Below, one piece after another: positions 1 to 64,000 of a DNA stretch of 64,000 nucleotides. Each line of letters starts with the position of its first letter. The first letter of the stretch is position 1. Below the pieces are notes generated by a model that saw only the letters and a program-made list of their open reading frames with translations, searched no databases and was not told the DNA's origin. Location: assembly GCA_027483535.1 (NCBI GenBank), contig JAIXUN010000002.1, positions 682,001 to 746,000 of the forward strand, in the 5' to 3' direction. Origin of the DNA: a bacterium (GTDB lineage: Bacteria > Armatimonadota > Fimbriimonadia > Fimbriimonadales > Fimbriimonadaceae). Made by a program: the position numbers and the translations under genes.

Positions 1-458
1 GGACCCTGGTCGCTGGTGACCTTGGCGTTGGGTACGAGCATTCCCAGAAGGGTGGTTTCGCCCGTGATCGGGACGGGTTTTTCTAGGTTGGCGGTTAGCA
101 CAAATCGAATCGAGGGCCCGCCAAGATTCGCCTCCGATCGAAGCGACCAACCCGATCCGCGCATTTCGAGCGTCTTCTTTCCGGCCGTCGTCTCTACGCC
201 AACCACCCGACCCTCGCCGCCCGCAATCGGCGTTTGAATGCCGCTCATCACGCGCTGCCACTTTTCCCCCACCCACGCGTCGACCGAGACCTCCGTCAAG
301 GCTCTGCCAAACTTGACTCGAACCACGCCGCTTTCAAGTCCTTGCGTGAGTTCCGCTTGGACCGCCGCTTTTGGCAATGAGATCGCTGCCGCGCCGCTCT
401 GCGATGCTAGCGAACCAAATCCGAGGAGAATCGAAAGTAGGGCAGCCATCCACCCCAT
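1..458 (-). CDS. Secreted hypothetical protein, C-terminus cut by window edge
   Basis: This gene is absent from the ORF track because its stop codon lies beyond base 1. Reading the minus strand from an ATG at 458 gives an uninterrupted frame to the window edge (about 152 codons). It begins MGWMAALLSILLGFGSLASQ, a clear Sec-type signal peptide, and continues with a soluble beta-rich stretch (VRVKFGRALTEVSVDAWVGE, SIRFVLTANLEKPVPITGE) without a motif I recognise. A second ATG three codons downstream (449) is an equally good start. The next gene upstream on the same strand is the GIY-YIG protein, about 70 bases away. The plus-strand ORFs listed over this interval are shadows. The function is unknown; I infer only that it is an exported protein. 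Confidence 0.6.
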   Translation of the reverse strand, partial: MGWMAALLSILLGFGSLASQSGAAAISLPKAAVQAELTQGLESGVVRVKFGRALTEVSVDAWVGEKWQRVMSGIQTPIAGGEGRVVGVETTAGKKTLEMRGSGWSLRSEANLGGPSIRFVLTANLEKPVPITGETTLLGMLVPNAKVTSDQG

Positions 459-530
459 TCTATCGGGGTTTCGTACAGGTGTCAGTGCGGCGCCCTTGCC
501 TTGATACGATTAGATTTGGGAGGTCCTGGT

Positions 531-779
531 TCACTCTGTCGATTCGATGAGTTCTCGAATCTTGATTGCGCTCTTCCACTTCTTGATTTCCGCTTCTCGC
601 TTCATGGCTTCTCCACGGGTATCAAATCTCTCGGAGTAGACCAGTTTCCAAGGGCCTCTTCGTGCCGTATAGTGAGATTGACCAGTGTTGTGAAAATCGA
701 GCCTTTGCTCGATGTCATCGGTCTGGCCAACGTAGAAGCGAGCGCTTGTGTCGCTCTGAATGATGTACATGAAGAACAT
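531..779 (-). CDS. GIY-YIG nuclease superfamily protein (YhbQ/UPF0213 type)
   Basis: This 82-aa protein is a stand-alone GIY-YIG domain. The N-terminal MYIIQSD...RFYVGQT segment is the family's 'GIY...YIG' pair in the variant YII/YVG. It is followed by the usual Arg in the first helix (IEQRLDFHN), the HYTARRGPW(K)LVY strand, and a C-terminal REAEIKKWKSAIKIREL helix typical of the small UPF0213 group. These single-domain proteins are annotated as putative endonucleases, and their physiological substrate is mostly unknown. The start could be the Met at residue 4, which fits the family better. The gene lies directly downstream of tRNA-Val(GAC) on the same strand, so the two may share a transcript. 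Confidence 0.88.
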   Translation of the reverse strand: MFFMYIIQSDTSARFYVGQTDDIEQRLDFHNTGQSHYTARRGPWKLVYSERFDTRGEAMKREAEIKKWKSAIKIRELIESTE

Positions 780-788
780 CAGGGAAGA

Positions 789-863
789 TGGTGGGCGGTA
801 CAGGACTTGAACCTGTGACCCCTACAGTGTCATTGTAGTGCTCTACCACTGAGCTAACCGCCC
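789..863 (-). tRNA. tRNA-Val(GAC), CCA encoded
   Basis: The minus strand folds into a full cloverleaf. The acceptor GGGCGGT pairs with ACCGCCC, the D-arm is GCTC-AGTGGTA-GAGC, the anticodon arm is CTACA-ATGACAC-TGTAG, and the T-arm is ACAGG-TTCAAGT-CCTGT. The anticodon is GAC (valine, GTC codons). A discriminator A and an encoded CCA end the gene at 789. The 5' half of this gene is repeated three times immediately upstream (864-1115). Confidence 0.96.
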
Positions 864-1115
864 GAAACCTTATTTTCATCGAGAGGTTACCGTCTTGTGG
901 TGACCCTCCCGATTCGTCGGGATGCTCTACCACTGAGCTAACCGCCCGAAACCTTATTTTCATTGAGAGGTTACCGTCTTGTGGTGACCCTCCCGATTCG
1001 TCGGGATGCTCTACCACTGAGCTAACCGCCCGAAACCTTTCTTTCATTGGGAGATTACCGTCTTGTGGTGACCCTCCCGATTCATCGGGATGCTCTACCA
1101 CTGAGCTAACCGCCC
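864..1115 (-). repeat. Three 84-bp tandem units carrying only the 5' half of tRNA-Val
   Basis: Three head-to-tail units (1115-1032, 1031-948, 947-864 on the minus strand) have an exact 84-bp period, continuous in phase with the tRNA at 863-789. Each opens with the same GGGCGGTTAGCTCAGTGGTA and GAGC as the functional tRNA. It then diverges into a tight hairpin (TCCCGA-CGAA-TCGGGA; TGAA loop in the most upstream unit), followed by GGGTCACCACAAGACGGTAA and an A-rich tail. The anticodon loop would be only 6 nt, the T-loop consensus is absent and there is no ACCGCCC 3' acceptor strand, so none can be a normal tRNA. The ORF called over the repeats (715-1155) is the classic spurious translation of tRNA sequence. 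This stretch together with the promoter fills the otherwise gene-free 864-1283 interval. Confidence 0.9.
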
Positions 1116-1124
1116 GAAGCAAAG

Positions 1125-1155
1125 AGTATACCATTCGACTTCGCGGAAATCTCAA
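1125..1155 (-). promoter_or_regulatory. Probable promoter of the tRNA-Val half-repeat array
   Basis: On the minus strand TTGAGA (-35) is followed after 19 bases by TATACT (-10). A start about 7 bases further on falls almost exactly at the first base of the most upstream 84-bp unit (1115). If this is used, the three half-units are transcribed ahead of the intact tRNA. The spacing is slightly longer than the ideal 17. Confidence 0.45.
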
Positions 1156-1283
1156 CCTTCCCCAACCGCCCTTCGACCGGCAATCTCAACAACAAGTTCC
1201 GCAGGTGTGATATGGAACACACCCCAGCGGTGACTCCCAACCCAGGCCGAGATCGCCAGAAAGCAGACAATTTTGGTGTAGCC

Positions 1284-3290
1284 ATGAAGACCCGCAATCA
1301 ACACCAAAACCTAAGACCCGCATTCTCCAAAGGGCTGCTCTTGGCATCGGCAATGGGATTGGTTGCCCTCACCGGAGTCGCTCAAGCCGCAACCGCAAGC
1401 TCCAACAAGGCCCCAAACAAAACTAAGATCGCGCTTGGCGCGAACATCACCGTTCTTGGCAAGGCGGGACAAACCCTGCTCTGCGGCAAGACCGACGGCA
1501 GCATCGAAGCCCGCGACCTCGAATCCGGTACCGAGCTACAGGTCTGGCGATCCGAAGAAGCGGGCAAAGTGAAGGACGTCATCGAGCACGACGGATTCAC
1601 CTGCTGGATCCAAGAAGGCACGCGCAAACTGATTCTGGGCAACCGAGCCGGACAAGTCGGCGAGATCACTCTCGCCCCTTACTCGGCCCACGCGCCCGTT
1701 CGACTCTCTGGCTGGAAAGATGGCGTGTTCGTTCACTTCCCGGGTCAAACCGTTTTGGTCAATCCTCGCACGCTGCGAGTCCAAACGCTGCGGCAAGCCC
1801 TTCCCGAGAGGATCGCTGCCATCGCCGAACAAGGTCCGGTTCTCAGCACTTGGGACGGCAAAACGGGCATGATCGTCGGAGTCCGAAGGTTCGGAAAGCG
1901 GCAGCAACCGCTGGTACCGGGCGGATTTGAAGAGATCAGCATGGTCACCGCGTGGTCGCCAACTGCAAAGGGCGACCTCCAAATGAAAGGCGCGTTCACC
2001 TGCTCGCTCACTCAGTTTCAAGACGCCCAAGGACCGAAGGTTTTCGAGAAGTTCGGCCAAACCGTTATCGATGAGCCGCACGGAACAGCCGCTCTCGCCA
2101 ACCTAAAAGTGGGTCGAGAAGGTGTGATCGCACTGGACAAAGGCAGACTCCTGCTCATTCCGTTCACCCAAACCAACTGGAGCAACGAATACCGCAAACT
2201 CGCTATCGACCCCAATTACAGCGAGTCTCTCCAATACGATGGTTCAAACGCGTGGTGGTTCGACGAGAAGCGGTTGATCCAAACCAGCCTAGAAGATGGC
2301 GACATGGAAGTATTCGCTCTCCCAAAAAGAGCGAGTGAGATCGACCAGATCATGCCGGATAAAGAGGGCGTCTGGATTCTCTCGAAAGGCAGCATCAGCC
2401 GCATCGAGCCCGACGATCAGAAGTCGGTGACAAGCTTCGGCGCGGTGCACTACACCTTAGGAGCCAAAGGCGACGACATCAAAACCAACGAGCAGCGCTT
2501 GCTCAGCCAAATCGTCGGAAAAGCCGGGTCCACAAGGTTCCCGATCGACCCCTGGGCGGCAGTGCGCGAACTCCTTCAGCGCTCGAAAATCGCAAAGGAC
2601 GCAACCGTCAGCGCAAAGCGAATCAACGAGAAGAAGCGAGTCGGCGCCCTCCAATTCGGCGACCTCGTGGTGAGCGGCAATCGACCAACGGTTTACGTCG
2701 GCAACGGGGAAGTTCTGGAGTTCACTTTTGGAAAAGCAGAGCGCAAGCCCCTGGAGTTAGAGGCAGATTCCCGCATCGAGCGAATCCTGCGCGCCGATGC
2801 AATCGCTTCGGGCGGTGTGACCATGGCAATCGGCTTACTCCCCAAAGTCTTCCCGGTGGGCATCAATCGACCCGTGCCTGAACTCGGTCACAGCATCTTT
2901 GTCCGAGTGAACAAAGACCGAGCAGACGACAAGCCCATTACCGAAAATCAGCAACGACTCATGCAACTCATCAAGGGCTGGGTGGGAACGCCCTACGTTT
3001 GGGCCGGAAACACCAAAGAGGGTTGTGATTGCTCTGGGTTCGTGAAAGGGGTCTTCGCCGAGTACGGAATAAGCCTGCCGCGACACTCGCAAGACATCGG
3101 TCGGGCTCGAATCGGCAAGGTCGTCATGGACGAATTGCGAGCAGGAGACGTTCTGGTCTTCCCGAACCCCAAGCACGTGGCGATCTACATCGGAGACGGT
3201 CGAACCGTGGAAGCGGTTCGAGGCGGAGTCGGCTACAGTTCCATCTCACGACGAAGGTTGGCGGTCGTTCGAAGATTCTTCGACAACTAG
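1284..3290 (+). CDS. Exported NlpC/P60-family peptidoglycan hydrolase with long N-terminal region
   Basis: The C-terminal ~110 residues are an NlpC/P60 cysteine peptidase domain. GTPYVWAGNTKEGCDCSGFV carries the catalytic Cys, followed by the canonical LPRHSQDI segment, LRAGDVLVF and the catalytic His in PKHVAIYIGDGRTVEA. The family cleaves stem-peptide bonds of peptidoglycan outside the cytoplasm. I prefer the ATG at 1284, which begins MKTRNQHQ and leads into a signal peptide (GLLLASAMGLVALTGVAQAA), over the longer frame starting at 1212, which would bury it. That gives 668 aa. The roughly 500-residue middle part resembles a beta-propeller by its spaced W/G-rich strands but has no motif I can name. 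GH18 and glycosyltransferase genes follow at ~30-base spacings, suggesting an envelope-related operon. Confidence 0.85.
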   Translation: MKTRNQHQNLRPAFSKGLLLASAMGLVALTGVAQAATASSNKAPNKTKIALGANITVLGKAGQTLLCGKTDGSIEARDLESGTELQVWRSEEAGKVKDVIEHDGFTCWIQEGTRKLILGNRAGQVGEITLAPYSAHAPVRLSGWKDGVFVHFPGQTVLVNPRTLRVQTLRQALPERIAAIAEQGPVLSTWDGKTGMIVGVRRFGKRQQPLVPGGFEEISMVTAWSPTAKGDLQMKGAFTCSLTQFQDAQGPKVFEKFGQTVIDEPHGTAALANLKVGREGVIALDKGRLLLIPFTQTNWSNEYRKLAIDPNYSESLQYDGSNAWWFDEKRLIQTSLEDGDMEVFALPKRASEIDQIMPDKEGVWILSKGSISRIEPDDQKSVTSFGAVHYTLGAKGDDIKTNEQRLLSQIVGKAGSTRFPIDPWAAVRELLQRSKIAKDATVSAKRINEKKRVGALQFGDLVVSGNRPTVYVGNGEVLEFTFGKAERKPLELEADSRIERILRADAIASGGVTMAIGLLPKVFPVGINRPVPELGHSIFVRVNKDRADDKPITENQQRLMQLIKGWVGTPYVWAGNTKEGCDCSGFVKGVFAEYGISLPRHSQDIGRARIGKVVMDELRAGDVLVFPNPKHVAIYIGDGRTVEAVRGGVGYSSISRRRLAVVRRFFDN

Positions 3291-3319
3291 GATCAGCATA
3301 TTCTCTAAACTAGAGGGCG

Positions 3320-4288
3320 ATGGTCACCGTCGCCCTCGCCTCTCTCGCTCTCACCTCAACCCCAGCCACGCCGTTTGCCTTTTCCGGTTGGGTGGTGTCG
3401 TGGAACGCCTACTCGCTAGAACGACTTGAAAAATTCGGTGACAGGGTCGATATCGCGCTGGTGGAATGGATGGGCATTGGCAGCGACGGCGTCCCGTTCC
3501 GAAGATCCTTGTGGACGCCAGAGATGAAGAAGCGACTCTTCGATATCGGCAAGAAACACGGCATCAAGTTGTACGCAATGGCAAGCAACTATCAAGAACC
3601 GGAAGGCTTTGACGCCGCCCGAATGACCAAAATTTTCTCCGAGCCGGCAACGCAAGCCAAGCACATTGCCACGCTCACCGACTTCGCCATGAAAGACGGC
3701 TTTTCCGGGATCGACCTGGACTACGAAGCCATGAAAGCGGCCGATAAAGATGGCTTTTCCAAGTTCTGCGGCGACCTGAAAACGGCATGTTCAGCCAAGA
3801 ATCTTAAACTCAGCGTCACCGTGCATCCAAAAGTGAACGACGAAGGCGGATGGGAAGGTCCGCGCGCTCAAGATTACGGCGCCATCGGCAAAGTAGCCGA
3901 TGAAGTTCGCCTAATGTGTTACGACTTCACTTGGGCAGGCAGCGAAGCACCGGGTCCCATCGCCCCAGACGACTGGGTGGAGAACGTCGCCAGATACGCT
4001 CTCACCAAGATTCCGGCCTCCAAGTTACACATAGGAATCGCCAACTACGGTTACGACTGGAATGTGAAGCCGGGTAAGTCGATCATCTTTGAGGATCGAC
4101 CCAAGTCGAAACCCACGCTCGATCCTCGCAGCGGGGAACAGGTTTACAACGGCAAGGTTCACTTCGGCGGGAAAGAGTCCGCGATTCGGAAGATCGCCCT
4201 TGCCCGAAAGCTGGGTCTTGCCGGCGTCGCCTCTTGGTACATCGGTTCAGAAGAACCTGAGATGTGGGAAGTTTTGCCGAAGCGGTAA
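3320..4288 (+). CDS. Secreted glycoside hydrolase family 18 protein
   Basis: This 322-aa protein begins with a short signal peptide (MVTVALASLALTSTPATPFA). It shows the GH18 active-site strand GFSGIDLDYEAM, i.e. DxDxE with the presumed acid/base Glu at residue 136, followed by LKLSVTVHPK, VRLMCYDFTW (the family's MxYD) and a terminal GVASWYIGSEEPEMW (the family's conserved Trp strand). The compact single-domain form resembles the YaaH/spore-cortex-lytic-like subgroup that cuts GlcNAc-containing polymers, rather than large modular chitinases. Its place directly behind an NlpC/P60 peptidase favours peptidoglycan as substrate, but chitin-like substrates cannot be excluded. Confidence 0.88.
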   Translation: MVTVALASLALTSTPATPFAFSGWVVSWNAYSLERLEKFGDRVDIALVEWMGIGSDGVPFRRSLWTPEMKKRLFDIGKKHGIKLYAMASNYQEPEGFDAARMTKIFSEPATQAKHIATLTDFAMKDGFSGIDLDYEAMKAADKDGFSKFCGDLKTACSAKNLKLSVTVHPKVNDEGGWEGPRAQDYGAIGKVADEVRLMCYDFTWAGSEAPGPIAPDDWVENVARYALTKIPASKLHIGIANYGYDWNVKPGKSIIFEDRPKSKPTLDPRSGEQVYNGKVHFGGKESAIRKIALARKLGLAGVASWYIGSEEPEMWEVLPKR

Positions 4289-4318
4289 TCGCACTTGCAA
4301 CACGCGTAGACTCAGCCT

Positions 4319-5467
4319 GTGCAACCGTTCGAACTCGTTCTAACGACCCTTTATGGTGGCATGGCAGCCATCGGAGCCGGGAACGCGTTCCTCATGCGGA
4401 AACCCCGTCGGATCTCGCAACCAACCTTCCAACACAATGTTGTGGTTCTTATCCCGGCTCGTAACGAAGCTGAAAATCTGGCCGAACTCATTCCGCAACT
4501 CACGCCCCAGTGCCGGGTGATCGTTTGCGATGACGAGTCGGAAGACGGGACCGCCGAAATCGCCCGGGCGAACGGTGCTCAAGTGATATCCCCCTCCGAG
4601 GCTCTTCCTTTTGGGTGGACGGGCAAAAATCGAGCCTGCCACCTATTGGCAAAAGTGGCACTGGAGTCCACCGACTGCAAGTGGTGGATCTTCCTAGATG
4701 CAGATGCCCGCGTGAGTCACGACTTCGTGGAATCATCGGTGGGGCTGGCTGAGCAAATGCCCAAAAACTGGGCAGTTCTTACCGGATTCCCCAACATTCT
4801 GCCCGGCAAGTTCCCCGAGCCTCTCTTCCTGGGCTGGGTGGGCTGGATCCTTCTCTCCACCAACCCCTTCTTCCTGGTTTCAAGAACTAGAAAGAGTCAC
4901 AACCGCTTCACCAACGGACAAATCACTGTCTGGCGATCGAGCGTTTACGCCGAGCTTTGGCCGAACGAGCAGCTCAAGGGGCGAATCTTAGAGGACGTGA
5001 TGATCGGCCGTCTGCTTGCGAAAAACGGCTACGGGGTGGATGTTGCGAACCTGGCATCAACGCTCAAGGTCCGCATGTACGACACCTGGAAGGCCGCCTT
5101 CGATGGCATGAGCAAGAACAGTTTTGAGATCATCGGGTCCGCAATCGGCACAGTGGTGCTCGCCGCATTCCTGATGTTTATCGCCTGGGGGTGGCTCTTT
5201 GCCTCGAGCGCATGGGTGGCAGGTGGGTTGTTCCTGATGCTCGGACTGGGGGCGTTTTTCATGACCCTCGGAGTCAAAGGCGACCCTTCTTGGGATTACC
5301 GCTTGGCAGGAAAAACCATTCGGGTGCCGAACGCCTACCTATCTGCTCCGCTGAACCTAATCGTCGCCCCGATCATGATCAGCATCGGCGCGGTGACCAT
5401 GATTCGCAGCCTCATATGGAAAAAACGCGGCCTCACCACATGGAAAGGCCGCGTTTACACGCACTAG
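4319..5467 (+). CDS. Membrane-associated family 2 glycosyltransferase (CrtQ-like)
   Basis: Translation starts at a GTG (VQPFEL...). The protein has an N-terminal hydrophobic segment, then a GT-A nucleotide-sugar domain (VVVLIPARNEAENLAELI, VIVCDDESEDGTAEIA, FLDADARV as the DxD motif, FTNGQITVWR and LEDVMIGRLLAKNGY as the acceptor-side ED motif). It ends in three hydrophobic helices (residues ~265-370). This arrangement is typical of the carotenoid/4,4'-diaponeurosporenoate glycosyltransferase-like branch and of hopanoid-type transferases. The acceptor is not deducible. It is the third gene of the group with the NlpC/P60 and GH18 genes. Its last ~45 bases contain a strong hairpin that can act as terminator for the convergent gene. 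Confidence 0.85.
   Translation: MQPFELVLTTLYGGMAAIGAGNAFLMRKPRRISQPTFQHNVVVLIPARNEAENLAELIPQLTPQCRVIVCDDESEDGTAEIARANGAQVISPSEALPFGWTGKNRACHLLAKVALESTDCKWWIFLDADARVSHDFVESSVGLAEQMPKNWAVLTGFPNILPGKFPEPLFLGWVGWILLSTNPFFLVSRTRKSHNRFTNGQITVWRSSVYAELWPNEQLKGRILEDVMIGRLLAKNGYGVDVANLASTLKVRMYDTWKAAFDGMSKNSFEIIGSAIGTVVLAAFLMFIAWGWLFASSAWVAGGLFLMLGLGAFFMTLGVKGDPSWDYRLAGKTIRVPNAYLSAPLNLIVAPIMISIGAVTMIRSLIWKKRGLTTWKGRVYTH
5423..5456 (-). terminator. Hairpin terminator inside the 3' end of the glycosyltransferase gene
   Basis: A perfect 10-bp stem (AAACGCGGCC with GGCCGCGTTT) is separated by a 14-nt loop. Read on the minus strand it is followed by a run of six T, making a good intrinsic terminator for the small membrane-protein gene at 5480-5791. 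It lies within the coding sequence of the convergent glycosyltransferase gene. Confidence 0.6.
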
Positions 5468-5479
5468 AGTCGTTGGAGT

Positions 5480-5791
5480 TTAGTGGGATTCGCCAAGGAT
5501 GTCCGCATATTCATGTCGGATGTCCTTAAGGGCAATGTTGGAGTACACGAACACCACAATGGCGACGATGAGGAGTCCGATGGAGAATCCAATTCCGGCT
5601 CCGTTGATTCCGTCGGCCATATCTTGAGGCTGATAGTCCTTCACCCAAGGCTTGCCGACAACGGTTCCAAGGTAAAAGCCAGCGGCGGTCAGAACCGGCG
5701 TGACAACGCACGTAGACCAGATGAGCGCAATGCGCGTGTCTTCTTCAGCCAAGATTGCCTTCAGCGACGCCATGCTTTTATTTTGCCTCAT
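5480..5791 (-). CDS. Small two-helix membrane protein, unknown function
   Basis: This 103-aa protein has two clear transmembrane helices (about residues 22-46, IALIWSTCVVTPVLTAAGFYLG; and 65-87, GAGIGFSIGLLIVAIVVFVY). They are joined by a short polar loop with GKPWVKDYQPQDM and flanked by charged tails. No family is recognised. A second in-frame ATG (residue 7, MASLKAILAEEDTR) is a plausible alternative start. It is convergent with the upstream glycosyltransferase, leaving only 12 bases between stop codons, and has a terminator hairpin embedded in that neighbour. Confidence 0.6.
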   Translation of the reverse strand: MRQNKSMASLKAILAEEDTRIALIWSTCVVTPVLTAAGFYLGTVVGKPWVKDYQPQDMADGINGAGIGFSIGLLIVAIVVFVYSNIALKDIRHEYADILGESH

Positions 5792-5886
5792 TGCGGGCGA
5801 GTTTGCACCCTCTGTTCAATGAGCGGGCCAAACGAAGCAAATTCATAAGGAGTGTTTTCCTGGCAAGGTGACTCCCGATTTCATTA

Positions 5887-5913
5887 GCTGATAAAGATAC
5901 TTGTTTTATCAGC
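5887..5913. promoter_or_regulatory. Perfect 9-bp inverted repeat upstream of a PEP-CTERM gene
   Basis: GCTGATAAA and TTTATCAGC are exact inverted copies separated by 9 bases. The element lies about 95 bases upstream of the ATG at 6006 in the otherwise empty AT-rich 5792-6005 interval. There is no T-run of terminator type, so an operator or an mRNA leader stem is more likely. Confidence 0.4.
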
Positions 5914-6005
5914 AATCACCTTTGTTTTAACTTGTTCAATGGTATCTTTCACCTGTTGGTTTATCTGTGCTTTCACGCATGGATTTCCCTTGACAGTGGG
6001 CAAAA

Positions 6006-6545
6006 ATGAATCTGAAATTATCTCTTTCGCTCGGTGCGGCTCTCCTCGTTGGCATCAGCTCCGCTCAAAGCCGATCGTCCTTCGTGGTCGTCGATGCGAT
6101 CAACTACATCATTGGATCTAAGGCGGGCAACACCCTTGAGGTTGCTGTCGGGCTGAACCCCAGCGTCAAGATCGGTGCAACAACCTACCAAGTGACCGAA
6201 GTGTTTGGCGTCTGGTTGCTCGACGATAACGATGACTTGAACGGCACCGCATCTGATGACGGCGTGTGGGATTTTGACAAGAGCATCAATGGTGCTGGCG
6301 GAATCGTTGGATTCAAAACCAATCCCAACACGGGTCTGACTCCCGGTCAAAGCAAGACCTTCACGTTCTCCACCCTTACGGGATCGGAGGAGGCTCTTGG
6401 CTATCACGTCCGATTCAACCAAAACCTTCCTGGCGGCGGAAACACCTTGTACATCACCAGTCCGAACGTTGTCCCCGAGCCCGCATCCATCGCCGCTCTC
6501 AGCGTCGGTGCGCTCGCTCTCATTCGCCGACGAAAGAACAAGTAA
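6006..6545 (+). CDS. PEP-CTERM sorting-signal protein
   Basis: This 179-aa exported protein has an N-terminal signal peptide (MNLKLSLSLGAALLVGISSA). A C-terminal tripartite sorting signal follows: VVPEPASIAAL, a hydrophobic helix (SVGALALI) and the basic tail RRRKNK. PEP-CTERM proteins are processed by an exosortase and placed on or outside the outer membrane, often linked to exopolysaccharide. The body (~130 residues) is beta-rich with acidic DDNDDLNGTASDDG-type loops and no catalytic motif visible. No exosortase gene is in the window. A TTGACA hexamer 16 bases before the ATG is too close to be a normal -35 for this gene. Confidence 0.88.
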   Translation: MNLKLSLSLGAALLVGISSAQSRSSFVVVDAINYIIGSKAGNTLEVAVGLNPSVKIGATTYQVTEVFGVWLLDDNDDLNGTASDDGVWDFDKSINGAGGIVGFKTNPNTGLTPGQSKTFTFSTLTGSEEALGYHVRFNQNLPGGGNTLYITSPNVVPEPASIAALSVGALALIRRRKNK

Positions 6546-6571
6546 GAACCCCTTTCGCGAGAAACAAAAAT

Positions 6572-6596
6572 GAGGCGCAGGAATTTCCTGCGCCTC
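6572..6596. terminator. Bidirectional rho-independent terminator
   Basis: A perfect 10-bp GC-rich stem GAGGCGCAGG/CCTGCGCCTC with a 5-nt loop lies between convergent genes. It is followed by GTTTGTTTT on the plus strand and ATTTTTGTTT on the minus strand, so it can serve both the PEP-CTERM gene and pyk. Confidence 0.85.
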
Positions 6597-6614
6597 GTTT
6601 GTTTTAGACAAGAC

Positions 6615-8006
6615 CTATTTCAGCGTCTGAGTAAGAATCAGGTTCGTGCTGCCCGGGGTCCCCGCCGGAAAGCCCGCGGTGTAGATGTACCGATCGCCGA
6701 TACGAAGCTTCTTCAGCTTCATGAAAGCCTCCACCGAGCGATCGAGATTGTTCTCCATATCGCTCACACCCTCGATGTAAACCGTATCAACGCCCCAGAC
6801 CACCGCCATGTAAGCAAGCGTCTGCTTCTGCCAGCTAGCGCAGAGAATGGGGGCCTTTGGTCGATACTTCGAGATCAGTCTTGGGGTCTGCCCACTGCTC
6901 GAAGCACAAACAATGGCCTTGGGCTTCATCTCCCGCTCGAGACTACCGACCGCGTTCACCACCGCGTCTACCGTGGGGTCGACCTTCGGTGGGACAACGT
7001 AATCGGGGTGGCTGGCGATCACTTCCTCCGCCGCCTCCGCGATCTTCGCCATGGTTTTCACGCACTCGATGGGATAGCTACCTGCTGCAGTCTCTCCGCT
7101 CAGCATCACCGCATCGGTGCCATCGAGAATCGCGTTAAAGACGTCGCTCGCTTCCGCCCGAGTGGGGCGCGGATTGTTCACCATGCTTTCGAGCATCTGA
7201 GTGGCGGTGATGACGGGTTTGCCCGACAGGCTGCACTTCTCAATAATCGCCTTCTGCGCGGCGGGCACAGATTCAATCTCCATCTGCAAGCCCATGTCGC
7301 CGCGAGCAACCATGATGATGTCCACCATTTTCAAGATGTCGTCGAGATCCTTGATGGCTTCGCGAGTCTCGATCTTCGCGCAGATGCGCATCTCGGCATC
7401 GATGTGATCGAGGAACCGCCGCAGTTCTCGAATATCCAGCGCCGACTTCACGTAGCTCAGCGCAATAAAGTCGCAACCCGCAAGCTTCGCCTGAACCGCG
7501 TCGTCGATGTCTTTTGAGGTCAACGCCGGGACATCGAAAACTTTCCCGACAAGGGTCACGCCTTTCTTGCTCTTGAGGGTTCCGCCCGTAACAACCTTCC
7601 CAACAAACTCACCCTTTTCGCCGGAGGTGATTTTGATTTCAATCTCGCCATCGCCCAGCAAGAGTCGACCACCGGGCTCCATCGCGGCCAAAATCTCGGA
7701 CTGGTTGATGGGCACATCCTTGTTGAGCCCTACCGGAATCGATTGCCCCGTCACCAAGTCAATGGACCCACCGGGGATATCACCCACGCGAAACTTAGGA
7801 CCTTGGAGGTCGGCTAGGATGGCCACCGGAGAGTGGATCGGAGACAGCTCGCGAATCCAGCCAATCCATCGTTGTTTCGCTTCCCAATCGCCGTGACTGC
7901 AGTTCAATCGAGCCACGTTCATTCCGGCATCGATGAGCTGTTTGATCTTTTCTTTCGAGTCAACTGCGGGGCCAAGTGTGCAAACAATCTTTGTGCGGCG
8001 TTTCAA
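6615..8006 (-). CDS. pyk: Pyruvate kinase
   Basis: This is a full-length pyruvate kinase, converting phosphoenolpyruvate and ADP to pyruvate and ATP as the last step of glycolysis. Visible family features are the N-terminal KRRTKIVCTLGPAVDS, NVARLNCSHGD, ADLQGPKFRVGD, the active-site signature RICAKIETREAI, ARGDMGLQM, KPVITATQMLESM and TDAVMLSGETAAGSYP, then a C-terminal domain ending GTPGSTNLILTQTLK. The track starts at a GTG (8045), adding 13 residues. I prefer the TTG at 8006, which gives the usual family N-terminus and has AGGA at proper spacing. The length is then 463 aa, within the usual range. It is transcribed divergently from gmhB. Confidence 0.96.
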   Translation of the reverse strand: MKRRTKIVCTLGPAVDSKEKIKQLIDAGMNVARLNCSHGDWEAKQRWIGWIRELSPIHSPVAILADLQGPKFRVGDIPGGSIDLVTGQSIPVGLNKDVPINQSEILAAMEPGGRLLLGDGEIEIKITSGEKGEFVGKVVTGGTLKSKKGVTLVGKVFDVPALTSKDIDDAVQAKLAGCDFIALSYVKSALDIRELRRFLDHIDAEMRICAKIETREAIKDLDDILKMVDIIMVARGDMGLQMEIESVPAAQKAIIEKCSLSGKPVITATQMLESMVNNPRPTRAEASDVFNAILDGTDAVMLSGETAAGSYPIECVKTMAKIAEAAEEVIASHPDYVVPPKVDPTVDAVVNAVGSLEREMKPKAIVCASSSGQTPRLISKYRPKAPILCASWQKQTLAYMAVVWGVDTVYIEGVSDMENNLDRSVEAFMKLKKLRIGDRYIYTAGFPAGTPGSTNLILTQTLK

Positions 8007-8146
8007 AATGCATCCTGCCTTGCCGAATCTCGGCGACGGGCCCACCGTTTACCGGGCGCATTTACAGTATGCCAGTTCGTCTGCCGGTCTGCCGAGGGCA
8101 GCGTCGGTACGTTCACGAATCAAAAACATCGTAAACTTCGGCACGG

Positions 8147-8701
8147 ATGGATTCGCCAAAGGTTCTGGTCCTCGATCGCGATGGGACGCTGATTGTCGAG
8201 AAGCATTACCTCGCCGATCCTGACCTAGTGGAACTCATTCCCGGTGCTACAAAAGCGCTGCACACGCTTACCGAACAAGGGTGGATTTTTGTGGTGGTGA
8301 CCAACCAGTCCGGCGTTGCTAGGGGAATGTTCAGCCTAGTGGAGGTTGCGGCGGTGAACGCTAAGATCGACTCTCTTCTCGCTGAGTCTGGCTTGAAGGT
8401 TGCGGGCTGGTACGTCTCTCCCGACGGACCCGAAGGGGAGTCGCAAACAAGAAAACCCGCCCCCGGCTTAGTCCTACAAGCCGCCCAAGCCATCGGGTTC
8501 ACCCCCAGCGAAGCCGTGTACGTGGGCGATAAAGCGTCCGACCTTCTTCTCGGGAGGAATCTTGGCGGACGGGATGTCCTTGTCCGAACGGGATACGGAC
8601 CAAAAACGGAAGCGGAACTCACCTTTCAGCCCTGGGCGATCATCGATTCTTTGGCGAACCTGCCAAACTTACTGGAGACCGACTCAAGCCATTTCGGTTA
8701 G
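8147..8701 (+). CDS. gmhB: D-glycero-D-manno-heptose 1,7-bisphosphate 7-phosphatase
   Basis: This is a HAD-superfamily phosphatase of the histidinol/heptose-bisphosphate branch. Motif I is VLVLDRDGTLIVE, followed by YLADPDLVELIPGA, motif II VVVTNQSGVARGMFS, KPAPGLVLQAA and motif IV YVGDKASDLLLG. It removes the 7-phosphate of heptose 1,7-bisphosphate in the ADP- or GDP-heptose pathway in the cytoplasm. The usual zinc-binding Cys loop is not obvious here: the loop reads YVSPDGPEGES without CxH...C, so the metal site may be missing. The next gene, gmhA, starts 8 bases downstream and wecB overlaps that, forming one operon. Confidence 0.88.
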   Translation: MDSPKVLVLDRDGTLIVEKHYLADPDLVELIPGATKALHTLTEQGWIFVVVTNQSGVARGMFSLVEVAAVNAKIDSLLAESGLKVAGWYVSPDGPEGESQTRKPAPGLVLQAAQAIGFTPSEAVYVGDKASDLLLGRNLGGRDVLVRTGYGPKTEAELTFQPWAIIDSLANLPNLLETDSSHFG

Positions 8702-8709
8702 CTGAAACA

Positions 8710-9336
8710 ATGAGCAGTTCCGTCCCTTCTCCGCAAAGCGAATTCCCATCCCTTATCGATGCTCACTTTCAAGAGTCGATTCGGGTGAAGGCGCTCACTC
8801 AAGAGGTCTGCAAGCAGGCGCTTTTAGACGCGGTGGCAATGGTCGCGGAATCCTACGCCAAGGGTGGCAAACTCCTCCTTTGCGGCAACGGTGGCAGTGC
8901 GGCCGATGCGCAGCACCTTGCCGCCGAATTCATAAGCACGCTGTCGGCCACCTTCCGCCGAAGAGCCCTTCCCGCGATCTCGCTTGCCGCTGACACCTCG
9001 ACCATGACGGCGCGCGCCAACGACTTCCACTTCGACGAGGTCTTCTCTCGGCAGGTCGAGGCATTTGGGAATCCTGGGGACGTTCTGATCGGGTTCAGCA
9101 CGTCGGGCAACTCCAAAAACGTGGTGAAAGCGGCGGAAGAGGCAAAAACTCGCGGCGTGAAGGTGATCTCTTTCACTGGAGACGGTGGCGGAAAACTTGC
9201 CGAACTCAGCGATGTTCTTCTGGCCGTTCCAAGCGGAAACACCCAGCACATTCAAGAGTCCCACATTGCGCTGTATCACTTGCTCTGCGGTCTGGTCGAA
9301 AAGACCCTCTTCCATGCGGATGGGACCGAACGATGA
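8710..9336 (+). CDS. gmhA: Phosphoheptose (sedoheptulose 7-phosphate) isomerase
   Basis: This SIS-domain protein of 208 aa has the GmhA hallmarks. They are LLLCGNGGSAADAQHLAAEFI, ISLAADTSTMTARANDF, DVLIGFSTSGNSKNVVKAAEEAK, VKVISFTGDGGGKLAELSD and the terminal QHIQESHIALYHLLCGLVE, whose Glu/His residues form the active site. It converts sedoheptulose 7-phosphate to D-glycero-D-manno-heptose 7-phosphate, the first committed step towards activated heptose for lipopolysaccharide or S-layer glycans. It lies between gmhB and wecB. Its stop overlaps the start of wecB (ATGA), indicating translational coupling. Confidence 0.94.
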   Translation: MSSSVPSPQSEFPSLIDAHFQESIRVKALTQEVCKQALLDAVAMVAESYAKGGKLLLCGNGGSAADAQHLAAEFISTLSATFRRRALPAISLAADTSTMTARANDFHFDEVFSRQVEAFGNPGDVLIGFSTSGNSKNVVKAAEEAKTRGVKVISFTGDGGGKLAELSDVLLAVPSGNTQHIQESHIALYHLLCGLVEKTLFHADGTER

Positions 9337-10436
9337 GCAAACCCAAGGTCGCCCTCGTTGTCGGCACGCGGCCCGACGCCATCAAAACCATGCCCGTGGT
9401 TCTGGCGCTCCAGAAGATCTCAGAGGTTGAAACCGTCCTCATTTCCACCGGACAGCATCGTGAGATGCTGGATCAAGTCTTTGCGACCTTCGAGGTGCAA
9501 CCTCAAATCGAACTGAATCTGATGAAGCCAGGGCAATCTCTTTCCGAGATGACCGGGCGGATGTCTTTGGCCCTCGGCGAAGCCATCGAAACGGTGAAAC
9601 CGCAATTTCTTTTGGCCCAAGGCGATACGACGACCACCTTCCTAGCGGGACTCATGGCGTTCTACGCCCAGGTTCCATTCGGGCACATCGAGGCCGGGTT
9701 GCGAACGCACAACGTGCACAATCCGTTTCCAGAAGAGTTCAACCGACAGGCGGTGGCTCTCTTCGCCGAGCATCACTACGCGCCAACCGAATGGTCGGCC
9801 GCCAACCTCAAAAGGGAACACGTCCCGGACTCCAAAATCTTCGTGACCGGAAACACGGGCATCGACGCAGTCAAGATGGTTGCCGCCAAGCGCGAACAAA
9901 CTTGGCTTCCTGAGCACAAGGGGCGAGTCTTGCTCATGACGATGCACCGTCGCGAGAACTGGGGCGAGCCGATGAGCGATGTCGCGAGCAATGTTCGCAA
10001 GCTTGTCGATCGCTACGAAGACACTCACCTAGTCGTGGCGATGCACCGCAACCCGATCGTAAGAGAAGTCTTGCAAGCCGAGCTTGGCGGGCATGACCGA
10101 ATCGAACTCATCGAGCCGCCCGAATACGAGAGCTTTGTAAAGCTGATGCAACGGGCAACGCTCATCCTCTCCGATTCCGGTGGCGTTCAAGAAGAAGCTC
10201 CCGCTTTTGGAATCCCGGTTTTGGTTCTGCGAACCACCACCGAGCGCCCTGAAGGTGTGGACGCCGGTTGCGCCAAACTGGTCGGGACCGATGGTAATGT
10301 CGTTTACCAAGAAGCGGTTCGACTGCTGGACGATCCCGAAGCCTACGCTTCTATGGCAAAGGCGGCGAGCCCCTACGGCGACGGATCAGCAGGTGCTCGC
10401 ATCGTGAAGCACATTCGAGACTTTCTGCAGGTTTAG
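9333..10436 (+). CDS. wecB: UDP-N-acetylglucosamine 2-epimerase (non-hydrolysing)
   Basis: This 367-aa enzyme interconverts UDP-GlcNAc and UDP-ManNAc. The sequence shows GTRPDAIKTMPVVLAL (the usual E is D here), ISTGQHREMLDQ, LAQGDTTTTFLAG, FGHIEAGLRT, NPFPEEFNRQ, MTMHRRENWGEP, SDSGGVQEEAPAFGIPVLVLR and RPEGVDAGCAKLVG, i.e. all active-site acidic residues and the His of the family. It overlaps gmhA by 4 bases, which places ManNAc-type sugars and heptoses in one biosynthetic operon, presumably for surface polysaccharide. A following HAD gene is convergent, with only 8 bases between the stops. The alternative symbol in Gram-positives is mnaA. Confidence 0.95.
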   Translation: MSKPKVALVVGTRPDAIKTMPVVLALQKISEVETVLISTGQHREMLDQVFATFEVQPQIELNLMKPGQSLSEMTGRMSLALGEAIETVKPQFLLAQGDTTTTFLAGLMAFYAQVPFGHIEAGLRTHNVHNPFPEEFNRQAVALFAEHHYAPTEWSAANLKREHVPDSKIFVTGNTGIDAVKMVAAKREQTWLPEHKGRVLLMTMHRRENWGEPMSDVASNVRKLVDRYEDTHLVVAMHRNPIVREVLQAELGGHDRIELIEPPEYESFVKLMQRATLILSDSGGVQEEAPAFGIPVLVLRTTTERPEGVDAGCAKLVGTDGNVVYQEAVRLLDDPEAYASMAKAASPYGDGSAGARIVKHIRDFLQV

Positions 10437-10444
10437 AGGATCCG

Positions 10445-11056
10445 TTAAAGAATCCCGCTTAAACCGGCACGAATCTGCGCCGCCACGTCACCGCTGGGGT
10501 CAATCCGGTGGGCATTCCAACCTTGGGCGAGGGCGGCATCAACGTTCTTCGGCGCGTCGTCGAAGTAGACAATCTCCGCGGGGGGCCAGCCTGTATCTTG
10601 GACCACGAACTGAAAGATGCCGGGATCGGGTTTGTTGATCCCGATCTCGTAGCTGGAAAACTTTCGTTGGAGAGCAATCACCGCCGGGAATGGACCGTTC
10701 TTCGTCAGCCAATCCCAATGAATCGGATTGTTGTTGCTCAGGCATGCTGTCTCGATCCCCTTTGCGTGGAGTTCCTGAACAATGTCGTGAACGCCCGGAA
10801 ACTCGTCTTCGAGAATCGCTTCGTGCAGTTTTTGAGCCGTCTCAAGATCGGAAAGACCAAGGTAGTCCACTAGCGATTGAAGATAATCGGCTACCGAAAC
10901 TTGCTTTGCTTCCATGGGAACGTACGTTGGAATCGTAAAGACGCTTTCCTCTAGATGTTCCGGGTGCCCAAGGGTAAGGCCCAGTTTCTCCACGGGTCGT
11001 TGCCAGGTGTGGACTGCCTTCACCAGAACATTGCCAATATCGAAGCAAACGGGCAT
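10445..11056 (-). CDS. HAD-family phosphatase (YihX/HAD-IA type)
   Basis: This 203-aa HAD-superfamily hydrolase has motif I VCFDIGNVLVKA, in which the usual second Asp is replaced by Asn as in the YihX/glucose-1-phosphatase and epoxide-hydrolase N-domain groups. An alpha-helical cap follows, then motif II ETACLSNNNPIHWDWL, the motif III Lys in GINKPDPGIFQFV and motif IV EIVYFDDAPKNVDAAL with two acidic residues. It probably dephosphorylates a small sugar phosphate or similar metabolite; the substrate cannot be read from sequence. The gene is convergent with wecB and followed upstream by the marR-type gene on the same strand. Confidence 0.85.
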   Translation of the reverse strand: MPVCFDIGNVLVKAVHTWQRPVEKLGLTLGHPEHLEESVFTIPTYVPMEAKQVSVADYLQSLVDYLGLSDLETAQKLHEAILEDEFPGVHDIVQELHAKGIETACLSNNNPIHWDWLTKNGPFPAVIALQRKFSSYEIGINKPDPGIFQFVVQDTGWPPAEIVYFDDAPKNVDAALAQGWNAHRIDPSGDVAAQIRAGLSGIL

Positions 11057-11087
11057 GCCAGTATTTTTGCAGGTTTGACCCTGTTGG

Positions 11088-11555
11088 TTAATTGTCCGAT
11101 TCTAGTTTCTCTGCGATTGGCACGTCTACCGGTGACGAAAACGACTCCTCGACGACGCTCGCGTAAATCTTCACCGCCGTAACGAGCGTTTTTTCCCCCT
11201 CTTCCGTAAGTTGAGCCCTTAAAGATCGCCGATCGGCTTCGGTGGTCTCGCGGCGAACAAGTCCCAGACCTTCCAGCCTCCGAAGCCGGCTCGTAATGGT
11301 GGTGGGTGGGAGCTTGAGCGAACTGGAAATGCTGGATGGTGAGATGGAGCTTCCCACCCGCTCGCGAAGGAAGCAAAAGAGAACCTCCGCTAGCGATAGG
11401 TCGATCGGCAGCTCTGCCTGCAGACGGTTGTCGATCTCGGCTTCGGTCGTCCGGATCGATAACTTCATCACTCCGTATTCGATCAGCTTGGGCGAGAAGA
11501 GAAGCCCTTCTCTCAAATTCTGGATCTGCTGGGCCTTTTGGCCGATGTTTCCCAC
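11088..11555 (-). CDS. MarR-family transcriptional regulator
   Basis: This 155-aa winged-helix protein starts at GTG. The region LSLAEVLFCFLRERVGSSISPSSISSSLKLPPTTITSRLRRLEGLGLVRRET is a MarR-type helix-turn-helix, and EADRRSLRAQLTEEGEKTL is the wing (DRR motif) followed by the dimerisation helix. MarR proteins bind as dimers to short palindromes and are released by small ligands. A perfect 11-bp inverted repeat lies between this gene and the divergent gene at 11615, so autoregulation plus control of that neighbour is very likely. The ligand is unknown. Confidence 0.9.
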   Translation of the reverse strand: MGNIGQKAQQIQNLREGLLFSPKLIEYGVMKLSIRTTEAEIDNRLQAELPIDLSLAEVLFCFLRERVGSSISPSSISSSLKLPPTTITSRLRRLEGLGLVRRETTEADRRSLRAQLTEEGEKTLVTAVKIYASVVEESFSSPVDVPIAEKLESDN

Positions 11556-11565
11556 GACTCTAGTT

Positions 11566-11596
11566 TATGCGATATCATTTATTACGATATCGCATA
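11566..11596. promoter_or_regulatory. Operator for the MarR-type regulator (perfect inverted repeat)
   Basis: TATGCGATATC and GATATCGCATA are exact inverted 11-bp arms separated by 9 bases. The element lies 10 bases before the regulator's GTG and 18 bases before the ATG of the divergent gene, the expected position for an operator controlling both. Confidence 0.8.
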
Positions 11597-11614
11597 ATGC
11601 GACAAGGAAATAAA

Positions 11615-11992
11615 ATGAGTTTAGGTTTCAAGCAGGTCAAGATCGGTCTTTCGGTCGTCGTGTTCGGAGTCGCCGTTGGGTGGGTGCTCGCCAACCCCAA
11701 GAAGGCCACCCTTGTCGGATCGTGGGAGGGCTCGCAGCGAGGCATCCAAACGCGAACCGACTTTCTTCAAGATGGGACGTTCAAAACAATCGCCCAAACA
11801 AAGCCGACCCCTATCGAGATGACTGGCAAGTGGGAAGCAAAGCCAGACCAAGTTCGCATGTTCGAATGCAAAACCAAGGACGGAATGTCGCTTCCAGACC
11901 ATGCCGTCGCACTCATTTGGAGTGGGGCAGATGAGGTCACCTTTGAACTCAATGGCGAAAAAGGCACCTATCGTCGAATAAGGGCGAACTAA
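11615..11992 (+). CDS. Small exported/membrane-anchored lipocalin-like protein under MarR control
   Basis: I place the start at the ATG at 11615 because AAGGAA sits 6 bases before it. The track start at 11567 lies inside the operator. The 125-aa product has one N-terminal hydrophobic segment (VKIGLSVVVFGVAVGWVLA), an uncleaved anchor or signal peptide. It is followed by a small beta-barrel-like domain of the type LVGSWEGSQRG...TRTDFLQDGTFKTIA...MTGKWEAKPDQVRMF. This 'GSW...DGTF...GKW' pattern occurs in small lipocalin-like domains of unknown ligand. The shared operator suggests it is the regulator's main target. Confidence 0.65.
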   Translation: MSLGFKQVKIGLSVVVFGVAVGWVLANPKKATLVGSWEGSQRGIQTRTDFLQDGTFKTIAQTKPTPIEMTGKWEAKPDQVRMFECKTKDGMSLPDHAVALIWSGADEVTFELNGEKGTYRRIRAN

Positions 11993-12018
11993 GAGAGCGT
12001 TCCGCCCAAAGGTTGTAA

Positions 12019-12046
12019 GAACGCCCCACAACTTGGTGGGGCGTTC
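12019..12046. terminator. Hairpin between convergent genes
   Basis: A perfect 11-bp stem GAACGCCCCAC/GTGGGGCGTTC with a 6-nt loop lies between the stop codons of the lipocalin-like gene and the second PEP-CTERM gene. The T-tract is weak on both strands, so it may be a bidirectional terminator of moderate strength. Confidence 0.6.
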
Positions 12047-12054
12047 TAATGCGG

Positions 12055-12849
12055 TTACTTTTTGCGCTTACGAGCCATGGCAGCCAAGCCCAGCCCTAAA
12101 GCCGCCCAAGTGGCGGGCTCCGGCGTGGAAGCGGTCTCGCCCTTCAAGTTGTTGAAGAAGTGCTCGTACCGCGGGGCATTGACCGTATTAAACGCGGAGC
12201 TGGAAGTGGCAAAAAACTCTGAAAACTCCAGCGAAGTATTGCTTGTGAAGGAAAACGATTCGGTTGCGCTCGTAGCCAAATCGGTGAGTATCGTTTTGAG
12301 GGTGAAATCACTCTCCTTGACGAACTCGATGTGGAGGCCGGTATCGGTAAATGGGATGCTGAAGTTGTAAGCCAAGACGCCCGTGTCGGTTTGAACTCTC
12401 GCCCGATAACTCGATTGGTCGCCAACGTACCCAAGGCTGACCTGAAAGCCGTTCGAGCCCTTTAAGCCAACCTGGACTTGCGAGCCGCTTTTGGCATCGC
12501 CATTGTCGAAATCGAGTGAAAACTTTTGAATGTCTGTGGCGTAAATCGGACGCGAAACCTGGACCTGACCACCGTCCCAGGAGTTGATGCCGAACGATTT
12601 CCCGGCCGTATCTATGTTTGGACTGTTTGTTCCGAACCCGTTGTATCGAGAGGTGTAGATGAAGTTGTCCGCCCGAAGAGGATCGTCGTTGTCGATCACC
12701 CAATTGCCAAATCCAGACCCACCGTTATCCGCTCCATTCCAATTGATATGGTAGGTAGGGTGACTCGCGGAATCAAAAGCAACAACGTCGGCAAACGAGT
12801 GGACCGAAATGGCGGCGAAGGCTACAGCGAAGATGGCTCTATTTCTCAT
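12055..12849 (-). CDS. PEP-CTERM sorting-signal protein
   Basis: This exported protein of about 264 aa has a signal peptide (MRNRAIFAVAFAAISVHSFA) and a C-terminal STPEPATWAALGLGLAAMARKRKK sorting signal. The ATG at 12849 is preferred over the track's TTG at 12861 because GGGGA lies 5 bases before it. The body resembles a jelly-roll or lectin-like beta sandwich (YHINWNGADNGGSGFGNWV, SRPIYATDIQKFSLDFDNG, QVSLGYVGDQSSYRAR), a pattern common in PEP-CTERM proteins of polysaccharide-rich surfaces. No catalytic motif is seen. Confidence 0.87.
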   Translation of the reverse strand: MRNRAIFAVAFAAISVHSFADVVAFDSASHPTYHINWNGADNGGSGFGNWVIDNDDPLRADNFIYTSRYNGFGTNSPNIDTAGKSFGINSWDGGQVQVSRPIYATDIQKFSLDFDNGDAKSGSQVQVGLKGSNGFQVSLGYVGDQSSYRARVQTDTGVLAYNFSIPFTDTGLHIEFVKESDFTLKTILTDLATSATESFSFTSNTSLEFSEFFATSSSAFNTVNAPRYEHFFNNLKGETASTPEPATWAALGLGLAAMARKRKK

Positions 12850-13127
12850 AAAAATCCCCAAAAAGCACCGTCCGAAGACCAGTCAATTATACGGCTCGTG
12901 CCACAAAGCTGCACGAAGGAAAAGGGAGTGATTCGCTCGTAAAAATGACAGTTTTTCGAACTTCACGAAGGTTAAACAAAACCCGTTGAGGTGGCACCGA
13001 GCAACGGAGAGCTGCGCGACCCCACAAGAGGCATTGAGGCGCATCGAGCCAATATTGCCTTCGATCATTAGGTGAGAATCCGAGAAAGAGCGAAGTGCGC
13101 CCTAGATTTGTGGCGTAATACGCACAG
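12850..13127. other. Intergenic region between divergent genes
   Basis: These 278 bases separate the PEP-CTERM gene from the ATP-grasp gene. They contain a weak AT stem near 12938-12958 (AAAAA...TTTTT flanked by CG) and no convincing coding frame. The 61-codon minus ORF at 12883-13068 has no recognisable protein character. The interval presumably carries promoters for both flanking genes. Confidence 0.4.
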
Positions 13128-14057
13128 GTGAGCAGTGTCGTTGATCTAGTCGTTCTCTATGAACACCCCGAGTGGCAGAAACCGCTTTTCGCGGCCCTAG
13201 AGGCGGTCGGAATCAATTTTTCGGCGTTCGATTTGAAGTCGGGCGCGTTTGATCCCGCTGATCTTCCTCACACCAAGTTGGTATTCAACCAAGCCAGCCC
13301 AAGCGGTTACGTTCGCGGGAACGATCGTTCGATCCCTCTGGCGATCTCGATCATCCAGAGCTATGAGCACGCGGGGGTTCCGGTTCTCAATGGCTCTAAG
13401 GCGCTTCAATTAGAGCTCAGCAAGGCGGCTCAGGTGAGTCTTCTCAAGTCGCTCGGGTTGGACTATCCCCGTTCCGTCGCTTTCAATAATGTTGCTGCTG
13501 TAGAAGGTCTCTGGACTCAGTGGCCCGCTCTTCTCAAGCCCGAGCAAGGCGGAAGCGGAGCCCGCATCTACCAGGTCCAGAACTTCGATGAGGTGCAGAC
13601 CATCCTGAGCGACCCCTTTATCTGGCAACCCGACCGTCTCTTCTTGCTCCAAGAGCTCCTGGATTACGATCGAGACTTCGGCATCGTTCGACTCGAATTC
13701 TTGGGAGGAGAACTGCTTTACGCAATGCGAGTGGTCTCGCACGGAGCGTTCAATCTTTGTCCGTCTGAGGTCTGCAACCCGGGTGACGGTAGCGATGGCG
13801 CTTGCGCGATCCCTACGACCAAACCGCCCGAGTTCTTCGCCTATCCCGAAGTCCCAAGCGCCATTGTGCAAGCAGGGAAGCGGATCGTCCAAGTTGGTGG
13901 ACTCGATGTCGCGGGTCTGGAGTACGCGGTCACGAGGGACGGTCGAGTGGTGTTCTACGACATCAACGCTAACTCAAACTTGCGACCCGCGGTCGCGAAG
14001 GAGTTCGGCTTCGACCCCTTCGAGCGTGTGGTCGAGTTCCTGAAGAGCAATATCTAG
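13128..14057 (+). CDS. ATP-grasp family ligase (RimK-like)
   Basis: This 309-aa protein starts at GTG. It has an N-terminal pre-ATP-grasp region (VLYEHPEWQKPLFAALEAVG, LVFNQASPSGYVRGN) and the ATP-grasp fold. Recognisable parts are GVPVLNGSKALQLELSKAAQVSLLKSLGLDYP, WPALLKPEQGGSGARIYQV (ATP-binding Lys and Gly loop), RLFLLQELLDYDRDFGIVRLEFL, GLEYAVTRDGRVVFYDINANSNL (metal-binding Glu/Asn strand). It should form an amide or peptide bond through an acyl-phosphate. The substrate is unknown and no partner gene indicates one. The 3' end overlaps the convergent AlgE-like gene by 4 bases. Confidence 0.8.
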   Translation: MSSVVDLVVLYEHPEWQKPLFAALEAVGINFSAFDLKSGAFDPADLPHTKLVFNQASPSGYVRGNDRSIPLAISIIQSYEHAGVPVLNGSKALQLELSKAAQVSLLKSLGLDYPRSVAFNNVAAVEGLWTQWPALLKPEQGGSGARIYQVQNFDEVQTILSDPFIWQPDRLFLLQELLDYDRDFGIVRLEFLGGELLYAMRVVSHGAFNLCPSEVCNPGDGSDGACAIPTTKPPEFFAYPEVPSAIVQAGKRIVQVGGLDVAGLEYAVTRDGRVVFYDINANSNLRPAVAKEFGFDPFERVVEFLKSNI

Positions 14058-15484
14058 AACTTGTACGAAACATAGATGCTCGCAAAGTCGGTCGGTAGCC
14101 CCGGCCCACTGTTTCGGACAAATGCGCCCGGTTGAAACCGAGAGTAGACGATATTCGCCTGCGTGTGCCGATCGATCATCCATTCCAGGGTGGTTGATAG
14201 CTCGTAACCGATGTAGCGATCTTGGCTGAGGTTCCCTGGCCGAATGAGCTGGAGGGCATTGCCGTACAAACTGTCTCGCACGCTCTCTCGCCAAAAAAAG
14301 TCGCAACCCAGACGGGCACTTAGTTTTGGTGCAACTTCCACTTCCACGCTTGGATATAAATTGACAAGATTTGCCGGTCCCACAAGCGCCGATTCGCCAA
14401 AGTAGTTGCCGCGCGGGAAGAGCGGGTTGAAGGTATTGTTGGTGCCATCGTTGGGGTTGCGATCCCCAGAAACAATCGCCGCGCGCATTCCCAGCCGTGG
14501 GTTCCCCTTTGCCGATTCAAAGGTATAGCCGCCATCGATGGTGGCCGTCCAAGCCTGGATCGATCCAGAACCGAATCGCCCGGTTTGCCACACCGATTCG
14601 AAGTTATAGTCCCATCCCTTTGCGCGACCAAAAATGCGGGTACCTAGCGAGAGCCGGTTCTCAAATCCTGAGATCCCGCCGAACCGGGCCGACTCTCGTT
14701 GGTATCCCAGGAGATACAGGTCGAACGATGGCTTCGTGGAGGAAGGTGCCCTTGCTGTAGTGTAGACACCCCAAAGAAGTCGATCTTGATCCGTCCGGTT
14801 GTCAAAGTGCCCGAGTCGATTCTGAACGGGACGGACAACAATCGCATCCACAGAGAGGTTGTTCGTTTTCTTTGTCAAGCGCAAACCATCGAAGCTTTGG
14901 CGCACGTTCGGCCCCTCGCGTACGGCAATTAGCCGTTGACTGCCGAGCAGCAATTCTTGTCGTCCACCACGAATCAGCAGTCCACTGCCTGCAAATCGGT
15001 GATCGAAAAACGCCTGATGAAGGTCGAATCGGTCTTCGTCCACGGGACTCGGGCCCCCAATCCTCCCCTCTTCAATGGCACTGGAGAGCTGGGCGAAAAC
15101 ACGTGTATCCGGATTTAGGTGCCAGTCTGCGTGCAAAAGGATGCGCTGCAAGAAGTATCCGGTTAGGTCTAGGGGCTCCTGCCCCCACTCCTGGTAGGTG
15201 TATCTTTCGTACTGCTGCCGCAGTTCTCCGCCGAATGAAAGGAAACTCGCTCTACGAGGGTTGAGTGGGATGTACTTGATCGGGTCCCACCAATCGCGGC
15301 CAGCCGCCCCCTCCCGCAGCGTTGACCAGTCTTCCTCGTACCGAAGCATCTTGAAGGTCGGACGCTCTTGTGCATGACAAGTCGTTGCAGTGGATGCCAG
15401 GATGAAGCACCCGGTCGCGACGGTTGATGTGTCCCATCGAAAGCGCCCTTGTTGCGCTCTTGCCCCCACCCAAACGAAGCCCAT
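14054..15484 (-). CDS. Alginate-export (AlgE-like) outer-membrane beta-barrel
   Basis: This 476-aa protein has a signal peptide ending ASTATTCHAQ-ERP. Its body has the alternating amphipathic strands of an outer-membrane porin. Strings such as FLSFGGELRQQYERYTYQ, YFLQRILLHADWHLNPDTRVFAQLSSA, FFDHRFAGSGLLIRGGRQELLLGSQRLIAVREGPNVRQSFDGLRL match the alginate-export domain family (PF13372). The terminal FASIYVSYKF ends in an aromatic residue, as expected for BAM-assembled barrels. Family members export alginate or, in many bacteria, serve as general anion or sugar porins. No polysaccharide synthesis genes adjoin it, so the transported substrate is open. Confidence 0.85.
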   Translation of the reverse strand: MGFVWVGARAQQGRFRWDTSTVATGCFILASTATTCHAQERPTFKMLRYEEDWSTLREGAAGRDWWDPIKYIPLNPRRASFLSFGGELRQQYERYTYQEWGQEPLDLTGYFLQRILLHADWHLNPDTRVFAQLSSAIEEGRIGGPSPVDEDRFDLHQAFFDHRFAGSGLLIRGGRQELLLGSQRLIAVREGPNVRQSFDGLRLTKKTNNLSVDAIVVRPVQNRLGHFDNRTDQDRLLWGVYTTARAPSSTKPSFDLYLLGYQRESARFGGISGFENRLSLGTRIFGRAKGWDYNFESVWQTGRFGSGSIQAWTATIDGGYTFESAKGNPRLGMRAAIVSGDRNPNDGTNNTFNPLFPRGNYFGESALVGPANLVNLYPSVEVEVAPKLSARLGCDFFWRESVRDSLYGNALQLIRPGNLSQDRYIGYELSTTLEWMIDRHTQANIVYSRFQPGAFVRNSGPGLPTDFASIYVSYKF

Positions 15485-15640
15485 AGTCGGGTTCTACGTC
15501 TTCTTTAGAAGCGGCTTATTAGTTTGCCGTTGGACGACGCAATGAGCTGAAAACTCCTACTGGAATGAGGTGATAAAGACCCAAATGCCTATCACTCGTA
15601 AACGCGCATGCCTAGGAAGAAGAAATGCGAGAGGCTTCAC

Positions 15641-15717
15641 TGGTCGGGGCGACACGATTCGAACGTGCGACCTCTTCCACCCCATGGAAGCGCGCTACCA
15701 AACTGCGCCACGCCCCG
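15641..15717 (-). tRNA. tRNA-Pro(GGG), CCA encoded
   Basis: A minus-strand cloverleaf is present: acceptor CGGGGCG/CGCCCCG, D-arm GCGC-AGTTTGGTA-GCGC, anticodon arm CTTCC-ATGGGGT-GGAAG with anticodon GGG, T-arm GCACG-TTCGAAT-CGTGT, discriminator A and encoded CCA. It lies downstream of the TPR gene on the same strand, separated by a hairpin. Confidence 0.96.
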
Positions 15718-15763
15718 ACCCGTGAGAAGCGACCTGAACGATCGCGGAAGAACAAAGAGAATA

Positions 15764-15793
15764 CCCCGATTTCCGAGCGATCGGAAACCGGGG
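15764..15793 (-). terminator. Rho-independent terminator of the TPR-protein gene
   Basis: A 13-bp stem with one mismatch (CCCCGATTTCCGA/TCGGAAACCGGGG, loop GCGA) is followed on the minus strand by a T-rich stretch (TATTCTCTTTGTTCTT). It lies between the TPR gene and tRNA-Pro. Confidence 0.7.
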
Positions 15794-15812
15794 CACTCTT
15801 CGCGAAATTTGA

Positions 15813-17498
15813 TTAGCCGCGAGAAGGCATGGTCACCACAGGTGCGCGACCGGATTTGTTGAAGTAGGTCCAGGCCACTTCTGCAGTCGGAACGCTCACG
15901 CCTGCGAGGTTCCGAGCGTCGTTCTCTTCGCTCTTTCGCAAGGCAATCCGCGGATCTTGGTTCTTTCGAGAAAGCGCGGCAGCGTACGTGTACCAACCTG
16001 CGGCGTAGCTCGGGCCCGCCTTAGTGGCCGCTTCGGCATATCGCAGCGCTTCGTCATACTTCGAATCGAACAAGTTGATCAGCGCAATCGAAGTCAGCGC
16101 GGTGGGCGACGACGGTCGAACCTTCAGCGCCAGATCGAACATCACCCGAGCGATCTGCAACTGAGCGGTTCGCTCAGAGCCAGAAAGTTTTGCCGATTGT
16201 GCCAGCGCAATGGCGGCGTTCCCGCGCTCGACGTACATGTCGTGATCGAACGGCTCAACCCGAATCGATGACTCAAAGGCTTTCCGACCCCCTTCGTAAT
16301 CATTGGTCCGGTTCGCGAGTGCGCTGAGGAAGTAGAACGTTTCCGGTCGTCGAGCCGAATCCTTGTTCAGGGCTCGAGTGACCTCTCCAAACACCTTGGT
16401 GTTGTTTCGCTTCAGAGCGATGTACGCCTGAGCCGACTTGACGCCGAGGCTCTCCGGATCGGTGAGCAAAGCCTCTCGAATCGCATCATCCGCCAGCGTA
16501 TCCAGGTTGGAATCGGCCATGGCGATGGCTTCGAGCGCATAAGTGTAGGCGTCGAATTTTCCAAGCTTCTTCGCCGTTTTCAAGGTGTTGACGGCCTCTT
16601 GGAGTCGGTTGTCTCGAAGCAGCGCGTAAACGAATCGGTTGAGCAATTCCGGCTTATCAAGCTGTGCGCTCACCGGCTTTCGAAGAGCATTGATGGCTCG
16701 GTTGTACTCCTGAGCAACAAAGCAGGTGTCAGCGAAAGCAACCAGATTGGCGTCGGTAGCCTCGCCCGTCTTTGCGACTTGGGCATCGATCACTTTGCGG
16801 CGAGAGTCGATCGCGCCTTCTAGGGCCGACTTCATCAGATTGATGGACTCGGTGCGATCCGTCCCCGGTCGATTGACAACGGTGAAAGCTTGCTGAACCT
16901 TGACGCTGCTGAGCACTGCCAGAGCTTCGAGGTTCTCTTTGTCGATTCCAAGGGCGTCCTCGGCGAACTTCTGCGCCTTGTCGAACTGGCGCTGATTGAA
17001 GAACGTGCGTGCAAGGAGGATCCGCGCACCCACCGAGTTGGGATCTGCCTTCAGGGCGATTCGGCCCGATTGAATGGCGTCTTCCAACTTGCCTTCGCCC
17101 AAGAATGCATTTCCGGCGTCGACGTGGAAGCCCGCGCCTTTGGAAAGGCCGTTATCGATCTTCAGAACAAACGATGCTTCGCCCGTGTCTCCGTTCGTCG
17201 TGAAGACCTTGAAGGTCATCTTCACGTCGCCCTCTTCTTCGTTCAAGGTGTCGATCTTGAACTCGTACGGAGTGCTCTCGTCCTTGTCTCGCAGATCGTC
17301 GCCAACGTAGAACTCAACACCCGTGACCGGGCTTTTGGGCTGACTGATCACGCGGAAAGTCTTTTCGCCGGAGAGAGTGGTCCCCGCCGCAACCTTCACA
17401 CGGTCGGAGCCGTTGGTCAAATAAACATCGACCGCGAACTTCTCGGGTCGGGCATTGTGCATGGCCAAAAGAGCCGCCGCAATCGCAATCGTATTCAT
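15813..17498 (-). CDS. Exported TPR-repeat protein
   Basis: This 561-aa protein has a short signal peptide ([19 protein letters not shown]). An Ig-like beta domain of ~110 residues follows ([62 protein letters not shown]). It is followed by many TPR helical hairpins (for example [80 protein letters not shown]). TPR arrays mediate protein-protein contacts; with a signal peptide this one acts outside the cytoplasm. The partner is unknown. Downstream on the same strand are a terminator and tRNA-Pro. Confidence 0.8.
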
Positions 17499-17627
17499 CG
17501 CCGCTTCGCAACCCCAAACGTACCTAAGAAAGCCTTAAGCAATGGAATCGCTCTCAGTATGACGGATTCGCCGAATGAGCGGTTCGCCTTATCGCAAGCC
17601 TGCTGAAAAAGTTCAAAGAGTGGCCGA

Positions 17628-17960
17628 TTACACGCCTCGTTCGCCCGTGCGAACCCGAATCGTTTCGACGACCGGCTCGATGAAGATCTTCCCGTCGTCG
17701 GGTTCACCCGTTTGAGCGGTCTCAAGGATCGCCGCAACGATTTGCTCCTGAAGGTCGACGTCGCAAACCACTTCGATCTTGGAACGAATCGGGATCGTCA
17801 TCAGCCCCGGAAGGGTCGCCGAACCGCCCACGCTCGGGTTGTTTCCGGTTCCGCGAACATCGGTTACGGTCATTCCCCCCGCTCCAAGCGGAGCAATAGC
17901 CGATTTCACCGCTTCAATTCGGTGGGGCTTCACGTAACAAACAACGCGGACAAGGCTCAT
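17628..17960 (-). CDS. PII-like nitrogen regulatory protein with atypical T-loop
   Basis: This 110-aa protein starts from the ATG at 17960 (MSLVRVVCYVKPHRIEAV), which has a GGTGG upstream, rather than the track's GTG. The family core is evident: GGMTVTDVRGTG, SKIEVVCDVDLQEQIVAAILETAQTGEPDDGKIFIEPVVETIRVRTGERG, including the B-loop TGEPDDGKIF and C-loop. PII trimers sense ATP/ADP and 2-oxoglutarate. The T-loop reads GNNPSVGGSATLPGLMTIPI, which lacks the uridylylated Tyr51 and the Gln39 of GlnB/GlnK. It is therefore probably not uridylylated and could bind 2-oxoglutarate differently or not at all. No amtB or glutamine synthetase gene adjoins it. Upstream on the same strand is a BI-1-like membrane protein. 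Confidence 0.88.
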   Translation of the reverse strand: MSLVRVVCYVKPHRIEAVKSAIAPLGAGGMTVTDVRGTGNNPSVGGSATLPGLMTIPIRSKIEVVCDVDLQEQIVAAILETAQTGEPDDGKIFIEPVVETIRVRTGERGV

Positions 17961-18002
17961 AGTGGCCACCAAATGCTACCTGCCAACTTTGACCACACCG
18001 TT

Positions 18003-18788
18003 CTAAGGTCGGCGCTGACCTGCGGAATCGGAATCGGGAAGGCGCAAGCCCAGATCGTCGGCGAGGGTTTTCAGTTCGTCTAGGCGGATTTTGAGTTCAA
18101 AGGGGAGATCGTCGAGAATGCGGTGCTTCCTCCAGTGAACGATGACCCGTGGGACGTATCCGAAAACGTTGAACACATCGCGGTAGAGGTCGGCGACGGC
18201 TCCAGCCACTTCGTTCCGGCGTCGCCGAGGAAGCAGGCTTGCGAGGTCGAAAATGACGTAACCAAGGGTCACGGAATTCAACAGTAAGGCACCAACGATG
18301 CCCCATCCCGTCATTTCCAAAGACCTCCCCGCCAAATAGACGAGCAATGAAGAGATCGGCCAGCACAAAGCAAAGGAACCCGGAAAACTAAAATCTCTCC
18401 CGGCCGCCAAGGTGTAAATCGTTAGGCAAAGACAACCGATGACGCTCGCCCAAGCCGGGAAGCCCACTGCGATCCAGTGGTTCAGGAGCAACCCAAGGAA
18501 AGCCAAGATCGGGATCAAAAAGCCTGCCGAGACCCACCATTCTGCATCGCCTCCTCGTAGCGCTATCCGAGCAAAGTCTGCGGCAAGGATCGCGGCAACC
18601 AAACAAACGCCCCAGATGCCAGCCGACCCGGTTTTAGGTGCCAACACCGTCCAAAGGGTGAGAACGGCAATGGAAACCGAGTGCCAAAGCACCACTTTAC
18701 GGATGAACTGCACCCGGTGCCGATATTTCTCCAACGTGATGTTCCCCGGAACCTCAAGAGGCTCGGGCACATAGTTGGGCACGTACAT
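18003..18788 (-). CDS. Multi-spanning membrane protein, possibly BI-1 (Bax inhibitor-1) related
   Basis: This 261-aa protein has seven or so hydrophobic segments between residues ~30 and 185. The segment GALLLNSVTLGYVIFDLASLLPRRRRNEVAGAVADLYRDVFNVFGYVPRVI resembles the end of BI-1/YccA proteins, where 'YD' in the sixth helix, a basic loop and a 'ALxLYxDxxNxF' helix follow each other. Unlike classic members it has a soluble C-terminal tail of ~45 residues (WRKHRILDDLPFELKIRLDELKTLADDL). BI-1 homologues are pH-sensitive calcium-leak channels; that role is inferred only. It starts 31 bases upstream of the PII-like gene stop-to-start and may be cotranscribed with it. Confidence 0.55.
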   Translation of the reverse strand: MYVPNYVPEPLEVPGNITLEKYRHRVQFIRKVVLWHSVSIAVLTLWTVLAPKTGSAGIWGVCLVAAILAADFARIALRGGDAEWWVSAGFLIPILAFLGLLLNHWIAVGFPAWASVIGCLCLTIYTLAAGRDFSFPGSFALCWPISSLLVYLAGRSLEMTGWGIVGALLLNSVTLGYVIFDLASLLPRRRRNEVAGAVADLYRDVFNVFGYVPRVIVHWRKHRILDDLPFELKIRLDELKTLADDLGLRLPDSDSAGQRRP

Positions 18789-18862
18789 ATCAGCCTCAGT
18801 TTGCCACTTTCTGTGAACCGCTTGAAAGAATCTCTAACGAATTTGGAGTTTTGTCTACATAA

Positions 18863-18878
18863 TGTAACCTAGGTTACA
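18863..18878. promoter_or_regulatory. 16-bp perfect palindrome immediately before the pseudopilin start
   Basis: TGTAACCTAGGTTACA is a perfect palindrome ending 3 bases before the ATG at 18882, in the place where a ribosome-binding site would be. It looks like a repressor operator or a site that also blocks translation. No purine-rich Shine-Dalgarno is visible. Confidence 0.55.
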
Positions 18879-18881
18879 GAT

Positions 18882-19760
18882 ATGCGCCGAGGCTTCACAC
18901 TCATCGAACTTCTTGTCGTGATTGCGATCATTGCAATTCTTGCTGCCATCCTTTTCCCGGTCTTCGCCCAGGCGAAACTCGCGGCCAAAAAGACAACTAC
19001 CATCAGCAACATGCGTAGCATCGGACTCGCCGTCACCATGTACGCAGGCGATAACGACGACGTCTTTCCGCGAACGATGGATACGACCACCGGATTTCCT
19101 GAAACCATCTCTTGGTGGGCGGTCCACAGCTATCAGGCCTCGTTGGAGCCTTATATCAAGAATGGTCGAGGTGGGATCAACGCCAACGGGCTCGCCCCAT
19201 CTAAGAACAGCATCTGGTTCGATCCGTCCGACCCGGACCGCAATGTCGACATCATGTGGGGGTCTTTTGCCAACAACGGCTTCATGACCGGAATGAACCG
19301 CAACGCCACAACCATCGAAGAGCCTTCGAACACCATTTACAGCGGACTTCGGGCAGGCAATTGGGCAAGAGCGGTCGGCATTGTGATCCCGTCTCCGCTT
19401 CCTGTTAGCAACCCGGCAGACCCCTTCTGGAGCTCGGAGTTCTTTGATATCTGCTTCGACCCGTGGGCGGAAGATCGCACCAACCTCAACAATCCGTTCC
19501 ATTTCAGTCGCGAGCGTGCCGCGCCGCCTTGCTCCCGATTCCCGATCGCCAACTGCGAGGACTGGTCCAGCCAGCTTGATGGCGAATGGAATCCGAATCT
19601 TCACGGAACGCCTCGGCGACCCGTTGGACTCACTCGATACGGCACAACTCAGATCTTCACGTTTGCCGATGGTCACGCTAAGGCAATGCCCTTCGCCGCC
19701 ACCTACCGATCGGTGGAAGACAACATGTGGAGCATCCGAAAGGGTCCCCTGACTCTCTAA
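18882..19760 (+). CDS. Type II/IV pseudopilin-like protein (prepilin N-terminal methylation motif)
   Basis: This 292-aa protein opens with MRRGFTLIELLVVIAIIAIL, the type III signal with G/FTLIE processed by prepilin peptidase, and continues AAILFPVFAQAKLAAKKTTTISNMRSIGLAVTMYAGDNDDVFP. The latter segment is characteristic of the large pseudopilin families of Armatimonadota and Planctomycetota. The C-terminal part contains HFSRERAAPPCS and FTFADGHAKAMPF, the 'ADGH' motif of the H-X9-DG-type domain. Such proteins are thought to be secreted or surface fibre subunits of type II-secretion-like machinery, whose genes are not in this window. It is monocistronic and convergent with the BNR/VPS10 gene (21-base gap). 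Confidence 0.9.
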   Translation: MRRGFTLIELLVVIAIIAILAAILFPVFAQAKLAAKKTTTISNMRSIGLAVTMYAGDNDDVFPRTMDTTTGFPETISWWAVHSYQASLEPYIKNGRGGINANGLAPSKNSIWFDPSDPDRNVDIMWGSFANNGFMTGMNRNATTIEEPSNTIYSGLRAGNWARAVGIVIPSPLPVSNPADPFWSSEFFDICFDPWAEDRTNLNNPFHFSRERAAPPCSRFPIANCEDWSSQLDGEWNPNLHGTPRRPVGLTRYGTTQIFTFADGHAKAMPFAATYRSVEDNMWSIRKGPLTL

Positions 19761-19781
19761 TTGCGAACCTCAAGGGAGCGG

Positions 19782-21974
19782 CTAAATCTTCGTCCAGAAG
19801 ACGCCGCTTCCTTTCGTGCCCACCCAAAGCTTGTCGCCGCGAAGGTTCAAGCAGGGCGAATTCCGGTCTGGAAGGTCTTTGCCGATCTCGATCCATAAAC
19901 GCCCGCCCGTTTTGGAGATCGCCACCCCACCCGCTCGACTCATGGCGATGCTTTCCGAGTTGGTCGGATCGATCCGAACCTCCCGACAATCGCCGAAGTG
20001 AACCTTTCGGAATCCTCCGTTTGGCGCGCCGAGGTTCGTGCTGAGATAGACCCCCTCCGAAGACCCAATCGCGACCAGCGGAGCCTGGGGATTGCCAACC
20101 GAAACGCTGCGCGGCTTGCCATCGATCCCGGAAATCTCCGCCCACCGAAGGTCGCCTTTTGCATCGGGGGTTCCCAGAAACACTTTCCCTAACTTCGACG
20201 CAACGGCGACCATCTGACCGTTCGGAAGGAAGGCGATCTCGTTCGAGCCGGAAAAGATCTGGCTTTCAAAAAGCTCGGGCCCGGTTGGCAAGCCCTCGTT
20301 GATGGCGCGGAAGGTTTGACCTCCGTCGTTGCTGAGAAAGACCCCACCCTCGGCGGGTTTCGATTTCTCTTCTGGAATCCGGCCCGAGACGGCCACCGCA
20401 ACGACGCTGGGGTCGGTAGGGTGAACCGCCACCGAGTTGTAGTTCCTCTCTGGGCCGACGGGCAAACCGGAAGGAACCCTTTTGTTCCAACTCTTTCCCG
20501 CATCCGAGCTCACCCAAAGGCTCTCTGCTCGCCAAGACCCGGTTCCACCATCGCCCGTTGCGTAAACCGTTTTTGGTTGGGAGAACGAAACTGCCAGGGA
20601 CTTCATGTTCGAGTTCAGTTTCGGGCTTTGGAATCGAGCGCCCGCATTCTTAGAAAAGAGGTAGCCGTTGTCGGCCATTCCAACATGCACCCCTTCCTCG
20701 GTGGAGAGATCTGGCTGAATGGTGTGAACCACCGTCGCCTCTATGCCGTCCGACTTCAAAATCCAGTTCCCGCCCGCATTTGGGGTGAAGTAGAGCCCGT
20801 ACCAATCTGTGAAGTACCGCTTGAAATCGTCGAAGGGGTCGATGACGATACTCGCCGTCGCCTTGCCTCGATGCTTCCAGCCTGATCCAAGGAAGGCGGC
20901 AAACCAGGTCTCCCCTTCGAGCAACTCTCGCCAGGAGGGTTCAACAACCGGAACCCAAACCGAGCTTCCGTATGGCCGCACAAAGTGATCGCCCTGCGTG
21001 TTGCTTAAAACGAGCCCAGACTTTGAAGCGGCAAGGGCTTGATAAGTGTGGGGTCCGATGTACTCACGTTTGCCCTGGGGTGCCTCCGGCAGACCGGTCA
21101 TGTAGTCCGTCCAGGTGGTCCCGCCGTCTCGACTGGTTTTCACCCCCTCGTCGTTCCAGATTCCGTAAAGAACGTTTGGGCGGCGAGGGTCGAACACGAT
21201 CTCGGTAAGCCCGGGGCCGAATTTGGGCGTCCAAGAAAGCCCGCGATCTTCCGAAACAAACAGCCCTCCAACCGGATTCCAAGGTTTGTCCGAGTACGCA
21301 TGAAACTGGTCCTTCTCCGCGTATTGCCCCGCGACCGCGTACCACCTGCTTGGCTTATGCGGATCGACTTTGAGATCGGAAGGAAGTCGCCCCGTCAAAG
21401 AGCCCAGTTGGTTAAAAGAGGCTCCGTTGTTCTCGCTGAGCCAGATCCCCTCGAGGTGGCAAAACGCAACGATCCGATCCGGGTTTTCTGGATCGCGTTG
21501 AATCAAACGTCCCGCCCAACGCAGATGGTCGTTGGCGAACGTGGGAACCAGCCCAGTCTGGTTCCAGGTGCGACCACCGTCTTGGCTGCGATAGAGCCCG
21601 CCTCCTTTGATCCATCGATCTCCCACCAAGATCACGAGGTCATTTGGGTTGCGAGGATCCACGCTGACTCCGCGGACCCCACAAGTACCAATGGAAGGCA
21701 ATCCTGCGTGCAACATCCGCCAGCGATCACCGCCGTCATCCGTCCGATAAACGCCCCCAACATCGACCGACGCGTACAAGATTCCCGGCGTCGAAGTGGG
21801 GAAGATATCTTGGATGAAACCCCCTCCGCCAAGGATGGAGCTCTTCCATCGACCGTACTCCGCCCTCGGAGCAGCCGTTTTTGAAGGGGAAATTTGGGCG
21901 CTGAACTGCGCTGAAGGGGCCGCTCCAAGCAAATTTAGGCTCAAAAGGATGCTCAGCAATTCAGAACTCACCAT
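19782..21974 (-). CDS. Secreted BNR/VPS10-type beta-propeller protein
   Basis: This protein of about 730 aa has a signal peptide (MVSSELLSILLSLNLLGAAPSAQFSAQ). The ATG at 21974 is used instead of the track's TTG one codon earlier. It consists of repeated blades with the Asp-box pattern S-x-D-x-G-x-T-W: TDDGGDRWRML, SQDGGRTWNQ, SEDRGLSWTPK, SRDGGTTWTDY, SSDAGKSWNKR, SNDGGQTFRAI. Interspersed 'DPRNPNDLVILVGD' and 'DPENPDRIVAF' strands are typical of sortilin/VPS10-like and GH74 xyloglucanase-like propellers. GH74 enzymes have catalytic Asp residues that I cannot assign securely, so a glycosidase role is possible but unproven. It is divergent from another propeller gene at 22143. Confidence 0.8.
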   Translation of the reverse strand: MVSSELLSILLSLNLLGAAPSAQFSAQISPSKTAAPRAEYGRWKSSILGGGGFIQDIFPTSTPGILYASVDVGGVYRTDDGGDRWRMLHAGLPSIGTCGVRGVSVDPRNPNDLVILVGDRWIKGGGLYRSQDGGRTWNQTGLVPTFANDHLRWAGRLIQRDPENPDRIVAFCHLEGIWLSENNGASFNQLGSLTGRLPSDLKVDPHKPSRWYAVAGQYAEKDQFHAYSDKPWNPVGGLFVSEDRGLSWTPKFGPGLTEIVFDPRRPNVLYGIWNDEGVKTSRDGGTTWTDYMTGLPEAPQGKREYIGPHTYQALAASKSGLVLSNTQGDHFVRPYGSSVWVPVVEPSWRELLEGETWFAAFLGSGWKHRGKATASIVIDPFDDFKRYFTDWYGLYFTPNAGGNWILKSDGIEATVVHTIQPDLSTEEGVHVGMADNGYLFSKNAGARFQSPKLNSNMKSLAVSFSQPKTVYATGDGGTGSWRAESLWVSSDAGKSWNKRVPSGLPVGPERNYNSVAVHPTDPSVVAVAVSGRIPEEKSKPAEGGVFLSNDGGQTFRAINEGLPTGPELFESQIFSGSNEIAFLPNGQMVAVASKLGKVFLGTPDAKGDLRWAEISGIDGKPRSVSVGNPQAPLVAIGSSEGVYLSTNLGAPNGGFRKVHFGDCREVRIDPTNSESIAMSRAGGVAISKTGGRLWIEIGKDLPDRNSPCLNLRGDKLWVGTKGSGVFWTKI

Positions 21975-22083
21975 CAACTATGGCAACAAGACGCGGGAAC
22001 GGCGTTGAAGCCACGCTCATTTTCTGATTTCGCAAATTCTGTTAACAAACCGTTAGCATCAAATCTTTAACTTCGGTTTGGAA

Positions 22084-22112
22084 TTGACGATAACTCTTTT
22101 GAGACTTATGAT
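22084..22112 (+). promoter_or_regulatory. Sigma70-type promoter upstream of the 963-aa propeller gene
   Basis: TTGACG and TATGAT hexamers are separated by exactly 17 bases, in the 168-bp AT-rich divergent intergenic region. The -10 ends about 30 bases before the ATG at 22143. This is the cleanest consensus promoter seen in the window. Confidence 0.7.
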
Positions 22113-22142
22113 TACCTCAGCCACGGAGCCGAACTTGTTCCT

Positions 22143-25034
22143 ATGAATTCTAACTTTAATCCTTTTATGAGGTCCGGTAAGGACCACCTTCGACGCCAAG
22201 GTTCACGATTCGCACGCCGAATTGCTCTCCTGACCCTCGTTCTGTCTGTTGGCAGCGCGGTGGTTGGATTCAAGGGCGAAGAACCGAAGTCGGAATCCAA
22301 AGCCTCGTCCGCGCCTATCCAATCTCCGTCTTTCCGATCGGTGAAGGAATTGGATGCCTTCATTCAGCAAGTCAAAGCCGAACGACGAAAGTGGGGCAAA
22401 GACGATAGCAAAGGCACCGCCGGCTACCTAGAAGCTCTGCGAGAAAGGCTCTTCGTTCGATCATTCCCGAATGACCGACCCGATGAGGACGCGTACTTCG
22501 AGGCGCTTCAGCACATGTCTCAGATGCCCAAGGCCACCGCGTTCGAAAGGACGATTCTGGGTGGTCAGAACTCCTCTACCGGACTCAAGATCGACCCGAT
22601 CACCGGAATTCCGGTGCGAGCCGGAAACGTAGGCAACACGCCTGGAACGTGGGACTTCTTCGGACCCCAAGGACTCGGCATCCCCTATCGGATTTACTAC
22701 GGACCACCCGACGCCGCTCTGAACGGGCGAATTTCGGGTCTAGCCTACGACCCTTCCAACCCGCGAACCCTCTTCTTGGGTGCCCCTGCGGGCGGCGTGT
22801 GGAAGTCCACCGATGCAGGTGTGACTTGGAATCCGCTTGGCAACGGTTTCACGGCTCCGTATATCTCTCGCGTTGCGGTGAGCCCGGCTAACTCCAACCT
22901 TGTGATTGCAGGCATGGGTGACCCGGACGGTGGCCAAGGCAGCGGCAATGGCGTGCTCCGATCCACCGATGGCGGCCTCACTTGGTCGAACGTTGTTCTC
23001 AATGGTGGTAGCTCCATGCGCGTCTCCGAGGTCATGTTCGACCCCGACGACGCGAGCATTGTGATCGTGGTTGCCGATAGCGGCGGCGGACTTTACCGAT
23101 CGGTTGACGGCGGCGCTTCGTTCACGCGACTCACGGTCGGTGGTTCCAACAACCGCCAATTCACCGAGATGTCGATCGGTATCGCAAGCGGCACCGGCGT
23201 GCGACGCTACTACGTTTCGGATCGATCCGGCGGGCTCTTCTTCTCTGAAGATAAGGGTCAGACTTGGGCGGCTTTGAACGGACCTCCAGGATGGGCGGGT
23301 CGAACCTTCATTGGCGCTTCGCGGGTCGATCCAAATAAGCTGTTCACCATCTCGAACAGTTCTCAGCGCGTTCATGTCGGAACCATTTCGGGTGGCACCG
23401 CTACCTGGACCGACATCACCTCGAACCTGCCAAGCGGATACAACTGGTCGCAATCTTGGTACGACATGCACCTGAACGTTGCCAAGCACAAGCGCAACGG
23501 CGTGGATACCGACTTTGTTTACGTGGGTCTCATCACGCTGGCTTGTTGGAACGGAAGCACCTGGACCGACGTGGGTCGAACGTACACCAACTCGGCACTC
23601 ACCCACAACGACGCTCACGTGATGACCGTCAATCCGGCGAACGAGACCGAGATGCTCATCGGTAACGATGGAGGCGTTTGGCCGCTCAAGTTCAACGAAA
23701 CGAACCAAACGTGGACCTTCCAAAACCGATCCAGCAACACGCTTGGAATTACCATGTTCTACTCGGCGGCGTTCCACCCTTGGTCGACGGTTCGACTGAT
23801 GGGCGGTACTCAAGACAACGCCTCGCCCGTCGCGATTGGCGACCTGAAGAACTGGGCGAACCGAACCGGTGGAGACGGAATGGGATGTGCTTGGAGCCCA
23901 AGCAACCCCCAAATAGCCTTTGGATCGGCGCAGTTCAACGGTCTTTACGGCACCACCAACGGCTGGGTGAGCCAGTTTGGCTTTGGTCCCGATTGGGGAG
24001 CGGATCCGACCCCGTTCGTCACGAAAATGGCGATCGAGCCTCAGGCATCGGCCGCCCTTTACGTGGGAACAAACCACCTGTGGCGATACAACACCACGAC
24101 GGGCGGAACCTGGGACGCTCGATTGGGCAACACCAACCTGTGTCCGAACGGCGGAGCGATCTATTCGATCGCGGTTGCCCCGACCGACAACAAGGTTCTC
24201 TATGTCGGAACGGAGCAGGGCCAACTCTGGACCTCGGTGGATCGAGGAGCCACCTGGCGACAGCTCGACACTCTGCTCACGCCGTCGTTCACTCGACGCA
24301 CGATCACTCACATCCGCGTTCACCCGACGAACAAGAGGCAAATCTGGTTCACGGTTGGTGGAACGGGAACGCCTCACCTCTACCGTGTTGCGGATACCAC
24401 GGCTCCGAACCCAACGCTTGAGAACGTAAGCGGATCGGGCGGCACCGGATTGCCAAACATCTTCACTGCTTGGATGGCGATCGACGATCAGCAGCCGAAC
24501 GCGCGCTGGTGGGTCGCAACCGACATTGGTGTGTTTGCAACCACTAACGGCGGTGCCACCTGGGCCAACGCCACCAACGCGCTGGGGATGCCGGTGTGTG
24601 AGGTGAGTCGCTTGGAATGGGTCCCCGGCACGCAACTGCTCATGGCGTCGACCTACGGTCGAGGAATGTGGCGGCTTGCAGTGAAGGGTGGCGGTGTCAC
24701 AACCGGAACTCCTAGCCTTCGATGGAACCACGCTCCAAGACTTGCCGCGGGAACGGTCACCGTGCGAAGCGCAGCCCAAAACAACGGAACCGCGCTTCTG
24801 GACGATCTTCGCATCAGCGATGTGACTCTGAGAATCGGGAACAACACCTACCGGGCAAACACTCTTTGGCCGATCGCCGCGGGCTCGATCCTTACGGGTC
24901 AGGCTACTAGCCGACTCTTCAACATCTCGGTCCCCGGCGGTTCGCCCCGCACCGGAACCTACCGAATCGAGGGCTCGTACCTGCACGCAGGCAAGCGAGT
25001 GGATATCGTCGAGTCGGCGACCATTAGCTGGTAA
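22143..25034 (+). CDS. Secreted BNR/VPS10-type propeller protein, 963 aa
   Basis: The N-terminus has a basic stretch followed by a hydrophobic helix (ARRIALLTLVLSVGSAVVGF), giving an exported protein with a long n-region. Residues ~60-170 are charged and helical. Two propellers then follow with Asp-box blades: STDAGVTWNPLG, STDGGLTWSNV, SVDGGASFTRL, SEDKGQTWAAL, SVDRGATWRQL, TNGGATWANAT. These alternate with strands like DPSNPRTLFLGAPAGGVWKS. The last ~110 residues (SLRWNHAPRLAAGTVTVRSAAQNNGTALL...GTYRIEGSYLHAGKRVDIVESATISW) form a beta-sandwich tail. This architecture is common in large secreted proteins of the group. The 767-codon ORF on the opposite strand is a shadow. A strong terminator follows. 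Confidence 0.82.
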   Translation: MNSNFNPFMRSGKDHLRRQGSRFARRIALLTLVLSVGSAVVGFKGEEPKSESKASSAPIQSPSFRSVKELDAFIQQVKAERRKWGKDDSKGTAGYLEALRERLFVRSFPNDRPDEDAYFEALQHMSQMPKATAFERTILGGQNSSTGLKIDPITGIPVRAGNVGNTPGTWDFFGPQGLGIPYRIYYGPPDAALNGRISGLAYDPSNPRTLFLGAPAGGVWKSTDAGVTWNPLGNGFTAPYISRVAVSPANSNLVIAGMGDPDGGQGSGNGVLRSTDGGLTWSNVVLNGGSSMRVSEVMFDPDDASIVIVVADSGGGLYRSVDGGASFTRLTVGGSNNRQFTEMSIGIASGTGVRRYYVSDRSGGLFFSEDKGQTWAALNGPPGWAGRTFIGASRVDPNKLFTISNSSQRVHVGTISGGTATWTDITSNLPSGYNWSQSWYDMHLNVAKHKRNGVDTDFVYVGLITLACWNGSTWTDVGRTYTNSALTHNDAHVMTVNPANETEMLIGNDGGVWPLKFNETNQTWTFQNRSSNTLGITMFYSAAFHPWSTVRLMGGTQDNASPVAIGDLKNWANRTGGDGMGCAWSPSNPQIAFGSAQFNGLYGTTNGWVSQFGFGPDWGADPTPFVTKMAIEPQASAALYVGTNHLWRYNTTTGGTWDARLGNTNLCPNGGAIYSIAVAPTDNKVLYVGTEQGQLWTSVDRGATWRQLDTLLTPSFTRRTITHIRVHPTNKRQIWFTVGGTGTPHLYRVADTTAPNPTLENVSGSGGTGLPNIFTAWMAIDDQQPNARWWVATDIGVFATTNGGATWANATNALGMPVCEVSRLEWVPGTQLLMASTYGRGMWRLAVKGGGVTTGTPSLRWNHAPRLAAGTVTVRSAAQNNGTALLDDLRISDVTLRIGNNTYRANTLWPIAAGSILTGQATSRLFNISVPGGSPRTGTYRIEGSYLHAGKRVDIVESATISW

Positions 25035-25058
25035 TCCGCTCAACGACCATAGTTGACA

Positions 25059-25099
25059 AAAGGTGCCTAGCCCGTAAAGGGCTGGGCACCTTTCTTTTC
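25059..25099 (+). terminator. Rho-independent terminator
   Basis: A 15-bp stem with a single G.U pair (AAAGGTGCCTAGCCC/GGGCTGGGCACCTTT, loop GTAAA) is followed by CTTTTC. It lies 25 bases after the stop of the 963-aa propeller gene. Confidence 0.88.
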
Positions 25100-25150
25100 A
25101 AGAGCTAATCTGTGACGATTCGTTGACGATGATGATTGACACTCTTCTTC

Positions 25151-25849
25151 GTGAAGAAGAAGATCGTCTGGACAACGCTTGCCGTAGCTGCTGCCGCCAT
25201 CGTCGTCGCTCAAGGAACCAAGAGACTCTATTTCAACGGCGAAGTCGCCTCTGAAGACGTGAGAATCATCAATGGTGTCGCCTATGCGCCTCTGCGAGAT
25301 ATCGCCAAGGCTATGGGAACCACCGTCTCTCAACGACCAGACGGTTCGCTCGAGATCGTACGCCAAGGTGGCGCGAACCAGGTGGAAGCCAAGCTCAATG
25401 GCAAAGTAGGCGACTGGCTCTTCGATGGTGGTTGGAGATTCAAGGTTGTCGGCTTCAAACGTGTCGCCAATTACAAGAAGGTGAACCCTTGGTACAGCGA
25501 GACTGAGGTGGATGGCGACGAACAGCACGACCTCCTCGTGATCGACTACGTCTTCCGAAACGGGATGAAAGCTGCGTTCAGCATGGATCTCGGCGGAAAC
25601 CTAACATCGGTGGCAAATGAAGACGGCTCGTCGAACCCGGTCGAGAACAACGACTTCAAGTACAACGGTGGCGTTTTCTACTCAAAGGCACTTCTGCCCG
25701 GCGCAGAGATGAAGGGCACGTTCATCGTTAAGATTCTCAAGACCGAAAAACCGAAGGACCTCATCGTCGAGTTCGGTGGCATGACCGGATACACCGATGA
25801 GGTGAAGCCGAAAGAGCCAACTGTCCTGCGCATTAGCCTGTCCAACTAA
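25151..25849 (+). CDS. Secreted protein with copper-amine-oxidase-N-like domain
   Basis: From the GTG at 25151 (VKKKIVWTTLAVAAAAIVVAQG) the product is ~232 aa with a signal peptide. The track's TTG at 25136 adds five residues before it. Residues ~25-75 (LYFNGEVASEDVRIINGVAYAPLRDIAKAMGTTVSQRPDGSLEIVR) match the small 'copper amine oxidase N-terminal-like' domain that begins with a V...I.GV.YVPLR pattern and is common in secreted cell-wall or surface proteins. The C-terminal ~150 residues (WRFKVVGFKRVANYKKVNPWYSETEVDG, LLVIDYVFRNGMK, MKGTFIVKIL) look like a telomeric-repeat/DUF4352-like beta sandwich. The large hydrolase gene follows 35 bases downstream, suggesting cotranscription. Confidence 0.7.
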   Translation: MKKKIVWTTLAVAAAAIVVAQGTKRLYFNGEVASEDVRIINGVAYAPLRDIAKAMGTTVSQRPDGSLEIVRQGGANQVEAKLNGKVGDWLFDGGWRFKVVGFKRVANYKKVNPWYSETEVDGDEQHDLLVIDYVFRNGMKAAFSMDLGGNLTSVANEDGSSNPVENNDFKYNGGVFYSKALLPGAEMKGTFIVKILKTEKPKDLIVEFGGMTGYTDEVKPKEPTVLRISLSN

Positions 25850-25884
25850 CCCCAAAAATTGAATCGTCTCCCAGAACAGGCTTC

Positions 25885-28800
25885 ATGAAGAAAATCAGTT
25901 CTAGATCCTTGCTGGCCATCGGTGCGGGCATGTTGCTGCTGCAGCATGCTTGTTTCGCGTTTTCTGCACCGTCTCGGCTCGTTACATGGGCCTCGCTTGT
26001 GCCAAGCAAAGCACAAGGGCAGAAAGAACTGACTCTTGGGGTCCCGGCCACCTTGCAACTTCCTGAAAGGGGAGAAGTCGCATACGTCGTGCGATTAAAG
26101 GAGGGCCAGTATCCGTTAAAAATGACGGTTAAGGGACCCCGAGGAAGCGATTCAACGCTCCTATTCGATCTTTCCCTGCGCACCGCCACGGGGCAAAGGT
26201 ACAAGCAGATTGAATACGTTAATGAAGTCGGAGAATCCTATAAGTCGGAAAAGGTGATCACCCTTACCGAAGACTTCGAGGGCCTTCTTGTCTTCACCCA
26301 GGATAGGGGCGATCGGGCTCAAATCGAGTTCACCTTGGGATCGGTCACCGATGCACCTAACCCGCCCGACGATAGCAACAAACCGCCAAAAGAGGACCCG
26401 TTCGATCGAAGCAAAGCGCAGAACTCGCTTCTGGTTTACGTTCACGGAATCTCCCGCAACAACCAGCAGGCAGCATCCGATAACGAAGGAATCGGGACCG
26501 CCCAGCACCCTCGGTACTACTGGGGTTGGGATCTCTTGGCGGGCTCCATTGGTCAAGAAGGTTCGAGCACGCTCGACTTACTGACTACCTTCAAAGGTGG
26601 CTCACCAAAAGCGAGCAAGACAACCCGGGGCTCTTGGTCGAATTACGAGAATTACACGCCTAATCCTAACGAATCTTGCCCCATCTTATTGCCTCAAGGA
26701 ACGCAGATCGGACAGGAACGCCCCTGGCTGGGCGCGATGGTTAGCTTCCGCGATGGATCGCTCGCGCTGATGCCGCAGGTCGGCGCGGCGATCGATCAAA
26801 TCTACGACAGCTATTTCCAAACTTTCGGAAAGCTCCCTGCCGACAAGCAACCGAAGATCGTTTTCGTTGGGCATAGCTTCGGCGGAATCGTCATTCGGAC
26901 AATTCTCACCAACCCAACTGAAGGAGACTTCAGGGGCAACAAACTCACCGAAGTTCAGCGAGAGAAGGCGACTTACATCGGTAAGCGGGTTCATTTCGCT
27001 GCCTCTCTCTCTACCCCCCACTTGGGATCGCCGCTTCCATTGTTCTCTCAGCACTTAGAAGAAGCGGCTCGCGCTGCATTCGTGATCCCCGGGGTTGCCA
27101 ATGAGATTTCTTCCGCTGCAGGTTGGAATTCCGAAACACTGAACACGGTGGCAACTGAGTATCGGAGCACGGCTCTCAACTTGATTGCGGGACGCCGTGA
27201 AAGTCTAGAAGACATTATCCGAATGCCGAATTACAACTCCGGGCTCCTCGATCCATCAAAGATGAGGCGGCCTGACGGCTCCCAGGTTCTGTTCTACACA
27301 ATGGCGGGGATGAGCCCAGGCTTCGTCTTGTACGATACGCCGAAACACATCACTACCGCCGGGATCGTATGGCAAGCCACTCCGCAAGTCTCGTTTGGAT
27401 TACAGGATCTTTTCGGTGCGGGACGGTTTCCAAAGGCTGCTGCAGCGCTCACTGTTTTCAACGGCGCGCTAGCCGTTGGCGGGTACGGAGCATCGCCTGG
27501 TAAACCCTGGGGGGCTGCCACCGTACCGGCGGGAGATAAGACAACAAAACCAGATTTTGGTTCGAACAGATTCAAGGTTTCTGGTCCTGAGTGGGAGAAA
27601 GCATCGTTATCCGAACAAGCTCTAATCGGAGCTAAACAGGTCAGAGACTCCGTTGGGTTTGTACTCAGGAGCATGTCCTACAACTCCGTTTACAAGCAAA
27701 CTCCCGATGGCGAATACGACAATGACGGACTAGTAGGATGGGACTCCTCCAACGCGATCGGCCTCAGCGGACCCTTCTGGAAGCGAGTGTACGGTCCCGA
27801 TTGGGGACAGGTCTTCCCGTTCGACTGGGACCACCACGACTCCATTGACTTCAATCCGGGCACAGGAAGTTTCATCTACGAATACCTTGTAGAAGACAAG
27901 CTTCCGTCTTCGTATCCCAGCAGCCTTATCGCGGTCGAAGTGGATTCGGTCACCAGTTCTTGTCCGGATATTGACAGCGTCCCATCGACTAACACGGAAC
28001 CTGATTATCGTCTTGAAGTTTCTCTCAGCGGAGATGTGAAAACCTTTGCAGGTCCCGACGACACAAGAACCCTGACGGGTCCAATCCGCTTCGAATCGGT
28101 TCAGAAAGGTGTTTTGGTTCCGATCACCATCAAGCTCTACGATCGAGACCCGATCAGTGAAGATGCGCTTTCAATCGGAAAGGAAATCGGAAGAGACGCG
28201 ATCCACCTAGTCTATAACCGCCGCACCAAGCGAGTGCTGTTCGTTCCAAGCCAAATTGGAACCGATCCCGTGATCGGAATGGCCGACGATGTGATTACGT
28301 TCGCCGGACACCCAACCGCCAAACTTCCGGCGACCATATCCTTCAAAATCACCGAAAAGGCGGGCTCGGCAAACGTTGCTCAGGCTTCCAGTCTCAAAGA
28401 CGCAACGATCCGATTATTCGAAAAGAACGGGATCATCATTGCCCTTTCGAACGTGAACTACTCCACGGGCGATCCCAAGGAGGGAGACGTTCTGGCCGGA
28501 TCGGGCGCGCTCTCGCTCACTTATCCGAATCCACTAAAGGACTACAAGAACTCCCAAGCAGCAGGGCTCCCAGATAGCCTGACGGCGGAGATCGGGCGTG
28601 CAAATTTCACCGGACTAGTCGCGCGAAAGGACGGCGAAATCTGGCGGGCCTCTGGGTTTGGCGGAATCCTTTCCGACCCTAAAAAGGTCGAAGACTTCGC
28701 CGGTTCCGGAGCGGCTCTCGAACTCAACAAGGGCGCCCAAATGTCGCTCTTCAAGAACAGTTCTGGAGAACTGCAGGTGAACATGAAAGGGGGCGGTTCG

Positions 28801-31395
28801 GTCACCCTGCCTTATCGCTCGAACCTGGGCAATCCGATCAAGGTGTCGTTTGCCGAAATTGGGATCGCCGATGTTGTGAACGGTCCGTTCGAGTTTCGCC
28901 TCCGAGAAGGTGCACTGGCAGGACTCGCATCTAACGAGGGCATTGCCGTCCCGCTCTTCCGAATCTCCGCTCCGAAGCTCGATTTCGACTATCGTCGAGA
29001 GGCAAACAACCAAACTCGTTGGGAACTGCGAGTTCCCAACGCGAAGGTGATCGGCGGACTCCCGGGCTTGGCAACCAAAGATCCCGACCCTCTTGAGTTC
29101 GATGTCAATGCGTTGCGGATCGATGATGATGGTTTGACCTCTTTCAGCGCGACCCGAACCTTCTCGGCCCCGCGACGGGTCGCCCTGGTGGACCCATTCG
29201 ATTTCGCATTCGCAGTAAAGAGTGCAACCGTTGAGGTGAGGAACAACAAACTCGTCTCCGGCACTCTGCTGGCCGATATCGAATTCCCCGACTCGGTGAA
29301 GTCACCAACCGGAGGCAGGGCGTCGCTCAATGACGTATCCATCACCCTTGGACAAGGGGGCGTCTTTGTCGAGGCTCAAAAGCCGCTCGACGTTCGATGG
29401 CGCGGATTTGCGCTTCAGGCGGAGCGCTTTACCCTCGACCTTTCGGCAGATCGAAGTCCGGGTTCCATGGCTCCCTCTTGGAAGGGCGTCAGCGTTCCGA
29501 CCGGCAAACTGATTCTGCCGGAGTCGCTCGGAGACGATGCTCCCAGTCGAACCGTAACCGTTTCTAACTTTAGGCTGGAATCCGCGGGAATCAGTGGCTC
29601 AGTGACCTTCGGGGCAAACGGGACCGCGGGTCCCAAAGAGATCGCCGGGTTCAAGGCGAGCAACGTCACGGGCGAGATCGCCTTCCGACAGAATGCCATC
29701 ACCAAAGGTGGACTCTCGGGAGAGCTGGAAATTCCAAGCGATACCGCCGGGCAAGCCCCGTGGAAGTTCGGCGCCGCTGCCAGTATCGACTCCAACGGTC
29801 TCGTCGAGGTTGGTGTCAAGAACACGACTTTCCCTCTGGAGGGTCTCGGTCTCAATCTTCAAGTCGAATCGGGCACGCTCAGCTTTGGAGTTGGGGTGCC
29901 AAAGGTGATTCTCTCGGGCAAACTGGCCTTTGCCAACCTTCCGCAAGCCGTCGCTTCGTTAAACGGGAAAGCGATCGGGGTGAAAGGGATCGGTTTTGAT
30001 GCCAACGGAAAATTCTATGCCCCTACCGGGGGCGGACTCGACTTAGGCGAGGGAGCTCAGCTTGATCTTGGACCTGTGATGGTCGACGCCCGGTCGGTGG
30101 CTCTCCGAGGGAACGCCCAGGGCCGACTCGCCGCAGTTGCCATTTCCGGCGGCGTCTCCATTCAGGGAGATCTGCCCGTTTCGGGTGGCGTCACGTTCGA
30201 TGGAATCACCATCGAGCGAGCCTCGGGCACCTCACCGGTTCCAAACGTCACAATCGGCGGCATTGGCCTGGAGGCTAGGATGGCCGGGGTCGGCACGATC
30301 CGAGGAAAGATCAGTCGCCAAAACGTCACCGGTTTCACAAATGCGTTTCAAGGCAATGTCGACCTCAACCTAGATGCTTTTCCGGGCAACATTGGAGTAA
30401 CTCTGTTGCTTGCCGATGATGTTTGGTTTGTTGGAGGCCGAGTTTCCGGTCTTAACATTACAACCTCACCCGCGCTGACCGTCTATGGCTTTAGTGGCGG
30501 ATTTGGATCCGGCATCAAGCCCAAACCTAGCCAGGGGCGCATTGAAGGGCTGGACCAGTTGGAAAGGTCCAAGGGTTCTTTCTTTGCTCAGGCGGGATTG
30601 CTTATTGGCGACCCCGCGCAAGGCACTCTCTGGTGGGGAGAAGTGAACCTGGGAGTAACGCTCCCGCAGTTCATTCTAGACATCGCGGGGCAAGCAACGT
30701 TTGTCAATCTCCCCGGAGATCAACCCAGCTTCAATTCTCGAAGCTGGTGGGAGAACCGATCCCGAGTCGCATGGGTATTCATGCGAATAGACGCTGAGAA
30801 GAAGCAATTCGACCTGGGCGGTCGTTTGAGGTTCTTCTTCCCCAGCAAGAGCGTCTCGATGTTTGAAGCAGGCGGCGAATTTGCAATGCGCCTGTCACCG
30901 AACGAAAAGTTTGTTCGCTTGGGTTGGGAACCTGCCGGACAAGAAAAGGTCTTCCTCAAGCTCAATACAGGACTCGGCGATAGCATTGGAACATTCGCCG
31001 CGCAAGTGGGCTTGAACATTGAGTTCCAAGAAACGTTCGTGTTTCAGCTCGATCTCAATGCCACGCTGAAGATGTTCAGCGGAGCGGTCGTCGTCTCGGC
31101 AGGTGGAACCTTAAACGTTTACGAATGGGGACCAGAAAAGGAACTAGGCGTTAACGGGTCGATCTTCATCGAAGGGATGATCGACTTCGGTCTGTTCGAG
31201 GCTGCTGCCGGAGGACGACTCTCTATGAGTTGGAACGAGCAAAGAGGAGTTCTTGTCCCGGCCGGGATGAGCATTCCTGTGACAACCGCTCCTGGCGGAC
31301 TACGCGTTCGGGGAACGGTCTACGGGCGAATCGGTCGGCTATCTGGAAGCAAGAGCATTACGGTGTGGATTATCGATCCCAAGAGGGACAACTGA
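25885..31395 (+). CDS. Giant secreted protein: lipase-like alpha/beta hydrolase plus long beta-rich region (1836 aa)
   Basis: A signal peptide (MKKISSRSLLAIGAGMLLLQHACFAF) is followed by a beta domain (~residues 40-160). An alpha/beta hydrolase comes next (~170-670) with an oxyanion strand NSLLVYVHGISRNN and the nucleophile elbow KIVFVGHSFGGIVI (GxSxG). Candidate acid and base residues are in YDNDGLVGWDSS and WDHHDSIDF. A lipase or esterase acting outside the cell is therefore likely. The remaining ~1150 residues are repetitive beta strands rich in G/V/A (KLAFANLPQAVASLNGKAIGVKG, LDLGEGAQLDLGPVMVDARSV, FVFQLDLNATLKMFSGAVVVSAGG), probably a stalk, helix or barrel-like structure that I cannot assign. 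The stop TGA overlaps the ATG of the FnIII-like gene, so the two are coupled. Confidence 0.8.
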   Translation: MKKISSRSLLAIGAGMLLLQHACFAFSAPSRLVTWASLVPSKAQGQKELTLGVPATLQLPERGEVAYVVRLKEGQYPLKMTVKGPRGSDSTLLFDLSLRTATGQRYKQIEYVNEVGESYKSEKVITLTEDFEGLLVFTQDRGDRAQIEFTLGSVTDAPNPPDDSNKPPKEDPFDRSKAQNSLLVYVHGISRNNQQAASDNEGIGTAQHPRYYWGWDLLAGSIGQEGSSTLDLLTTFKGGSPKASKTTRGSWSNYENYTPNPNESCPILLPQGTQIGQERPWLGAMVSFRDGSLALMPQVGAAIDQIYDSYFQTFGKLPADKQPKIVFVGHSFGGIVIRTILTNPTEGDFRGNKLTEVQREKATYIGKRVHFAASLSTPHLGSPLPLFSQHLEEAARAAFVIPGVANEISSAAGWNSETLNTVATEYRSTALNLIAGRRESLEDIIRMPNYNSGLLDPSKMRRPDGSQVLFYTMAGMSPGFVLYDTPKHITTAGIVWQATPQVSFGLQDLFGAGRFPKAAAALTVFNGALAVGGYGASPGKPWGAATVPAGDKTTKPDFGSNRFKVSGPEWEKASLSEQALIGAKQVRDSVGFVLRSMSYNSVYKQTPDGEYDNDGLVGWDSSNAIGLSGPFWKRVYGPDWGQVFPFDWDHHDSIDFNPGTGSFIYEYLVEDKLPSSYPSSLIAVEVDSVTSSCPDIDSVPSTNTEPDYRLEVSLSGDVKTFAGPDDTRTLTGPIRFESVQKGVLVPITIKLYDRDPISEDALSIGKEIGRDAIHLVYNRRTKRVLFVPSQIGTDPVIGMADDVITFAGHPTAKLPATISFKITEKAGSANVAQASSLKDATIRLFEKNGIIIALSNVNYSTGDPKEGDVLAGSGALSLTYPNPLKDYKNSQAAGLPDSLTAEIGRANFTGLVARKDGEIWRASGFGGILSDPKKVEDFAGSGAALELNKGAQMSLFKNSSGELQVNMKGGGSVTLPYRSNLGNPIKVSFAEIGIADVVNGPFEFRLREGALAGLASNEGIAVPLFRISAPKLDFDYRREANNQTRWELRVPNAKVIGGLPGLATKDPDPLEFDVNALRIDDDGLTSFSATRTFSAPRRVALVDPFDFAFAVKSATVEVRNNKLVSGTLLADIEFPDSVKSPTGGRASLNDVSITLGQGGVFVEAQKPLDVRWRGFALQAERFTLDLSADRSPGSMAPSWKGVSVPTGKLILPESLGDDAPSRTVTVSNFRLESAGISGSVTFGANGTAGPKEIAGFKASNVTGEIAFRQNAITKGGLSGELEIPSDTAGQAPWKFGAAASIDSNGLVEVGVKNTTFPLEGLGLNLQVESGTLSFGVGVPKVILSGKLAFANLPQAVASLNGKAIGVKGIGFDANGKFYAPTGGGLDLGEGAQLDLGPVMVDARSVALRGNAQGRLAAVAISGGVSIQGDLPVSGGVTFDGITIERASGTSPVPNVTIGGIGLEARMAGVGTIRGKISRQNVTGFTNAFQGNVDLNLDAFPGNIGVTLLLADDVWFVGGRVSGLNITTSPALTVYGFSGGFGSGIKPKPSQGRIEGLDQLERSKGSFFAQAGLLIGDPAQGTLWWGEVNLGVTLPQFILDIAGQATFVNLPGDQPSFNSRSWWENRSRVAWVFMRIDAEKKQFDLGGRLRFFFPSKSVSMFEAGGEFAMRLSPNEKFVRLGWEPAGQEKVFLKLNTGLGDSIGTFAAQVGLNIEFQETFVFQLDLNATLKMFSGAVVVSAGGTLNVYEWGPEKELGVNGSIFIEGMIDFGLFEAAAGGRLSMSWNEQRGVLVPAGMSIPVTTAPGGLRVRGTVYGRIGRLSGSKSITVWIIDPKRDN

Positions 31396-34160
31396 TGAAT
31401 ATTGGATGGACGAATAGGAACATGAAGCTCCCCGTACTGCTTTTGGTCGCCCTTGCGGGCGTGAACGGCTTAGTGGGGAGCACATGGGGACAAGGGAAGC
31501 CTTCCAATGCTCCTGAGCTTCGCGTCCAAGGAGCGGTGGTGACAACGGGATCTACCCGTGAAGCCCGATTGATCTTGACTCCGGTAGGAAAGTGGATTCC
31601 AACCCAAGGCTATCGCGTCTATCGACAAGTTGGCTCCGCGCCTGCAGTCAAGATTTGGCCGACCGGAAACACCTACAACTATCGCACTCTTGTGACCACG
31701 CAGTTTGGAAACAGAGACGAGTATCGAAGCATCGTTAAGCGTCTAAACGATGCCGCTGAGCAGCCCAATTTGGTCACCGACTATTCGTTTGATCTCAAGC
31801 GTGGAGCCTCGAGCGCGGATGCCTTCAATGCCTTCCGTACAACTCTAAACGCGAATAAAAAGAAGGCAGCGTTTGTGAAGGGTGATCTGCGCGTGTTCGC
31901 ATCAAATCCCGCCATTGCGTCTCGCCTTGCCCAACTCCGAGGGGTAGGCAAAGCCGATGCGCGATTCGGTAAGAACAGCACGCTGGAAGATATCCTCGAC
32001 GCTCGCCGAGACATCATGAGCGCCTCTTTGGTCGACTCGGCATTTGGTCGTGCGATGGGATTGCGGGTCACCGACCCCAACTTGCCCACAACAGGCTCTG
32101 TGACCTATCGAGTGCACCGCGTGGAAGAGGGTGTCGAATCTGCCGCCATCGCGACCGTAACCCTCAACCCGGCCACGCCTAATGCCGCGCCGAGAATCAG
32201 CGGGCTTTCCGGAGTCCAAATCTCATCGGGAAGGGTCGGCCTGCGCTGGGATCGACCTTCCATCGTCGAGGAATCGGCTCAAGGAAACCTGATCACTTAC
32301 CGGATACTCAAAAACGGCCAACCGCTTTCCAAACGACCCGTGATCATCGCCGATATCGAAGCCCCGGGAGATGAGCTGCTAGAGCCACTCTTCTTTTACA
32401 TCGATGAAGGCGCATCTTTAGACCCTAAGCAGGAGAGGTATCAGATTGTTCCGATCAACGCCTTCGGTCAGGAGGGAACACCGGTTTCGCTCAATGTTGA
32501 CGTGGACGATCTGCGAATTCCAGAGCCACCGTCGAACCTAAAAGCCTCGCCGATTAACCGTGCCTACCACTGGAACGCTTCGGCAAAACCCGACGCGAAA
32601 GTGAGTGTCGTTTTCGAGTTAAATGTCGACAACATCAACAGCATTGAGAAGTGGAACGTTCAGCGACAGGAGGTAACGGGAAATCCAAACACTCCGTGGG
32701 TGGATGTTCCACCTCAACAAGGGGAAGGCCCGTTCGGATCGCTTGCGCCGTTTATCAACCTCTCCACAGCAGACAGTGCCCGGTCGTACCTTGGATTCCT
32801 AATTGGCCCCGAACCTGCTCGCTTGATGTCCGATGCTGAGGTGAACAACGCCGCCGAGGGATTGTTCAAACGCGGCGGCGTTCTTTCTATCCACGATTCC
32901 ACAGCGATTCCGGACAAAACTTATCGTTACCGAGTCTCGACGACGTCCCGGGCTGGACTGCAGGGAGATCATGCCGTCTCAAACGACGTCACCGTCCCTA
33001 ATCTCACTCCGCCGGGCCTTCCCGCTATAACGGAAGCGACTTTTAGTCTGCCGCCAAAGACTCAGGCAGTTCAGGGTCAGGTGTTTAGAAAAGAAACCTT
33101 TGGAACGCTCAACTCAGACGTAAATCAGTTCAATCGACTCCTGGTTGTTAGCAACCTCACGCCGAGGGAGGTGGGGGGCATTGTGAAGCTCAAATGGACA
33201 AAGGAAGCTGTTCAAAGCAACATTTCTTATGCTATTTATCGCCGGAGCTCTTTTGGCGAGCGAGCTTGGACCCTTCTCGCTACCGTCATCGACAAGGACA
33301 GCTTTGAAGACAAAGTACCTCCGACGGTGAGAGGCACGTACGTGTATCGAGTTATTGCGACCAATCGCTGGGGAATCGCGGCCACCGGAGGTCAAAAGTT
33401 TCTTCTCGTCCCTGCTTCTTCTAAGCCGTCGGAGCCGGGTGATTTTGCAGTTCGATCTAACGAAAACGGAACCATAACGGTCGAAATCTCTAAACCCACC
33501 CTTTTAGAAGAGGTCACCCGAGTAAAGATTTATCGCAAGTCAACGCCTATCTTTGACTTTCATTCTACGGTGAAGCCCTTCGCCACTATTCTTCGAGCCA
33601 ATTTAAATCTTAACCAAGGGAGTAACTCGGTTCAAGGCATCTCGACCGCCGGCACACTGCAAGGGTTAGACGGGGCAAATGCCGTTGGTCGCCAACTCAA
33701 TCCGTATGCGGACGAAGGCTATGAACTGATTGGCGAAATCACCGGGGATGCGCTGAAGAATCCGACGGCCTCCTTCGTAGATCCCAAACCTCCCGTGAAT
33801 CGGTACTGCTGGTATCGAGCGGTGGCCGTAAATGCCTCCGATCTGGAGAGCATTGCCACCACGCCACTTTCGGCTACGGCGGTCATTGTTTCAGCGTCGC
33901 CCGTTACGGGTCTCACCGCTACCGCCACCGCACAAGGGGTTGAGCTGAAGTGGGGTGCTCTTTCCGGGGCAACTGGGGGCCTCTTGATCGAGCGAGCGCC
34001 GGTGGGGTCACAGGAATGGGTAGAGGTCGCTAGCGGAGTCACTGGAGTGTCCTACGTGGATCGAACGGCTAGGGCTCGACGCGCGTACACGTATCGGGTC
34101 TTCGTTCTCGATACGGCAGGGAATAGGTCTACGCCGACATTAGTGTCGATGCCCGGGTAG
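31395..34160 (+). CDS. Secreted fibronectin type III-like protein coupled to the giant hydrolase
   Basis: I use the ATG at 31395, which overlaps the TGA of the preceding gene (TGATG). The track's start at 31230 runs inside that gene. The 921-aa product has a signal peptide (MKLPVLLLVALAGVNGLVGSTWGQ, preceded by MNIGWTNRN). Several FnIII-like domains follow, recognisable from strands such as GRVGLRWDRPSIVE...ITYRILKNGQPLS, YRYRVSTTSRAGLQGDHA, GGIVKLKWTKEAVQSNISYAIYRRSSFGERAW, GTYVYRVIATNRWGIA, GLTATATAQGVELKWGAL and RAYTYRVFVLDTAGNRST. These are binding or spacing modules. The gene order suggests that it works with the hydrolase outside the cell. Its 3' end overlaps a convergent gene by 21 bases. 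Confidence 0.82.
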   Translation: MNIGWTNRNMKLPVLLLVALAGVNGLVGSTWGQGKPSNAPELRVQGAVVTTGSTREARLILTPVGKWIPTQGYRVYRQVGSAPAVKIWPTGNTYNYRTLVTTQFGNRDEYRSIVKRLNDAAEQPNLVTDYSFDLKRGASSADAFNAFRTTLNANKKKAAFVKGDLRVFASNPAIASRLAQLRGVGKADARFGKNSTLEDILDARRDIMSASLVDSAFGRAMGLRVTDPNLPTTGSVTYRVHRVEEGVESAAIATVTLNPATPNAAPRISGLSGVQISSGRVGLRWDRPSIVEESAQGNLITYRILKNGQPLSKRPVIIADIEAPGDELLEPLFFYIDEGASLDPKQERYQIVPINAFGQEGTPVSLNVDVDDLRIPEPPSNLKASPINRAYHWNASAKPDAKVSVVFELNVDNINSIEKWNVQRQEVTGNPNTPWVDVPPQQGEGPFGSLAPFINLSTADSARSYLGFLIGPEPARLMSDAEVNNAAEGLFKRGGVLSIHDSTAIPDKTYRYRVSTTSRAGLQGDHAVSNDVTVPNLTPPGLPAITEATFSLPPKTQAVQGQVFRKETFGTLNSDVNQFNRLLVVSNLTPREVGGIVKLKWTKEAVQSNISYAIYRRSSFGERAWTLLATVIDKDSFEDKVPPTVRGTYVYRVIATNRWGIAATGGQKFLLVPASSKPSEPGDFAVRSNENGTITVEISKPTLLEEVTRVKIYRKSTPIFDFHSTVKPFATILRANLNLNQGSNSVQGISTAGTLQGLDGANAVGRQLNPYADEGYELIGEITGDALKNPTASFVDPKPPVNRYCWYRAVAVNASDLESIATTPLSATAVIVSASPVTGLTATATAQGVELKWGALSGATGGLLIERAPVGSQEWVEVASGVTGVSYVDRTARARRAYTYRVFVLDTAGNRSTPTLVSMPG

Positions 34161-34904
34161 TTCGAATTGATCTGCCGATGGTGATACTTGCGAATCCAGA
34201 TATGCGTTGATCTGATTGGCAAGTGCTTTGAGTTCGGATTTTTTCATGCTAACCCCAAGGGTAACTCCATAGTAAGTATCAGTTGTGTCTATCTGTAGAT
34301 AGACCGGGCCGATTGCCTCTAAGCGATATCTAGCGGGATCGTGATGTGGGCTATCTTGCGGATCGTAAGGAGAGTGTTCCACCCTCGCTCGGGTCCAACT
34401 GGGAATCTGATAAACCCTAGGGCGACCGCGCAGATAATGGATTCTGAGGGTTCTTCCTCGCAAGTCAAATCCACGTACGACAACTGGATAGAGATTGAAA
34501 TGCTTCAACCAGAGTGCTATCCCCAAGGAGGATAAGCATAGAAGGATCGGACGAACCTTGGTCCATAAGAATTTTGATGTATCAACTTCAACAAGCTTGA
34601 GATTTGAGTTTGGCGAGTAAACGTAGTAGTAGCGATGTGTTTGATGCCAGGCAAGCGCTATCTGGCCTTCCGAGATGGTTAAGCCGTATGGTGTAAATGC
34701 CACCACTACGAACAGCACTAGCATCAGCACGGAGAGTCCGATTAGGATGGTGATAAGTGTATGCGGCTTCAGTCGCGGAGTGGGCGGGTTGGGAAAAGTG
34801 TATTCGAAAACGTCTGATTGCGATTCATTGGTGAGCTCGCTCGTCTCCGCTTTCAGCGGGTTTCCTCGAAGGGAAGCAGTCAGGTCGTCGCCGTTATCTT
34901 TCAT
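34140..34904 (-). CDS. Membrane protein D of a four-member tandem paralog family (short form)
   Basis: This 254-aa protein has two transmembrane helices (LITILIGLSVLMLVLFVVVAF; VRPILLCLSSLGIALWL). The C-terminal half resembles its upstream neighbours: VRGFDLRGRTLRIHYLRGRPRVYQIPSWTRARVE, and an ending VSMKKSELKALANQINAYLDSQ. It lacks the N-terminal helical domain of the other three (the 'QKLALVKSLR...LDQIESDLR' region), having instead ~50 polar residues. Its ATG overlaps the TGA of member C (ATGA), so the two are coupled. No known family is recognised. The C-terminal domain after the second helix could be a PH-like cytoplasmic fold. Confidence 0.65.
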   Translation of the reverse strand: MKDNGDDLTASLRGNPLKAETSELTNESQSDVFEYTFPNPPTPRLKPHTLITILIGLSVLMLVLFVVVAFTPYGLTISEGQIALAWHQTHRYYYVYSPNSNLKLVEVDTSKFLWTKVRPILLCLSSLGIALWLKHFNLYPVVVRGFDLRGRTLRIHYLRGRPRVYQIPSWTRARVEHSPYDPQDSPHHDPARYRLEAIGPVYLQIDTTDTYYGVTLGVSMKKSELKALANQINAYLDSQVSPSADQFELPGHRH

Positions 34905-35914
34905 CTCTGTTCTTGAAGAGTTTCTCTTTCCGACTTAGTCTGGTGCTCAAGGTAACGGTTGATTAATCTAAGATTATCGTCCAGTTCTACCTTCGAAGAC
35001 CCATAACCAATCCTGACGTAACGATCACCATCAACTGGTAGCTCAATCGAATCTGGCTCGTAGTTGACGCGGAACCCTCGCTTATAGTTCGTGACCTCCA
35101 ATCGCGCTTTGGCGTTCCGCCTCAGACGATACTTCCTGTGGAACTGAAGCCCATCAAAACGGGTGTGGATAGTCAGATTGCGCCCCTCGAGTTCAATGGA
35201 TTCTTCTCCGGATTGCTTAACGGATATCCATAAGAAAATCGTACCAAGAATAATAAATCCAAACGGCATTACCAGAAAGGGGATCTTTTCTCGCCATAAA
35301 TCGCTCTCAGAGACTTTCTGAGCGATCGTGTACGTAGTGTTCCCGATTTCTGGCAATCTGTCGGAAGCATAGTAGAGAATCGTCTGACCGGATCCTTTTG
35401 GCGTTATCGTGAAAAAAGGTTTGTTGAATATATCAAAGGCAACTGGAATAAGGACGAGCCCAACGACTACGAACAGAGCGCTGAATATTGCCACATATGC
35501 GCTGTCAGTGGCACCTGGAGAAGTGTTAAGGTGAAGAACATCTGGAATTGATCCATCGTCCTCAATTCCTCTATTGCCTATGTGGGAATCCGCAACTTTG
35601 GACGACACCGTCGATCTCGGAATACTCCCGATTAGGGCGGATCTCAGGTCCGATTCGATCTGATCAAGGCGCGAAAGTTTCTCCTGCAACTCGTTTGTGA
35701 GGGATTCTGGGACGGTTTTTTTGTTCGCCTTAGATCGGGCATTAAGGCTGTTTCCGGCGGTCCGTAAACTCTTCACCAGAGCCAGCTTCTGACGAATGGT
35801 GACCCTTCCAAGGCCTGGATCAAAAGGCTCCAGGCTCTCAAAATCTTGGAGCCAAGCCTGGTACTCCGCTTCAATATCGGACGGAGGTTGCTCTTTAGGA
35901 TTAGATCCGCTCAT
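34901..35914 (-). CDS. Membrane protein C of the tandem paralog family
   Basis: This 337-aa protein has three parts. An N-terminal helical domain (EAEYQAWLQDFESLEPFDPGLGRVTIRQKLALVKSLRTAGNSLNARSK ... LDQIESDLRSALIGS) comes first. A two-helix membrane core follows (SAYVAIFSALFVVVGLVLIPVAF; FLVMPFGFIILGTIFLWISV) flanking an exposed loop with TPKGSGQTILYYASDRLPEIG. The C-terminal domain is ESIELEGRNLTIHTRFDGLQFHRKYRLRRNAKARLEV ... IELPVDGDRYVRIGYGSSKVELDDNLRLINRYLEHQ. All three parts align by eye with member B. The family function is unknown. It is coupled to member D and shares with member B a conserved block just upstream of the start codon. Confidence 0.65.
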   Translation of the reverse strand: MSGSNPKEQPPSDIEAEYQAWLQDFESLEPFDPGLGRVTIRQKLALVKSLRTAGNSLNARSKANKKTVPESLTNELQEKLSRLDQIESDLRSALIGSIPRSTVSSKVADSHIGNRGIEDDGSIPDVLHLNTSPGATDSAYVAIFSALFVVVGLVLIPVAFDIFNKPFFTITPKGSGQTILYYASDRLPEIGNTTYTIAQKVSESDLWREKIPFLVMPFGFIILGTIFLWISVKQSGEESIELEGRNLTIHTRFDGLQFHRKYRLRRNAKARLEVTNYKRGFRVNYEPDSIELPVDGDRYVRIGYGSSKVELDDNLRLINRYLEHQTKSERETLQEQR

Positions 35915-35991
35915 TGCGTACCTTATTGTAGAGCGAAACCAACCCTGCCCGGCTCTCGTTCGTGAAGAACCGTGATCGATTCCGAACCAGC

Positions 35992-36957
35992 CTAGCCGTG
36001 AACGTCTAGGTAGTGATTGATCTTTGTAAGGAACTCTTGGAGTTCCTCGTCTGAAGCGCCGTACGCGATTTTTACGGTTGTGAATCCTCGCACGGGTATT
36101 TCGATCGAATCCAGTCTGGCTGTACTGTACTCTTCTACTGTTGGATTAGCAATTCCAAGTTTCGCTCTTGCACCTGCGGGGAGAAGATAGGCTTGTTCCG
36201 TCGTCTGTATGCCGAACGTGTGCTGAATGGACAGGTCTCTCCCACGAAGTTCAATCGCCTCCGCGCTAGCAAGGCGAGAATACAAGCGCAGAACTATCCC
36301 GCCGATAATAAGAAGAACAAGGGGAAGTAGACCGAACTCTAGCTTCTTTTGTGACAGCTCCTGTTCTGAAATTTTCGTCGCATCGGTGTATTGAGGGAGC
36401 CCTATCGCAGGGAGCGTGTCTGAGGAGTAGTAAAGAAGCGTTTGATTTGGCCCTAGTTGTTTGGTGGTGTAAGGGGTGTTGAAGCCCAGAATCATGAGCA
36501 TGAGGGTGAGCAATCCACCGAGCAAGAGTAAAGACCCAAAGATCACACCTAAAAGACCATCGGTGGTTCCCTTAGATGTTATCAGCCTTAAAACATCTGG
36601 AATGGGTTCTTCGCTGGTTTTCTTTGGAGATATTGCGGTTGTTAACGTCCGTGGGTCTCGATGGTTACTGCCCACGAGCAAAGATCGCAGGTCTGATTCA
36701 ATCCCATCGAGCTTTGGAAACTGCTCCAAAAACTGCAGAGACCAAGAGTCAGTTGGCGGCTCCTTCTGAGACTTCAAGCGGGGCATGAGACCGTTCCCAA
36801 CCGATCTCAGATCCTTCACCAGCGCCAGCTTTTGGCGGACCCTCACTCGTTCGAGATCGGGGTCCAGGTGCTCAAGACTCTGAAACTCTTCCAGCCAAGC
36901 CTGCAACTCCGATTCCAAGCTGAGATTCGATTCCCCTGGAGAGTGAGGCCCGCCCAT
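35992..36957 (-). CDS. Membrane protein B of the tandem paralog family
   Basis: This 321-aa protein has the same organisation as member C. The helical head is ESELQAWLEEFQSLEHLDPDLERVRVRQKLALVKDLRSVGNGLMPRLK with LDGIESDLRSLLVGS. A connector IPDVLRLITSKGTTD is followed by two transmembrane helices enclosing a loop GPNQTLLYYSSDTLPAIG. The tail is EAIELRGRDLSIQHTFGIQTTEQAYLLPAGARAKLGI ... IEIPVRGFTTVKIAYGASDEELQEFLTKINHYLDVHG. Similarity to C is continuous, indicating a fairly recent duplication. The translation start ATG at 36957 is supported by the conserved upstream block TACAATAAAGTACGTC. Confidence 0.65.
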   Translation of the reverse strand: MGGPHSPGESNLSLESELQAWLEEFQSLEHLDPDLERVRVRQKLALVKDLRSVGNGLMPRLKSQKEPPTDSWSLQFLEQFPKLDGIESDLRSLLVGSNHRDPRTLTTAISPKKTSEEPIPDVLRLITSKGTTDGLLGVIFGSLLLLGGLLTLMLMILGFNTPYTTKQLGPNQTLLYYSSDTLPAIGLPQYTDATKISEQELSQKKLEFGLLPLVLLIIGGIVLRLYSRLASAEAIELRGRDLSIQHTFGIQTTEQAYLLPAGARAKLGIANPTVEEYSTARLDSIEIPVRGFTTVKIAYGASDEELQEFLTKINHYLDVHG

Positions 36958-37032
36958 GACGTACTTTATTGTAGAAGCAATTGTCCAAGAGTGGACACAT
37001 GGTTCCTACCTTAATGAACAAACGGGAACGGA

Positions 37033-37935
37033 TCAGCCGTTGACGTCTAAGTAATGGTTGATCTCTTCCACCATTCGACCGCGAAACTCCAGAGAGGCGC
37101 CTGTTCCCATGGAGACCTCTTTGCCGGTCTCATCGGTGAGGATGATCGCCATGGTCGGCGTCTGCTTGTTGCCGTTGGTCCAGCCCATGTTGGGTGTGCC
37201 CACTCTGGCCTTGGTGCGCGGGCTCAGTTCGTAGACTTTCTCCCGTACCCAGCCGCCCAATACTCGCTTGATCTTCAGTGTCCGACCGTTGAGTTCAATC
37301 GACTCGGTTGCAAGGGCATTCACCGCCGTCGCGAGCATGCCGATGCCCACTGCATAGAAGATCGAATAGAAGAGCAACATTGCCAGAGCGCCCCAGCCGA
37401 ATGCTTTAAACATTCCGCCGATCATGAGGACGCTGTGAAAAACGGTGAACGCCGTCCAACCAAGCCCGAAAATGCCCGCCCCCGCCGCCGCGGCGGGGTT
37501 GCTCGGGGAAGTGACCAGTTCTAGAACGGGTGGAGGTTCGGGGAGGGTCGAAACGCCCAGCTCCTGCCGAGCTTCTCGTTCGGCAAGCTTTTCCTGAATC
37601 TCGGTCAGATCCACCTGTCCACGCAGATCACCCGGCGCTAGCCTCCCCAGCCGGCGACGAAGGTCCGATTCAATCGAGTCGAGCTGACCGTACGCTTTCT
37701 GCATGGTCTCGGCGAGCCTCTGATCCTCGCTGGATTGAAGGAAACTGAGTCGAGAGGTGAGGTCTCGGCCCGAGGTGCGCAGCTTTTCGATCGCTACCAA
37801 CTGAGCGTCGACTTCTTCGCGGCTTGGAGCTTCGTCTAGCAGCACCAAAGGCGCAAACTGCGCGAGCCACTCGTGCGCCTGGGCCCGTACGTAACCATCG
37901 GCCTCAAACTCCTGCGAAAATTGCATTGCTCCCAT
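37033..37935 (-). CDS. Membrane protein A of the tandem paralog family
   Basis: I choose the ATG at 37935 (MGAMQFSQEFEADG), which has GAGGGG five bases upstream, over the track's GTG at 37956. The ~300-aa protein has the head HEWLAQFAPLVLLDEAPSREEVDAQLVAIEKLRTSGRDLTSRL with YGQLDSIESDLRRRLG. A Glu/Arg-rich linker of ~35 residues is unique to this member (EIQEKLAEREARQEL). PPVLELVTSPSNPA leads into two transmembrane helices with almost no loop between them. The tail is ESIELNGRTLKIKRVLGGWVREKVYELSPRTKARVG ... VEEINHYLDVNG. It is the most divergent of the three full-length members. A divergent promoter region (37936-38047) separates it from the next plus-strand gene. Confidence 0.65.
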   Translation of the reverse strand: MGAMQFSQEFEADGYVRAQAHEWLAQFAPLVLLDEAPSREEVDAQLVAIEKLRTSGRDLTSRLSFLQSSEDQRLAETMQKAYGQLDSIESDLRRRLGRLAPGDLRGQVDLTEIQEKLAEREARQELGVSTLPEPPPVLELVTSPSNPAAAAGAGIFGLGWTAFTVFHSVLMIGGMFKAFGWGALAMLLFYSIFYAVGIGMLATAVNALATESIELNGRTLKIKRVLGGWVREKVYELSPRTKARVGTPNMGWTNGNKQTPTMAIILTDETGKEVSMGTGASLEFRGRMVEEINHYLDVNG

Positions 37936-38047
37936 CCCAACCCCTCGGCGATCCACTCGCCAATTGGGTTATCGGTTGATTAGACGATTCACAACCCTGT
38001 AAAGTCCGCGAGGCATTTGCATGCCGAACTCATGAGATTAAACTTGG

Positions 38048-38629
38048 TTGGCATTGAGGATCGCGACCATTAAAGAGGACTGGATCAGATTTCAAGATCG
38101 TCAACCCACCCTTGCCATCATCCTGGGCTCGACTGGGCTCGCAATCGCGTACGGGATCACGCACGACCTCGTCACCGCGCACGTAGCGGTCGAACACTTT
38201 ACTGTCCATCACGTTCGAGTTGTCGATTCAGAGAGTCCGGTGGTGATGGCATTGCTTTGGGGCGTTATCGCCACTTGGTGGTTCGGAGCCGGGGCAGGAT
38301 TGTTGTTCGCTCTCGCTGCCCAGGTCGGCGATGGGATACCGAAACTCTCCTCAGAGCAGGTGCTTCGCGCGGAGCGGAAGGTCCTTGTTGGCGTTTGGAT
38401 CAGTGCGATGGTTGTGCTGGTCGGACTTTATCTCTTTGGAAACGCGGTTCTGCCGGAAGATGAAAAAGGTCAGATCGCCGAGTGGAGAAGCAAGCTCAAT
38501 CTGGTTGCGGTCGCCTCCACGCACGTCTACAGCTACTTCGCAAATGCCATTGCCGCCGCCGGCCTAACGGTTTGGATACTTGCCCGCCGCATTCGACTCG
38601 GTCGACCTAGCCTACAGACTCCTCAATAA
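38048..38629 (+). CDS. Hypothetical four-helix membrane protein
   Basis: The frame opens with TTG codons (MALRIATIKEDWIRF or MRIATIKEDW). The 193-aa product has hydrophobic helices at about residues 22-40 (LAIILGSTGLAIAYGI), 67-90 (VVMALLWGVIATWWFGAGAGLLFALA), 113-132 (VGVWISAMVVLVGLYLFGNAV) and 155-178 (STHVYSYFANAIAAAGLTVWILA). The inter-helix segments are short and polar. I recognise no family. It starts just downstream of the divergent tandem-paralog cluster and its last 23 bases overlap the convergent FAH-family gene. Confidence 0.55.
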   Translation: MALRIATIKEDWIRFQDRQPTLAIILGSTGLAIAYGITHDLVTAHVAVEHFTVHHVRVVDSESPVVMALLWGVIATWWFGAGAGLLFALAAQVGDGIPKLSSEQVLRAERKVLVGVWISAMVVLVGLYLFGNAVLPEDEKGQIAEWRSKLNLVAVASTHVYSYFANAIAAAGLTVWILARRIRLGRPSLQTPQ

Positions 38630-39413
38630 CCGGGTTCGAAAGCGTCCCGATCCCGTCGATCGTGATCTCGACCGTATCGCCCGCTTTTAACCACAACTGA
38701 GGCTCGCGAGCCATCCCAACTCCGCTCGGAGTACCTGTCAGAATCAGCGTCCCGGGGTGCAAGGTCGTGCTGCCGCTCAAGAAGGAGATCAACTCCGGCA
38801 CGTCAAAAATCATGTCGCTCGTGTTTGTCTGCTGAACAATTTCGCCGTTCAACCGAGTCGTCAACTCCAGAGCGTTCGGGTTGGGAATCTCATCTGCGGT
38901 GACAATGTAAGGACCCACCGGGCAGAAAGTGTCGAACGTCTTTCCTCGGCACCACTGACTCCCACCCCACTCCTTTTGCCAGTCGCGAGCGCTCACGTCG
39001 TTGGCGATGGTGTAACCCAAAACGTAATTCAGGGCATCTTCTTTGGAAACGTTTTTGGCGGTTCGACCGATGACGATGGCCAATTCACCCTCAAAGTCCA
39101 CCTTCTGGCTCTCAAGGTGGCGGGGCAGTTCAATCGCGCCATCCGGGTCTTGAAGCGCGCCGGGCTGCTTCATGAACACCACCGGAAACTGCGGAATCTT
39201 TGCCCGGGTCTCTTCGGCATGGGCCCGATAGTTCAATCCGATACAAAGAATCGCGGGCGGTTCAACGGGCGCAAGATAGCGTTCGACGTCTAGATAAGTG
39301 TCCGATTGACGCAGGGTTTCAAAGATCGACCCGTGCAGCAAATCGGCACGATCGCCCTTGGGGACACCCCATCGAACGATGCCGTCACCATCTAGAAACC
39401 GAGCGATCTTCAC
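38607..39413 (-). CDS. Fumarylacetoacetate hydrolase-family protein
   Basis: This 268-aa enzyme belongs to the FAH/HpcE family. ILCIGLNYRAHAEETRAKIPQFPVVFMK, the metal-binding acidic residues in VDFEGELAIVIGR and YTIANDVSARDWQ, KTFDTFCPVGPYIVTADEI and GTLILTGTPSGVGMAREPQLWLKAGDTVEITIDGIGTLSNPV are all visible. Members hydrolyse or decarboxylate beta-diketo acids such as fumarylpyruvate, acylpyruvates and homoprotocatechuate intermediates, or oxaloacetate. The exact substrate is not readable. It is the last gene of a minus-strand run that begins at 45664, 26 bases after the HDOD gene. Confidence 0.9.
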   Translation of the reverse strand: MKIARFLDGDGIVRWGVPKGDRADLLHGSIFETLRQSDTYLDVERYLAPVEPPAILCIGLNYRAHAEETRAKIPQFPVVFMKQPGALQDPDGAIELPRHLESQKVDFEGELAIVIGRTAKNVSKEDALNYVLGYTIANDVSARDWQKEWGGSQWCRGKTFDTFCPVGPYIVTADEIPNPNALELTTRLNGEIVQQTNTSDMIFDVPELISFLSGSTTLHPGTLILTGTPSGVGMAREPQLWLKAGDTVEITIDGIGTLSNPVIEESVG

Positions 39414-39439
39414 CGCCCATGTTTACCCCTAGAAGGGGA

Positions 39440-40630
39440 TTATCCGACAGACTTCAGCGCTTCAGTGGCCCAACCAATGGACTCCACATACAGGTGCACC
39501 AGCGTTTCCGGCAACGCGCCAATTTCATCGACGTCGTTCCAATACCCTTCTTCATAAGCCATCACCGTCTTAAGAACCCGCGACATCGGAGTGTTCGAAT
39601 TGTGGTCGGCAAGCGCAGTGGCCATATCCGCACTGATCGGAAGCTGTTCCAAAATTTGCACAATCGGCATGTCGAACAAAGCGGGCAGCACCGAGAGCAG
39701 ACCCATCGTGAAGTACCGATCCTCTTGACCAAACTTCATCTCCGTCGCCAACAATTCGCACAGCTTGCCGCGAATCATGCCAATCATCGCCAGTTCTTGC
39801 GGCTTGTCTTTCACGCCGCTCATTGCAAGCATCGATACCAACGAGGCAACCCGCTTCACGCCAAGCAGCATCAGGGCCTGTCGAATGGAATCGACCGGAT
39901 CATCTAGACCGAAGGATGCCGAGTTGACCAGCTTTAAGAGTCGGAAGCTTAGAACAACGTCGCTCGCCACCAAAGAATCAAGGGCGTCGATCTTCACGCT
40001 CTCGTCTTGAAGCTTGCTGAGCAAATTGAATAGCACCGCACGGTTTTGAGGCAGCGCCCTTCCGGGAACTACGACGGGCTCATCAATAAACTGACCTTGG
40101 AAGTATTCGAAACCAATGGTCCAGCATCGTTGCAGAACGGCGTGATTGGAGACGCCAATTGCAATCGCCCGTCTGCCGGGATGCTTCAAGCGAAAAACGG
40201 CATCTCGAGACACGGCACCAATGTCTTCTTTCACACCGATATTGATGTACTTAGCGTGCTCGAACCCAGGGGGGATTGGCTTCGAGAGCTCAAGTCCTGT
40301 AATGCCAAATTTGAAACCGAGAGTCTTGAGCCGTCCGACCGCGTGCAAACCGTCCATTTGCTCGTAAAGGTTGGGGTTCAGAATCGGAACAACCTGGTCG
40401 TGCGGAAGCTTTTCAAAGAATGTCGATTCTATCGCTTTCGGACCAACTTCAATGAGGATCTTTTTGTCCCCGGCGAACACATGCGGTTTCGCCTTCAACA
40501 GCGCCGTAACGGCGTCATACCCTTGCCGTTCCGGATCTGACTCCCGGTGGAGCACTTGGTAACCAAACACCCCCATGCGACGATCATATAACGGTCGTCT
40601 TACTAAGAACAGCGACGGATAATCAGACAT
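39440..40630 (-). CDS. HDOD-domain signalling protein with degenerate EAL-like N-terminus (YuxH-like)
   Basis: This 396-aa protein has two parts. Residues ~1-190 resemble an EAL phosphodiesterase fold (FLVRRPLYDRRMGVFGYQVLHRE, KILIEVGPKAIESTFF, GFKFGITGLELSKP, YFQGQFIDEPVVVPGR), but the EAL catalytic signature and metal ligands are missing. It probably binds or senses rather than hydrolyses cyclic di-GMP. Residues ~200-390 are an HDOD domain (LLSKLQDESVKIDALDSLVASDVVLSFRLLKLVNSASFGLDDPVDSIRQALMLLGVKRVASLV), a HD-like fold without metal ligands found in many regulatory proteins. This composition is well known (YuxH-type). Its output partner is not evident from the neighbourhood. Confidence 0.88.
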   Translation of the reverse strand: MSDYPSLFLVRRPLYDRRMGVFGYQVLHRESDPERQGYDAVTALLKAKPHVFAGDKKILIEVGPKAIESTFFEKLPHDQVVPILNPNLYEQMDGLHAVGRLKTLGFKFGITGLELSKPIPPGFEHAKYINIGVKEDIGAVSRDAVFRLKHPGRRAIAIGVSNHAVLQRCWTIGFEYFQGQFIDEPVVVPGRALPQNRAVLFNLLSKLQDESVKIDALDSLVASDVVLSFRLLKLVNSASFGLDDPVDSIRQALMLLGVKRVASLVSMLAMSGVKDKPQELAMIGMIRGKLCELLATEMKFGQEDRYFTMGLLSVLPALFDMPIVQILEQLPISADMATALADHNSNTPMSRVLKTVMAYEEGYWNDVDEIGALPETLVHLYVESIGWATEALKSVG

Positions 40631-40733
40631 TTACGAAGCCCCCACTTCCCGTATGCCGACCGACCATAAACGGTCGAACGACAAACTTCAAAAGGGTTGT
40701 TCCGCATCCCCTGTTAGAAATCACCGGCTATTT

Positions 40734-41543
40734 TCAAAAAAGTGACAACCAATCCAATCGTTCGCGCCAAATCAACCTACAAGCGAGTTCCTCATCAAGG
40801 AGTTGATCCAGCGAGATTGGGAGGAATTCCACCAAGTCAATTGGGCGTAACTGGGCCACTTTTGAAAACTCGACACTTGGAATGGTCCCAAAAGAAGGGT
40901 ATCCACCGATCGTCGGGCCATCTGGGCCGATAAGAAGCGCCGCGCCACTGGGCGTCCACTGAAGGCTCCCCGGCACCGTAGGGGCGCTCGGGAGCTCTAA
41001 CGAGTGCGGTCCCAATGTGCCGTTGAGTTGAATTCCTTTACGATCCATCCTAAGGTCCACTCGGAACGTTTGGGCTCCGAAGTTGCGACTCTCGTTCGGT
41101 AGGTAGCGGATCGCCGTTGGCACCTTCGGAAGCCATTCGGGATCGATCGTCCTATCGGGCAGCTCCACGCGCAAGGCACTCAGGGAGTCCCCCTTAGAGA
41201 GCAACCGGGTAACCACCAAGAGATCTTCGTCCTCTTGCCGAATGGCCAGCCAGCCACGTAAACCGGGTCCAATCGGCAACTGGAAAGTTTCTCCTAAGGC
41301 TAAGGTGGTTCGACCGCCTTTGGCACAGCTCCAGAAGGCAATCGATGCGGGCTGATCTATGTGAAAGGTAGCGTCCGCACCGCTGCACTCTAGGATCGTG
41401 AGGGTTCGTGGTCCGGGAAGCAAGCGATCGAACAGCTCAACAACGAAGGGATCAAACGGACCACCTACGGGAACGCCGAATCGCCTTAAGTTTTGTCGAT
41501 GGGCGAGAAGATCAACCCGACCGCCACCGACGAACCGAATCAT
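40734..41543 (-). CDS. pxpC: 5-oxoprolinase subunit C (KipA/biotin-dependent carboxyltransferase fold)
   Basis: This 269-aa protein is related to the second half of bacterial urea-amidolyase-type carboxyltransferases. Markers are LRRFGVPVGGPFDPFVVELFDRLL (family 'GxPxGGxxD'), ILECSGADATFHID, GPGLRGWLAIRQ and a C-terminal SLQWTPSGAALLIGPDGPTIGGYPSFGTI, which fits the terminal 'PxxGGYP' motif. PxpC with PxpA and PxpB forms the ATP-dependent 5-oxoprolinase that opens pyroglutamate to glutamate. In this operon pxpC is separated from pxpA by a GH5-like gene (12-base gap to it). The N-terminal 'TTVQDLG' motif is diverged (LLAHRQNLR). Confidence 0.85.
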   Translation of the reverse strand: MIRFVGGGRVDLLAHRQNLRRFGVPVGGPFDPFVVELFDRLLPGPRTLTILECSGADATFHIDQPASIAFWSCAKGGRTTLALGETFQLPIGPGLRGWLAIRQEDEDLLVVTRLLSKGDSLSALRVELPDRTIDPEWLPKVPTAIRYLPNESRNFGAQTFRVDLRMDRKGIQLNGTLGPHSLELPSAPTVPGSLQWTPSGAALLIGPDGPTIGGYPSFGTIPSVEFSKVAQLRPIDLVEFLPISLDQLLDEELACRLIWRERLDWLSLF

Positions 41544-41555
41544 GAAAACACCCTT

Positions 41556-42602
41556 CTAGCGAGTACCCATCGGCTGAAACTTAGCGCCGGAAAGGGCAAG
41601 GCGCACGAGAGCGCCCCAAGCCGGAGTAGGCTCGTATTCCCAGTCCCTTATCATGCTGGGGCTTGCCGTGGGGTGGAAGCTCCAAGCCGCCCAAGAAAGC
41701 TTCTTAGATTGCATGTAAGCCATGATCGTGGGTCCCCACACGTATGGGTTCTCGTACTTGTCATCCACCTCGCAGCCAACTTCACCCACAAATACGGGGA
41801 ACTTATCGGTTAGGAATCCGAACATCTTTTCCCAATCCTTCTTCCAGGGATACACGTGAGTGCCGTAAACCACTCCGTTCCCTTTGGGATCTTTTAGGCT
41901 GTTTCCGGCCCCAATTCCACGGAGATCGTATGCCCAATCCAGTCCTCCGGCGACAACCAAGTTCTTGGCACCGGTCGCTCGAATGCCATCTAGCAACCCC
42001 TGCATTCCGGGGGTGCGATAGTTCAACGTCGAGCCATCTTTTTGCTTTTCCGCCACCGGACCACCGTCTTTCCAAACAAACCAGTCCACGTCTCGTGGTT
42101 CGTTATAGAGATCGAACAACACGCAAGGATCGTTCTGATACCGTTTGGCGACATCCGTCCAAAAGGCCGAACTGTTGTCATCGGGCATGGCGTGCTGACC
42201 GATATTCTTGCCCCATTGCCCCGCGTTAGACCAGTGAAGGTCGATGAGCAGGTAGGTGTTCGTTTCCCGGCAGACATCCAGAACCTGGTCCACGATCTTG
42301 CGGTAGCCCGTCCCCGCATCGGCTTGGCCGGGAGCTTTTCCAAACCATCGATCTTGGCTGAGCGGGAGTCGAATGAGGTTGGCTTTCCATTCGCCTATCG
42401 CCGCCTTGGTCGACTTGACCACGTTTTCGCCCTCGTTGGACCATTCCAACGAGCAAATATTCACGCCCCGAAGTTGCACCGGATCACCCGTAGTGGTGAC
42501 AATCTCGTTTCGTAAAACTCGCAGTGCGGGAGGCCCGGGCTGCTGCAACAACGGCGAAACGGTTAAAGCAACTGCGGCAAAAAGGGAAGTGGTTACGGCC
42601 AT
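41556..42602 (-). CDS. Secreted glycoside hydrolase family 5 (cellulase-like)
   Basis: The ATG at 42602 (MAVTTSLFAAVALTVSPLLQQ) gives a clean signal peptide and starts only four bases after the stop of pxpA. The track's longer frame from 42659 would run inside pxpA. The ~348-aa protein carries GH5 marks: VQLRGVNICSLEW, NLIRLPLSQDRW, TYLLIDLHWSNAG, the acid/base Glu in VLFDLYNEPRDVDW, YGTHVYPW and the nucleophile Glu in FPVFVGEVGCEVDD, then AWSFHPTASPSMI. It should hydrolyse beta-1,4-linked glucans or mannans outside the cytoplasm. Its insertion between pxpA and pxpC on tight spacing is unusual. Confidence 0.9.
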   Translation of the reverse strand: MAVTTSLFAAVALTVSPLLQQPGPPALRVLRNEIVTTTGDPVQLRGVNICSLEWSNEGENVVKSTKAAIGEWKANLIRLPLSQDRWFGKAPGQADAGTGYRKIVDQVLDVCRETNTYLLIDLHWSNAGQWGKNIGQHAMPDDNSSAFWTDVAKRYQNDPCVLFDLYNEPRDVDWFVWKDGGPVAEKQKDGSTLNYRTPGMQGLLDGIRATGAKNLVVAGGLDWAYDLRGIGAGNSLKDPKGNGVVYGTHVYPWKKDWEKMFGFLTDKFPVFVGEVGCEVDDKYENPYVWGPTIMAYMQSKKLSWAAWSFHPTASPSMIRDWEYEPTPAWGALVRLALSGAKFQPMGTR

Positions 42603-42606
42603 GGAA

Positions 42607-43290
42607 CTACTGCGAAGACGAGTCAGAACCCAAAAGGGTCGCCTGAACGCGTCTTGCAACTTCTACGCAATCCGGCGCGTCTCCGTGGATACAAATCGAA
42701 TCGACCTTTTTGGCAAGCTGCTCCACCTGCCGAGCGATCTGATCGAGATCTTCCAGAACCGCTCCGGGAACGCTCCTCGGGACCAGCAGTCCGTTGGAAC
42801 CATACTTGCGATCTGCGAACCCTTCCCGAATGAATGGGATAGCCGCCTCTTCCGCCAGTCGTTCGTGTCCCGAACCAGGCAGCCCCATCAAGGGACGTCG
42901 GGCTGTTTTCAAGACGTCTACCATCTTGTCCCACAAACTGGTGTGAGCGGACTTGCCTTGGGCGAGAATGTTGTAAACCGCACCGTGAGGCTTGATGTAG
43001 TCGCAATCGAACTTGTTGACGAACCGCTCGACTTGGTAAGCCAGTGACGATATCCAAACCTCGATCTCAGCGGAAGAGGGCGATCGACGGCCCATGCCTA
43101 CTCGATCCGGAAAACCAGGGTGGGCCCCAATGCGAATCTGCGCCAGTTTGCATTGGAAAACCGTGGCATCGGTAAGAGAATCGCTTCCCGCGTGCTCGCC
43201 GCAACAGACGTTGGCCGACCCGATGATCTTCAACAGATCGGCATCGTACGCATAACCTTCACCGATATCGGCATTGATGTCTACTTTCAT
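42607..43290 (-). CDS. pxpA: 5-oxoprolinase subunit A (LamB/YcsF family)
   Basis: This 227-aa protein of the LamB/YcsF family opens MKVDINADIGEGYAYDADLLKIIGSANVCCGEHAGSD, close to the family's DLNCDLGE...ANIACGFHAGD. It continues IRIGAHPGFPDRVGMGRR, CDYIKPHGAVYNILA, FIREGFADRKYGSNGLLVPR and a terminal DSICIHGDAPDCVEVARRVQ, in which the His and Asp residues of the active site are kept. It is ~15-20 residues shorter than usual. It catalyses cleavage of phosphorylated 5-oxoproline together with PxpB and PxpC. GGAGAG precedes the ATG. The GH5 gene follows after 4 bases and a short unexplained frame ends exactly at its start. Confidence 0.93.
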   Translation of the reverse strand: MKVDINADIGEGYAYDADLLKIIGSANVCCGEHAGSDSLTDATVFQCKLAQIRIGAHPGFPDRVGMGRRSPSSAEIEVWISSLAYQVERFVNKFDCDYIKPHGAVYNILAQGKSAHTSLWDKMVDVLKTARRPLMGLPGSGHERLAEEAAIPFIREGFADRKYGSNGLLVPRSVPGAVLEDLDQIARQVEQLAKKVDSICIHGDAPDCVEVARRVQATLLGSDSSSQ

Positions 43291-43449
43291 CTATCTCTCC
43301 AACCTGGTTGCGGATTTGCTTTCGAATTGCTCGCCGACCGCCTCTTGGTGAGCGCCTACCCTCGTTCCGAGAAAGTTTCTGGGGTCAGCCCACAATCCAA
43401 TGGGAATCACCCCGCGATCGAGAAGGAGATAGGTGCCAACCGGGCGAGC
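43291..43449 (-). CDS. Short coding-like frame abutting pxpA, possible gene remnant or small protein
   Basis: The 253-bp gap between pxpB and pxpA contains a 52-codon frame that runs without interruption from a TGA at 43450 to a TAG at 43291, directly adjoining the pxpA ATG (TAGATG). It reads ARPVGTYLLLDRGVIPIGLW...TRLER, which looks protein-like. No ATG lies inside it; the first GTG is at 43410 (39 codons). In the same frame upstream of the TGA an ATG at 43491 gives MAFRSGGKVKETK, so an original ~66-codon gene interrupted by one TGA is possible. No family is recognised. Confidence 0.25.
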   Translation of the reverse strand, partial: ARPVGTYLLLDRGVIPIGLWADPRNFLGTRVGAHQEAVGEQFESKSATRLER

Positions 43450-43543
43450 TCATTTGGTCTCTTTCACCTTACCGCCACTTCGAAATGCCATGCCACGGGT
43501 CTAACCCGTTCGAGCAGTCCTTGTCGATCGTGGGTAACTGTAA

Positions 43544-44221
43544 CTACGAAGAACCAAGGGGTTCGCCATGCTTTTTTTCCCACATTTCAGCGAATGTAGA
43601 GGCATCAATGGGTTGAAAGGTCACCGCGTCGCCTGTTTGCAACCGAAACCACCCTTCTTTTAGGTCTGCCATTTTAAGAGGAGTTCTACCGATGAGGTTC
43701 CAACCTCCCGGGGTTGCCTGGGGATACACCGCCGCTTGTCTGCCCGTAATCGCGACCGAACCCGCAGGGACAGTCTTGCGAGGACTCGCCGAACGAGGCA
43801 AGGTCCAAAGCTGGGGGAGGGGACCCTCTTCCAGGGGTCGCAGGTAGCCAAACCCAGGCGAGAAACCCATTGCCATGCACCGGAACGTTAAAGACGAGTG
43901 CGCTTTTATTAGTTCGCTTGTCGAACAAGATAGCCGCTCGCACACCTCGTCGGTATCCAACCCAATCGAGTAGCAGACCGGAATCTCGTGCTGTCGAGCT
44001 TCGCTCTGAAAAGGAGTCAAGACAGCGCGCTCCAATGCGGCGCGGATTTCCGATTCACTGGCTGGAACCGAGAGGTAAATCCCAACCGAATCGTAGCAGG
44101 GAACCACTTCTTCAAGTTCAAATCTGGATAGAGATTGCCCAATCGAATCGACCAACCGCCAGGGCTCATCCCCAAGATCGCTGACCAAAAAGAACGTTGG
44201 GAGAACGGTTTGGACCTTCAT
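43544..44221 (-). CDS. pxpB: 5-oxoprolinase subunit B (KipI family)
   Basis: This 225-aa protein is of the KipI/allophanate-hydrolase subunit 1 fold. Its N-terminal ferredoxin-like half (FFLVSDLG...VVPCYDSVGIYLS) is followed by the core HEIPVCYSIGLDTDEVCERLSCSTSELIKAHSSLTFRCMAMGFSPGFGYLRPL, with the highly conserved GFSPGFxYL, and PRSASPRKTVPAGSVAITGRQAAVYPQATPGGWNLIGRTP. It is one of the three subunits of 5-oxoprolinase. It lies 15 bases downstream of the GH28-like gene and 253 bases upstream of pxpA. Confidence 0.93.
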   Translation of the reverse strand: MKVQTVLPTFFLVSDLGDEPWRLVDSIGQSLSRFELEEVVPCYDSVGIYLSVPASESEIRAALERAVLTPFQSEARQHEIPVCYSIGLDTDEVCERLSCSTSELIKAHSSLTFRCMAMGFSPGFGYLRPLEEGPLPQLWTLPRSASPRKTVPAGSVAITGRQAAVYPQATPGGWNLIGRTPLKMADLKEGWFRLQTGDAVTFQPIDASTFAEMWEKKHGEPLGSS

Positions 44222-44236
44222 ATCCGAACGATTCCG

Positions 44237-45664
44237 CTAGTCGGACGTGTACTGAATGGGACCTGCAAACCGGGTGTAGAGGTCCCAGTCACCATTGTTC
44301 AAAATAGTTCGGTCACCTAACGTAAAATTGTGGAACTCCAACCCTTCCACGGTGTGACCCTCGTCCCACCCGCCAATGACCGCAATCGAGTAGCCGGGAT
44401 TGTATTCCGACTCCACCACCGAAACATTCTCGAATCGAACGCCCTTGATGTGTCCGCGGTCAAGGTCGGTGTTGAATCGCGACTTCATGATTCGAACGCT
44501 GACCAACTTGTCGTAGTAGTGCTCAATACGAATGTCTCGAAAAGTCACATCGGAAATCGTGGCTCGATCCCCAAGATTCACGGAAAGCGGCGCGCCGTGG
44601 CCATGCACATGCAGAATGTCGATATCCTCAAAAACAACATCGCTCACCGATTCGGTGCGCAACTCGTGGCCGATCTCCAGTCCATTTCCGGCTCGATCAT
44701 TCGCGGCAATCAGCCCATTGACTCGGATATTGCTAGGCGATCGATCCCACCTTCCCCACATCTCCATGGGCGGACACGTCTCACTCAGGTCGAACGACTT
44801 GATAGCGATGCAGTCATCGTTGTTGCGCAACAACCCGCCTTCCACTCGAACGTTCTTGGAACCCACAATGTCGATCCCGTCCGAAGAGATCACTTCTCCA
44901 ATCTGGTGAAGATTGCGCACAAGCACGTCTTCGCAGCCACCGAGCGTCACCATCCAAGAAAGCGGCGCCACCATGGTGATGTCGCTAATGGTCACGTTGG
45001 TGCACCGATCGAAGACCACCATCTTTGAATCGTAACCCTCGTTTTGAACGTTGCCGACTAAGATGCCGCCCCCTCCGATATGAACGTTGTCGGCGCAGCT
45101 TGCGCGAACTTGGGCGCGAACGATCGCACCCGGTTCGATCCAAAGCGTCTGCCCCGATTTCAGATGGATCACTCCTGCCTCGTGAACGGGTCCCGGCGCG
45201 AACCGAATGACGTCGGCGGTCGGTGGCGTCAACCCTCCGGGTACGTGGAAGAGGTACAGACTATCGCCCTTAAAGTCGAGGCAAAGATTTTGGGGCTTCT
45301 TCAGAGTCACAAACACCATGTGACCGTGAAGCTCGCAGGTCAGCTTACGAGAAAGGGGGCGAACGACCGGCTTGATCGCCTCGTTCAAAAACGTTCCGAC
45401 AACGGCCTCGGTCGGTGCGTCGCCCTCGATGATCACAAAAGAAGCGGGTCCGCATCGGTAGGCGGGCTGGATGAACTCGTCTGGCGCCTCGCTCAGTTTG
45501 ATATTTGCGAGTGTCGATACCAAGTATCGGTGGTCACGAGTCAAAGCCGCGGGCAGAGCATCTGGCACCGGAACCACCAATGTTTCAGAAACAGCGGGCA
45601 ACGGAGCGATATCCGTTGGGTCGGTGGCAGAGAGCGACTCAGGCACGGAACTCAGGTTAACCAA
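44237..45664 (-). CDS. Glycoside hydrolase family 28-like (polygalacturonase-type) beta-helix protein
   Basis: This 475-aa protein starts at TTG (VNLSSVPESL). It has the right-handed beta-helix repeats and active-site motifs of GH28: SSDGIDIVGSKNVRVEGG, LLRNNDDCIAIKSFDL with the paired Asp, and GNGLEIGHELRTES (the family's GHGxSIGS variant). An N-terminal domain of ~190 residues precedes the helix (VRPLSRKLTCELHGHMVFVTLKKPQNLCLDF). Pectin or rhamnogalacturonan-like polymers are the usual substrates. No signal peptide is evident from this start, so either the start is wrong or the enzyme is intracellular. It is the first gene of the run with the oxoprolinase subunits. Confidence 0.82.
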   Translation of the reverse strand: MVNLSSVPESLSATDPTDIAPLPAVSETLVVPVPDALPAALTRDHRYLVSTLANIKLSEAPDEFIQPAYRCGPASFVIIEGDAPTEAVVGTFLNEAIKPVVRPLSRKLTCELHGHMVFVTLKKPQNLCLDFKGDSLYLFHVPGGLTPPTADVIRFAPGPVHEAGVIHLKSGQTLWIEPGAIVRAQVRASCADNVHIGGGGILVGNVQNEGYDSKMVVFDRCTNVTISDITMVAPLSWMVTLGGCEDVLVRNLHQIGEVISSDGIDIVGSKNVRVEGGLLRNNDDCIAIKSFDLSETCPPMEMWGRWDRSPSNIRVNGLIAANDRAGNGLEIGHELRTESVSDVVFEDIDILHVHGHGAPLSVNLGDRATISDVTFRDIRIEHYYDKLVSVRIMKSRFNTDLDRGHIKGVRFENVSVVESEYNPGYSIAVIGGWDEGHTVEGLEFHNFTLGDRTILNNGDWDLYTRFAGPIQYTSD

Positions 45665-45763
45665 CTATGTGTGGTTTGGTCTAGGTTCTTACAAATCCCT
45701 AATCTGATTTATCAAGTTTTTTCACCTGAAGGTTCACAAAAGGGTGCCGATATTTCTAACAGG

Positions 45764-47434
45764 ATGCATCCGCAACATCAGTCTGCCCCGCCGCTCGCCT
45801 GGACCGGAGAGCGCATGATTCCGCTTCTGAGCGATCCTGCGACCGAGTTATTCCACTGGCAGCGCTACCTGTACTTCCGACCGTGGTACGTGGACTCCAG
45901 CGTGATGGATGTTGCCTCCGGTGAAGGGTATGGAACAGGCTATGCGGGCACCTTCGCCAAAACCGCAATTGGCTTCGATATCTCTGAAGAAGCGGTGCGT
46001 CATGCTCGGGCTCGCTACACTCACTGCACGTACGGTGCGGCCGATTGCTGCGAAGTCGACTATTCCATCGCGGACACCGTCGTGAGCTTCGAAACGATCG
46101 AGCACCTGCCCGATCCGGAGAAATTCCTAGACGCCCTCAAGACTTGTAAGGGCAGCATTGCCATCAGCACCCCGAATCGAAAAACTCACTCGCCGGGCAA
46201 CAAGCTCACCGATAAGCCGCTCAACAAGTTTCACACCATCGAATGGACTCCGAACGAGTTCGCGACGCTGATTGCAGACAAGTTTCCCGACCGCCAGGTT
46301 CGATTCCTCTCGCAAGATGGCAACTGGCCAGGCACCATCACCGAAGGTTTAGACGACGAGGCCATGTACTGCATCGCCATTATTGGCGACGCGGCAATCC
46401 CGCAATGGCCTGCCATTGGGCTTTCCATGCCAACCGTGGACAACGTCGCCCAAGCGCAAGAGGCGATTCTCGCCTTCACCCGCTACTATCCCGGCAAGCT
46501 TCACTTCGCAGTGGTTGCCAACGGCACAAGCAAGGCGAACCTTGCGAAATGGCGAGAGTTCGCCAAGGGCTGGAAGGACATTGTCACCCTCGTCGAAAGT
46601 GACACCAACGTCGGTTATGGAGCCGGATCTAACATGGGTCTAGACGCCTTGCGACGCAAGGGCGGATTCGATCTGTACGGCGTCACAAACGACGACGTCT
46701 ACCCGTCGGTTGCTTGCATGAGCGAGCTTGCCGATGCGGCGATGCAACTGCCAGCCATGGGGCACAAGCCGGGCATGATCGGACCCGTTTCCAACTATGT
46801 TGCGGGTCGGCAAAAGGTGGATATCGGAGCATTCGACTCTCTTCCCGGACTCATGAGCCGAGCCGAAACGTACTTGCTGAGCAACCATTCCAGCGCGACC
46901 CCTTGGCCACAAATCCGTGGATTGCTCTTCTTGATGACTCAAGAATGTCTGGATACGGTAGGAGGGTTCGATCCTATCTTTGGAATCGGCAACTTTGAAG
47001 ACGACGACTTGAACCTGCGATGCAAACTCGCCGGATTCACCAACTGGATCATTGATGGGGCGTTCTTGTTCCACCAAGGTTCGCAAACCTTTGCCGGACT
47101 CAAGATCGACTACGAAGCCAACATCAAGCGCAATCAGGCCGCGTTTATGCGCAAGTGGGACCTCAACAACCTAGACGAGTGGTTGGGAATGTCCGAAGCA
47201 CCCAAAGGCGCACCCTTGTTTGTGCCGCTCACTGCCGGGTGGCAATCTTCCGGCATGGAAGTTCCTATGCGCGTTGGCTCGGAGATGATCGACGCCATTC
47301 AGCAAGCTTCAGACGCGGAATTTGGGCAGTATGTTGCCGAGCAGATCGCGGGAATGGGTCCTGAGGCTAGGCGAAAGGTGCTCAGCACGGTGAAGGCGCT
47401 CAAGACCGAGGTCGCCGCCGTGCGCGCCGCTTGA
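45764..47434 (+). CDS. Bifunctional SAM methyltransferase - family 2 glycosyltransferase
   Basis: The ATG at 45764 is used; the track's start at 45080 runs antisense through the GH28-like gene. In the 556-aa protein residues ~25-210 are a class I methyltransferase: SSVMDVASGEGYGTGYAG (motif I), AKTAIGFDISEEAVRHARARY, DTVVSFETIEHLPDPEKFLDAL, SIAISTPNR. Residues ~225-480 are a GT2 domain: LHFAVVANGTSKANL, VTLVESDTNVGYGAGSNMGLDAL, DLYGVTNDDVYPSVACM, IRGLLFLMTQECLDTVGGFDPIFGIGNFEDDDLNLRCKLAGF. It likely adds and methylates sugars of a surface glycan in the cytoplasm. The last ~70 residues are helical. It is divergent from the GH28-like gene. Confidence 0.87.
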   Translation: MHPQHQSAPPLAWTGERMIPLLSDPATELFHWQRYLYFRPWYVDSSVMDVASGEGYGTGYAGTFAKTAIGFDISEEAVRHARARYTHCTYGAADCCEVDYSIADTVVSFETIEHLPDPEKFLDALKTCKGSIAISTPNRKTHSPGNKLTDKPLNKFHTIEWTPNEFATLIADKFPDRQVRFLSQDGNWPGTITEGLDDEAMYCIAIIGDAAIPQWPAIGLSMPTVDNVAQAQEAILAFTRYYPGKLHFAVVANGTSKANLAKWREFAKGWKDIVTLVESDTNVGYGAGSNMGLDALRRKGGFDLYGVTNDDVYPSVACMSELADAAMQLPAMGHKPGMIGPVSNYVAGRQKVDIGAFDSLPGLMSRAETYLLSNHSSATPWPQIRGLLFLMTQECLDTVGGFDPIFGIGNFEDDDLNLRCKLAGFTNWIIDGAFLFHQGSQTFAGLKIDYEANIKRNQAAFMRKWDLNNLDEWLGMSEAPKGAPLFVPLTAGWQSSGMEVPMRVGSEMIDAIQQASDAEFGQYVAEQIAGMGPEARRKVLSTVKALKTEVAAVRAA

Positions 47435-47470
47435 CAGATATTTGAGCCGCATCGGGCGTAGAATTGCCCG

Positions 47471-48736
47471 GTGCCAACACGTCAACAGCTTCAAGATTGG
47501 GATCGAACCGATGCGCTGGCATCGTTTCGGTCCCAATTCGGTTTTGGAACCGAGCCGAACCTTGTTTACTGCAAGGGGAATAGCCTTGGTCGAATGCCCT
47601 TGGTGGCTAAAACGGCGGTGGAACAAGAACTTGCTCGGTGGGAAGATCGGGTGGTCCGGGGCTGGAACGAGGGTTGGTACACCTTGCCTCAGAAAATCGG
47701 TCAGCAACTAGAACCTGTCTTGGGCGCACGGCCAGGGGAGGTCATCGGCTGCGATTCCACTTCGGTCAACTTATATAAAACCGCCTTCGCCGCATTAGAA
47801 GCCGCTGTTGCCCATAACCCCGGGCGAGTAAACATTGTTTCGGACGCGCACAATTTTCCAAGCGACCTTTACGTCCTTGCCGAGGTGGCTCTGCAGTTTG
47901 GGGGAAGGCTCACAATCGTGCCCGAATCCACCCCGCAAACCATCGACTCCGCGGATCTTCTTGCCGCCACCGACGAAACCACGGCGCTGGTTTCTTACAG
48001 CCACGTCTCCTATCGAAGTGGACAGGTTCACGATTCTCAAACCATCGTAGCCGAAGCACATAAGAAAGGCGCCCGAGTCCTTTTGGACCTCAGCCACGCT
48101 GCAGGCTCGGTCGAGCTGAATCTCCACGATTGGGATGTCGATTACGCAATCGGTTGCGGCTACAAATACCTCAATGGCGGACCAGGTGCTCCGGCGTTCT
48201 TATTTGTTCATACCGGTCTGCAAAACGAATCTAAAATCGCGATTCCAGGCTGGTTTGGTCACGCCCAACCCTTTCAGTTTGACGAGACGTATTCGCCCGC
48301 TGAGGGGATCGACCGATTCCTTGCCGGGACCCCTCCCATCCTCTCGATCGCCGCATTGAGCGCCTCACTTGAGTTAGTGAATCAGGCGGGGATAAGCGCC
48401 ATTGCGGCAAAGGGAAGGGCCCTCACCTCGGCGTTCATCGAACTGCTAGAGCCTCTCATCGAGATGGGCCGAATCGAACTTCTCAGCCCAGCCCTAGCTG
48501 AACAAAGGGGGGCGCATGTCGCTATTCTTTGTCCGAACGCATATCAAGTGGCTCAAGCTCTTATCGAAGGGCACGGGGTAGTCGTGGACTTCCGCCGTCC
48601 AGACGCGTTGAGATTCGGATTTAGCCCGCTCTACACCCGATTCGAAGACGTGTATCTTGCCGCAGAAGCCCTGGCCAAGGTGTTACAGAACAACGAATGG
48701 GAGGAGTACGGTCAAGAAATGAAGCCCGTCACCTAG
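47471..48736 (+). CDS. kynU: Kynureninase
   Basis: This 421-aa PLP-dependent aspartate-aminotransferase-fold enzyme cleaves L-kynurenine to anthranilate and alanine. Recognisable are LVYCKGNSLGRMPL, WNEGWYTLPQKIGQQLEPVLGARPGEVIGCDSTSVNLYKT, VSDAHNFPSDLYVLAEVA, VSYSHVSYRSGQVHDSQTIVAEAHKKGARVLLDLSHAAGSVEL, the PLP-binding Lys in YAIGCGYKYLNGGPGAPAFLFV, and DFRRPDALRFGFSPLYTRFEDVY near the C-terminus. The length is typical. It starts at GTG. No kynurenine monooxygenase or formamidase is in the window, so its pathway partners lie elsewhere. It is convergent with the creatininase-family gene. Confidence 0.95.
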   Translation: MPTRQQLQDWDRTDALASFRSQFGFGTEPNLVYCKGNSLGRMPLVAKTAVEQELARWEDRVVRGWNEGWYTLPQKIGQQLEPVLGARPGEVIGCDSTSVNLYKTAFAALEAAVAHNPGRVNIVSDAHNFPSDLYVLAEVALQFGGRLTIVPESTPQTIDSADLLAATDETTALVSYSHVSYRSGQVHDSQTIVAEAHKKGARVLLDLSHAAGSVELNLHDWDVDYAIGCGYKYLNGGPGAPAFLFVHTGLQNESKIAIPGWFGHAQPFQFDETYSPAEGIDRFLAGTPPILSIAALSASLELVNQAGISAIAAKGRALTSAFIELLEPLIEMGRIELLSPALAEQRGAHVAILCPNAYQVAQALIEGHGVVVDFRRPDALRFGFSPLYTRFEDVYLAAEALAKVLQNNEWEEYGQEMKPVT

Positions 48737-48743
48737 GAAGGCG

Positions 48744-49502
48744 TTACTCCTTGGTGGCCCACCACTTCTGAATAGCCTCTTCCCACGAACCGGAGTAGAA
48801 CCGCTCGACGTAGCCACTCATAGCTGCTTCGCTATCCGCGTAATGAGCGCGCAGGGCGGCCTCATCGCAACCCATCCACGCCTCCCAAGCGGCAAGACCC
48901 TTCGCCAAGATCTCCGCGCCGACCTCCGCCGTCGCCTCGCGGGGGTCTTTCCCAAGCAGTGCGGTTTCCTTAGAAATCTTTGAAGGGTCGTAGCTCTCTA
49001 GGCGCGCCGAACCCGGAAAGAGGGCAAGATACTGCGCCGCTTCCCAGTAGCCCGCGTGATCCAGAAGGTCACCGTCGCCGATCGGTTCCAAGGGGGTGGC
49101 GACATGGACCACCAAGCCTTTGTCCAAGGCTCTCAGAGCCCCCCGATACCATTCGATGAGGTGTCCCTGAGCATAGTGCCCTGTGACGACCAGCATCTTT
49201 TTGAACCCAACCTTAAGGAGCCCCTCGAGCCAAGAATCGATCAACTGAACGTACAAGCCCGAAGGAATCTCCGAAGAAACCGGATGCGGTAGAGCGGTCA
49301 TCGCGTTCCACTGGGTGGGATACAAAACCCCATCTACCCGTTCGGCCAGCCGGCAAGCAAACTCCTGAGCGATCGATCCATCCAGCCCGACCGGAAGGTG
49401 CGCGCCGTGCCACTCAATGATCCCAATTGAGAAAACGGCGGGTCGACCCTCTTGGGCTGCCCGAAGGATCTCTTCCGGAAAGGCGAACTCGGCGCGAAGC
49501 AT
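48744..49502 (-). CDS. Creatininase-family amidohydrolase
   Basis: This 252-aa protein has the metal-binding region SIGIIEWHGAHLPVGLDGSIA (Glu, His and Asp ligands in the family order), ALPHPVSSEIPSGLYVQLID, VVTGHYAQGHLIE (replacing the usual NGHGGN) and LDHAGYWEAAQYLALFP, with the conserved HAG..E motif. Family members hydrolyse cyclic amides such as creatinine or act in riboflavin/F420 or mycofactocin pathways (FAPy deformylase, MftE). The diverged TGHYAQ motif makes the substrate uncertain. It is divergent from the sugar ABC operon. Confidence 0.87.
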   Translation of the reverse strand: MLRAEFAFPEEILRAAQEGRPAVFSIGIIEWHGAHLPVGLDGSIAQEFACRLAERVDGVLYPTQWNAMTALPHPVSSEIPSGLYVQLIDSWLEGLLKVGFKKMLVVTGHYAQGHLIEWYRGALRALDKGLVVHVATPLEPIGDGDLLDHAGYWEAAQYLALFPGSARLESYDPSKISKETALLGKDPREATAEVGAEILAKGLAAWEAWMGCDEAALRAHYADSEAAMSGYVERFYSGSWEEAIQKWWATKE

Positions 49503-49597
49503 GGGCAGTGTTTACCGCAATCACCCCACGAGACCAAGCCGAACCGTTATCCTAATCAACGATTCACGCGCGCGGCAATCGCCCGTGCCCTCAAGAC

Positions 49598-50908
49598 ATG
49601 CGACGAAGCATTCTTCTCTGTTCGATCATCGGCCTTCTCACCGGTTGCGCGGGACCATCTGCAAAGCCGACCCTCCGAATCTCCACCTGGGGGCAGGCAG
49701 GCGATGACAGCGATTACGACCGCCTGGTGGAATCCATCTATGAGGATTTCGAGAAGGTCGCGGCCCGAGAAGGGAAGCAGATCGATGTTCGGGTCGAAAA
49801 GATGCCCGCCGAATACGTTCCAAAAATGGTGCTGGCCCACATCGCCGGGGTCACTCCAGATGTGGTCACGCTAGACGCCTCTAGCAGCGCTCTCTTTGTG
49901 AACAACGGCATGCTCAAAGATCTTTCGCCTTACCTAAGGCAAGAGCCAGAGTTTCTAGAGCAGTTCTTCCCCAACACCCTCCAAACCGCCAAACGGGGCG
50001 ACAAAGTGTTCGCGATCCCCACCGATTTCACCCCGATGGTGGTGATGCTCAATAAGCGACACTTCGAGGAAGCGGGTATCGCTCTACCCAAGCACGGCTG
50101 GACCTGGGACGACTTTCTCCGCATCAGCAAATCCCTCACCGTTCGAGACAAATCAAAACGCAGATACGGATTTCTCCTCACTACCTGGATGCCAGGTTGG
50201 GTGATGTGGCTCTGGAATGGAGGCGGGGAAGTGCTGGACGAGGCGAACCTAAAGGCCACGGGCACACTGGACAGCCCACAAAACATCGCTACCCTCGCCT
50301 TTTTGAAAAGTCTGGTGACCGAACACAAAGTGGCACCCGCTCTCAGTCAAATCCAGGCCTCAGGTGTAGATCTCTTTGCTGCGGGACAAGCTTCTATGCA
50401 GGTCACCGGACACTGGGCGTTGGTCGGCTTTCCCAAAGAACGGAAGGCAGATAACCCAAATGCCCCAACGCTGGACGACATCAGTGTGATGGAACTTCCC
50501 ATCCGTCCCGGTCGAACCGGTCCCTCGAGAACCGTTTTCTATGCCGCGGGCACCGGAATCTCCTCCGCGTGCAAAGATCCCGACCTCGCATGGCAATACA
50601 TTCGCTATTGGGCTTCTCAAGCTAACCAAACCCGATACAACTCGTCTGGAATCGCCATTAGCGCCCGCAAAGACGTTGCCGAAGCGAGGCTTCGAGGTCC
50701 GTTGGGAAGATTGGAGCGCGAGTTTCAGCGAATAGGCCCGCTCGCCGAGCCCCCAATCGGGAGCCGAGTTGAAGGGTACGAGTCGGTAGAAAACGCGGGT
50801 CGAGAGGCGATGGAATCGGTCCTCAGCGGATCTCGAACCCCGGAAGAAGCGCTCAAGATCGCGGCGGCACGGATCGATCGGGAATTTGCGAAGGAGCCAA
50901 GAAAGTGA
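49598..50908 (+). CDS. Sugar ABC transporter substrate-binding lipoprotein (family 1)
   Basis: This 436-aa lipoprotein has a lipobox LLTGC (Cys17). It has the features of family 1 (maltose/oligosaccharide) binding proteins: TLRISTWGQAGD, YVPKMVLAHIAGVTPDVVTLDASSSALFVNNGMLKDLSPYL, VFAIPTDFTPMVVMLNKRHFEEAGIALPKHGWTWDDFLRISKSL, WMPGWVMWLWNGGGEVLD and LFAAGQASMQVTGHWAL. It captures a sugar outside the cytoplasmic membrane and delivers it to the permease pair downstream. It overlaps the first permease gene by 4 bases. The sugar is unknown. Confidence 0.93.
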   Translation: MRRSILLCSIIGLLTGCAGPSAKPTLRISTWGQAGDDSDYDRLVESIYEDFEKVAAREGKQIDVRVEKMPAEYVPKMVLAHIAGVTPDVVTLDASSSALFVNNGMLKDLSPYLRQEPEFLEQFFPNTLQTAKRGDKVFAIPTDFTPMVVMLNKRHFEEAGIALPKHGWTWDDFLRISKSLTVRDKSKRRYGFLLTTWMPGWVMWLWNGGGEVLDEANLKATGTLDSPQNIATLAFLKSLVTEHKVAPALSQIQASGVDLFAAGQASMQVTGHWALVGFPKERKADNPNAPTLDDISVMELPIRPGRTGPSRTVFYAAGTGISSACKDPDLAWQYIRYWASQANQTRYNSSGIAISARKDVAEARLRGPLGRLEREFQRIGPLAEPPIGSRVEGYESVENAGREAMESVLSGSRTPEEALKIAAARIDREFAKEPRK

Positions 50909-51798
50909 GCTCCGCCGCCGCCCGAAAAGAAGCCCGAACCGCTTGGCTGTTCCTAGCCCCGGCTTTCGTGCATCTCATCTGTTTCGCGCTCTTGCCAATC
51001 GCGGTCGCGTTTGGAATCTCGTTCTTCCGGTGGAAACTGTATCGCCCCAATCCTGAGTTCGTCGGGTTCGGCAATTACTTTTCCGCGCTGTCTGATCCCA
51101 CCTTCGGCAACGCCATGTGGAACTCGGCACGGTTTGCCCTGGTGAGCGTTCCGGCCGGAATGATCGTGGCGATAGGCGTGGCGATTCTGCTTGCCGGCAA
51201 GATTCGCGGAAGTGCGATCTACCGCACGCTCTACTATCTGCCCAGCATCTCCTCCGGAGTGGCGCTGGCGATGATCTGGATCTACGTTTTTCTTCCAGAA
51301 ACCGGGCTCATCAACACTGCGTCCAAACTGTTCGGCATTCCCGATACGGACTTTCTTGGCAAGAAAGAGTGGGCGATGTGGGCGCTCTGCTTCATGAGCG
51401 TTTGGACCGGTCTAGGACCCAAAATGCTGCTCTACTTGGCAGGCATTCTTGGAGTCCCGCCCAGCCTTTACGAAGCCGCCATGCTAGATGGAGCAACCGG
51501 GTGGCAAGCGTTTCGGTCCATCACGCTGCCCATGTTGGTGCCGACCTCGTTATTCGTGCTGGTGACCTCCACTATTGGCTCCTTGCAGGTGTTCACGCCC
51601 GTTTACATGATGACGAAGGGCGGACCCGAGGGCTCCACCGAGGTGGTGGGCTATCACCTCTACAACGAGGCTTGGATTCAGTTCAACACCGGGCTAGCCT
51701 CGGCAAAATCGTTTCTGCTTCTTCTGGTGATCGTTGTGATCTCGGTGTTTCAGTTCCGGTTGATGAAATCAGGCATGGAGGGCGCACGTGAGGGATAA
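50905..51798 (+). CDS. Sugar ABC transporter permease (MalF/UgpA type)
   Basis: This 297-aa inner-membrane protein starts at GTG, overlapping the binding-protein stop. It has six transmembrane helices (the first AWLFLAPAFVHLICFALLPIAVAFGI). The cytoplasmic EAA loop YEAAMLDGATGWQAFRSITLPMLVPT contacts the ATPase, and FTPVYMMTKGGPEGSTEVVGYHLYNEAW is typical of MalF-type permeases. It pairs with the MalG-type gene, which overlaps it by 11 bases. Confidence 0.94.
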   Translation: MSSAAARKEARTAWLFLAPAFVHLICFALLPIAVAFGISFFRWKLYRPNPEFVGFGNYFSALSDPTFGNAMWNSARFALVSVPAGMIVAIGVAILLAGKIRGSAIYRTLYYLPSISSGVALAMIWIYVFLPETGLINTASKLFGIPDTDFLGKKEWAMWALCFMSVWTGLGPKMLLYLAGILGVPPSLYEAAMLDGATGWQAFRSITLPMLVPTSLFVLVTSTIGSLQVFTPVYMMTKGGPEGSTEVVGYHLYNEAWIQFNTGLASAKSFLLLLVIVVISVFQFRLMKSGMEGAREG

Positions 51799-52627
51799 GC
51801 CGCTTGAAATCCTGAAGGGGACTCTCGCTCACATGGCTCTCATCGGGCTGGCGATCGCCCTCATGGCGCCGTTTGTGTGGATGGTTTTGGTCTCGCTCCA
51901 CCCTTCCCGAAGCCCTATTCCCGATATCGGCAAACTCGTTCCCAGCCAACCCGAATGGGATAACTATCGCAAGGTTCTGTTCAACCCGGCGATGCCTGTC
52001 GCGAGGTTTTTCTGGAACAGCCTGATCGTTGCCATCGCGGTGGTTTTGGGCCAGCTTTTCACCGCTAGCATGGCGGCTTATGCTCTTGCTAGGTTGAACT
52101 TCAAGGGTCGAGAGACCGTCTTTTCGCTCTTTGTTGGCTCCATGATGTTCGCTGGCCTGGTGCTACAAATCCCCGTCTATCTCCTCATCCGATCGTTCGG
52201 CTGGCTAGATTCCTACGCCGCGCTGATCGTCCCCGGAATCGGCTCTGCCTTCTCGGTCTTTCTTCTCCGACAGTTCTTCCTCTCCATCCCTATGGAACTC
52301 AGCGAAGCCGCCCGGCTAGACGGTGCCACCGACTTTCAAATTTATTCTCGAATCATTCTGCCGCTCGGGAAGGCATCGCTGGCAACGGCGGGTGCGTTCA
52401 CCTTCTTTGGCACTTGGACCGATTTTTTCGGACCGATGCTAGTCACCAACTCCACCGAAATGCGCACGCTCGAAGTGGGTCTGTCTGTTTACAAGAACTC
52501 GTACGGTGGCACCAACTGGCCCCTGCAAATGACCGCCGCCGTGGTGGTGATGATCCCGCTGGTCGCGGTGTTCCTCGCGCTGCAACGTTACTTTGTTCGA
52601 GGCGTGTTGTTAGGTGCAGGCAAGTAA
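51788..52627 (+). CDS. Sugar ABC transporter permease (MalG/UgpE type)
   Basis: This 279-aa protein starts at GTG. It has six transmembrane helices and the EAA loop MELSEAARLDGATDFQIYSRIILPLGKASLATAGAFTF, followed by the usual FGTWTDFFGPMLVTN and the C-terminal LALQRYFVRGVLLGAGK. It completes the pore of the importer. No ATP-binding subunit follows, so a shared MsmX/MalK-like ATPase encoded elsewhere must energise the system. Its 3' end overlaps the convergent gene at 52588 by 40 bases. Confidence 0.94.
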   Translation: MRDKPLEILKGTLAHMALIGLAIALMAPFVWMVLVSLHPSRSPIPDIGKLVPSQPEWDNYRKVLFNPAMPVARFFWNSLIVAIAVVLGQLFTASMAAYALARLNFKGRETVFSLFVGSMMFAGLVLQIPVYLLIRSFGWLDSYAALIVPGIGSAFSVFLLRQFFLSIPMELSEAARLDGATDFQIYSRIILPLGKASLATAGAFTFFGTWTDFFGPMLVTNSTEMRTLEVGLSVYKNSYGGTNWPLQMTAAVVVMIPLVAVFLALQRYFVRGVLLGAGK

Positions 52628-53679
52628 GCCTCCCACGGCTTTGGAGCGCCCCGAGGATCTTCTTCGGGGGCCTCTTCGCGGAGTGGCAATTGACCCTTCG
52701 CAAAGAAGAGATCCTTCGTAGATGACGGATTTTCGACCAAGATTTCTTCGGTGATTTTCGTGCCGTGCGCGGTCTCAATCTGAAACCAGTAGAAGGTCCT
52801 TTTCACGTCGCTGTTGCTCGCCTGGAAAGTGAACGCCTTGATCTGTCCGTAAGGCTCTCCAAAGATGAACGTTTCGCCGAGAGCGATGCCCAGCCCACCT
52901 TTGCCGACGACGAGGTCGAGGGTAGGAACCTTCTTACTGCGCACGAGCCAGGTCGCAATTCCGAACGGAATCAGGAGAGTAAGGTAAGCGAGGGCGGGCA
53001 CTCGGTTCAGCGTGAGAACGGGAAAAGCGATGCAAGTGAGAATGAAAAGCGCGGTCGAGAGCAGCGTCAGCTTTCGAGCGAAAATTGCCGACCAAAGTTC
53101 TTTGACCGGGAATCGTCCAACCTCCTCCCCGATGGCTGAACTCATTTTTCCCTGCCACTCAGCGGGCAGGGTGGCCTTAGAGCGATCACCTAGGCTGCAA
53201 ACGAGGTCTTTCAGAAAGGTGTCTTTGCGCAGGGGAACGGGTAGGGACTCTTCCAAGACCGACAGAAACTTAGCCTTCTTTTCCGCTTCGTCTGAGCCCT
53301 TGGCAAACTCAAACCTTTCAATCTTTCCGGAGACAACCTCTAGTTCGAGAACCCCTTGGATGATCTCCGCTCGGCGCACTGATGCAAGTTCGACGCTACG
53401 TGTGGAGTGCGCAAAGCGATGGTAGAAGACGCCGTCACTAATGGCATACCGGCGTCGGAAGTCGAGCAAATAAACGAACAGGAAAATCGCTAAGTGAAAG
53501 GCGATGATGCAAGCAACGCCTGCTAAAAATGGCTTGCTCGCCGATATAAGATTCGTCAACCGCAATACGACCATCGAAGCGAGAATCGTCGCTATAGGTA
53601 GGAATTGCCATTCCCAAATTTCAAACTTCGCCTCGGGATCCTTAGGCAGCTGTGCTTTTCCGAGGGGCGCCAATCTCAT
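52588..53679 (-). CDS. Membrane protein of unknown function
   Basis: This 363-aa protein has two pairs of hydrophobic helices. The first pair is at about residues 25-72 (FLPIATILASMVVLRLTNLI; FLAGVACIIAFHLAIFLFVYLL). It is followed by a soluble domain of PH-like character (YAISDGVFYHRFAHSTRSVELASVRRAEIIQGVLELEVVSGKIERFEF). The second pair is at ~205-250 (LTLLSTALFILTCIAFPVLTL; ALAYLTLLIPFGIATWLV), followed by another similar soluble stretch (VVGKGGLGIALGETFIFGEPYGQIKAFTFQAS...YWFQIETAHGTKI). An internal duplication is possible. The Pro/Glu-rich tail (EEAPEEDPRGAPKPWEAYLP) lies in the overlap with the permease gene. Confidence 0.6.
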   Translation of the reverse strand: MRLAPLGKAQLPKDPEAKFEIWEWQFLPIATILASMVVLRLTNLISASKPFLAGVACIIAFHLAIFLFVYLLDFRRRYAISDGVFYHRFAHSTRSVELASVRRAEIIQGVLELEVVSGKIERFEFAKGSDEAEKKAKFLSVLEESLPVPLRKDTFLKDLVCSLGDRSKATLPAEWQGKMSSAIGEEVGRFPVKELWSAIFARKLTLLSTALFILTCIAFPVLTLNRVPALAYLTLLIPFGIATWLVRSKKVPTLDLVVGKGGLGIALGETFIFGEPYGQIKAFTFQASNSDVKRTFYWFQIETAHGTKITEEILVENPSSTKDLFFAKGQLPLREEAPEEDPRGAPKPWEAYLPAPNNTPRTK

Positions 53680-53775
53680 TTTGACTCTCTGCCCAAATAG
53701 TACAGGGTTCTAGTCCTTCTGTGAGTTGATGGTAATCATCCTTACCAAAATATTAGGTGGAAGATTCTTTAATGC

Positions 53776-53814
53776 AAAAAATTCCCCCTCAACCGCAGAA
53801 CGGCTGAGAGGGAA
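53776..53814 (-). terminator. Rho-independent terminator
   Basis: A 14-position stem with two mismatches (TTCCCCCTCAACCG/CGGCTGAGAGGGAA, loop CAGAA) is followed on the minus strand by TTTTTT. It serves the lipoprotein gene ending at 53839. Confidence 0.8.
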
Positions 53815-53838
53815 CTTCTGATCTCGGACGAGCCAGAA

Positions 53839-55536
53839 CTAGTCGAGAATGCGAATCTTGATCGCCTTCAACACGCCGTCAACAAACGATCCCTCGGCTT
53901 TCACCACTTGCGATCGCTCGCCGATGATGCCGAAGAAGTTCGACTTGGTGATCTCCTCGCCTCGCTTGTTCGTGATACGAGCATCCGAAAGAACCTCCAC
54001 CGTCAGTTTTCCATCCGGTCGAGTGAATCCTTCCGACTCTCGAACCTCCATCTTAAAGGCGCTGAGTTCGGCATTCGGTTGGGTGGTATCGCCCTTGGCT
54101 TCCGCCACAGAATCATCCTCGCCTTCCAGTTCGAGCTTGCCCGCATAGAACACGCCGTCTCGGAAGCCGCCCTTGATCTCAACTTTCTTCGAGCCTGCCG
54201 CCAGTGCCTCAAAGAAGGCAGCGGCCGAGATCGACTGGTCGTTGACACCGAAGTATTGCGCCCCTTCAACCGCTTGAACCGTCACGGCCTCACTGCCAAA
54301 GTTGAAGCCACTTGCCTCAAAGACAAAGAGCTTGAACTTCTTGAGTGAAGCGTTCGGCTCGGCGGTTTCACCCTTCGCCTCGGCATCACCCATTCCGGCT
54401 TCGCTCTCGATGTGGCAGCTCTTGGCGGTGATAGTGTTCGTCTCAGGGTTGTAAACACCCTCTACTTGCACCACGGGCTCGCTGCCAACGTTGTCAAACG
54501 CGGCAAAGAACTGGTCCTTCGTCAGAATCGCGCCTCGGCGACCCTTGAACTTGGTCGTTTCCGTGGTGGCGACGTCGACAACGTCTCCCTTCGGTACGGC
54601 GCCTCGAATGATTCGCGGTCGAATCTTGAAGGTGCCTGCGGTGGCGTTGGTGTCAAAGCCCGGACCAACGATCTTCGCTTCTTCTCGCTCGTCCTCGTCT
54701 TCGTCCTCAACCTCGGCCTTCACAACTCGGGCGACCAGTCGGCGAGTGGCAGGATCAAATGCCCCGTACACCTCTGCCTTCAGTCCGTTCACCAAGTTGC
54801 CGCCGGTTGTGGCGCCACCTTCGATGAAGATGTCGGTCTCCGAATTCGTTTCTACAACAATGTTTCCACCCGTTCGAAGGCGAAGAATGAACGTTTGGGG
54901 AGGGGTGGGTCCGCTCAGGTCAGCGATCACGCCCTTGAACTCAAAGCGCTCGTGACGATTCGGATCGTCCAAGCCGCTGCCATCGTGGCGCTTCACAACC
55001 GGAGTAACCACTCCACCCGTGACGGTCCAGTTCTTGAGGTCAAAGTCGATAACAAGTCGGTTCGGACCCGGAACGGTCAGATTCGGATCAAGCGCAAGGC
55101 CAATCCGAGACTTACCGTCCGTCGTGTCGTACGTGGCAGGGAAGTTCGCCGTCGTCGTCGCGCCTGATCCGGTCGCAACAAGGGTGACGGTCTTGTCGAG
55201 AATGACCTCGACTTTGTCGTACGTGCCCTCCGGTACTCGGCCTGGGGCGAGCAACAGGAATCGAGCGGTTCCGTCGTTCAACTGTCGCAAGTTAACGGGT
55301 AGTCCCTCAGCACTTTCAAAGACAGTTGTGGAGCTTCCGTCAGACTTCCCAAGCGATCCCTTGTACACCTTCACCCACACGCCCGAGTAATCGGGGGTGA
55401 GGTCATCGGTGATGAAAAGATCTAGTGAAGCCGTCCCAGAGGATGAGGATCCACCGCCGCACCCAAGGACGCTTAGGAGGGTTGCCATGGTTGCAACCAT
55501 CCAAAGCAGAATTGTTTTTAGATTTAACTTCTGCAT
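53839..55536 (-). CDS. Lipoprotein with DUF4382-like and DUF5666-like repeats
   Basis: This 565-aa lipoprotein has a lipobox SVLGC (Cys26) and a Ser-rich linker. A DUF4382-type domain comes first (ASLDLFITDDLTPDYSGVWVKVYKGSL ... GTARFLLLAPGRVPEGTYDKVEVILDKTVTL). Repeated DUF5666-type beta domains of ~75-90 residues follow (FEFKGVIADLSGPTPPQTFILRLR..., AEAKGETAEPNASLKKFKLFVFEASGF..., AEAKGDTTQPNAELSAFKMEVRESEGF..., each ending 'VKAEGSFVDGVLKAIKIR'). Domain names are recalled from family patterns and were not checked. Such OB-like repeats occur on surface lipoproteins of unknown role. A terminator follows; the gene is monocistronic. Confidence 0.82.
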   Translation of the reverse strand: MQKLNLKTILLWMVATMATLLSVLGCGGGSSSSGTASLDLFITDDLTPDYSGVWVKVYKGSLGKSDGSSTTVFESAEGLPVNLRQLNDGTARFLLLAPGRVPEGTYDKVEVILDKTVTLVATGSGATTTANFPATYDTTDGKSRIGLALDPNLTVPGPNRLVIDFDLKNWTVTGGVVTPVVKRHDGSGLDDPNRHERFEFKGVIADLSGPTPPQTFILRLRTGGNIVVETNSETDIFIEGGATTGGNLVNGLKAEVYGAFDPATRRLVARVVKAEVEDEDEDEREEAKIVGPGFDTNATAGTFKIRPRIIRGAVPKGDVVDVATTETTKFKGRRGAILTKDQFFAAFDNVGSEPVVQVEGVYNPETNTITAKSCHIESEAGMGDAEAKGETAEPNASLKKFKLFVFEASGFNFGSEAVTVQAVEGAQYFGVNDQSISAAAFFEALAAGSKKVEIKGGFRDGVFYAGKLELEGEDDSVAEAKGDTTQPNAELSAFKMEVRESEGFTRPDGKLTVEVLSDARITNKRGEEITKSNFFGIIGERSQVVKAEGSFVDGVLKAIKIRILD

Positions 55537-55621
55537 GACGCACGGTCCCTTAGAGGCGATCAGATACAGCGACCCGTAGCACCCCTAAAGACATTGATCA
55601 GACGATCAAACTATATGTTCC

Positions 55622-55631
55622 TTACCGGTAA
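55622..55631. promoter_or_regulatory. Short palindrome and -10-like site upstream of the lipoprotein gene
   Basis: TTACCGGTAA is a perfect 10-bp palindrome. On the minus strand it is followed seven bases later by TATAGT (55610-55615), a plausible -10 for the lipoprotein gene starting at 55536. No clear -35 is present, so an activator site is possible. Confidence 0.3.
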
Positions 55632-55686
55632 ATGAAAAATACATGAAAAAAGGGACATCGCCAAAAAAGGGGGACAGAAAAACAAA

Positions 55687-55723
55687 TGGAACCCCGCTCC
55701 CACATGTCGTGAGCGGGGTTCCA
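55687..55723 (-). terminator. Rho-independent terminator of the S9 peptidase gene
   Basis: A perfect 13-bp stem TGGAACCCCGCTC/GAGCGGGGTTCCA with an 11-nt loop is followed on the minus strand by TTTGTTTTT. It lies 24 bases after the peptidase stop. Confidence 0.85.
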
Positions 55724-55746
55724 CCGGTTCTTGAACCTACAACGGG

Positions 55747-58611
55747 CTACTTCACCTGATCCAAATAAGGCACGCCATCCTTCACCCACGGCTCGGCTTT
55801 GGTGCCCTTCAGGTGAACGTCTAAGAAGTGACGGAGTCGCTTGGCGTAGTCCAATTGGTTCGGTCGGCGAGCCAGACCGTGGTTCTCACCCGCGTACACC
55901 AGCATCACCATCTCTTTGCCCATCCGTCGAAGGGTGTTGAAGTAGAAGATGCCCTGCGACCAGTCGACCGCGCCGTCTTTATCGCCGAAGGCAACCAGAA
56001 TCGGCGTCTGTCGCTTCGTGGATTGCCAAACCGGAGAGTTGTCGAAGTACGCCTTCGGATCCTCCCAGAACGGCACCCTCATTCGACCCTGACCAGACTC
56101 AAAGAGCACCCCGTTCGCAGTGCCCGAGTTCCAGTAGTACGAGTTGTACATGGAGGTCAGCTCCGTGAGCGGTGCTCCACAGGCACCCACTGCGAACTTC
56201 TTGCTCACGCTAGTGACGAACGCGGTTTGATACGCACCCCACGAGTGGCCGATCAATCCGACCTTCGCCGAGTCGATATCTTTCTCCAGCTTCAAAGCCG
56301 TATCTACCGCGGGCTCCAGACACTCCAACGCCGATTCGCCCGGTCGATTGTCTCGGTAAGCAATGTCCGGTTTGAACACGAAGTAGCCGTTCTGAATGAA
56401 GTGCTGCTCGTTGTAGGCGCTCCACTCGGATGGATACAAGAACGCGTTGCGCTCGTCGCTGAGCCGCTCGTAAATGTAGGTCACCATCGGATACTTGGTC
56501 CCCGGCTTGTAATCGGCCGGGTAGTAGAGCGTGCCTTGAAGCTTCACGCCCCACTTGCTCTTGAACGAAACGCCAACCCGCTTGCCCCACATGTACTCCC
56601 CCAGCTGAGGATTCGTTTTGGTGACCGGTTTTGCGGCGGTGAACTCGCCATTGGTGATGTACACGTTGGGCGATTTGTCAAAGGAAGACATGGTGAACAT
56701 GTACCGATCACCATCTTTAGCTTTGATGAGGTTGCCAAGGATGGCATCGTCACCGAATAGCGGCTTCACGCCACCCTTGCCGTCGCTTAAGGCGTATCCC
56801 TCTTGCTTGGTCTCCTTATCAAAGGCGGCGAAGTAGAGGCGATCCGTCACCTTAGGCAGGTCCTGGTAACCCGCCTCCGGGAACATCAGTCGGTACTCCA
56901 CCGAATCTTTCCGACCCGAAGTCAGGCGAGTCATCTCACCCGTCTCGGGGTTCGCCATCCAAGCATCGAACTGGTCGTAAACCACCAGAGCCTTGTCGCC
57001 ATCGAACCATCGCGGGAAGGCTGCCGAAGACTTGTTGACCACGGTGTGATCGTCTTCCGCGTCCTCAAAGGTCACCTTCTCCTTGGGTGCAAGCTTGGTG
57101 AGTTTGCCCGTGGAAAGGTTGAGCGTCCACCAGTACTTCTCGTGGTAGAGGGCTACGTAGTTGCCCTCCGGACTCGGGACCATTCGACCCGATCCGAAGA
57201 ATCCGAGTTCGTAGCCTTGGAACACCTTCTTGACCGCACCCGTCGCCAAGTCGACAACTTCGATATCGGCCTTTTCGACGCCGTTCGTGGTTGGTTTTCG
57301 ATACGTCTCGTACCGAACGTTCACCGATTTGTCGAAGTTTTTGGTCAGAAGTGTGTTGTTTCCAAACCTCTTGGCAGCAGAAAGCTCGTAGGTCGTCGCC
57401 TTCATCAACTTGCCCGTTGCGGCTTCCCAAACGTAGGTGAGCGAAGTGCTGCGAGCCTGATTGGCGCGCATTTTCTGCAGCGGGATAGGGTCGATGTCGT
57501 TGGTGCTCCAAACTTCGACGCCCGGTTTGTCTTTATCCGGAGTGCGGTTGGTCTCTTTGTCTTCCCAAGGGACAAGGCCGATCGCGAACTTCTTGCCGTC
57601 CGGAGACAGGTCCACCCCGCCGGCTTCGTTGATCCGCATTCCTTCCGGAAAGCCCGCCGTCTTCGCGGGATCAAAATCGGTGGACTTGAGCGATAAGTCG
57701 CTTCCAACCTCCACTCGCGTTAGCTTGTGGTTGTTGCCCGCCTTCTTCTCGTTCTTAATGGGCATGGCATAGAACGCAACATCCACTTCCTCTGCCCAAC
57801 CAAAGGCAACCGGAGCATCCTTGTCGGATTTGATCGTCTTCACCTGAGCCGTTTTCAAATCGATCAGTTGCAAAGTCGTGTAGCCCGATCCGGTTCGAAC
57901 TTCGGCGAGGGCAAGGGTCTCTTCCTTGTTCAAGATGGAGCGAGTAACGCTTGGGAGTACGAGCAGCTCTTCCCCTTGTGGCGTCATCAGAACCAGATCT
58001 GAGGGACCCGCCGCCGGAGGGCCGCTTGGTCCTCGACCGCCAGGTCCGCCGCCAGGACCACCTGGCGCGCCACCGCCATCCACGCTCTGCCGATTCACCA
58101 GCAAGGTGTTTCGACCCTTCAAGAAGCGGAAAGAACGCACGTCGTCAAAAACTTTCTCGGTGCCCTCGGGGAGAATGCGAACGCTCAACTTGGTCGGCAC
58201 CGGGCGACCCTGCTCCAACATTTGGTCCACCATTTTCTTAGGTGGGTTCATCAAGACGGCTACGTATTTAGAATCGTCTGAGAACCGGTACGAACCACCA
58301 TTGGCGTAGTCCCATCGGGCAGGTCCGTCGTTGTTGCGGATGGTGACGCGACCCTCGCCATCGATGAGGGCTATCCCGTACGCCAGCCATCGACCGTCGT
58401 TCGAGATTTGCGGTCCCAACAGACGCTCAAAGGACTTGTAATCCTCAACCGTCATCTTTCTTGGACCTGCGGGCTTGGCGTCGGCAGGCTTCTGGTCTTG
58501 CCGCACAACGGGAAGGTCAGAAAGGAAGGCGACCTGCGCGGTGAGCGTGCCTGCGTAAGCCGAAGCACCAAATACAACGGCCAGCGCGAGAGCAAATGGC
58601 GAGCGTCTCAT
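55747..58611 (-). CDS. Exported S9-family prolyl-oligopeptidase-type serine peptidase
   Basis: This 954-aa protein has a signal peptide (MRRSPFALALAVVFGASAYAGTLTAQ). A long beta-propeller domain (residues ~50-670) precedes a C-terminal alpha/beta-hydrolase. The catalytic triad is visible as GLIGHSWGAYQTAFV (Ser ~790), VAFGDKDGAVDW (Asp ~879) and YAGENHGLARR (His ~911). The YPMVTYIYERLSDE and ACGAPLTELTSMY strands are also typical. It should cleave short peptides in the periplasm. A Gly/Pro-rich insertion (GGGAPGGPGGGPGGRGPSGP) near residues 185-205 is low-complexity and unusual for the propeller. The enzyme lacks the dipeptidyl-peptidase Glu-Glu motif as far as I can see, so exact specificity is open. 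Confidence 0.92.
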   Translation of the reverse strand: MRRSPFALALAVVFGASAYAGTLTAQVAFLSDLPVVRQDQKPADAKPAGPRKMTVEDYKSFERLLGPQISNDGRWLAYGIALIDGEGRVTIRNNDGPARWDYANGGSYRFSDDSKYVAVLMNPPKKMVDQMLEQGRPVPTKLSVRILPEGTEKVFDDVRSFRFLKGRNTLLVNRQSVDGGGAPGGPGGGPGGRGPSGPPAAGPSDLVLMTPQGEELLVLPSVTRSILNKEETLALAEVRTGSGYTTLQLIDLKTAQVKTIKSDKDAPVAFGWAEEVDVAFYAMPIKNEKKAGNNHKLTRVEVGSDLSLKSTDFDPAKTAGFPEGMRINEAGGVDLSPDGKKFAIGLVPWEDKETNRTPDKDKPGVEVWSTNDIDPIPLQKMRANQARSTSLTYVWEAATGKLMKATTYELSAAKRFGNNTLLTKNFDKSVNVRYETYRKPTTNGVEKADIEVVDLATGAVKKVFQGYELGFFGSGRMVPSPEGNYVALYHEKYWWTLNLSTGKLTKLAPKEKVTFEDAEDDHTVVNKSSAAFPRWFDGDKALVVYDQFDAWMANPETGEMTRLTSGRKDSVEYRLMFPEAGYQDLPKVTDRLYFAAFDKETKQEGYALSDGKGGVKPLFGDDAILGNLIKAKDGDRYMFTMSSFDKSPNVYITNGEFTAAKPVTKTNPQLGEYMWGKRVGVSFKSKWGVKLQGTLYYPADYKPGTKYPMVTYIYERLSDERNAFLYPSEWSAYNEQHFIQNGYFVFKPDIAYRDNRPGESALECLEPAVDTALKLEKDIDSAKVGLIGHSWGAYQTAFVTSVSKKFAVGACGAPLTELTSMYNSYYWNSGTANGVLFESGQGRMRVPFWEDPKAYFDNSPVWQSTKRQTPILVAFGDKDGAVDWSQGIFYFNTLRRMGKEMVMLVYAGENHGLARRPNQLDYAKRLRHFLDVHLKGTKAEPWVKDGVPYLDQVK

Positions 58612-58693
58612 CTTGCGATTCTACAAGGTAGGGCGCTAAATCGAGACGCGAGCAGAGCATCGGATGCGATTTCCGTTTTCGTTTAGCATCACT

Positions 58694-58705
58694 TTATCGT
58701 GATAA
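58694..58705. promoter_or_regulatory. Operator-like palindrome upstream of the ribose-type ABC operon
   Basis: TTATCGTGATAA is a 5+5 palindrome with a 2-base centre. It lies about 28 bases before the -35 of the promoter and 78 bases before the ATG at 58783. A LacI/ROK-type sugar regulator would be a natural candidate binder, but none is encoded nearby. Confidence 0.35.
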
Positions 58706-58732
58706 GCATTCAAAAAGACGAATGTTCATTTA

Positions 58733-58761
58733 TCGACAAATTAGATTTTGATTGGTAATCT
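58733..58761 (+). promoter_or_regulatory. Sigma70-type promoter of the ribose-type ABC operon
   Basis: TCGACA and TAATCT are separated by exactly 17 bases, with the -10 ending 21 bases before the ATG of the binding-protein gene. One mismatch in each hexamer to consensus. Confidence 0.6.
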
Positions 58762-58782
58762 GGAACCCGAGAGAAATCGAAG

Positions 58783-59802
58783 ATGAAACTCAATTCCGCT
58801 CTAACTGTCCGAGGCATGCTCCTCGGAATCGTTGTGGCTTCGTTGTTTGGCCTCGCAGGCTGCAACTCGGGCGGCGGCGAGAATGCCGCACAGGGAACCG
58901 AAGCACCCGCTCCTAACCGATCGACAACGAAGCAAACCATCGCCTTCGTGACCAATAACGCTTCCGACTTCTGGACGATCGCGCGCAAAGGTACCGAAAA
59001 GGCTGCAGGCGAACTTCCCAACTTCCAAGTCGAGTTCAAAATGCCGCAAGACGGCAATGCGGCTACGCAGAAGCAGATTCTTGAGGATCTGGTCGCAAAC
59101 GGCACCATGGGTATCGCGGTTAGCCCGGTCGACCCGGCAAACCAGGTGGAAGACCTGAACAAGATCGCCGATAAGACCTCTTTGATCTGCCAAGACAGCG
59201 ATGCGCCGGACAGCAACCGACTCTGCTACCTCGGCACGGATAACGTCGCCGCGGGTCGCATGGCGGGTGAAGAGCTGAAGAAGGCTCTGCCCAAGGGCGG
59301 CAAGATCATGGTTTTTGTTGGTAAAGCCGACGCCCAAAACGCCAAAGAGCGATTTGAAGGTCTGAAGGAAGCCATCAAGGGCTCCAAGATCGAAATTCTT
59401 GATCTTCGAACGGACGACACCGATCCGGCTCGAGCCAAGCAGAACGTTGCCGACGCGCTTGTGAACACCCCCGACCTAGCGGGTTGCGTAGGTCTTTGGA
59501 GCTACAACGGTCCGGCGATTGTGAATGCTGTGAAGGAAGCGAAGAAGGAAGGAAAGGTCCAAATCGTAGCCTTCGATGAAGAGGAAGACACGCTCGCCGC
59601 GGTCAAAGACGGCATCGTCTTCTCCACCATCGTCCAGCAGCCTTTCGAGTTTGGCTACCAGGCTACAAAGCTTCTCGCCAAGATCATTGAGGGCGACAAG
59701 AGCGCTATTCCTGCCGACAAAAAGATCATCGTTCCGACCCAGGCGATCAACAAAGAGAACGTCGAAGAGTTCAGCAAGAAGCTGGCCGAGCTCAAGAAGT
59801 AA
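58783..59802 (+). CDS. Ribose/sugar-type ABC transporter substrate-binding lipoprotein (RbsB-like)
   Basis: This 339-aa lipoprotein has a lipobox GLAGC (Cys27). The remainder is a periplasmic-binding-protein-like fold of the pentose family: QTIAFVTNNASDFWTIARKGTEKAAGEL, QKQILEDLVANGTMGIAVSPVDPANQ, LICQDSDAPDSNRLCYLGTDNVAAGRMAGEELKKALPKGGKIMVFVGKADAQNAKERFEGLKEA, LAGCVGLWSYNGPAIVNAV, IVAFDEEEDTLAAVKDGIVFSTIVQQPFEFGYQATKLL. It captures a monosaccharide or related ligand and delivers it to the transporter encoded by the next two genes, with 2-base and 0-base spacings. Confidence 0.94.
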   Translation: MKLNSALTVRGMLLGIVVASLFGLAGCNSGGGENAAQGTEAPAPNRSTTKQTIAFVTNNASDFWTIARKGTEKAAGELPNFQVEFKMPQDGNAATQKQILEDLVANGTMGIAVSPVDPANQVEDLNKIADKTSLICQDSDAPDSNRLCYLGTDNVAAGRMAGEELKKALPKGGKIMVFVGKADAQNAKERFEGLKEAIKGSKIEILDLRTDDTDPARAKQNVADALVNTPDLAGCVGLWSYNGPAIVNAVKEAKKEGKVQIVAFDEEEDTLAAVKDGIVFSTIVQQPFEFGYQATKLLAKIIEGDKSAIPADKKIIVPTQAINKENVEEFSKKLAELKK

Positions 59803-59804
59803 CC

Positions 59805-61307
59805 GTGTCGAATCCCTCGTTGCTATCTATAAACGGGGTCACCAAACGCTTTCCAGGGGTACTTGCCCTGGAAGGCGTTTCGCTTCGTTTGGAAGCAGGT
59901 GAGGTGCTCAGCATCATCGGCGAAAACGGAGCGGGCAAGTCGACGCTGATGAAAATCCTCGGCGGCGTTTACATCGCCGATGCCGGGACCGTTGCAATTG
60001 AAGGCAAAGAAGTTTCGATCAAAACTCCGGCGGACGCCCTTACTCAGGGCGTGCGAGTCATCTACCAAGAACTCAGCGTTCTCGAGAATCTCACCGTCGC
60101 CGCAAACGTGTTTCTTGGCCGCGAGCCAAAGAAGGGTCCCTTCCTAAATGAAGGCAAGATGGTGGAAGATACGCGCGCCATTCTTGCAAGACTCGGCTCT
60201 AGCATTGACCCGACCACGCTCGTGGGTCGACTTTCACTGGCAGAGCGTCAACTCGTCGAGATCGCCCGGGCGCTCTCGATGAACGTCAAAATTCTCGTCC
60301 TGGACGAACCAACCAGTTCGCTCACCGTTGAAGAGACCGAACAACTGCTCAACCTCATTCGCGATCTGCGCAAAGACGGGGTTGGAATCTTATACATTTC
60401 TCACCGACTGGACGAGGTGAAAGAGATTTCAGACCGCGTCGTGGGTCTGCGCGACGGGCGCAATGCGGGCGGACTGAGCAAAGAGGAAATTTCGCACGAA
60501 GGAATGGTTCGACTCATGGTGGGTCGAGATATCAAACGTGAGCGGGTCGCCCACACCATTCCGGCCGATGCGCCAACCATGCTTTCTGTAGCCGGGGCTG
60601 CCACCCTACGATTCCCAGAGTCTGTTGTTGATCTGGAGATTAAGGCGGGTGAAATTGTTGGCGTCGCGGGATTGGTCGGCTCGGGTCGTTCGGAACTGGC
60701 GAGAGCCCTCTTCGGCATTGATCGCTTCGCTAAAGAACCGTCCTTGAAAGTCGATGGCAAAGAGGTTCGATTGCGATCGAGCCAGGATGCCATTCAGGCG
60801 GGCATTTACTTGGTGCCAGAAGATCGACGAGGTGCGGGCATTACGGTGGCGTTCTCCGTTAAGCAGAACGTCTCCATGCCCTCTTTAAAGGACCTGAAGA
60901 AAGGGTTCTCGGTCGACGGTGAGAAAGAAGCCGCCTACGCTCAGGAAGCCGTTGAGAAGCTTGGCGTAAAGACCGCCACCATCGAAACTAAGGTCGGCAC
61001 GCTTTCTGGCGGGAACCAGCAAAAAGTGGTCATTGGACGCTGGTTGATGAAAGGTCCGAAGGTGTTGATCTTCGACGAGCCAACGCGCGGAATCGACGTT
61101 GGAGCGAAGGCAGAGATTTACTCGCAGATGCGCAAACTTACCGACGAGGGGATTGCGATCTTGATGATTTCTAGTGATATGGAAGAGGTTTTGGCGATGA
61201 GTGATCGGGTGGCGGTTATGCGAGAAGGACAGATTATGGGGATTCTAGAGGGCAACTCCGCAACGGAAGAACAGGTCATGACTTTGGCGGTCGGAGGTCA
61301 ACTCTAA
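59805..61307 (+). CDS. Ribose-type ABC transporter ATPase, duplicated domain (RbsA-like)
   Basis: This 500-aa protein starts at GTG and has two fused nucleotide-binding domains. The first has Walker A GENGAGKST, signature RLSLAERQLVEIARAL and Walker B ILVLDEPTSSL. The second has a degenerate Walker A (GLVGSGRSE) and signature LSGGNQQKVVIGRWL with Walker B VLIFDEPTRGID. This asymmetric pattern is the norm for RbsA/MglA/XylG-type importers. It powers uptake by the permease that follows with no intergenic base. Cytoplasmic, membrane-attached. Confidence 0.96.
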   Translation: MSNPSLLSINGVTKRFPGVLALEGVSLRLEAGEVLSIIGENGAGKSTLMKILGGVYIADAGTVAIEGKEVSIKTPADALTQGVRVIYQELSVLENLTVAANVFLGREPKKGPFLNEGKMVEDTRAILARLGSSIDPTTLVGRLSLAERQLVEIARALSMNVKILVLDEPTSSLTVEETEQLLNLIRDLRKDGVGILYISHRLDEVKEISDRVVGLRDGRNAGGLSKEEISHEGMVRLMVGRDIKRERVAHTIPADAPTMLSVAGAATLRFPESVVDLEIKAGEIVGVAGLVGSGRSELARALFGIDRFAKEPSLKVDGKEVRLRSSQDAIQAGIYLVPEDRRGAGITVAFSVKQNVSMPSLKDLKKGFSVDGEKEAAYAQEAVEKLGVKTATIETKVGTLSGGNQQKVVIGRWLMKGPKVLIFDEPTRGIDVGAKAEIYSQMRKLTDEGIAILMISSDMEEVLAMSDRVAVMREGQIMGILEGNSATEEQVMTLAVGGQL

Positions 61308-62270
61308 ATGACTGCAAAGCTCAAATCGCTGGTCGGTAAAGAACTCGGAATCGCGATCCTCCTCATTCTTTTGGTGGCGATCAGCGCCACCATCAACCCC
61401 AACTTCATCAGCCCGAACAACCTGCAGAACACGGGCAACCTCATCGGCATTTACGGCATTTTCAGCATCGGTTTGGGTCTGGTCATCATCACGGGCGGAA
61501 TCGATCTCTCCGTGGGCTCTCTCTTCGCGTTACTGGGCGTGATGTTCAGCATCTGGCTCACCAAATCCGGCTTGCCACCAGCTCTGGCGTTCTTTGGCGT
61601 CATGTTCCTCGCCGCCGGAATTGGACTCGCGCATGGCACCCTCATCACGAAGGTAAAGATGCAGCCATTTATTGTCACCCTCTGCGGCCTACTTCTTTAC
61701 CGGGGCCTTGCTCGTTACATCGCGAACGATAACACCCTGGGATTCGGTAAGGCGGAAGGGTTTGAGTGGCTGAAGCAGCTTTCCACCGGAGCATTTCTCG
61801 GCGTACCGAACCCGCTTTGGGTTCTGTTTGTCGTCGCGACGATCATGTTCTTCGTGTTGCACCGCACGTCCTTTGGTCGCTACCTTTTTGCAGTGGGCGC
61901 CAACGAAGAGGCGGCGAGATATGCGGGTATTCCGAGCGCGCGAATCATCACGATCGCTTACGTGCTCTGTAGCCTTCTTGCCGGACTCGCTTCGGTTCTC
62001 TTGGGCTTCTACACCAATTCCATCTCGCCTTCCGCGCACGGCAACTTTTATGAGCTTTACGCCATTGCCGCCGCTGTTCTGGGCGGATGTTCGCTACGCG
62101 GCGGAGAGGGTTCCATCATCGGAATCCTGCTCGGTACCGCCCTGCTTCAAGCGCTTCGAAACATGGTAAACCTGCTCAAGATCCCGTCCTCTTTGGAGTT
62201 TGCGGTGATGGGCGTGGTCATCCTGCTCGGCGTGCTTGCCGATAGCCTGGTACGCAAGAAGAAAGCTTAA
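61308..62270 (+). CDS. Ribose-type ABC transporter permease (RbsC-like)
   Basis: This 320-aa polytopic membrane protein has about 8-10 helices. The family strings include GIFSIGLGLVIITGGIDLSVGSLFALLGV (conserved GGIDLSVGS), GLAHGTLITKVKMQPFIVTLCGLLLYRGLARY, FGRYLFAVGANEEAARYAGI and a C-terminal YELYAIAAAVLGGCSLRGGEGSIIGILLGTALLQALRNMVNLL. It forms the homodimeric pore of the importer. Its final 4 bases overlap the convergent SRAP gene. Confidence 0.95.
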   Translation: MTAKLKSLVGKELGIAILLILLVAISATINPNFISPNNLQNTGNLIGIYGIFSIGLGLVIITGGIDLSVGSLFALLGVMFSIWLTKSGLPPALAFFGVMFLAAGIGLAHGTLITKVKMQPFIVTLCGLLLYRGLARYIANDNTLGFGKAEGFEWLKQLSTGAFLGVPNPLWVLFVVATIMFFVLHRTSFGRYLFAVGANEEAARYAGIPSARIITIAYVLCSLLAGLASVLLGFYTNSISPSAHGNFYELYAIAAAVLGGCSLRGGEGSIIGILLGTALLQALRNMVNLLKIPSSLEFAVMGVVILLGVLADSLVRKKKA

Positions 62271-62932
62271 GCGGCGAACACTTTGATAAGGCCCGCATCT
62301 ACGGGTCGAAGCAGATGTTGCAGTCTCTCGTCTGAGTTGACTCGCTCGTCGAGCCAAAGATCGTGATTCTCCGGGTCGAGCATCACAGGCATTCGGTGGT
62401 GATACTTCGCCGCGACGTAGTTTGGGTTGCACGTCAGAATCGCGACAGTGTCTAGCTCAGTTCCGTCGGCGGCGATCCACGTATCCCAAACGCCGGCGAA
62501 CATGAACAGCTTGGTATCGGCCCGCTCGAACCGATACTTCTGCTTTACCTTCTTCAAAACCGTATGACCTTCTCCAAATAGATCGGGCTGGAACGAAGCG
62601 AGGACCTCTCGATTCTCAAGGCGCCATTCAAAGTAGGCGCTCGCCGGGAGTAAGCATCGCCGGCGTGCAAAGGAGTGCCGAAAGGTGTTTCGCTCCGACA
62701 AGGTTTCAGATCGGGCGTTGATGAGCTTGGCACCCAGGTCCACCTTCGACCAAGATGGCGTGTAGCCCCACCGCATGTGCGTGGCAACCACGTTCTTGTG
62801 CATTGAAGCGACCACCAGAACGGGGTCGGTAGGGAAGATCTCTTGTCGTGGGGCTATGCCCGGCTCGAATGGCAACCCGAAAGCGTCAATGAGCGCTTGA
62901 GAATCGGCTGCCAGTTGGAACCGGGCACACAT
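62267..62932 (-). CDS. SOS response-associated peptidase (SRAP; HMCES/YedK family)
   Basis: This 221-aa protein begins with MCARFQL, in which Cys2 becomes the catalytic N-terminal residue after Met removal. It also shows MRWGYTPSWSK, LINARSETLSERNTFRHSFARRRCLLPASAYFEWRLE (Asn, Glu active-site residues) and NYVAAKYHHRMPVMLDPENHDLWL (His). SRAP proteins form a covalent DNA-protein crosslink with abasic sites in single-stranded DNA and so shield them. The family is near-universal. The insertion with DLFGEGHTVLKKVKQKYRF is slightly longer than in YedK. It lies downstream of purB on the same strand. Confidence 0.95.
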   Translation of the reverse strand: MCARFQLAADSQALIDAFGLPFEPGIAPRQEIFPTDPVLVVASMHKNVVATHMRWGYTPSWSKVDLGAKLINARSETLSERNTFRHSFARRRCLLPASAYFEWRLENREVLASFQPDLFGEGHTVLKKVKQKYRFERADTKLFMFAGVWDTWIAADGTELDTVAILTCNPNYVAAKYHHRMPVMLDPENHDLWLDERVNSDERLQHLLRPVDAGLIKVFAA

Positions 62933-62940
62933 GGCACCCG

Positions 62941-64000
62941 TTACTCGACCACTCGCGCCGCTCGAACCGCCTTGAGCGTGTGACCCGCGTTGCGAAGGTG
63001 ATGATCGAGACTGAAGATATGGGCGACTTCTTCCTTACTGAGGTTCGCCTTCACGTCAGGGTCGTTCTCCACACAGGTCTTGAAGTCGTGACCTTCCCAC
63101 GCCATTGCCGCGTTGCGCTGAGCCACCTTATACGCTGCGGCTCGGCTAAGTCCCTTGCCAACAAGCGTCACCATCAAGTGCTCGCTGAACACAAGGTCGC
63201 CCATCTTTCGGAGGTTCGCCTTCATGTTCTCTGGGAAGACCACGAGTCCGCGAAGAATGGTGGTGATTCGCTTCAGCATGAAGTCGGCGAGGTGGAACGA
63301 GTCGGGGAAGATCACGCGCTCAAGACTCGAGTTCGTCAGGTCGCGCTCGTGCCAGGTCGAAACCGATTCGAGCATCGCGTGGGCGTTGGCTCTGAGCAGG
63401 CGAGCGAGTCCGCAAACGGTTTCGCTATTCCAAGGATTGCGTTTGTGCGGCATCGCGCTCGATCCCGTTTGTCCGGCCGCGAAAGCCTCTTGAACCTCCA
63501 GAATCTCGGTTCGTTGTAGGTTTCGAAGCTCCGTGGCAATTCGTTCCAGCCCCGCACCCATGAGAGCCAGGCAGTTGAGCAAGTGGGCATGCTTGTCTCG
63601 GTTGACGATCTGCGTGCTGGCGGGCTCCGATTTCAGGCCGAGTTTGCTCAGCACCCGAGTTTCCATCTCCGGTTCCACAATGGCGTGAATTCCCACCGCG
63701 CCTGAAATCTTGCCGTAGGAGATATCTGTCTTGGCGGCTGCGATTCGCGAAATGTTTCGATCCAGTTCGGCAAGCCAGTTGGCGCACTTGAATCCGAAGG
63801 TGATCGGTTCGGCGTGAATGCCGTGGGTCCGTCCGATCTCGGCCAGATCCTCGTGCTTCTCTGCGAGGTCTTCAATCACCTCTCGCAGCGCCCGCGCCGA
63901 ATCCAGGAGCACGTCGCAGGAATCGCGAAGCATCATGCCCAGGGCCGTATCGATGACGTCGTAACTGGTGACTCCGAAGTGAATCCACCGACCCGCAGGC
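62941..64000 (-). CDS. purB: Adenylosuccinate lyase (5' end beyond window)
   Basis: The frame remains open through base 64000. Upstream of the track's Met at 63936 it reads GRWIHFGVTSYDVIDTALGM, matching the family's 'HxGxTSxDxxDT' motif, so the N-terminal part of the gene is outside the window. Other marks are IGRTHGIHAEPITFGFK with the catalytic His, KISGAVGIHA, the superfamily signature GQTGSSAMPHKRNPWNSE, and a C-terminal ending GHTLKAVRAARVVE. It acts in two steps of purine synthesis, releasing fumarate from SAICAR and adenylosuccinate in the cytoplasm. The SRAP gene follows after 8 bases, suggesting cotranscription. Confidence 0.95.
   Translation of the reverse strand, partial: PAGRWIHFGVTSYDVIDTALGMMLRDSCDVLLDSARALREVIEDLAEKHEDLAEIGRTHGIHAEPITFGFKCANWLAELDRNISRIAAAKTDISYGKISGAVGIHAIVEPEMETRVLSKLGLKSEPASTQIVNRDKHAHLLNCLALMGAGLERIATELRNLQRTEILEVQEAFAAGQTGSSAMPHKRNPWNSETVCGLARLLRANAHAMLESVSTWHERDLTNSSLERVIFPDSFHLADFMLKRITTILRGLVVFPENMKANLRKMGDLVFSEHLMVTLVGKGLSRAAAYKVAQRNAAMAWEGHDFKTCVENDPDVKANLSKEEVAHIFSLDHHLRNAGHTLKAVRAARVVE

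Follow-up and report, generated by a model that had tools for sequence, protein, structure and literature searches.

Four tandem paralogous genes for an unnamed variant of predicted membrane-anchored bacterial PH-like proteins in Armatimonadota

The window, a 64,000-nucleotide stretch of an Armatimonadota genome, carries four consecutive genes, designated A to D, on the minus strand. Their coordinates and those of two short leaders are as follows, with the basis or the sequence of each.

37033..37935, minus strand: gene A, the first of the four (ORF list, orthologues, predicted structure)
35992..36957, minus strand: gene B, same plan as A (ORF list, profile scores, predicted structure)
34901..35914, minus strand: gene C, sister of B (ORF list, profile scores, tree)
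34140..34904, minus strand: gene D, a remote headless paralogue (ORF list, profile scores)
36958..36975, minus strand: leader abutting the start of B, CTACAATAAAGTACG
35915..35932, minus strand: leader abutting the start of C and common to B, CTACAATAAGGTACG

The frames of A to D fill positions 34140-37956 and are read in the order A-B-C-D, with 307 codons for A (counted from the GTG at 37956), 321 for B, 337 for C and 254 for D. The frame of A is open from this GTG; the ATG at 37935, preceded by GAGGGG, is the likelier start and is also the one implied by the coordinates in the preliminary description. The gaps are 75 nt between A and B and 77 nt between B and C, and the stop codon of C overlaps the start codon of D by 4 nt (ATGA). 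Because the four genes share a strand, short gaps and this overlap, and are flanked by a divergent gene upstream and a convergent gene downstream, they are likely transcribed as a single operon. Separate promoters for B and C were considered and rejected, as no candidate stood above chance; no full sigma-70-type promoter was found at the B leader, and a search for structured RNA gave none. The long convergent gene on the plus strand (31230-34160) shares 21 nt with the end of D (window 34140-34160); it looks fibronectin-like by eye, with no Pfam match at E 0.001.

The preliminary description, made from the letters of the window, had proposed four tandem paralogues. BLAST and profile scores far above those of shuffled sequences bore this out, with D as a remote member. 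In pairwise BLAST, B and C were 40% identical over 325 residues (E 3e-69), A and B 27% (E 8e-13), A and C 24% (E 2e-13), and A and D 23% over 163 residues (E 2e-5). A profile built only from A and its orthologues in other genomes gave B 68.9 bits and C 78.4 bits, against 2.7 and 5.1 bits for the best of 300 shuffles of each. With a profile from which D alone was left out, D scored 15.4 bits (best shuffle, 0.6), in the C-terminal domain only; this score needs B, C and the other duplicates in the profile, and the profile of A orthologues alone gave D 7.5 bits. By these sequence comparisons the relatedness is real for A, B and C and moderate for D. The shared segments that had been pointed out were also recovered. 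A, B and C all have the head ending LDxIESDLR; the connector PDVLxLxTS reads PPVLELVTS in A, PDVLRLITS in B and PDVLHLNTS in C; the loop LLYYxSDxLPxIG was found in B and C only, A having a tight turn without such a loop, a point absent from the preliminary description; and D, described as membrane and C-terminal parts alone, has no detectable head.

Structures of A and B were predicted with AlphaFold, with mean pLDDT values of 90 and 85, respectively. The pTM was only 0.55, so that the placement of the head relative to the membrane part is unreliable in these models. Both models consist of a helical head, a strand, a membrane hairpin, six further strands and a C-terminal helix. In the model of A (numbered from the GTG), the helical head spans residues 9-106, a linker helix 117-132, the first strand 145-150, the membrane hairpin 154-215 and the C-terminal helix 289-306. 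Three long helices form the head of A; B has a shorter first helix and a break in the third. B has a loop of about 40 residues between its membrane helices, with a predicted beta hairpin at 163-195, and C has the same inter-helix loop. D, by sequence, has a membrane hairpin with a loop of about 45 residues followed by the C-terminal PH-like domain, its second membrane helix falling below the hydropathy threshold used. The two membrane helices proposed earlier thus fit the predicted structures of A and B.

The earlier guess that the C-terminal domain might be PH-like agrees with the order of elements in both models, where seven strands precede a C-terminal helix and the hairpin separates the first strand from the second. 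PH domains were among the best Foldseek matches of the B model in the PDB (2dn6, probability 0.98; 1v61, 0.85; 1xx0, 0.84; evectin-2, 0.72), at E 0.16 or worse, next to a match to Lam6 (0.63), and the A model gave mixed matches including the PH domain 2dn6 (probability 0.75). No Foldseek match of the models reached E 0.001, and a viral structure library returned nothing significant. The best matches of A were accessory subunits of Tetrahymena respiratory complex IV, 8b6h chain DO (E 0.0018, probability 0.96) and 7w5z chain B (E 0.031, probability 0.95), for which the TM-scores with the A model were low (0.16-0.25). The paper on 8b6h reports a PH-like accessory subunit (PMC10060162), and the chains matched here may or may not be that subunit; what A has in common with them is probably at most a fold. 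Because the strand and helix order, the repeated PH matches and the link to DUF2244 described below point the same way, we regard the C-terminal domain as PH-like by prediction, interrupted by the hairpin after strand 1. We hold the family plan and the paralogy of A to D with high confidence.

The preliminary description did not recognise the family. It was right in that no curated family model matched A to D above its cut-off and the family carries no name, but relatives of these proteins do match DUF2244 (PF10003) below threshold, several of them colinearly. Such matches were obtained for 11 of 23 family members (best E 0.0011); one is colinear over positions 12-134 of 138, and others are nearly so, covering the hairpin and the C-terminal domain. 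The DUF2244 gathering cut-off of 27 bits was not reached by any member, A to D themselves having no match and A-type proteins at most 19.1 bits. In one relative, G093, in an arrangement resembling that of D here, the A gene overlaps by ATGA a headless companion (L117:9904-10452) that belongs to the A-D family (E 6e-9) and scores 25.6 bits with DUF2244, 1.4 below the cut-off. When A orthologues were aligned by hhalign with a set of four DUF2244-like proteins from other Armatimonadota, the score was 34.0, compared with up to 22.2 for column shuffles and up to 25.3 for shuffles within 20-column blocks (n = 100), which roughly preserve hydropathy. On these alignments the membrane and C-terminal module is best called DUF2244-like and not a DUF2244 member. 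DUF2244 has been put forward as a bacterial PH domain with a membrane anchor, in a group with PHb domains anchored by two helices, for which a role as transporters or pores was suggested (Xu et al. 2010, PMC2817789). As in that family, two membrane helices directly precede the C-terminal beta domain in the A and B models, and in D by sequence. Unlike DUF2244, A, B and C have in addition a helical head about 100 residues long and a linker, and the A and B models show a strand before the hairpin, whereas Xu et al. take these families to lack strand 1 (PMC2817789). PF08000 (DUF1696) also has a PH-like fold in bacteria; it differs in being soluble and ring-forming, without hairpin or head, and has no sequence match to A-D. 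We conclude that A to D are an unnamed variant of membrane-anchored bacterial PH-like proteins. Three other identities were rejected: a holin (Phage_holin_3_6 matches were sub-threshold, and PHROGs gave nothing for A-D), a defence gene (PADLOC was empty except for a short helical-head match at E 0.024), and a known helical head (matches to ApoE, spectrin and EspB reflect weak helical-bundle likeness).

The family has so far been found in Armatimonadota only, and its nearest named relatives belong to this phylum, many being labelled Fimbriimonadaceae or Fimbriimonas. Orthologues of A, 40-49% identical, occur in many related genomes. By profile search a family gene is present in 32 of 85 genomes of the GTDB family, as a single copy in 28 of them, and in 40 of 291 genomes of the phylum. 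The local amplification suspected earlier was confirmed by this survey, as four copies occur only here and the other genomes of the taxonomic family have none to two. Two genomes, G020 and G024, carry two copies in tandem, and a third, G085, has two partial matches on separate contigs that are perhaps one split gene. No other genome yielded B or C, and a search of 40 relatives gave no convincing match for D. A scan of the contigs of relatives returned 22 loci with the A alignment as query and none with B.

The hairpin is the most conserved part of the A type. Among 17 first copies the mean identity was 54% in the hairpin, 34% in the head and 32% in the PH-like part, and ten hairpin residues (W F T H G G F Y F G) were kept in all 17. 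Such a set, which includes one His, one Thr, one Trp and one Tyr, could mark a cofactor-binding or enzyme site: in A the invariant W, H, Y and T would bind heme, quinone, metal or lipid, an activity that the duplicates would have lost. We consider this quite improbable, since there is a single invariant His, neither sequence nor fold resembles a known membrane enzyme, and motifs of this kind also serve helix packing. As a set the motif was lost in all six duplicates scored, namely B, C, D and those of G020 and G024, although single residues remain in some of them and the head is kept; in G024 both tandem copies are without it. The loop divergence proposed in the preliminary description is better described as a gain, the widespread A type having no loop and B, C and D one of about 40-45 residues. 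D may have lost its head, or may derive from a DUF2244-like protein that had none.

In the tree, B and C were sisters with support of 100/100 on a long stem (2.55 changes per column). The backbone was not resolved, so the tree does not establish an origin of B and C from the A of their own genome. B and C differ at 0.45, 0.36 and 0.67 of codon positions 1, 2 and 3, and at residues common to both 73% of fourfold sites differ, indicating saturation. Because the differences fall mostly at third codon positions, the proteins are under selection, and on this evidence B and C are old copies maintained at the protein level. A competing view is that A is a working membrane protein and that the other three genes are redundant copies drifting apart without a joint role, kept for a time or being lost. 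The long stem, the confinement of B and C to one genome and the loss of the hairpin motif speak for it, as does the third-position GC content, which is 0.50-0.54 in B, C and D compared with 0.69 in A and 0.58-0.71 in six other genes. The low values could also mean acquisition from elsewhere, all three frames are open at full length, B still folds in prediction, and the third-position excess despite saturated fourfold sites argues for copies that are old and kept. We judge decay of redundant copies to be unlikely, if not very much so.

The tandem pair of G024 (L053:8425-10109) is 67-96% identical in DNA over the first ~360 nt and 27-59% over the rest, and its heads were likely subject to recent gene conversion or a domain swap, to judge from this pattern. 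B and C, too, are more alike in the head (52%) than in any other large part, and they show no sharp mosaic boundary. A constant head combined with varying membrane parts would be in keeping with the variable partners or ligands suggested in the preliminary description. One form of that idea is an immunity or partner-binding array, in which constant heads join a common machine and the membrane parts, PH-like parts and outer loops diversify for ligands such as antimicrobial peptides or rival toxins. It would account for the G024 mosaic, which is expected of gene conversion or domain swapping, for the similarity of the B and C heads and for the second copy or headless companion in three other genomes; tandem recombining immunity paralogues are known in another system (PMC9484751). 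Neither a toxin nor a defence gene turned up in the neighbourhoods checked, PADLOC gave nothing of note, most carriers have a single copy and the B-C divergence is not mosaic, so we regard such an array as improbable. It is likewise improbable, in our estimate, that the proteins form an inner-membrane hetero-oligomer with constant cytoplasmic heads and exchangeable membrane and PH-like parts, whose outer loops, gained after duplication, would meet outside ligands and whose heads are exchanged by gene conversion elsewhere in the phylum. To our knowledge no counterpart of such a modular membrane system has been described.

The closest functional analogy is with YdbS/YdbT and DdE/DdF (bPH_2, PF03703; COG3402, COG3428), which are likewise encoded by adjacent genes and built of two transmembrane helices plus cytoplasmic PHb modules. 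YdbS has two transmembrane helices and one PHb2 domain, YdbT has six and three, and the two lie together; deletion of ddE or ddF, relatives of YdbS/YdbT, stops export of enterocin DD14 (PMC8657885). YdbS/YdbT belong to the sigma-W regulon of B. subtilis (PMC3498285). At our locus four modules of two membrane helices and a PH-like domain are encoded side by side in one likely operon, and YdbS and YdbT together also carry four, on two chains instead of four. A further difference is the head of A, B and C, as none is described in PMC8657885. PF03703 had no match in A-D at E up to 10 and none in the whole genome of the window.

By this analogy we tentatively favour the reading that A to D form an inner-membrane scaffold working like YdbS/YdbT, with B, C and D as extra subunits bearing outward loops. 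The hairpin would hold the PH-like domain against the inner membrane. The head and the PH-like domain would be cytoplasmic, both being typical assembly parts, and through them the proteins would self-assemble into an inner-membrane oligomer. In most genomes with the family this oligomer would be A alone. Here B, C and D would build it or vary it, and with their outer-face loops and lost hairpin motif these three may supply the outward-facing parts of the complex. Assembly into a mixed complex is conceivable, if doubtful. The service performed might be protection or upkeep of the envelope, after YdbS/YdbT, a role that the analogy only weakly suggests and that we think rather unlikely.

Membrane-anchored bacterial PH domains have barely been studied. 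The A-D family adds a new architecture to this group, with a predicted cytoplasmic head and an invariant hairpin motif, and its duplications amount to a natural experiment in which the head was retained and the hairpin motif lost each time. Should the complex exist, it would hint at the way in which membrane assemblies are put together from simple hairpin-PH modules.

Function could not be read from gene neighbours, as there was no shared neighbourhood except among close relatives. In G034 the A-family gene is followed immediately downstream by a TPR gene (L051:8022-8870), and so is the tandem pair of G020 (L052:10867-11736); this shared gene adjoins A in 2 of the 25 loci listed. It is a single-copy gene in 62 of 85 genomes, and in the genome of the window it is far from the locus (G000:C1:1642298). 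Among genomes at least 90% complete it occurs in 24 of 25 that carry A and in 31 of 45 others (p 0.013, without correction for kinship). The TPR protein was not adopted as a partner of A and was kept as a lead only, since this p value takes no account of kinship. Elsewhere in the window, two large proteins with Sortilin-Vps10/BNR beta-propeller matches are encoded side by side on opposite strands (19782-21977 and 22143-25034). At four loci in other Armatimonadota families (L109, L110, L111 and L112), 197-residue DUF2244-like proteins are encoded beside a coiled-coil protein resembling PspA/IM30 and another helical protein, and three of these loci also lie near a potassium-channel-like gene, the PspA and channel assignments having been made by eye.
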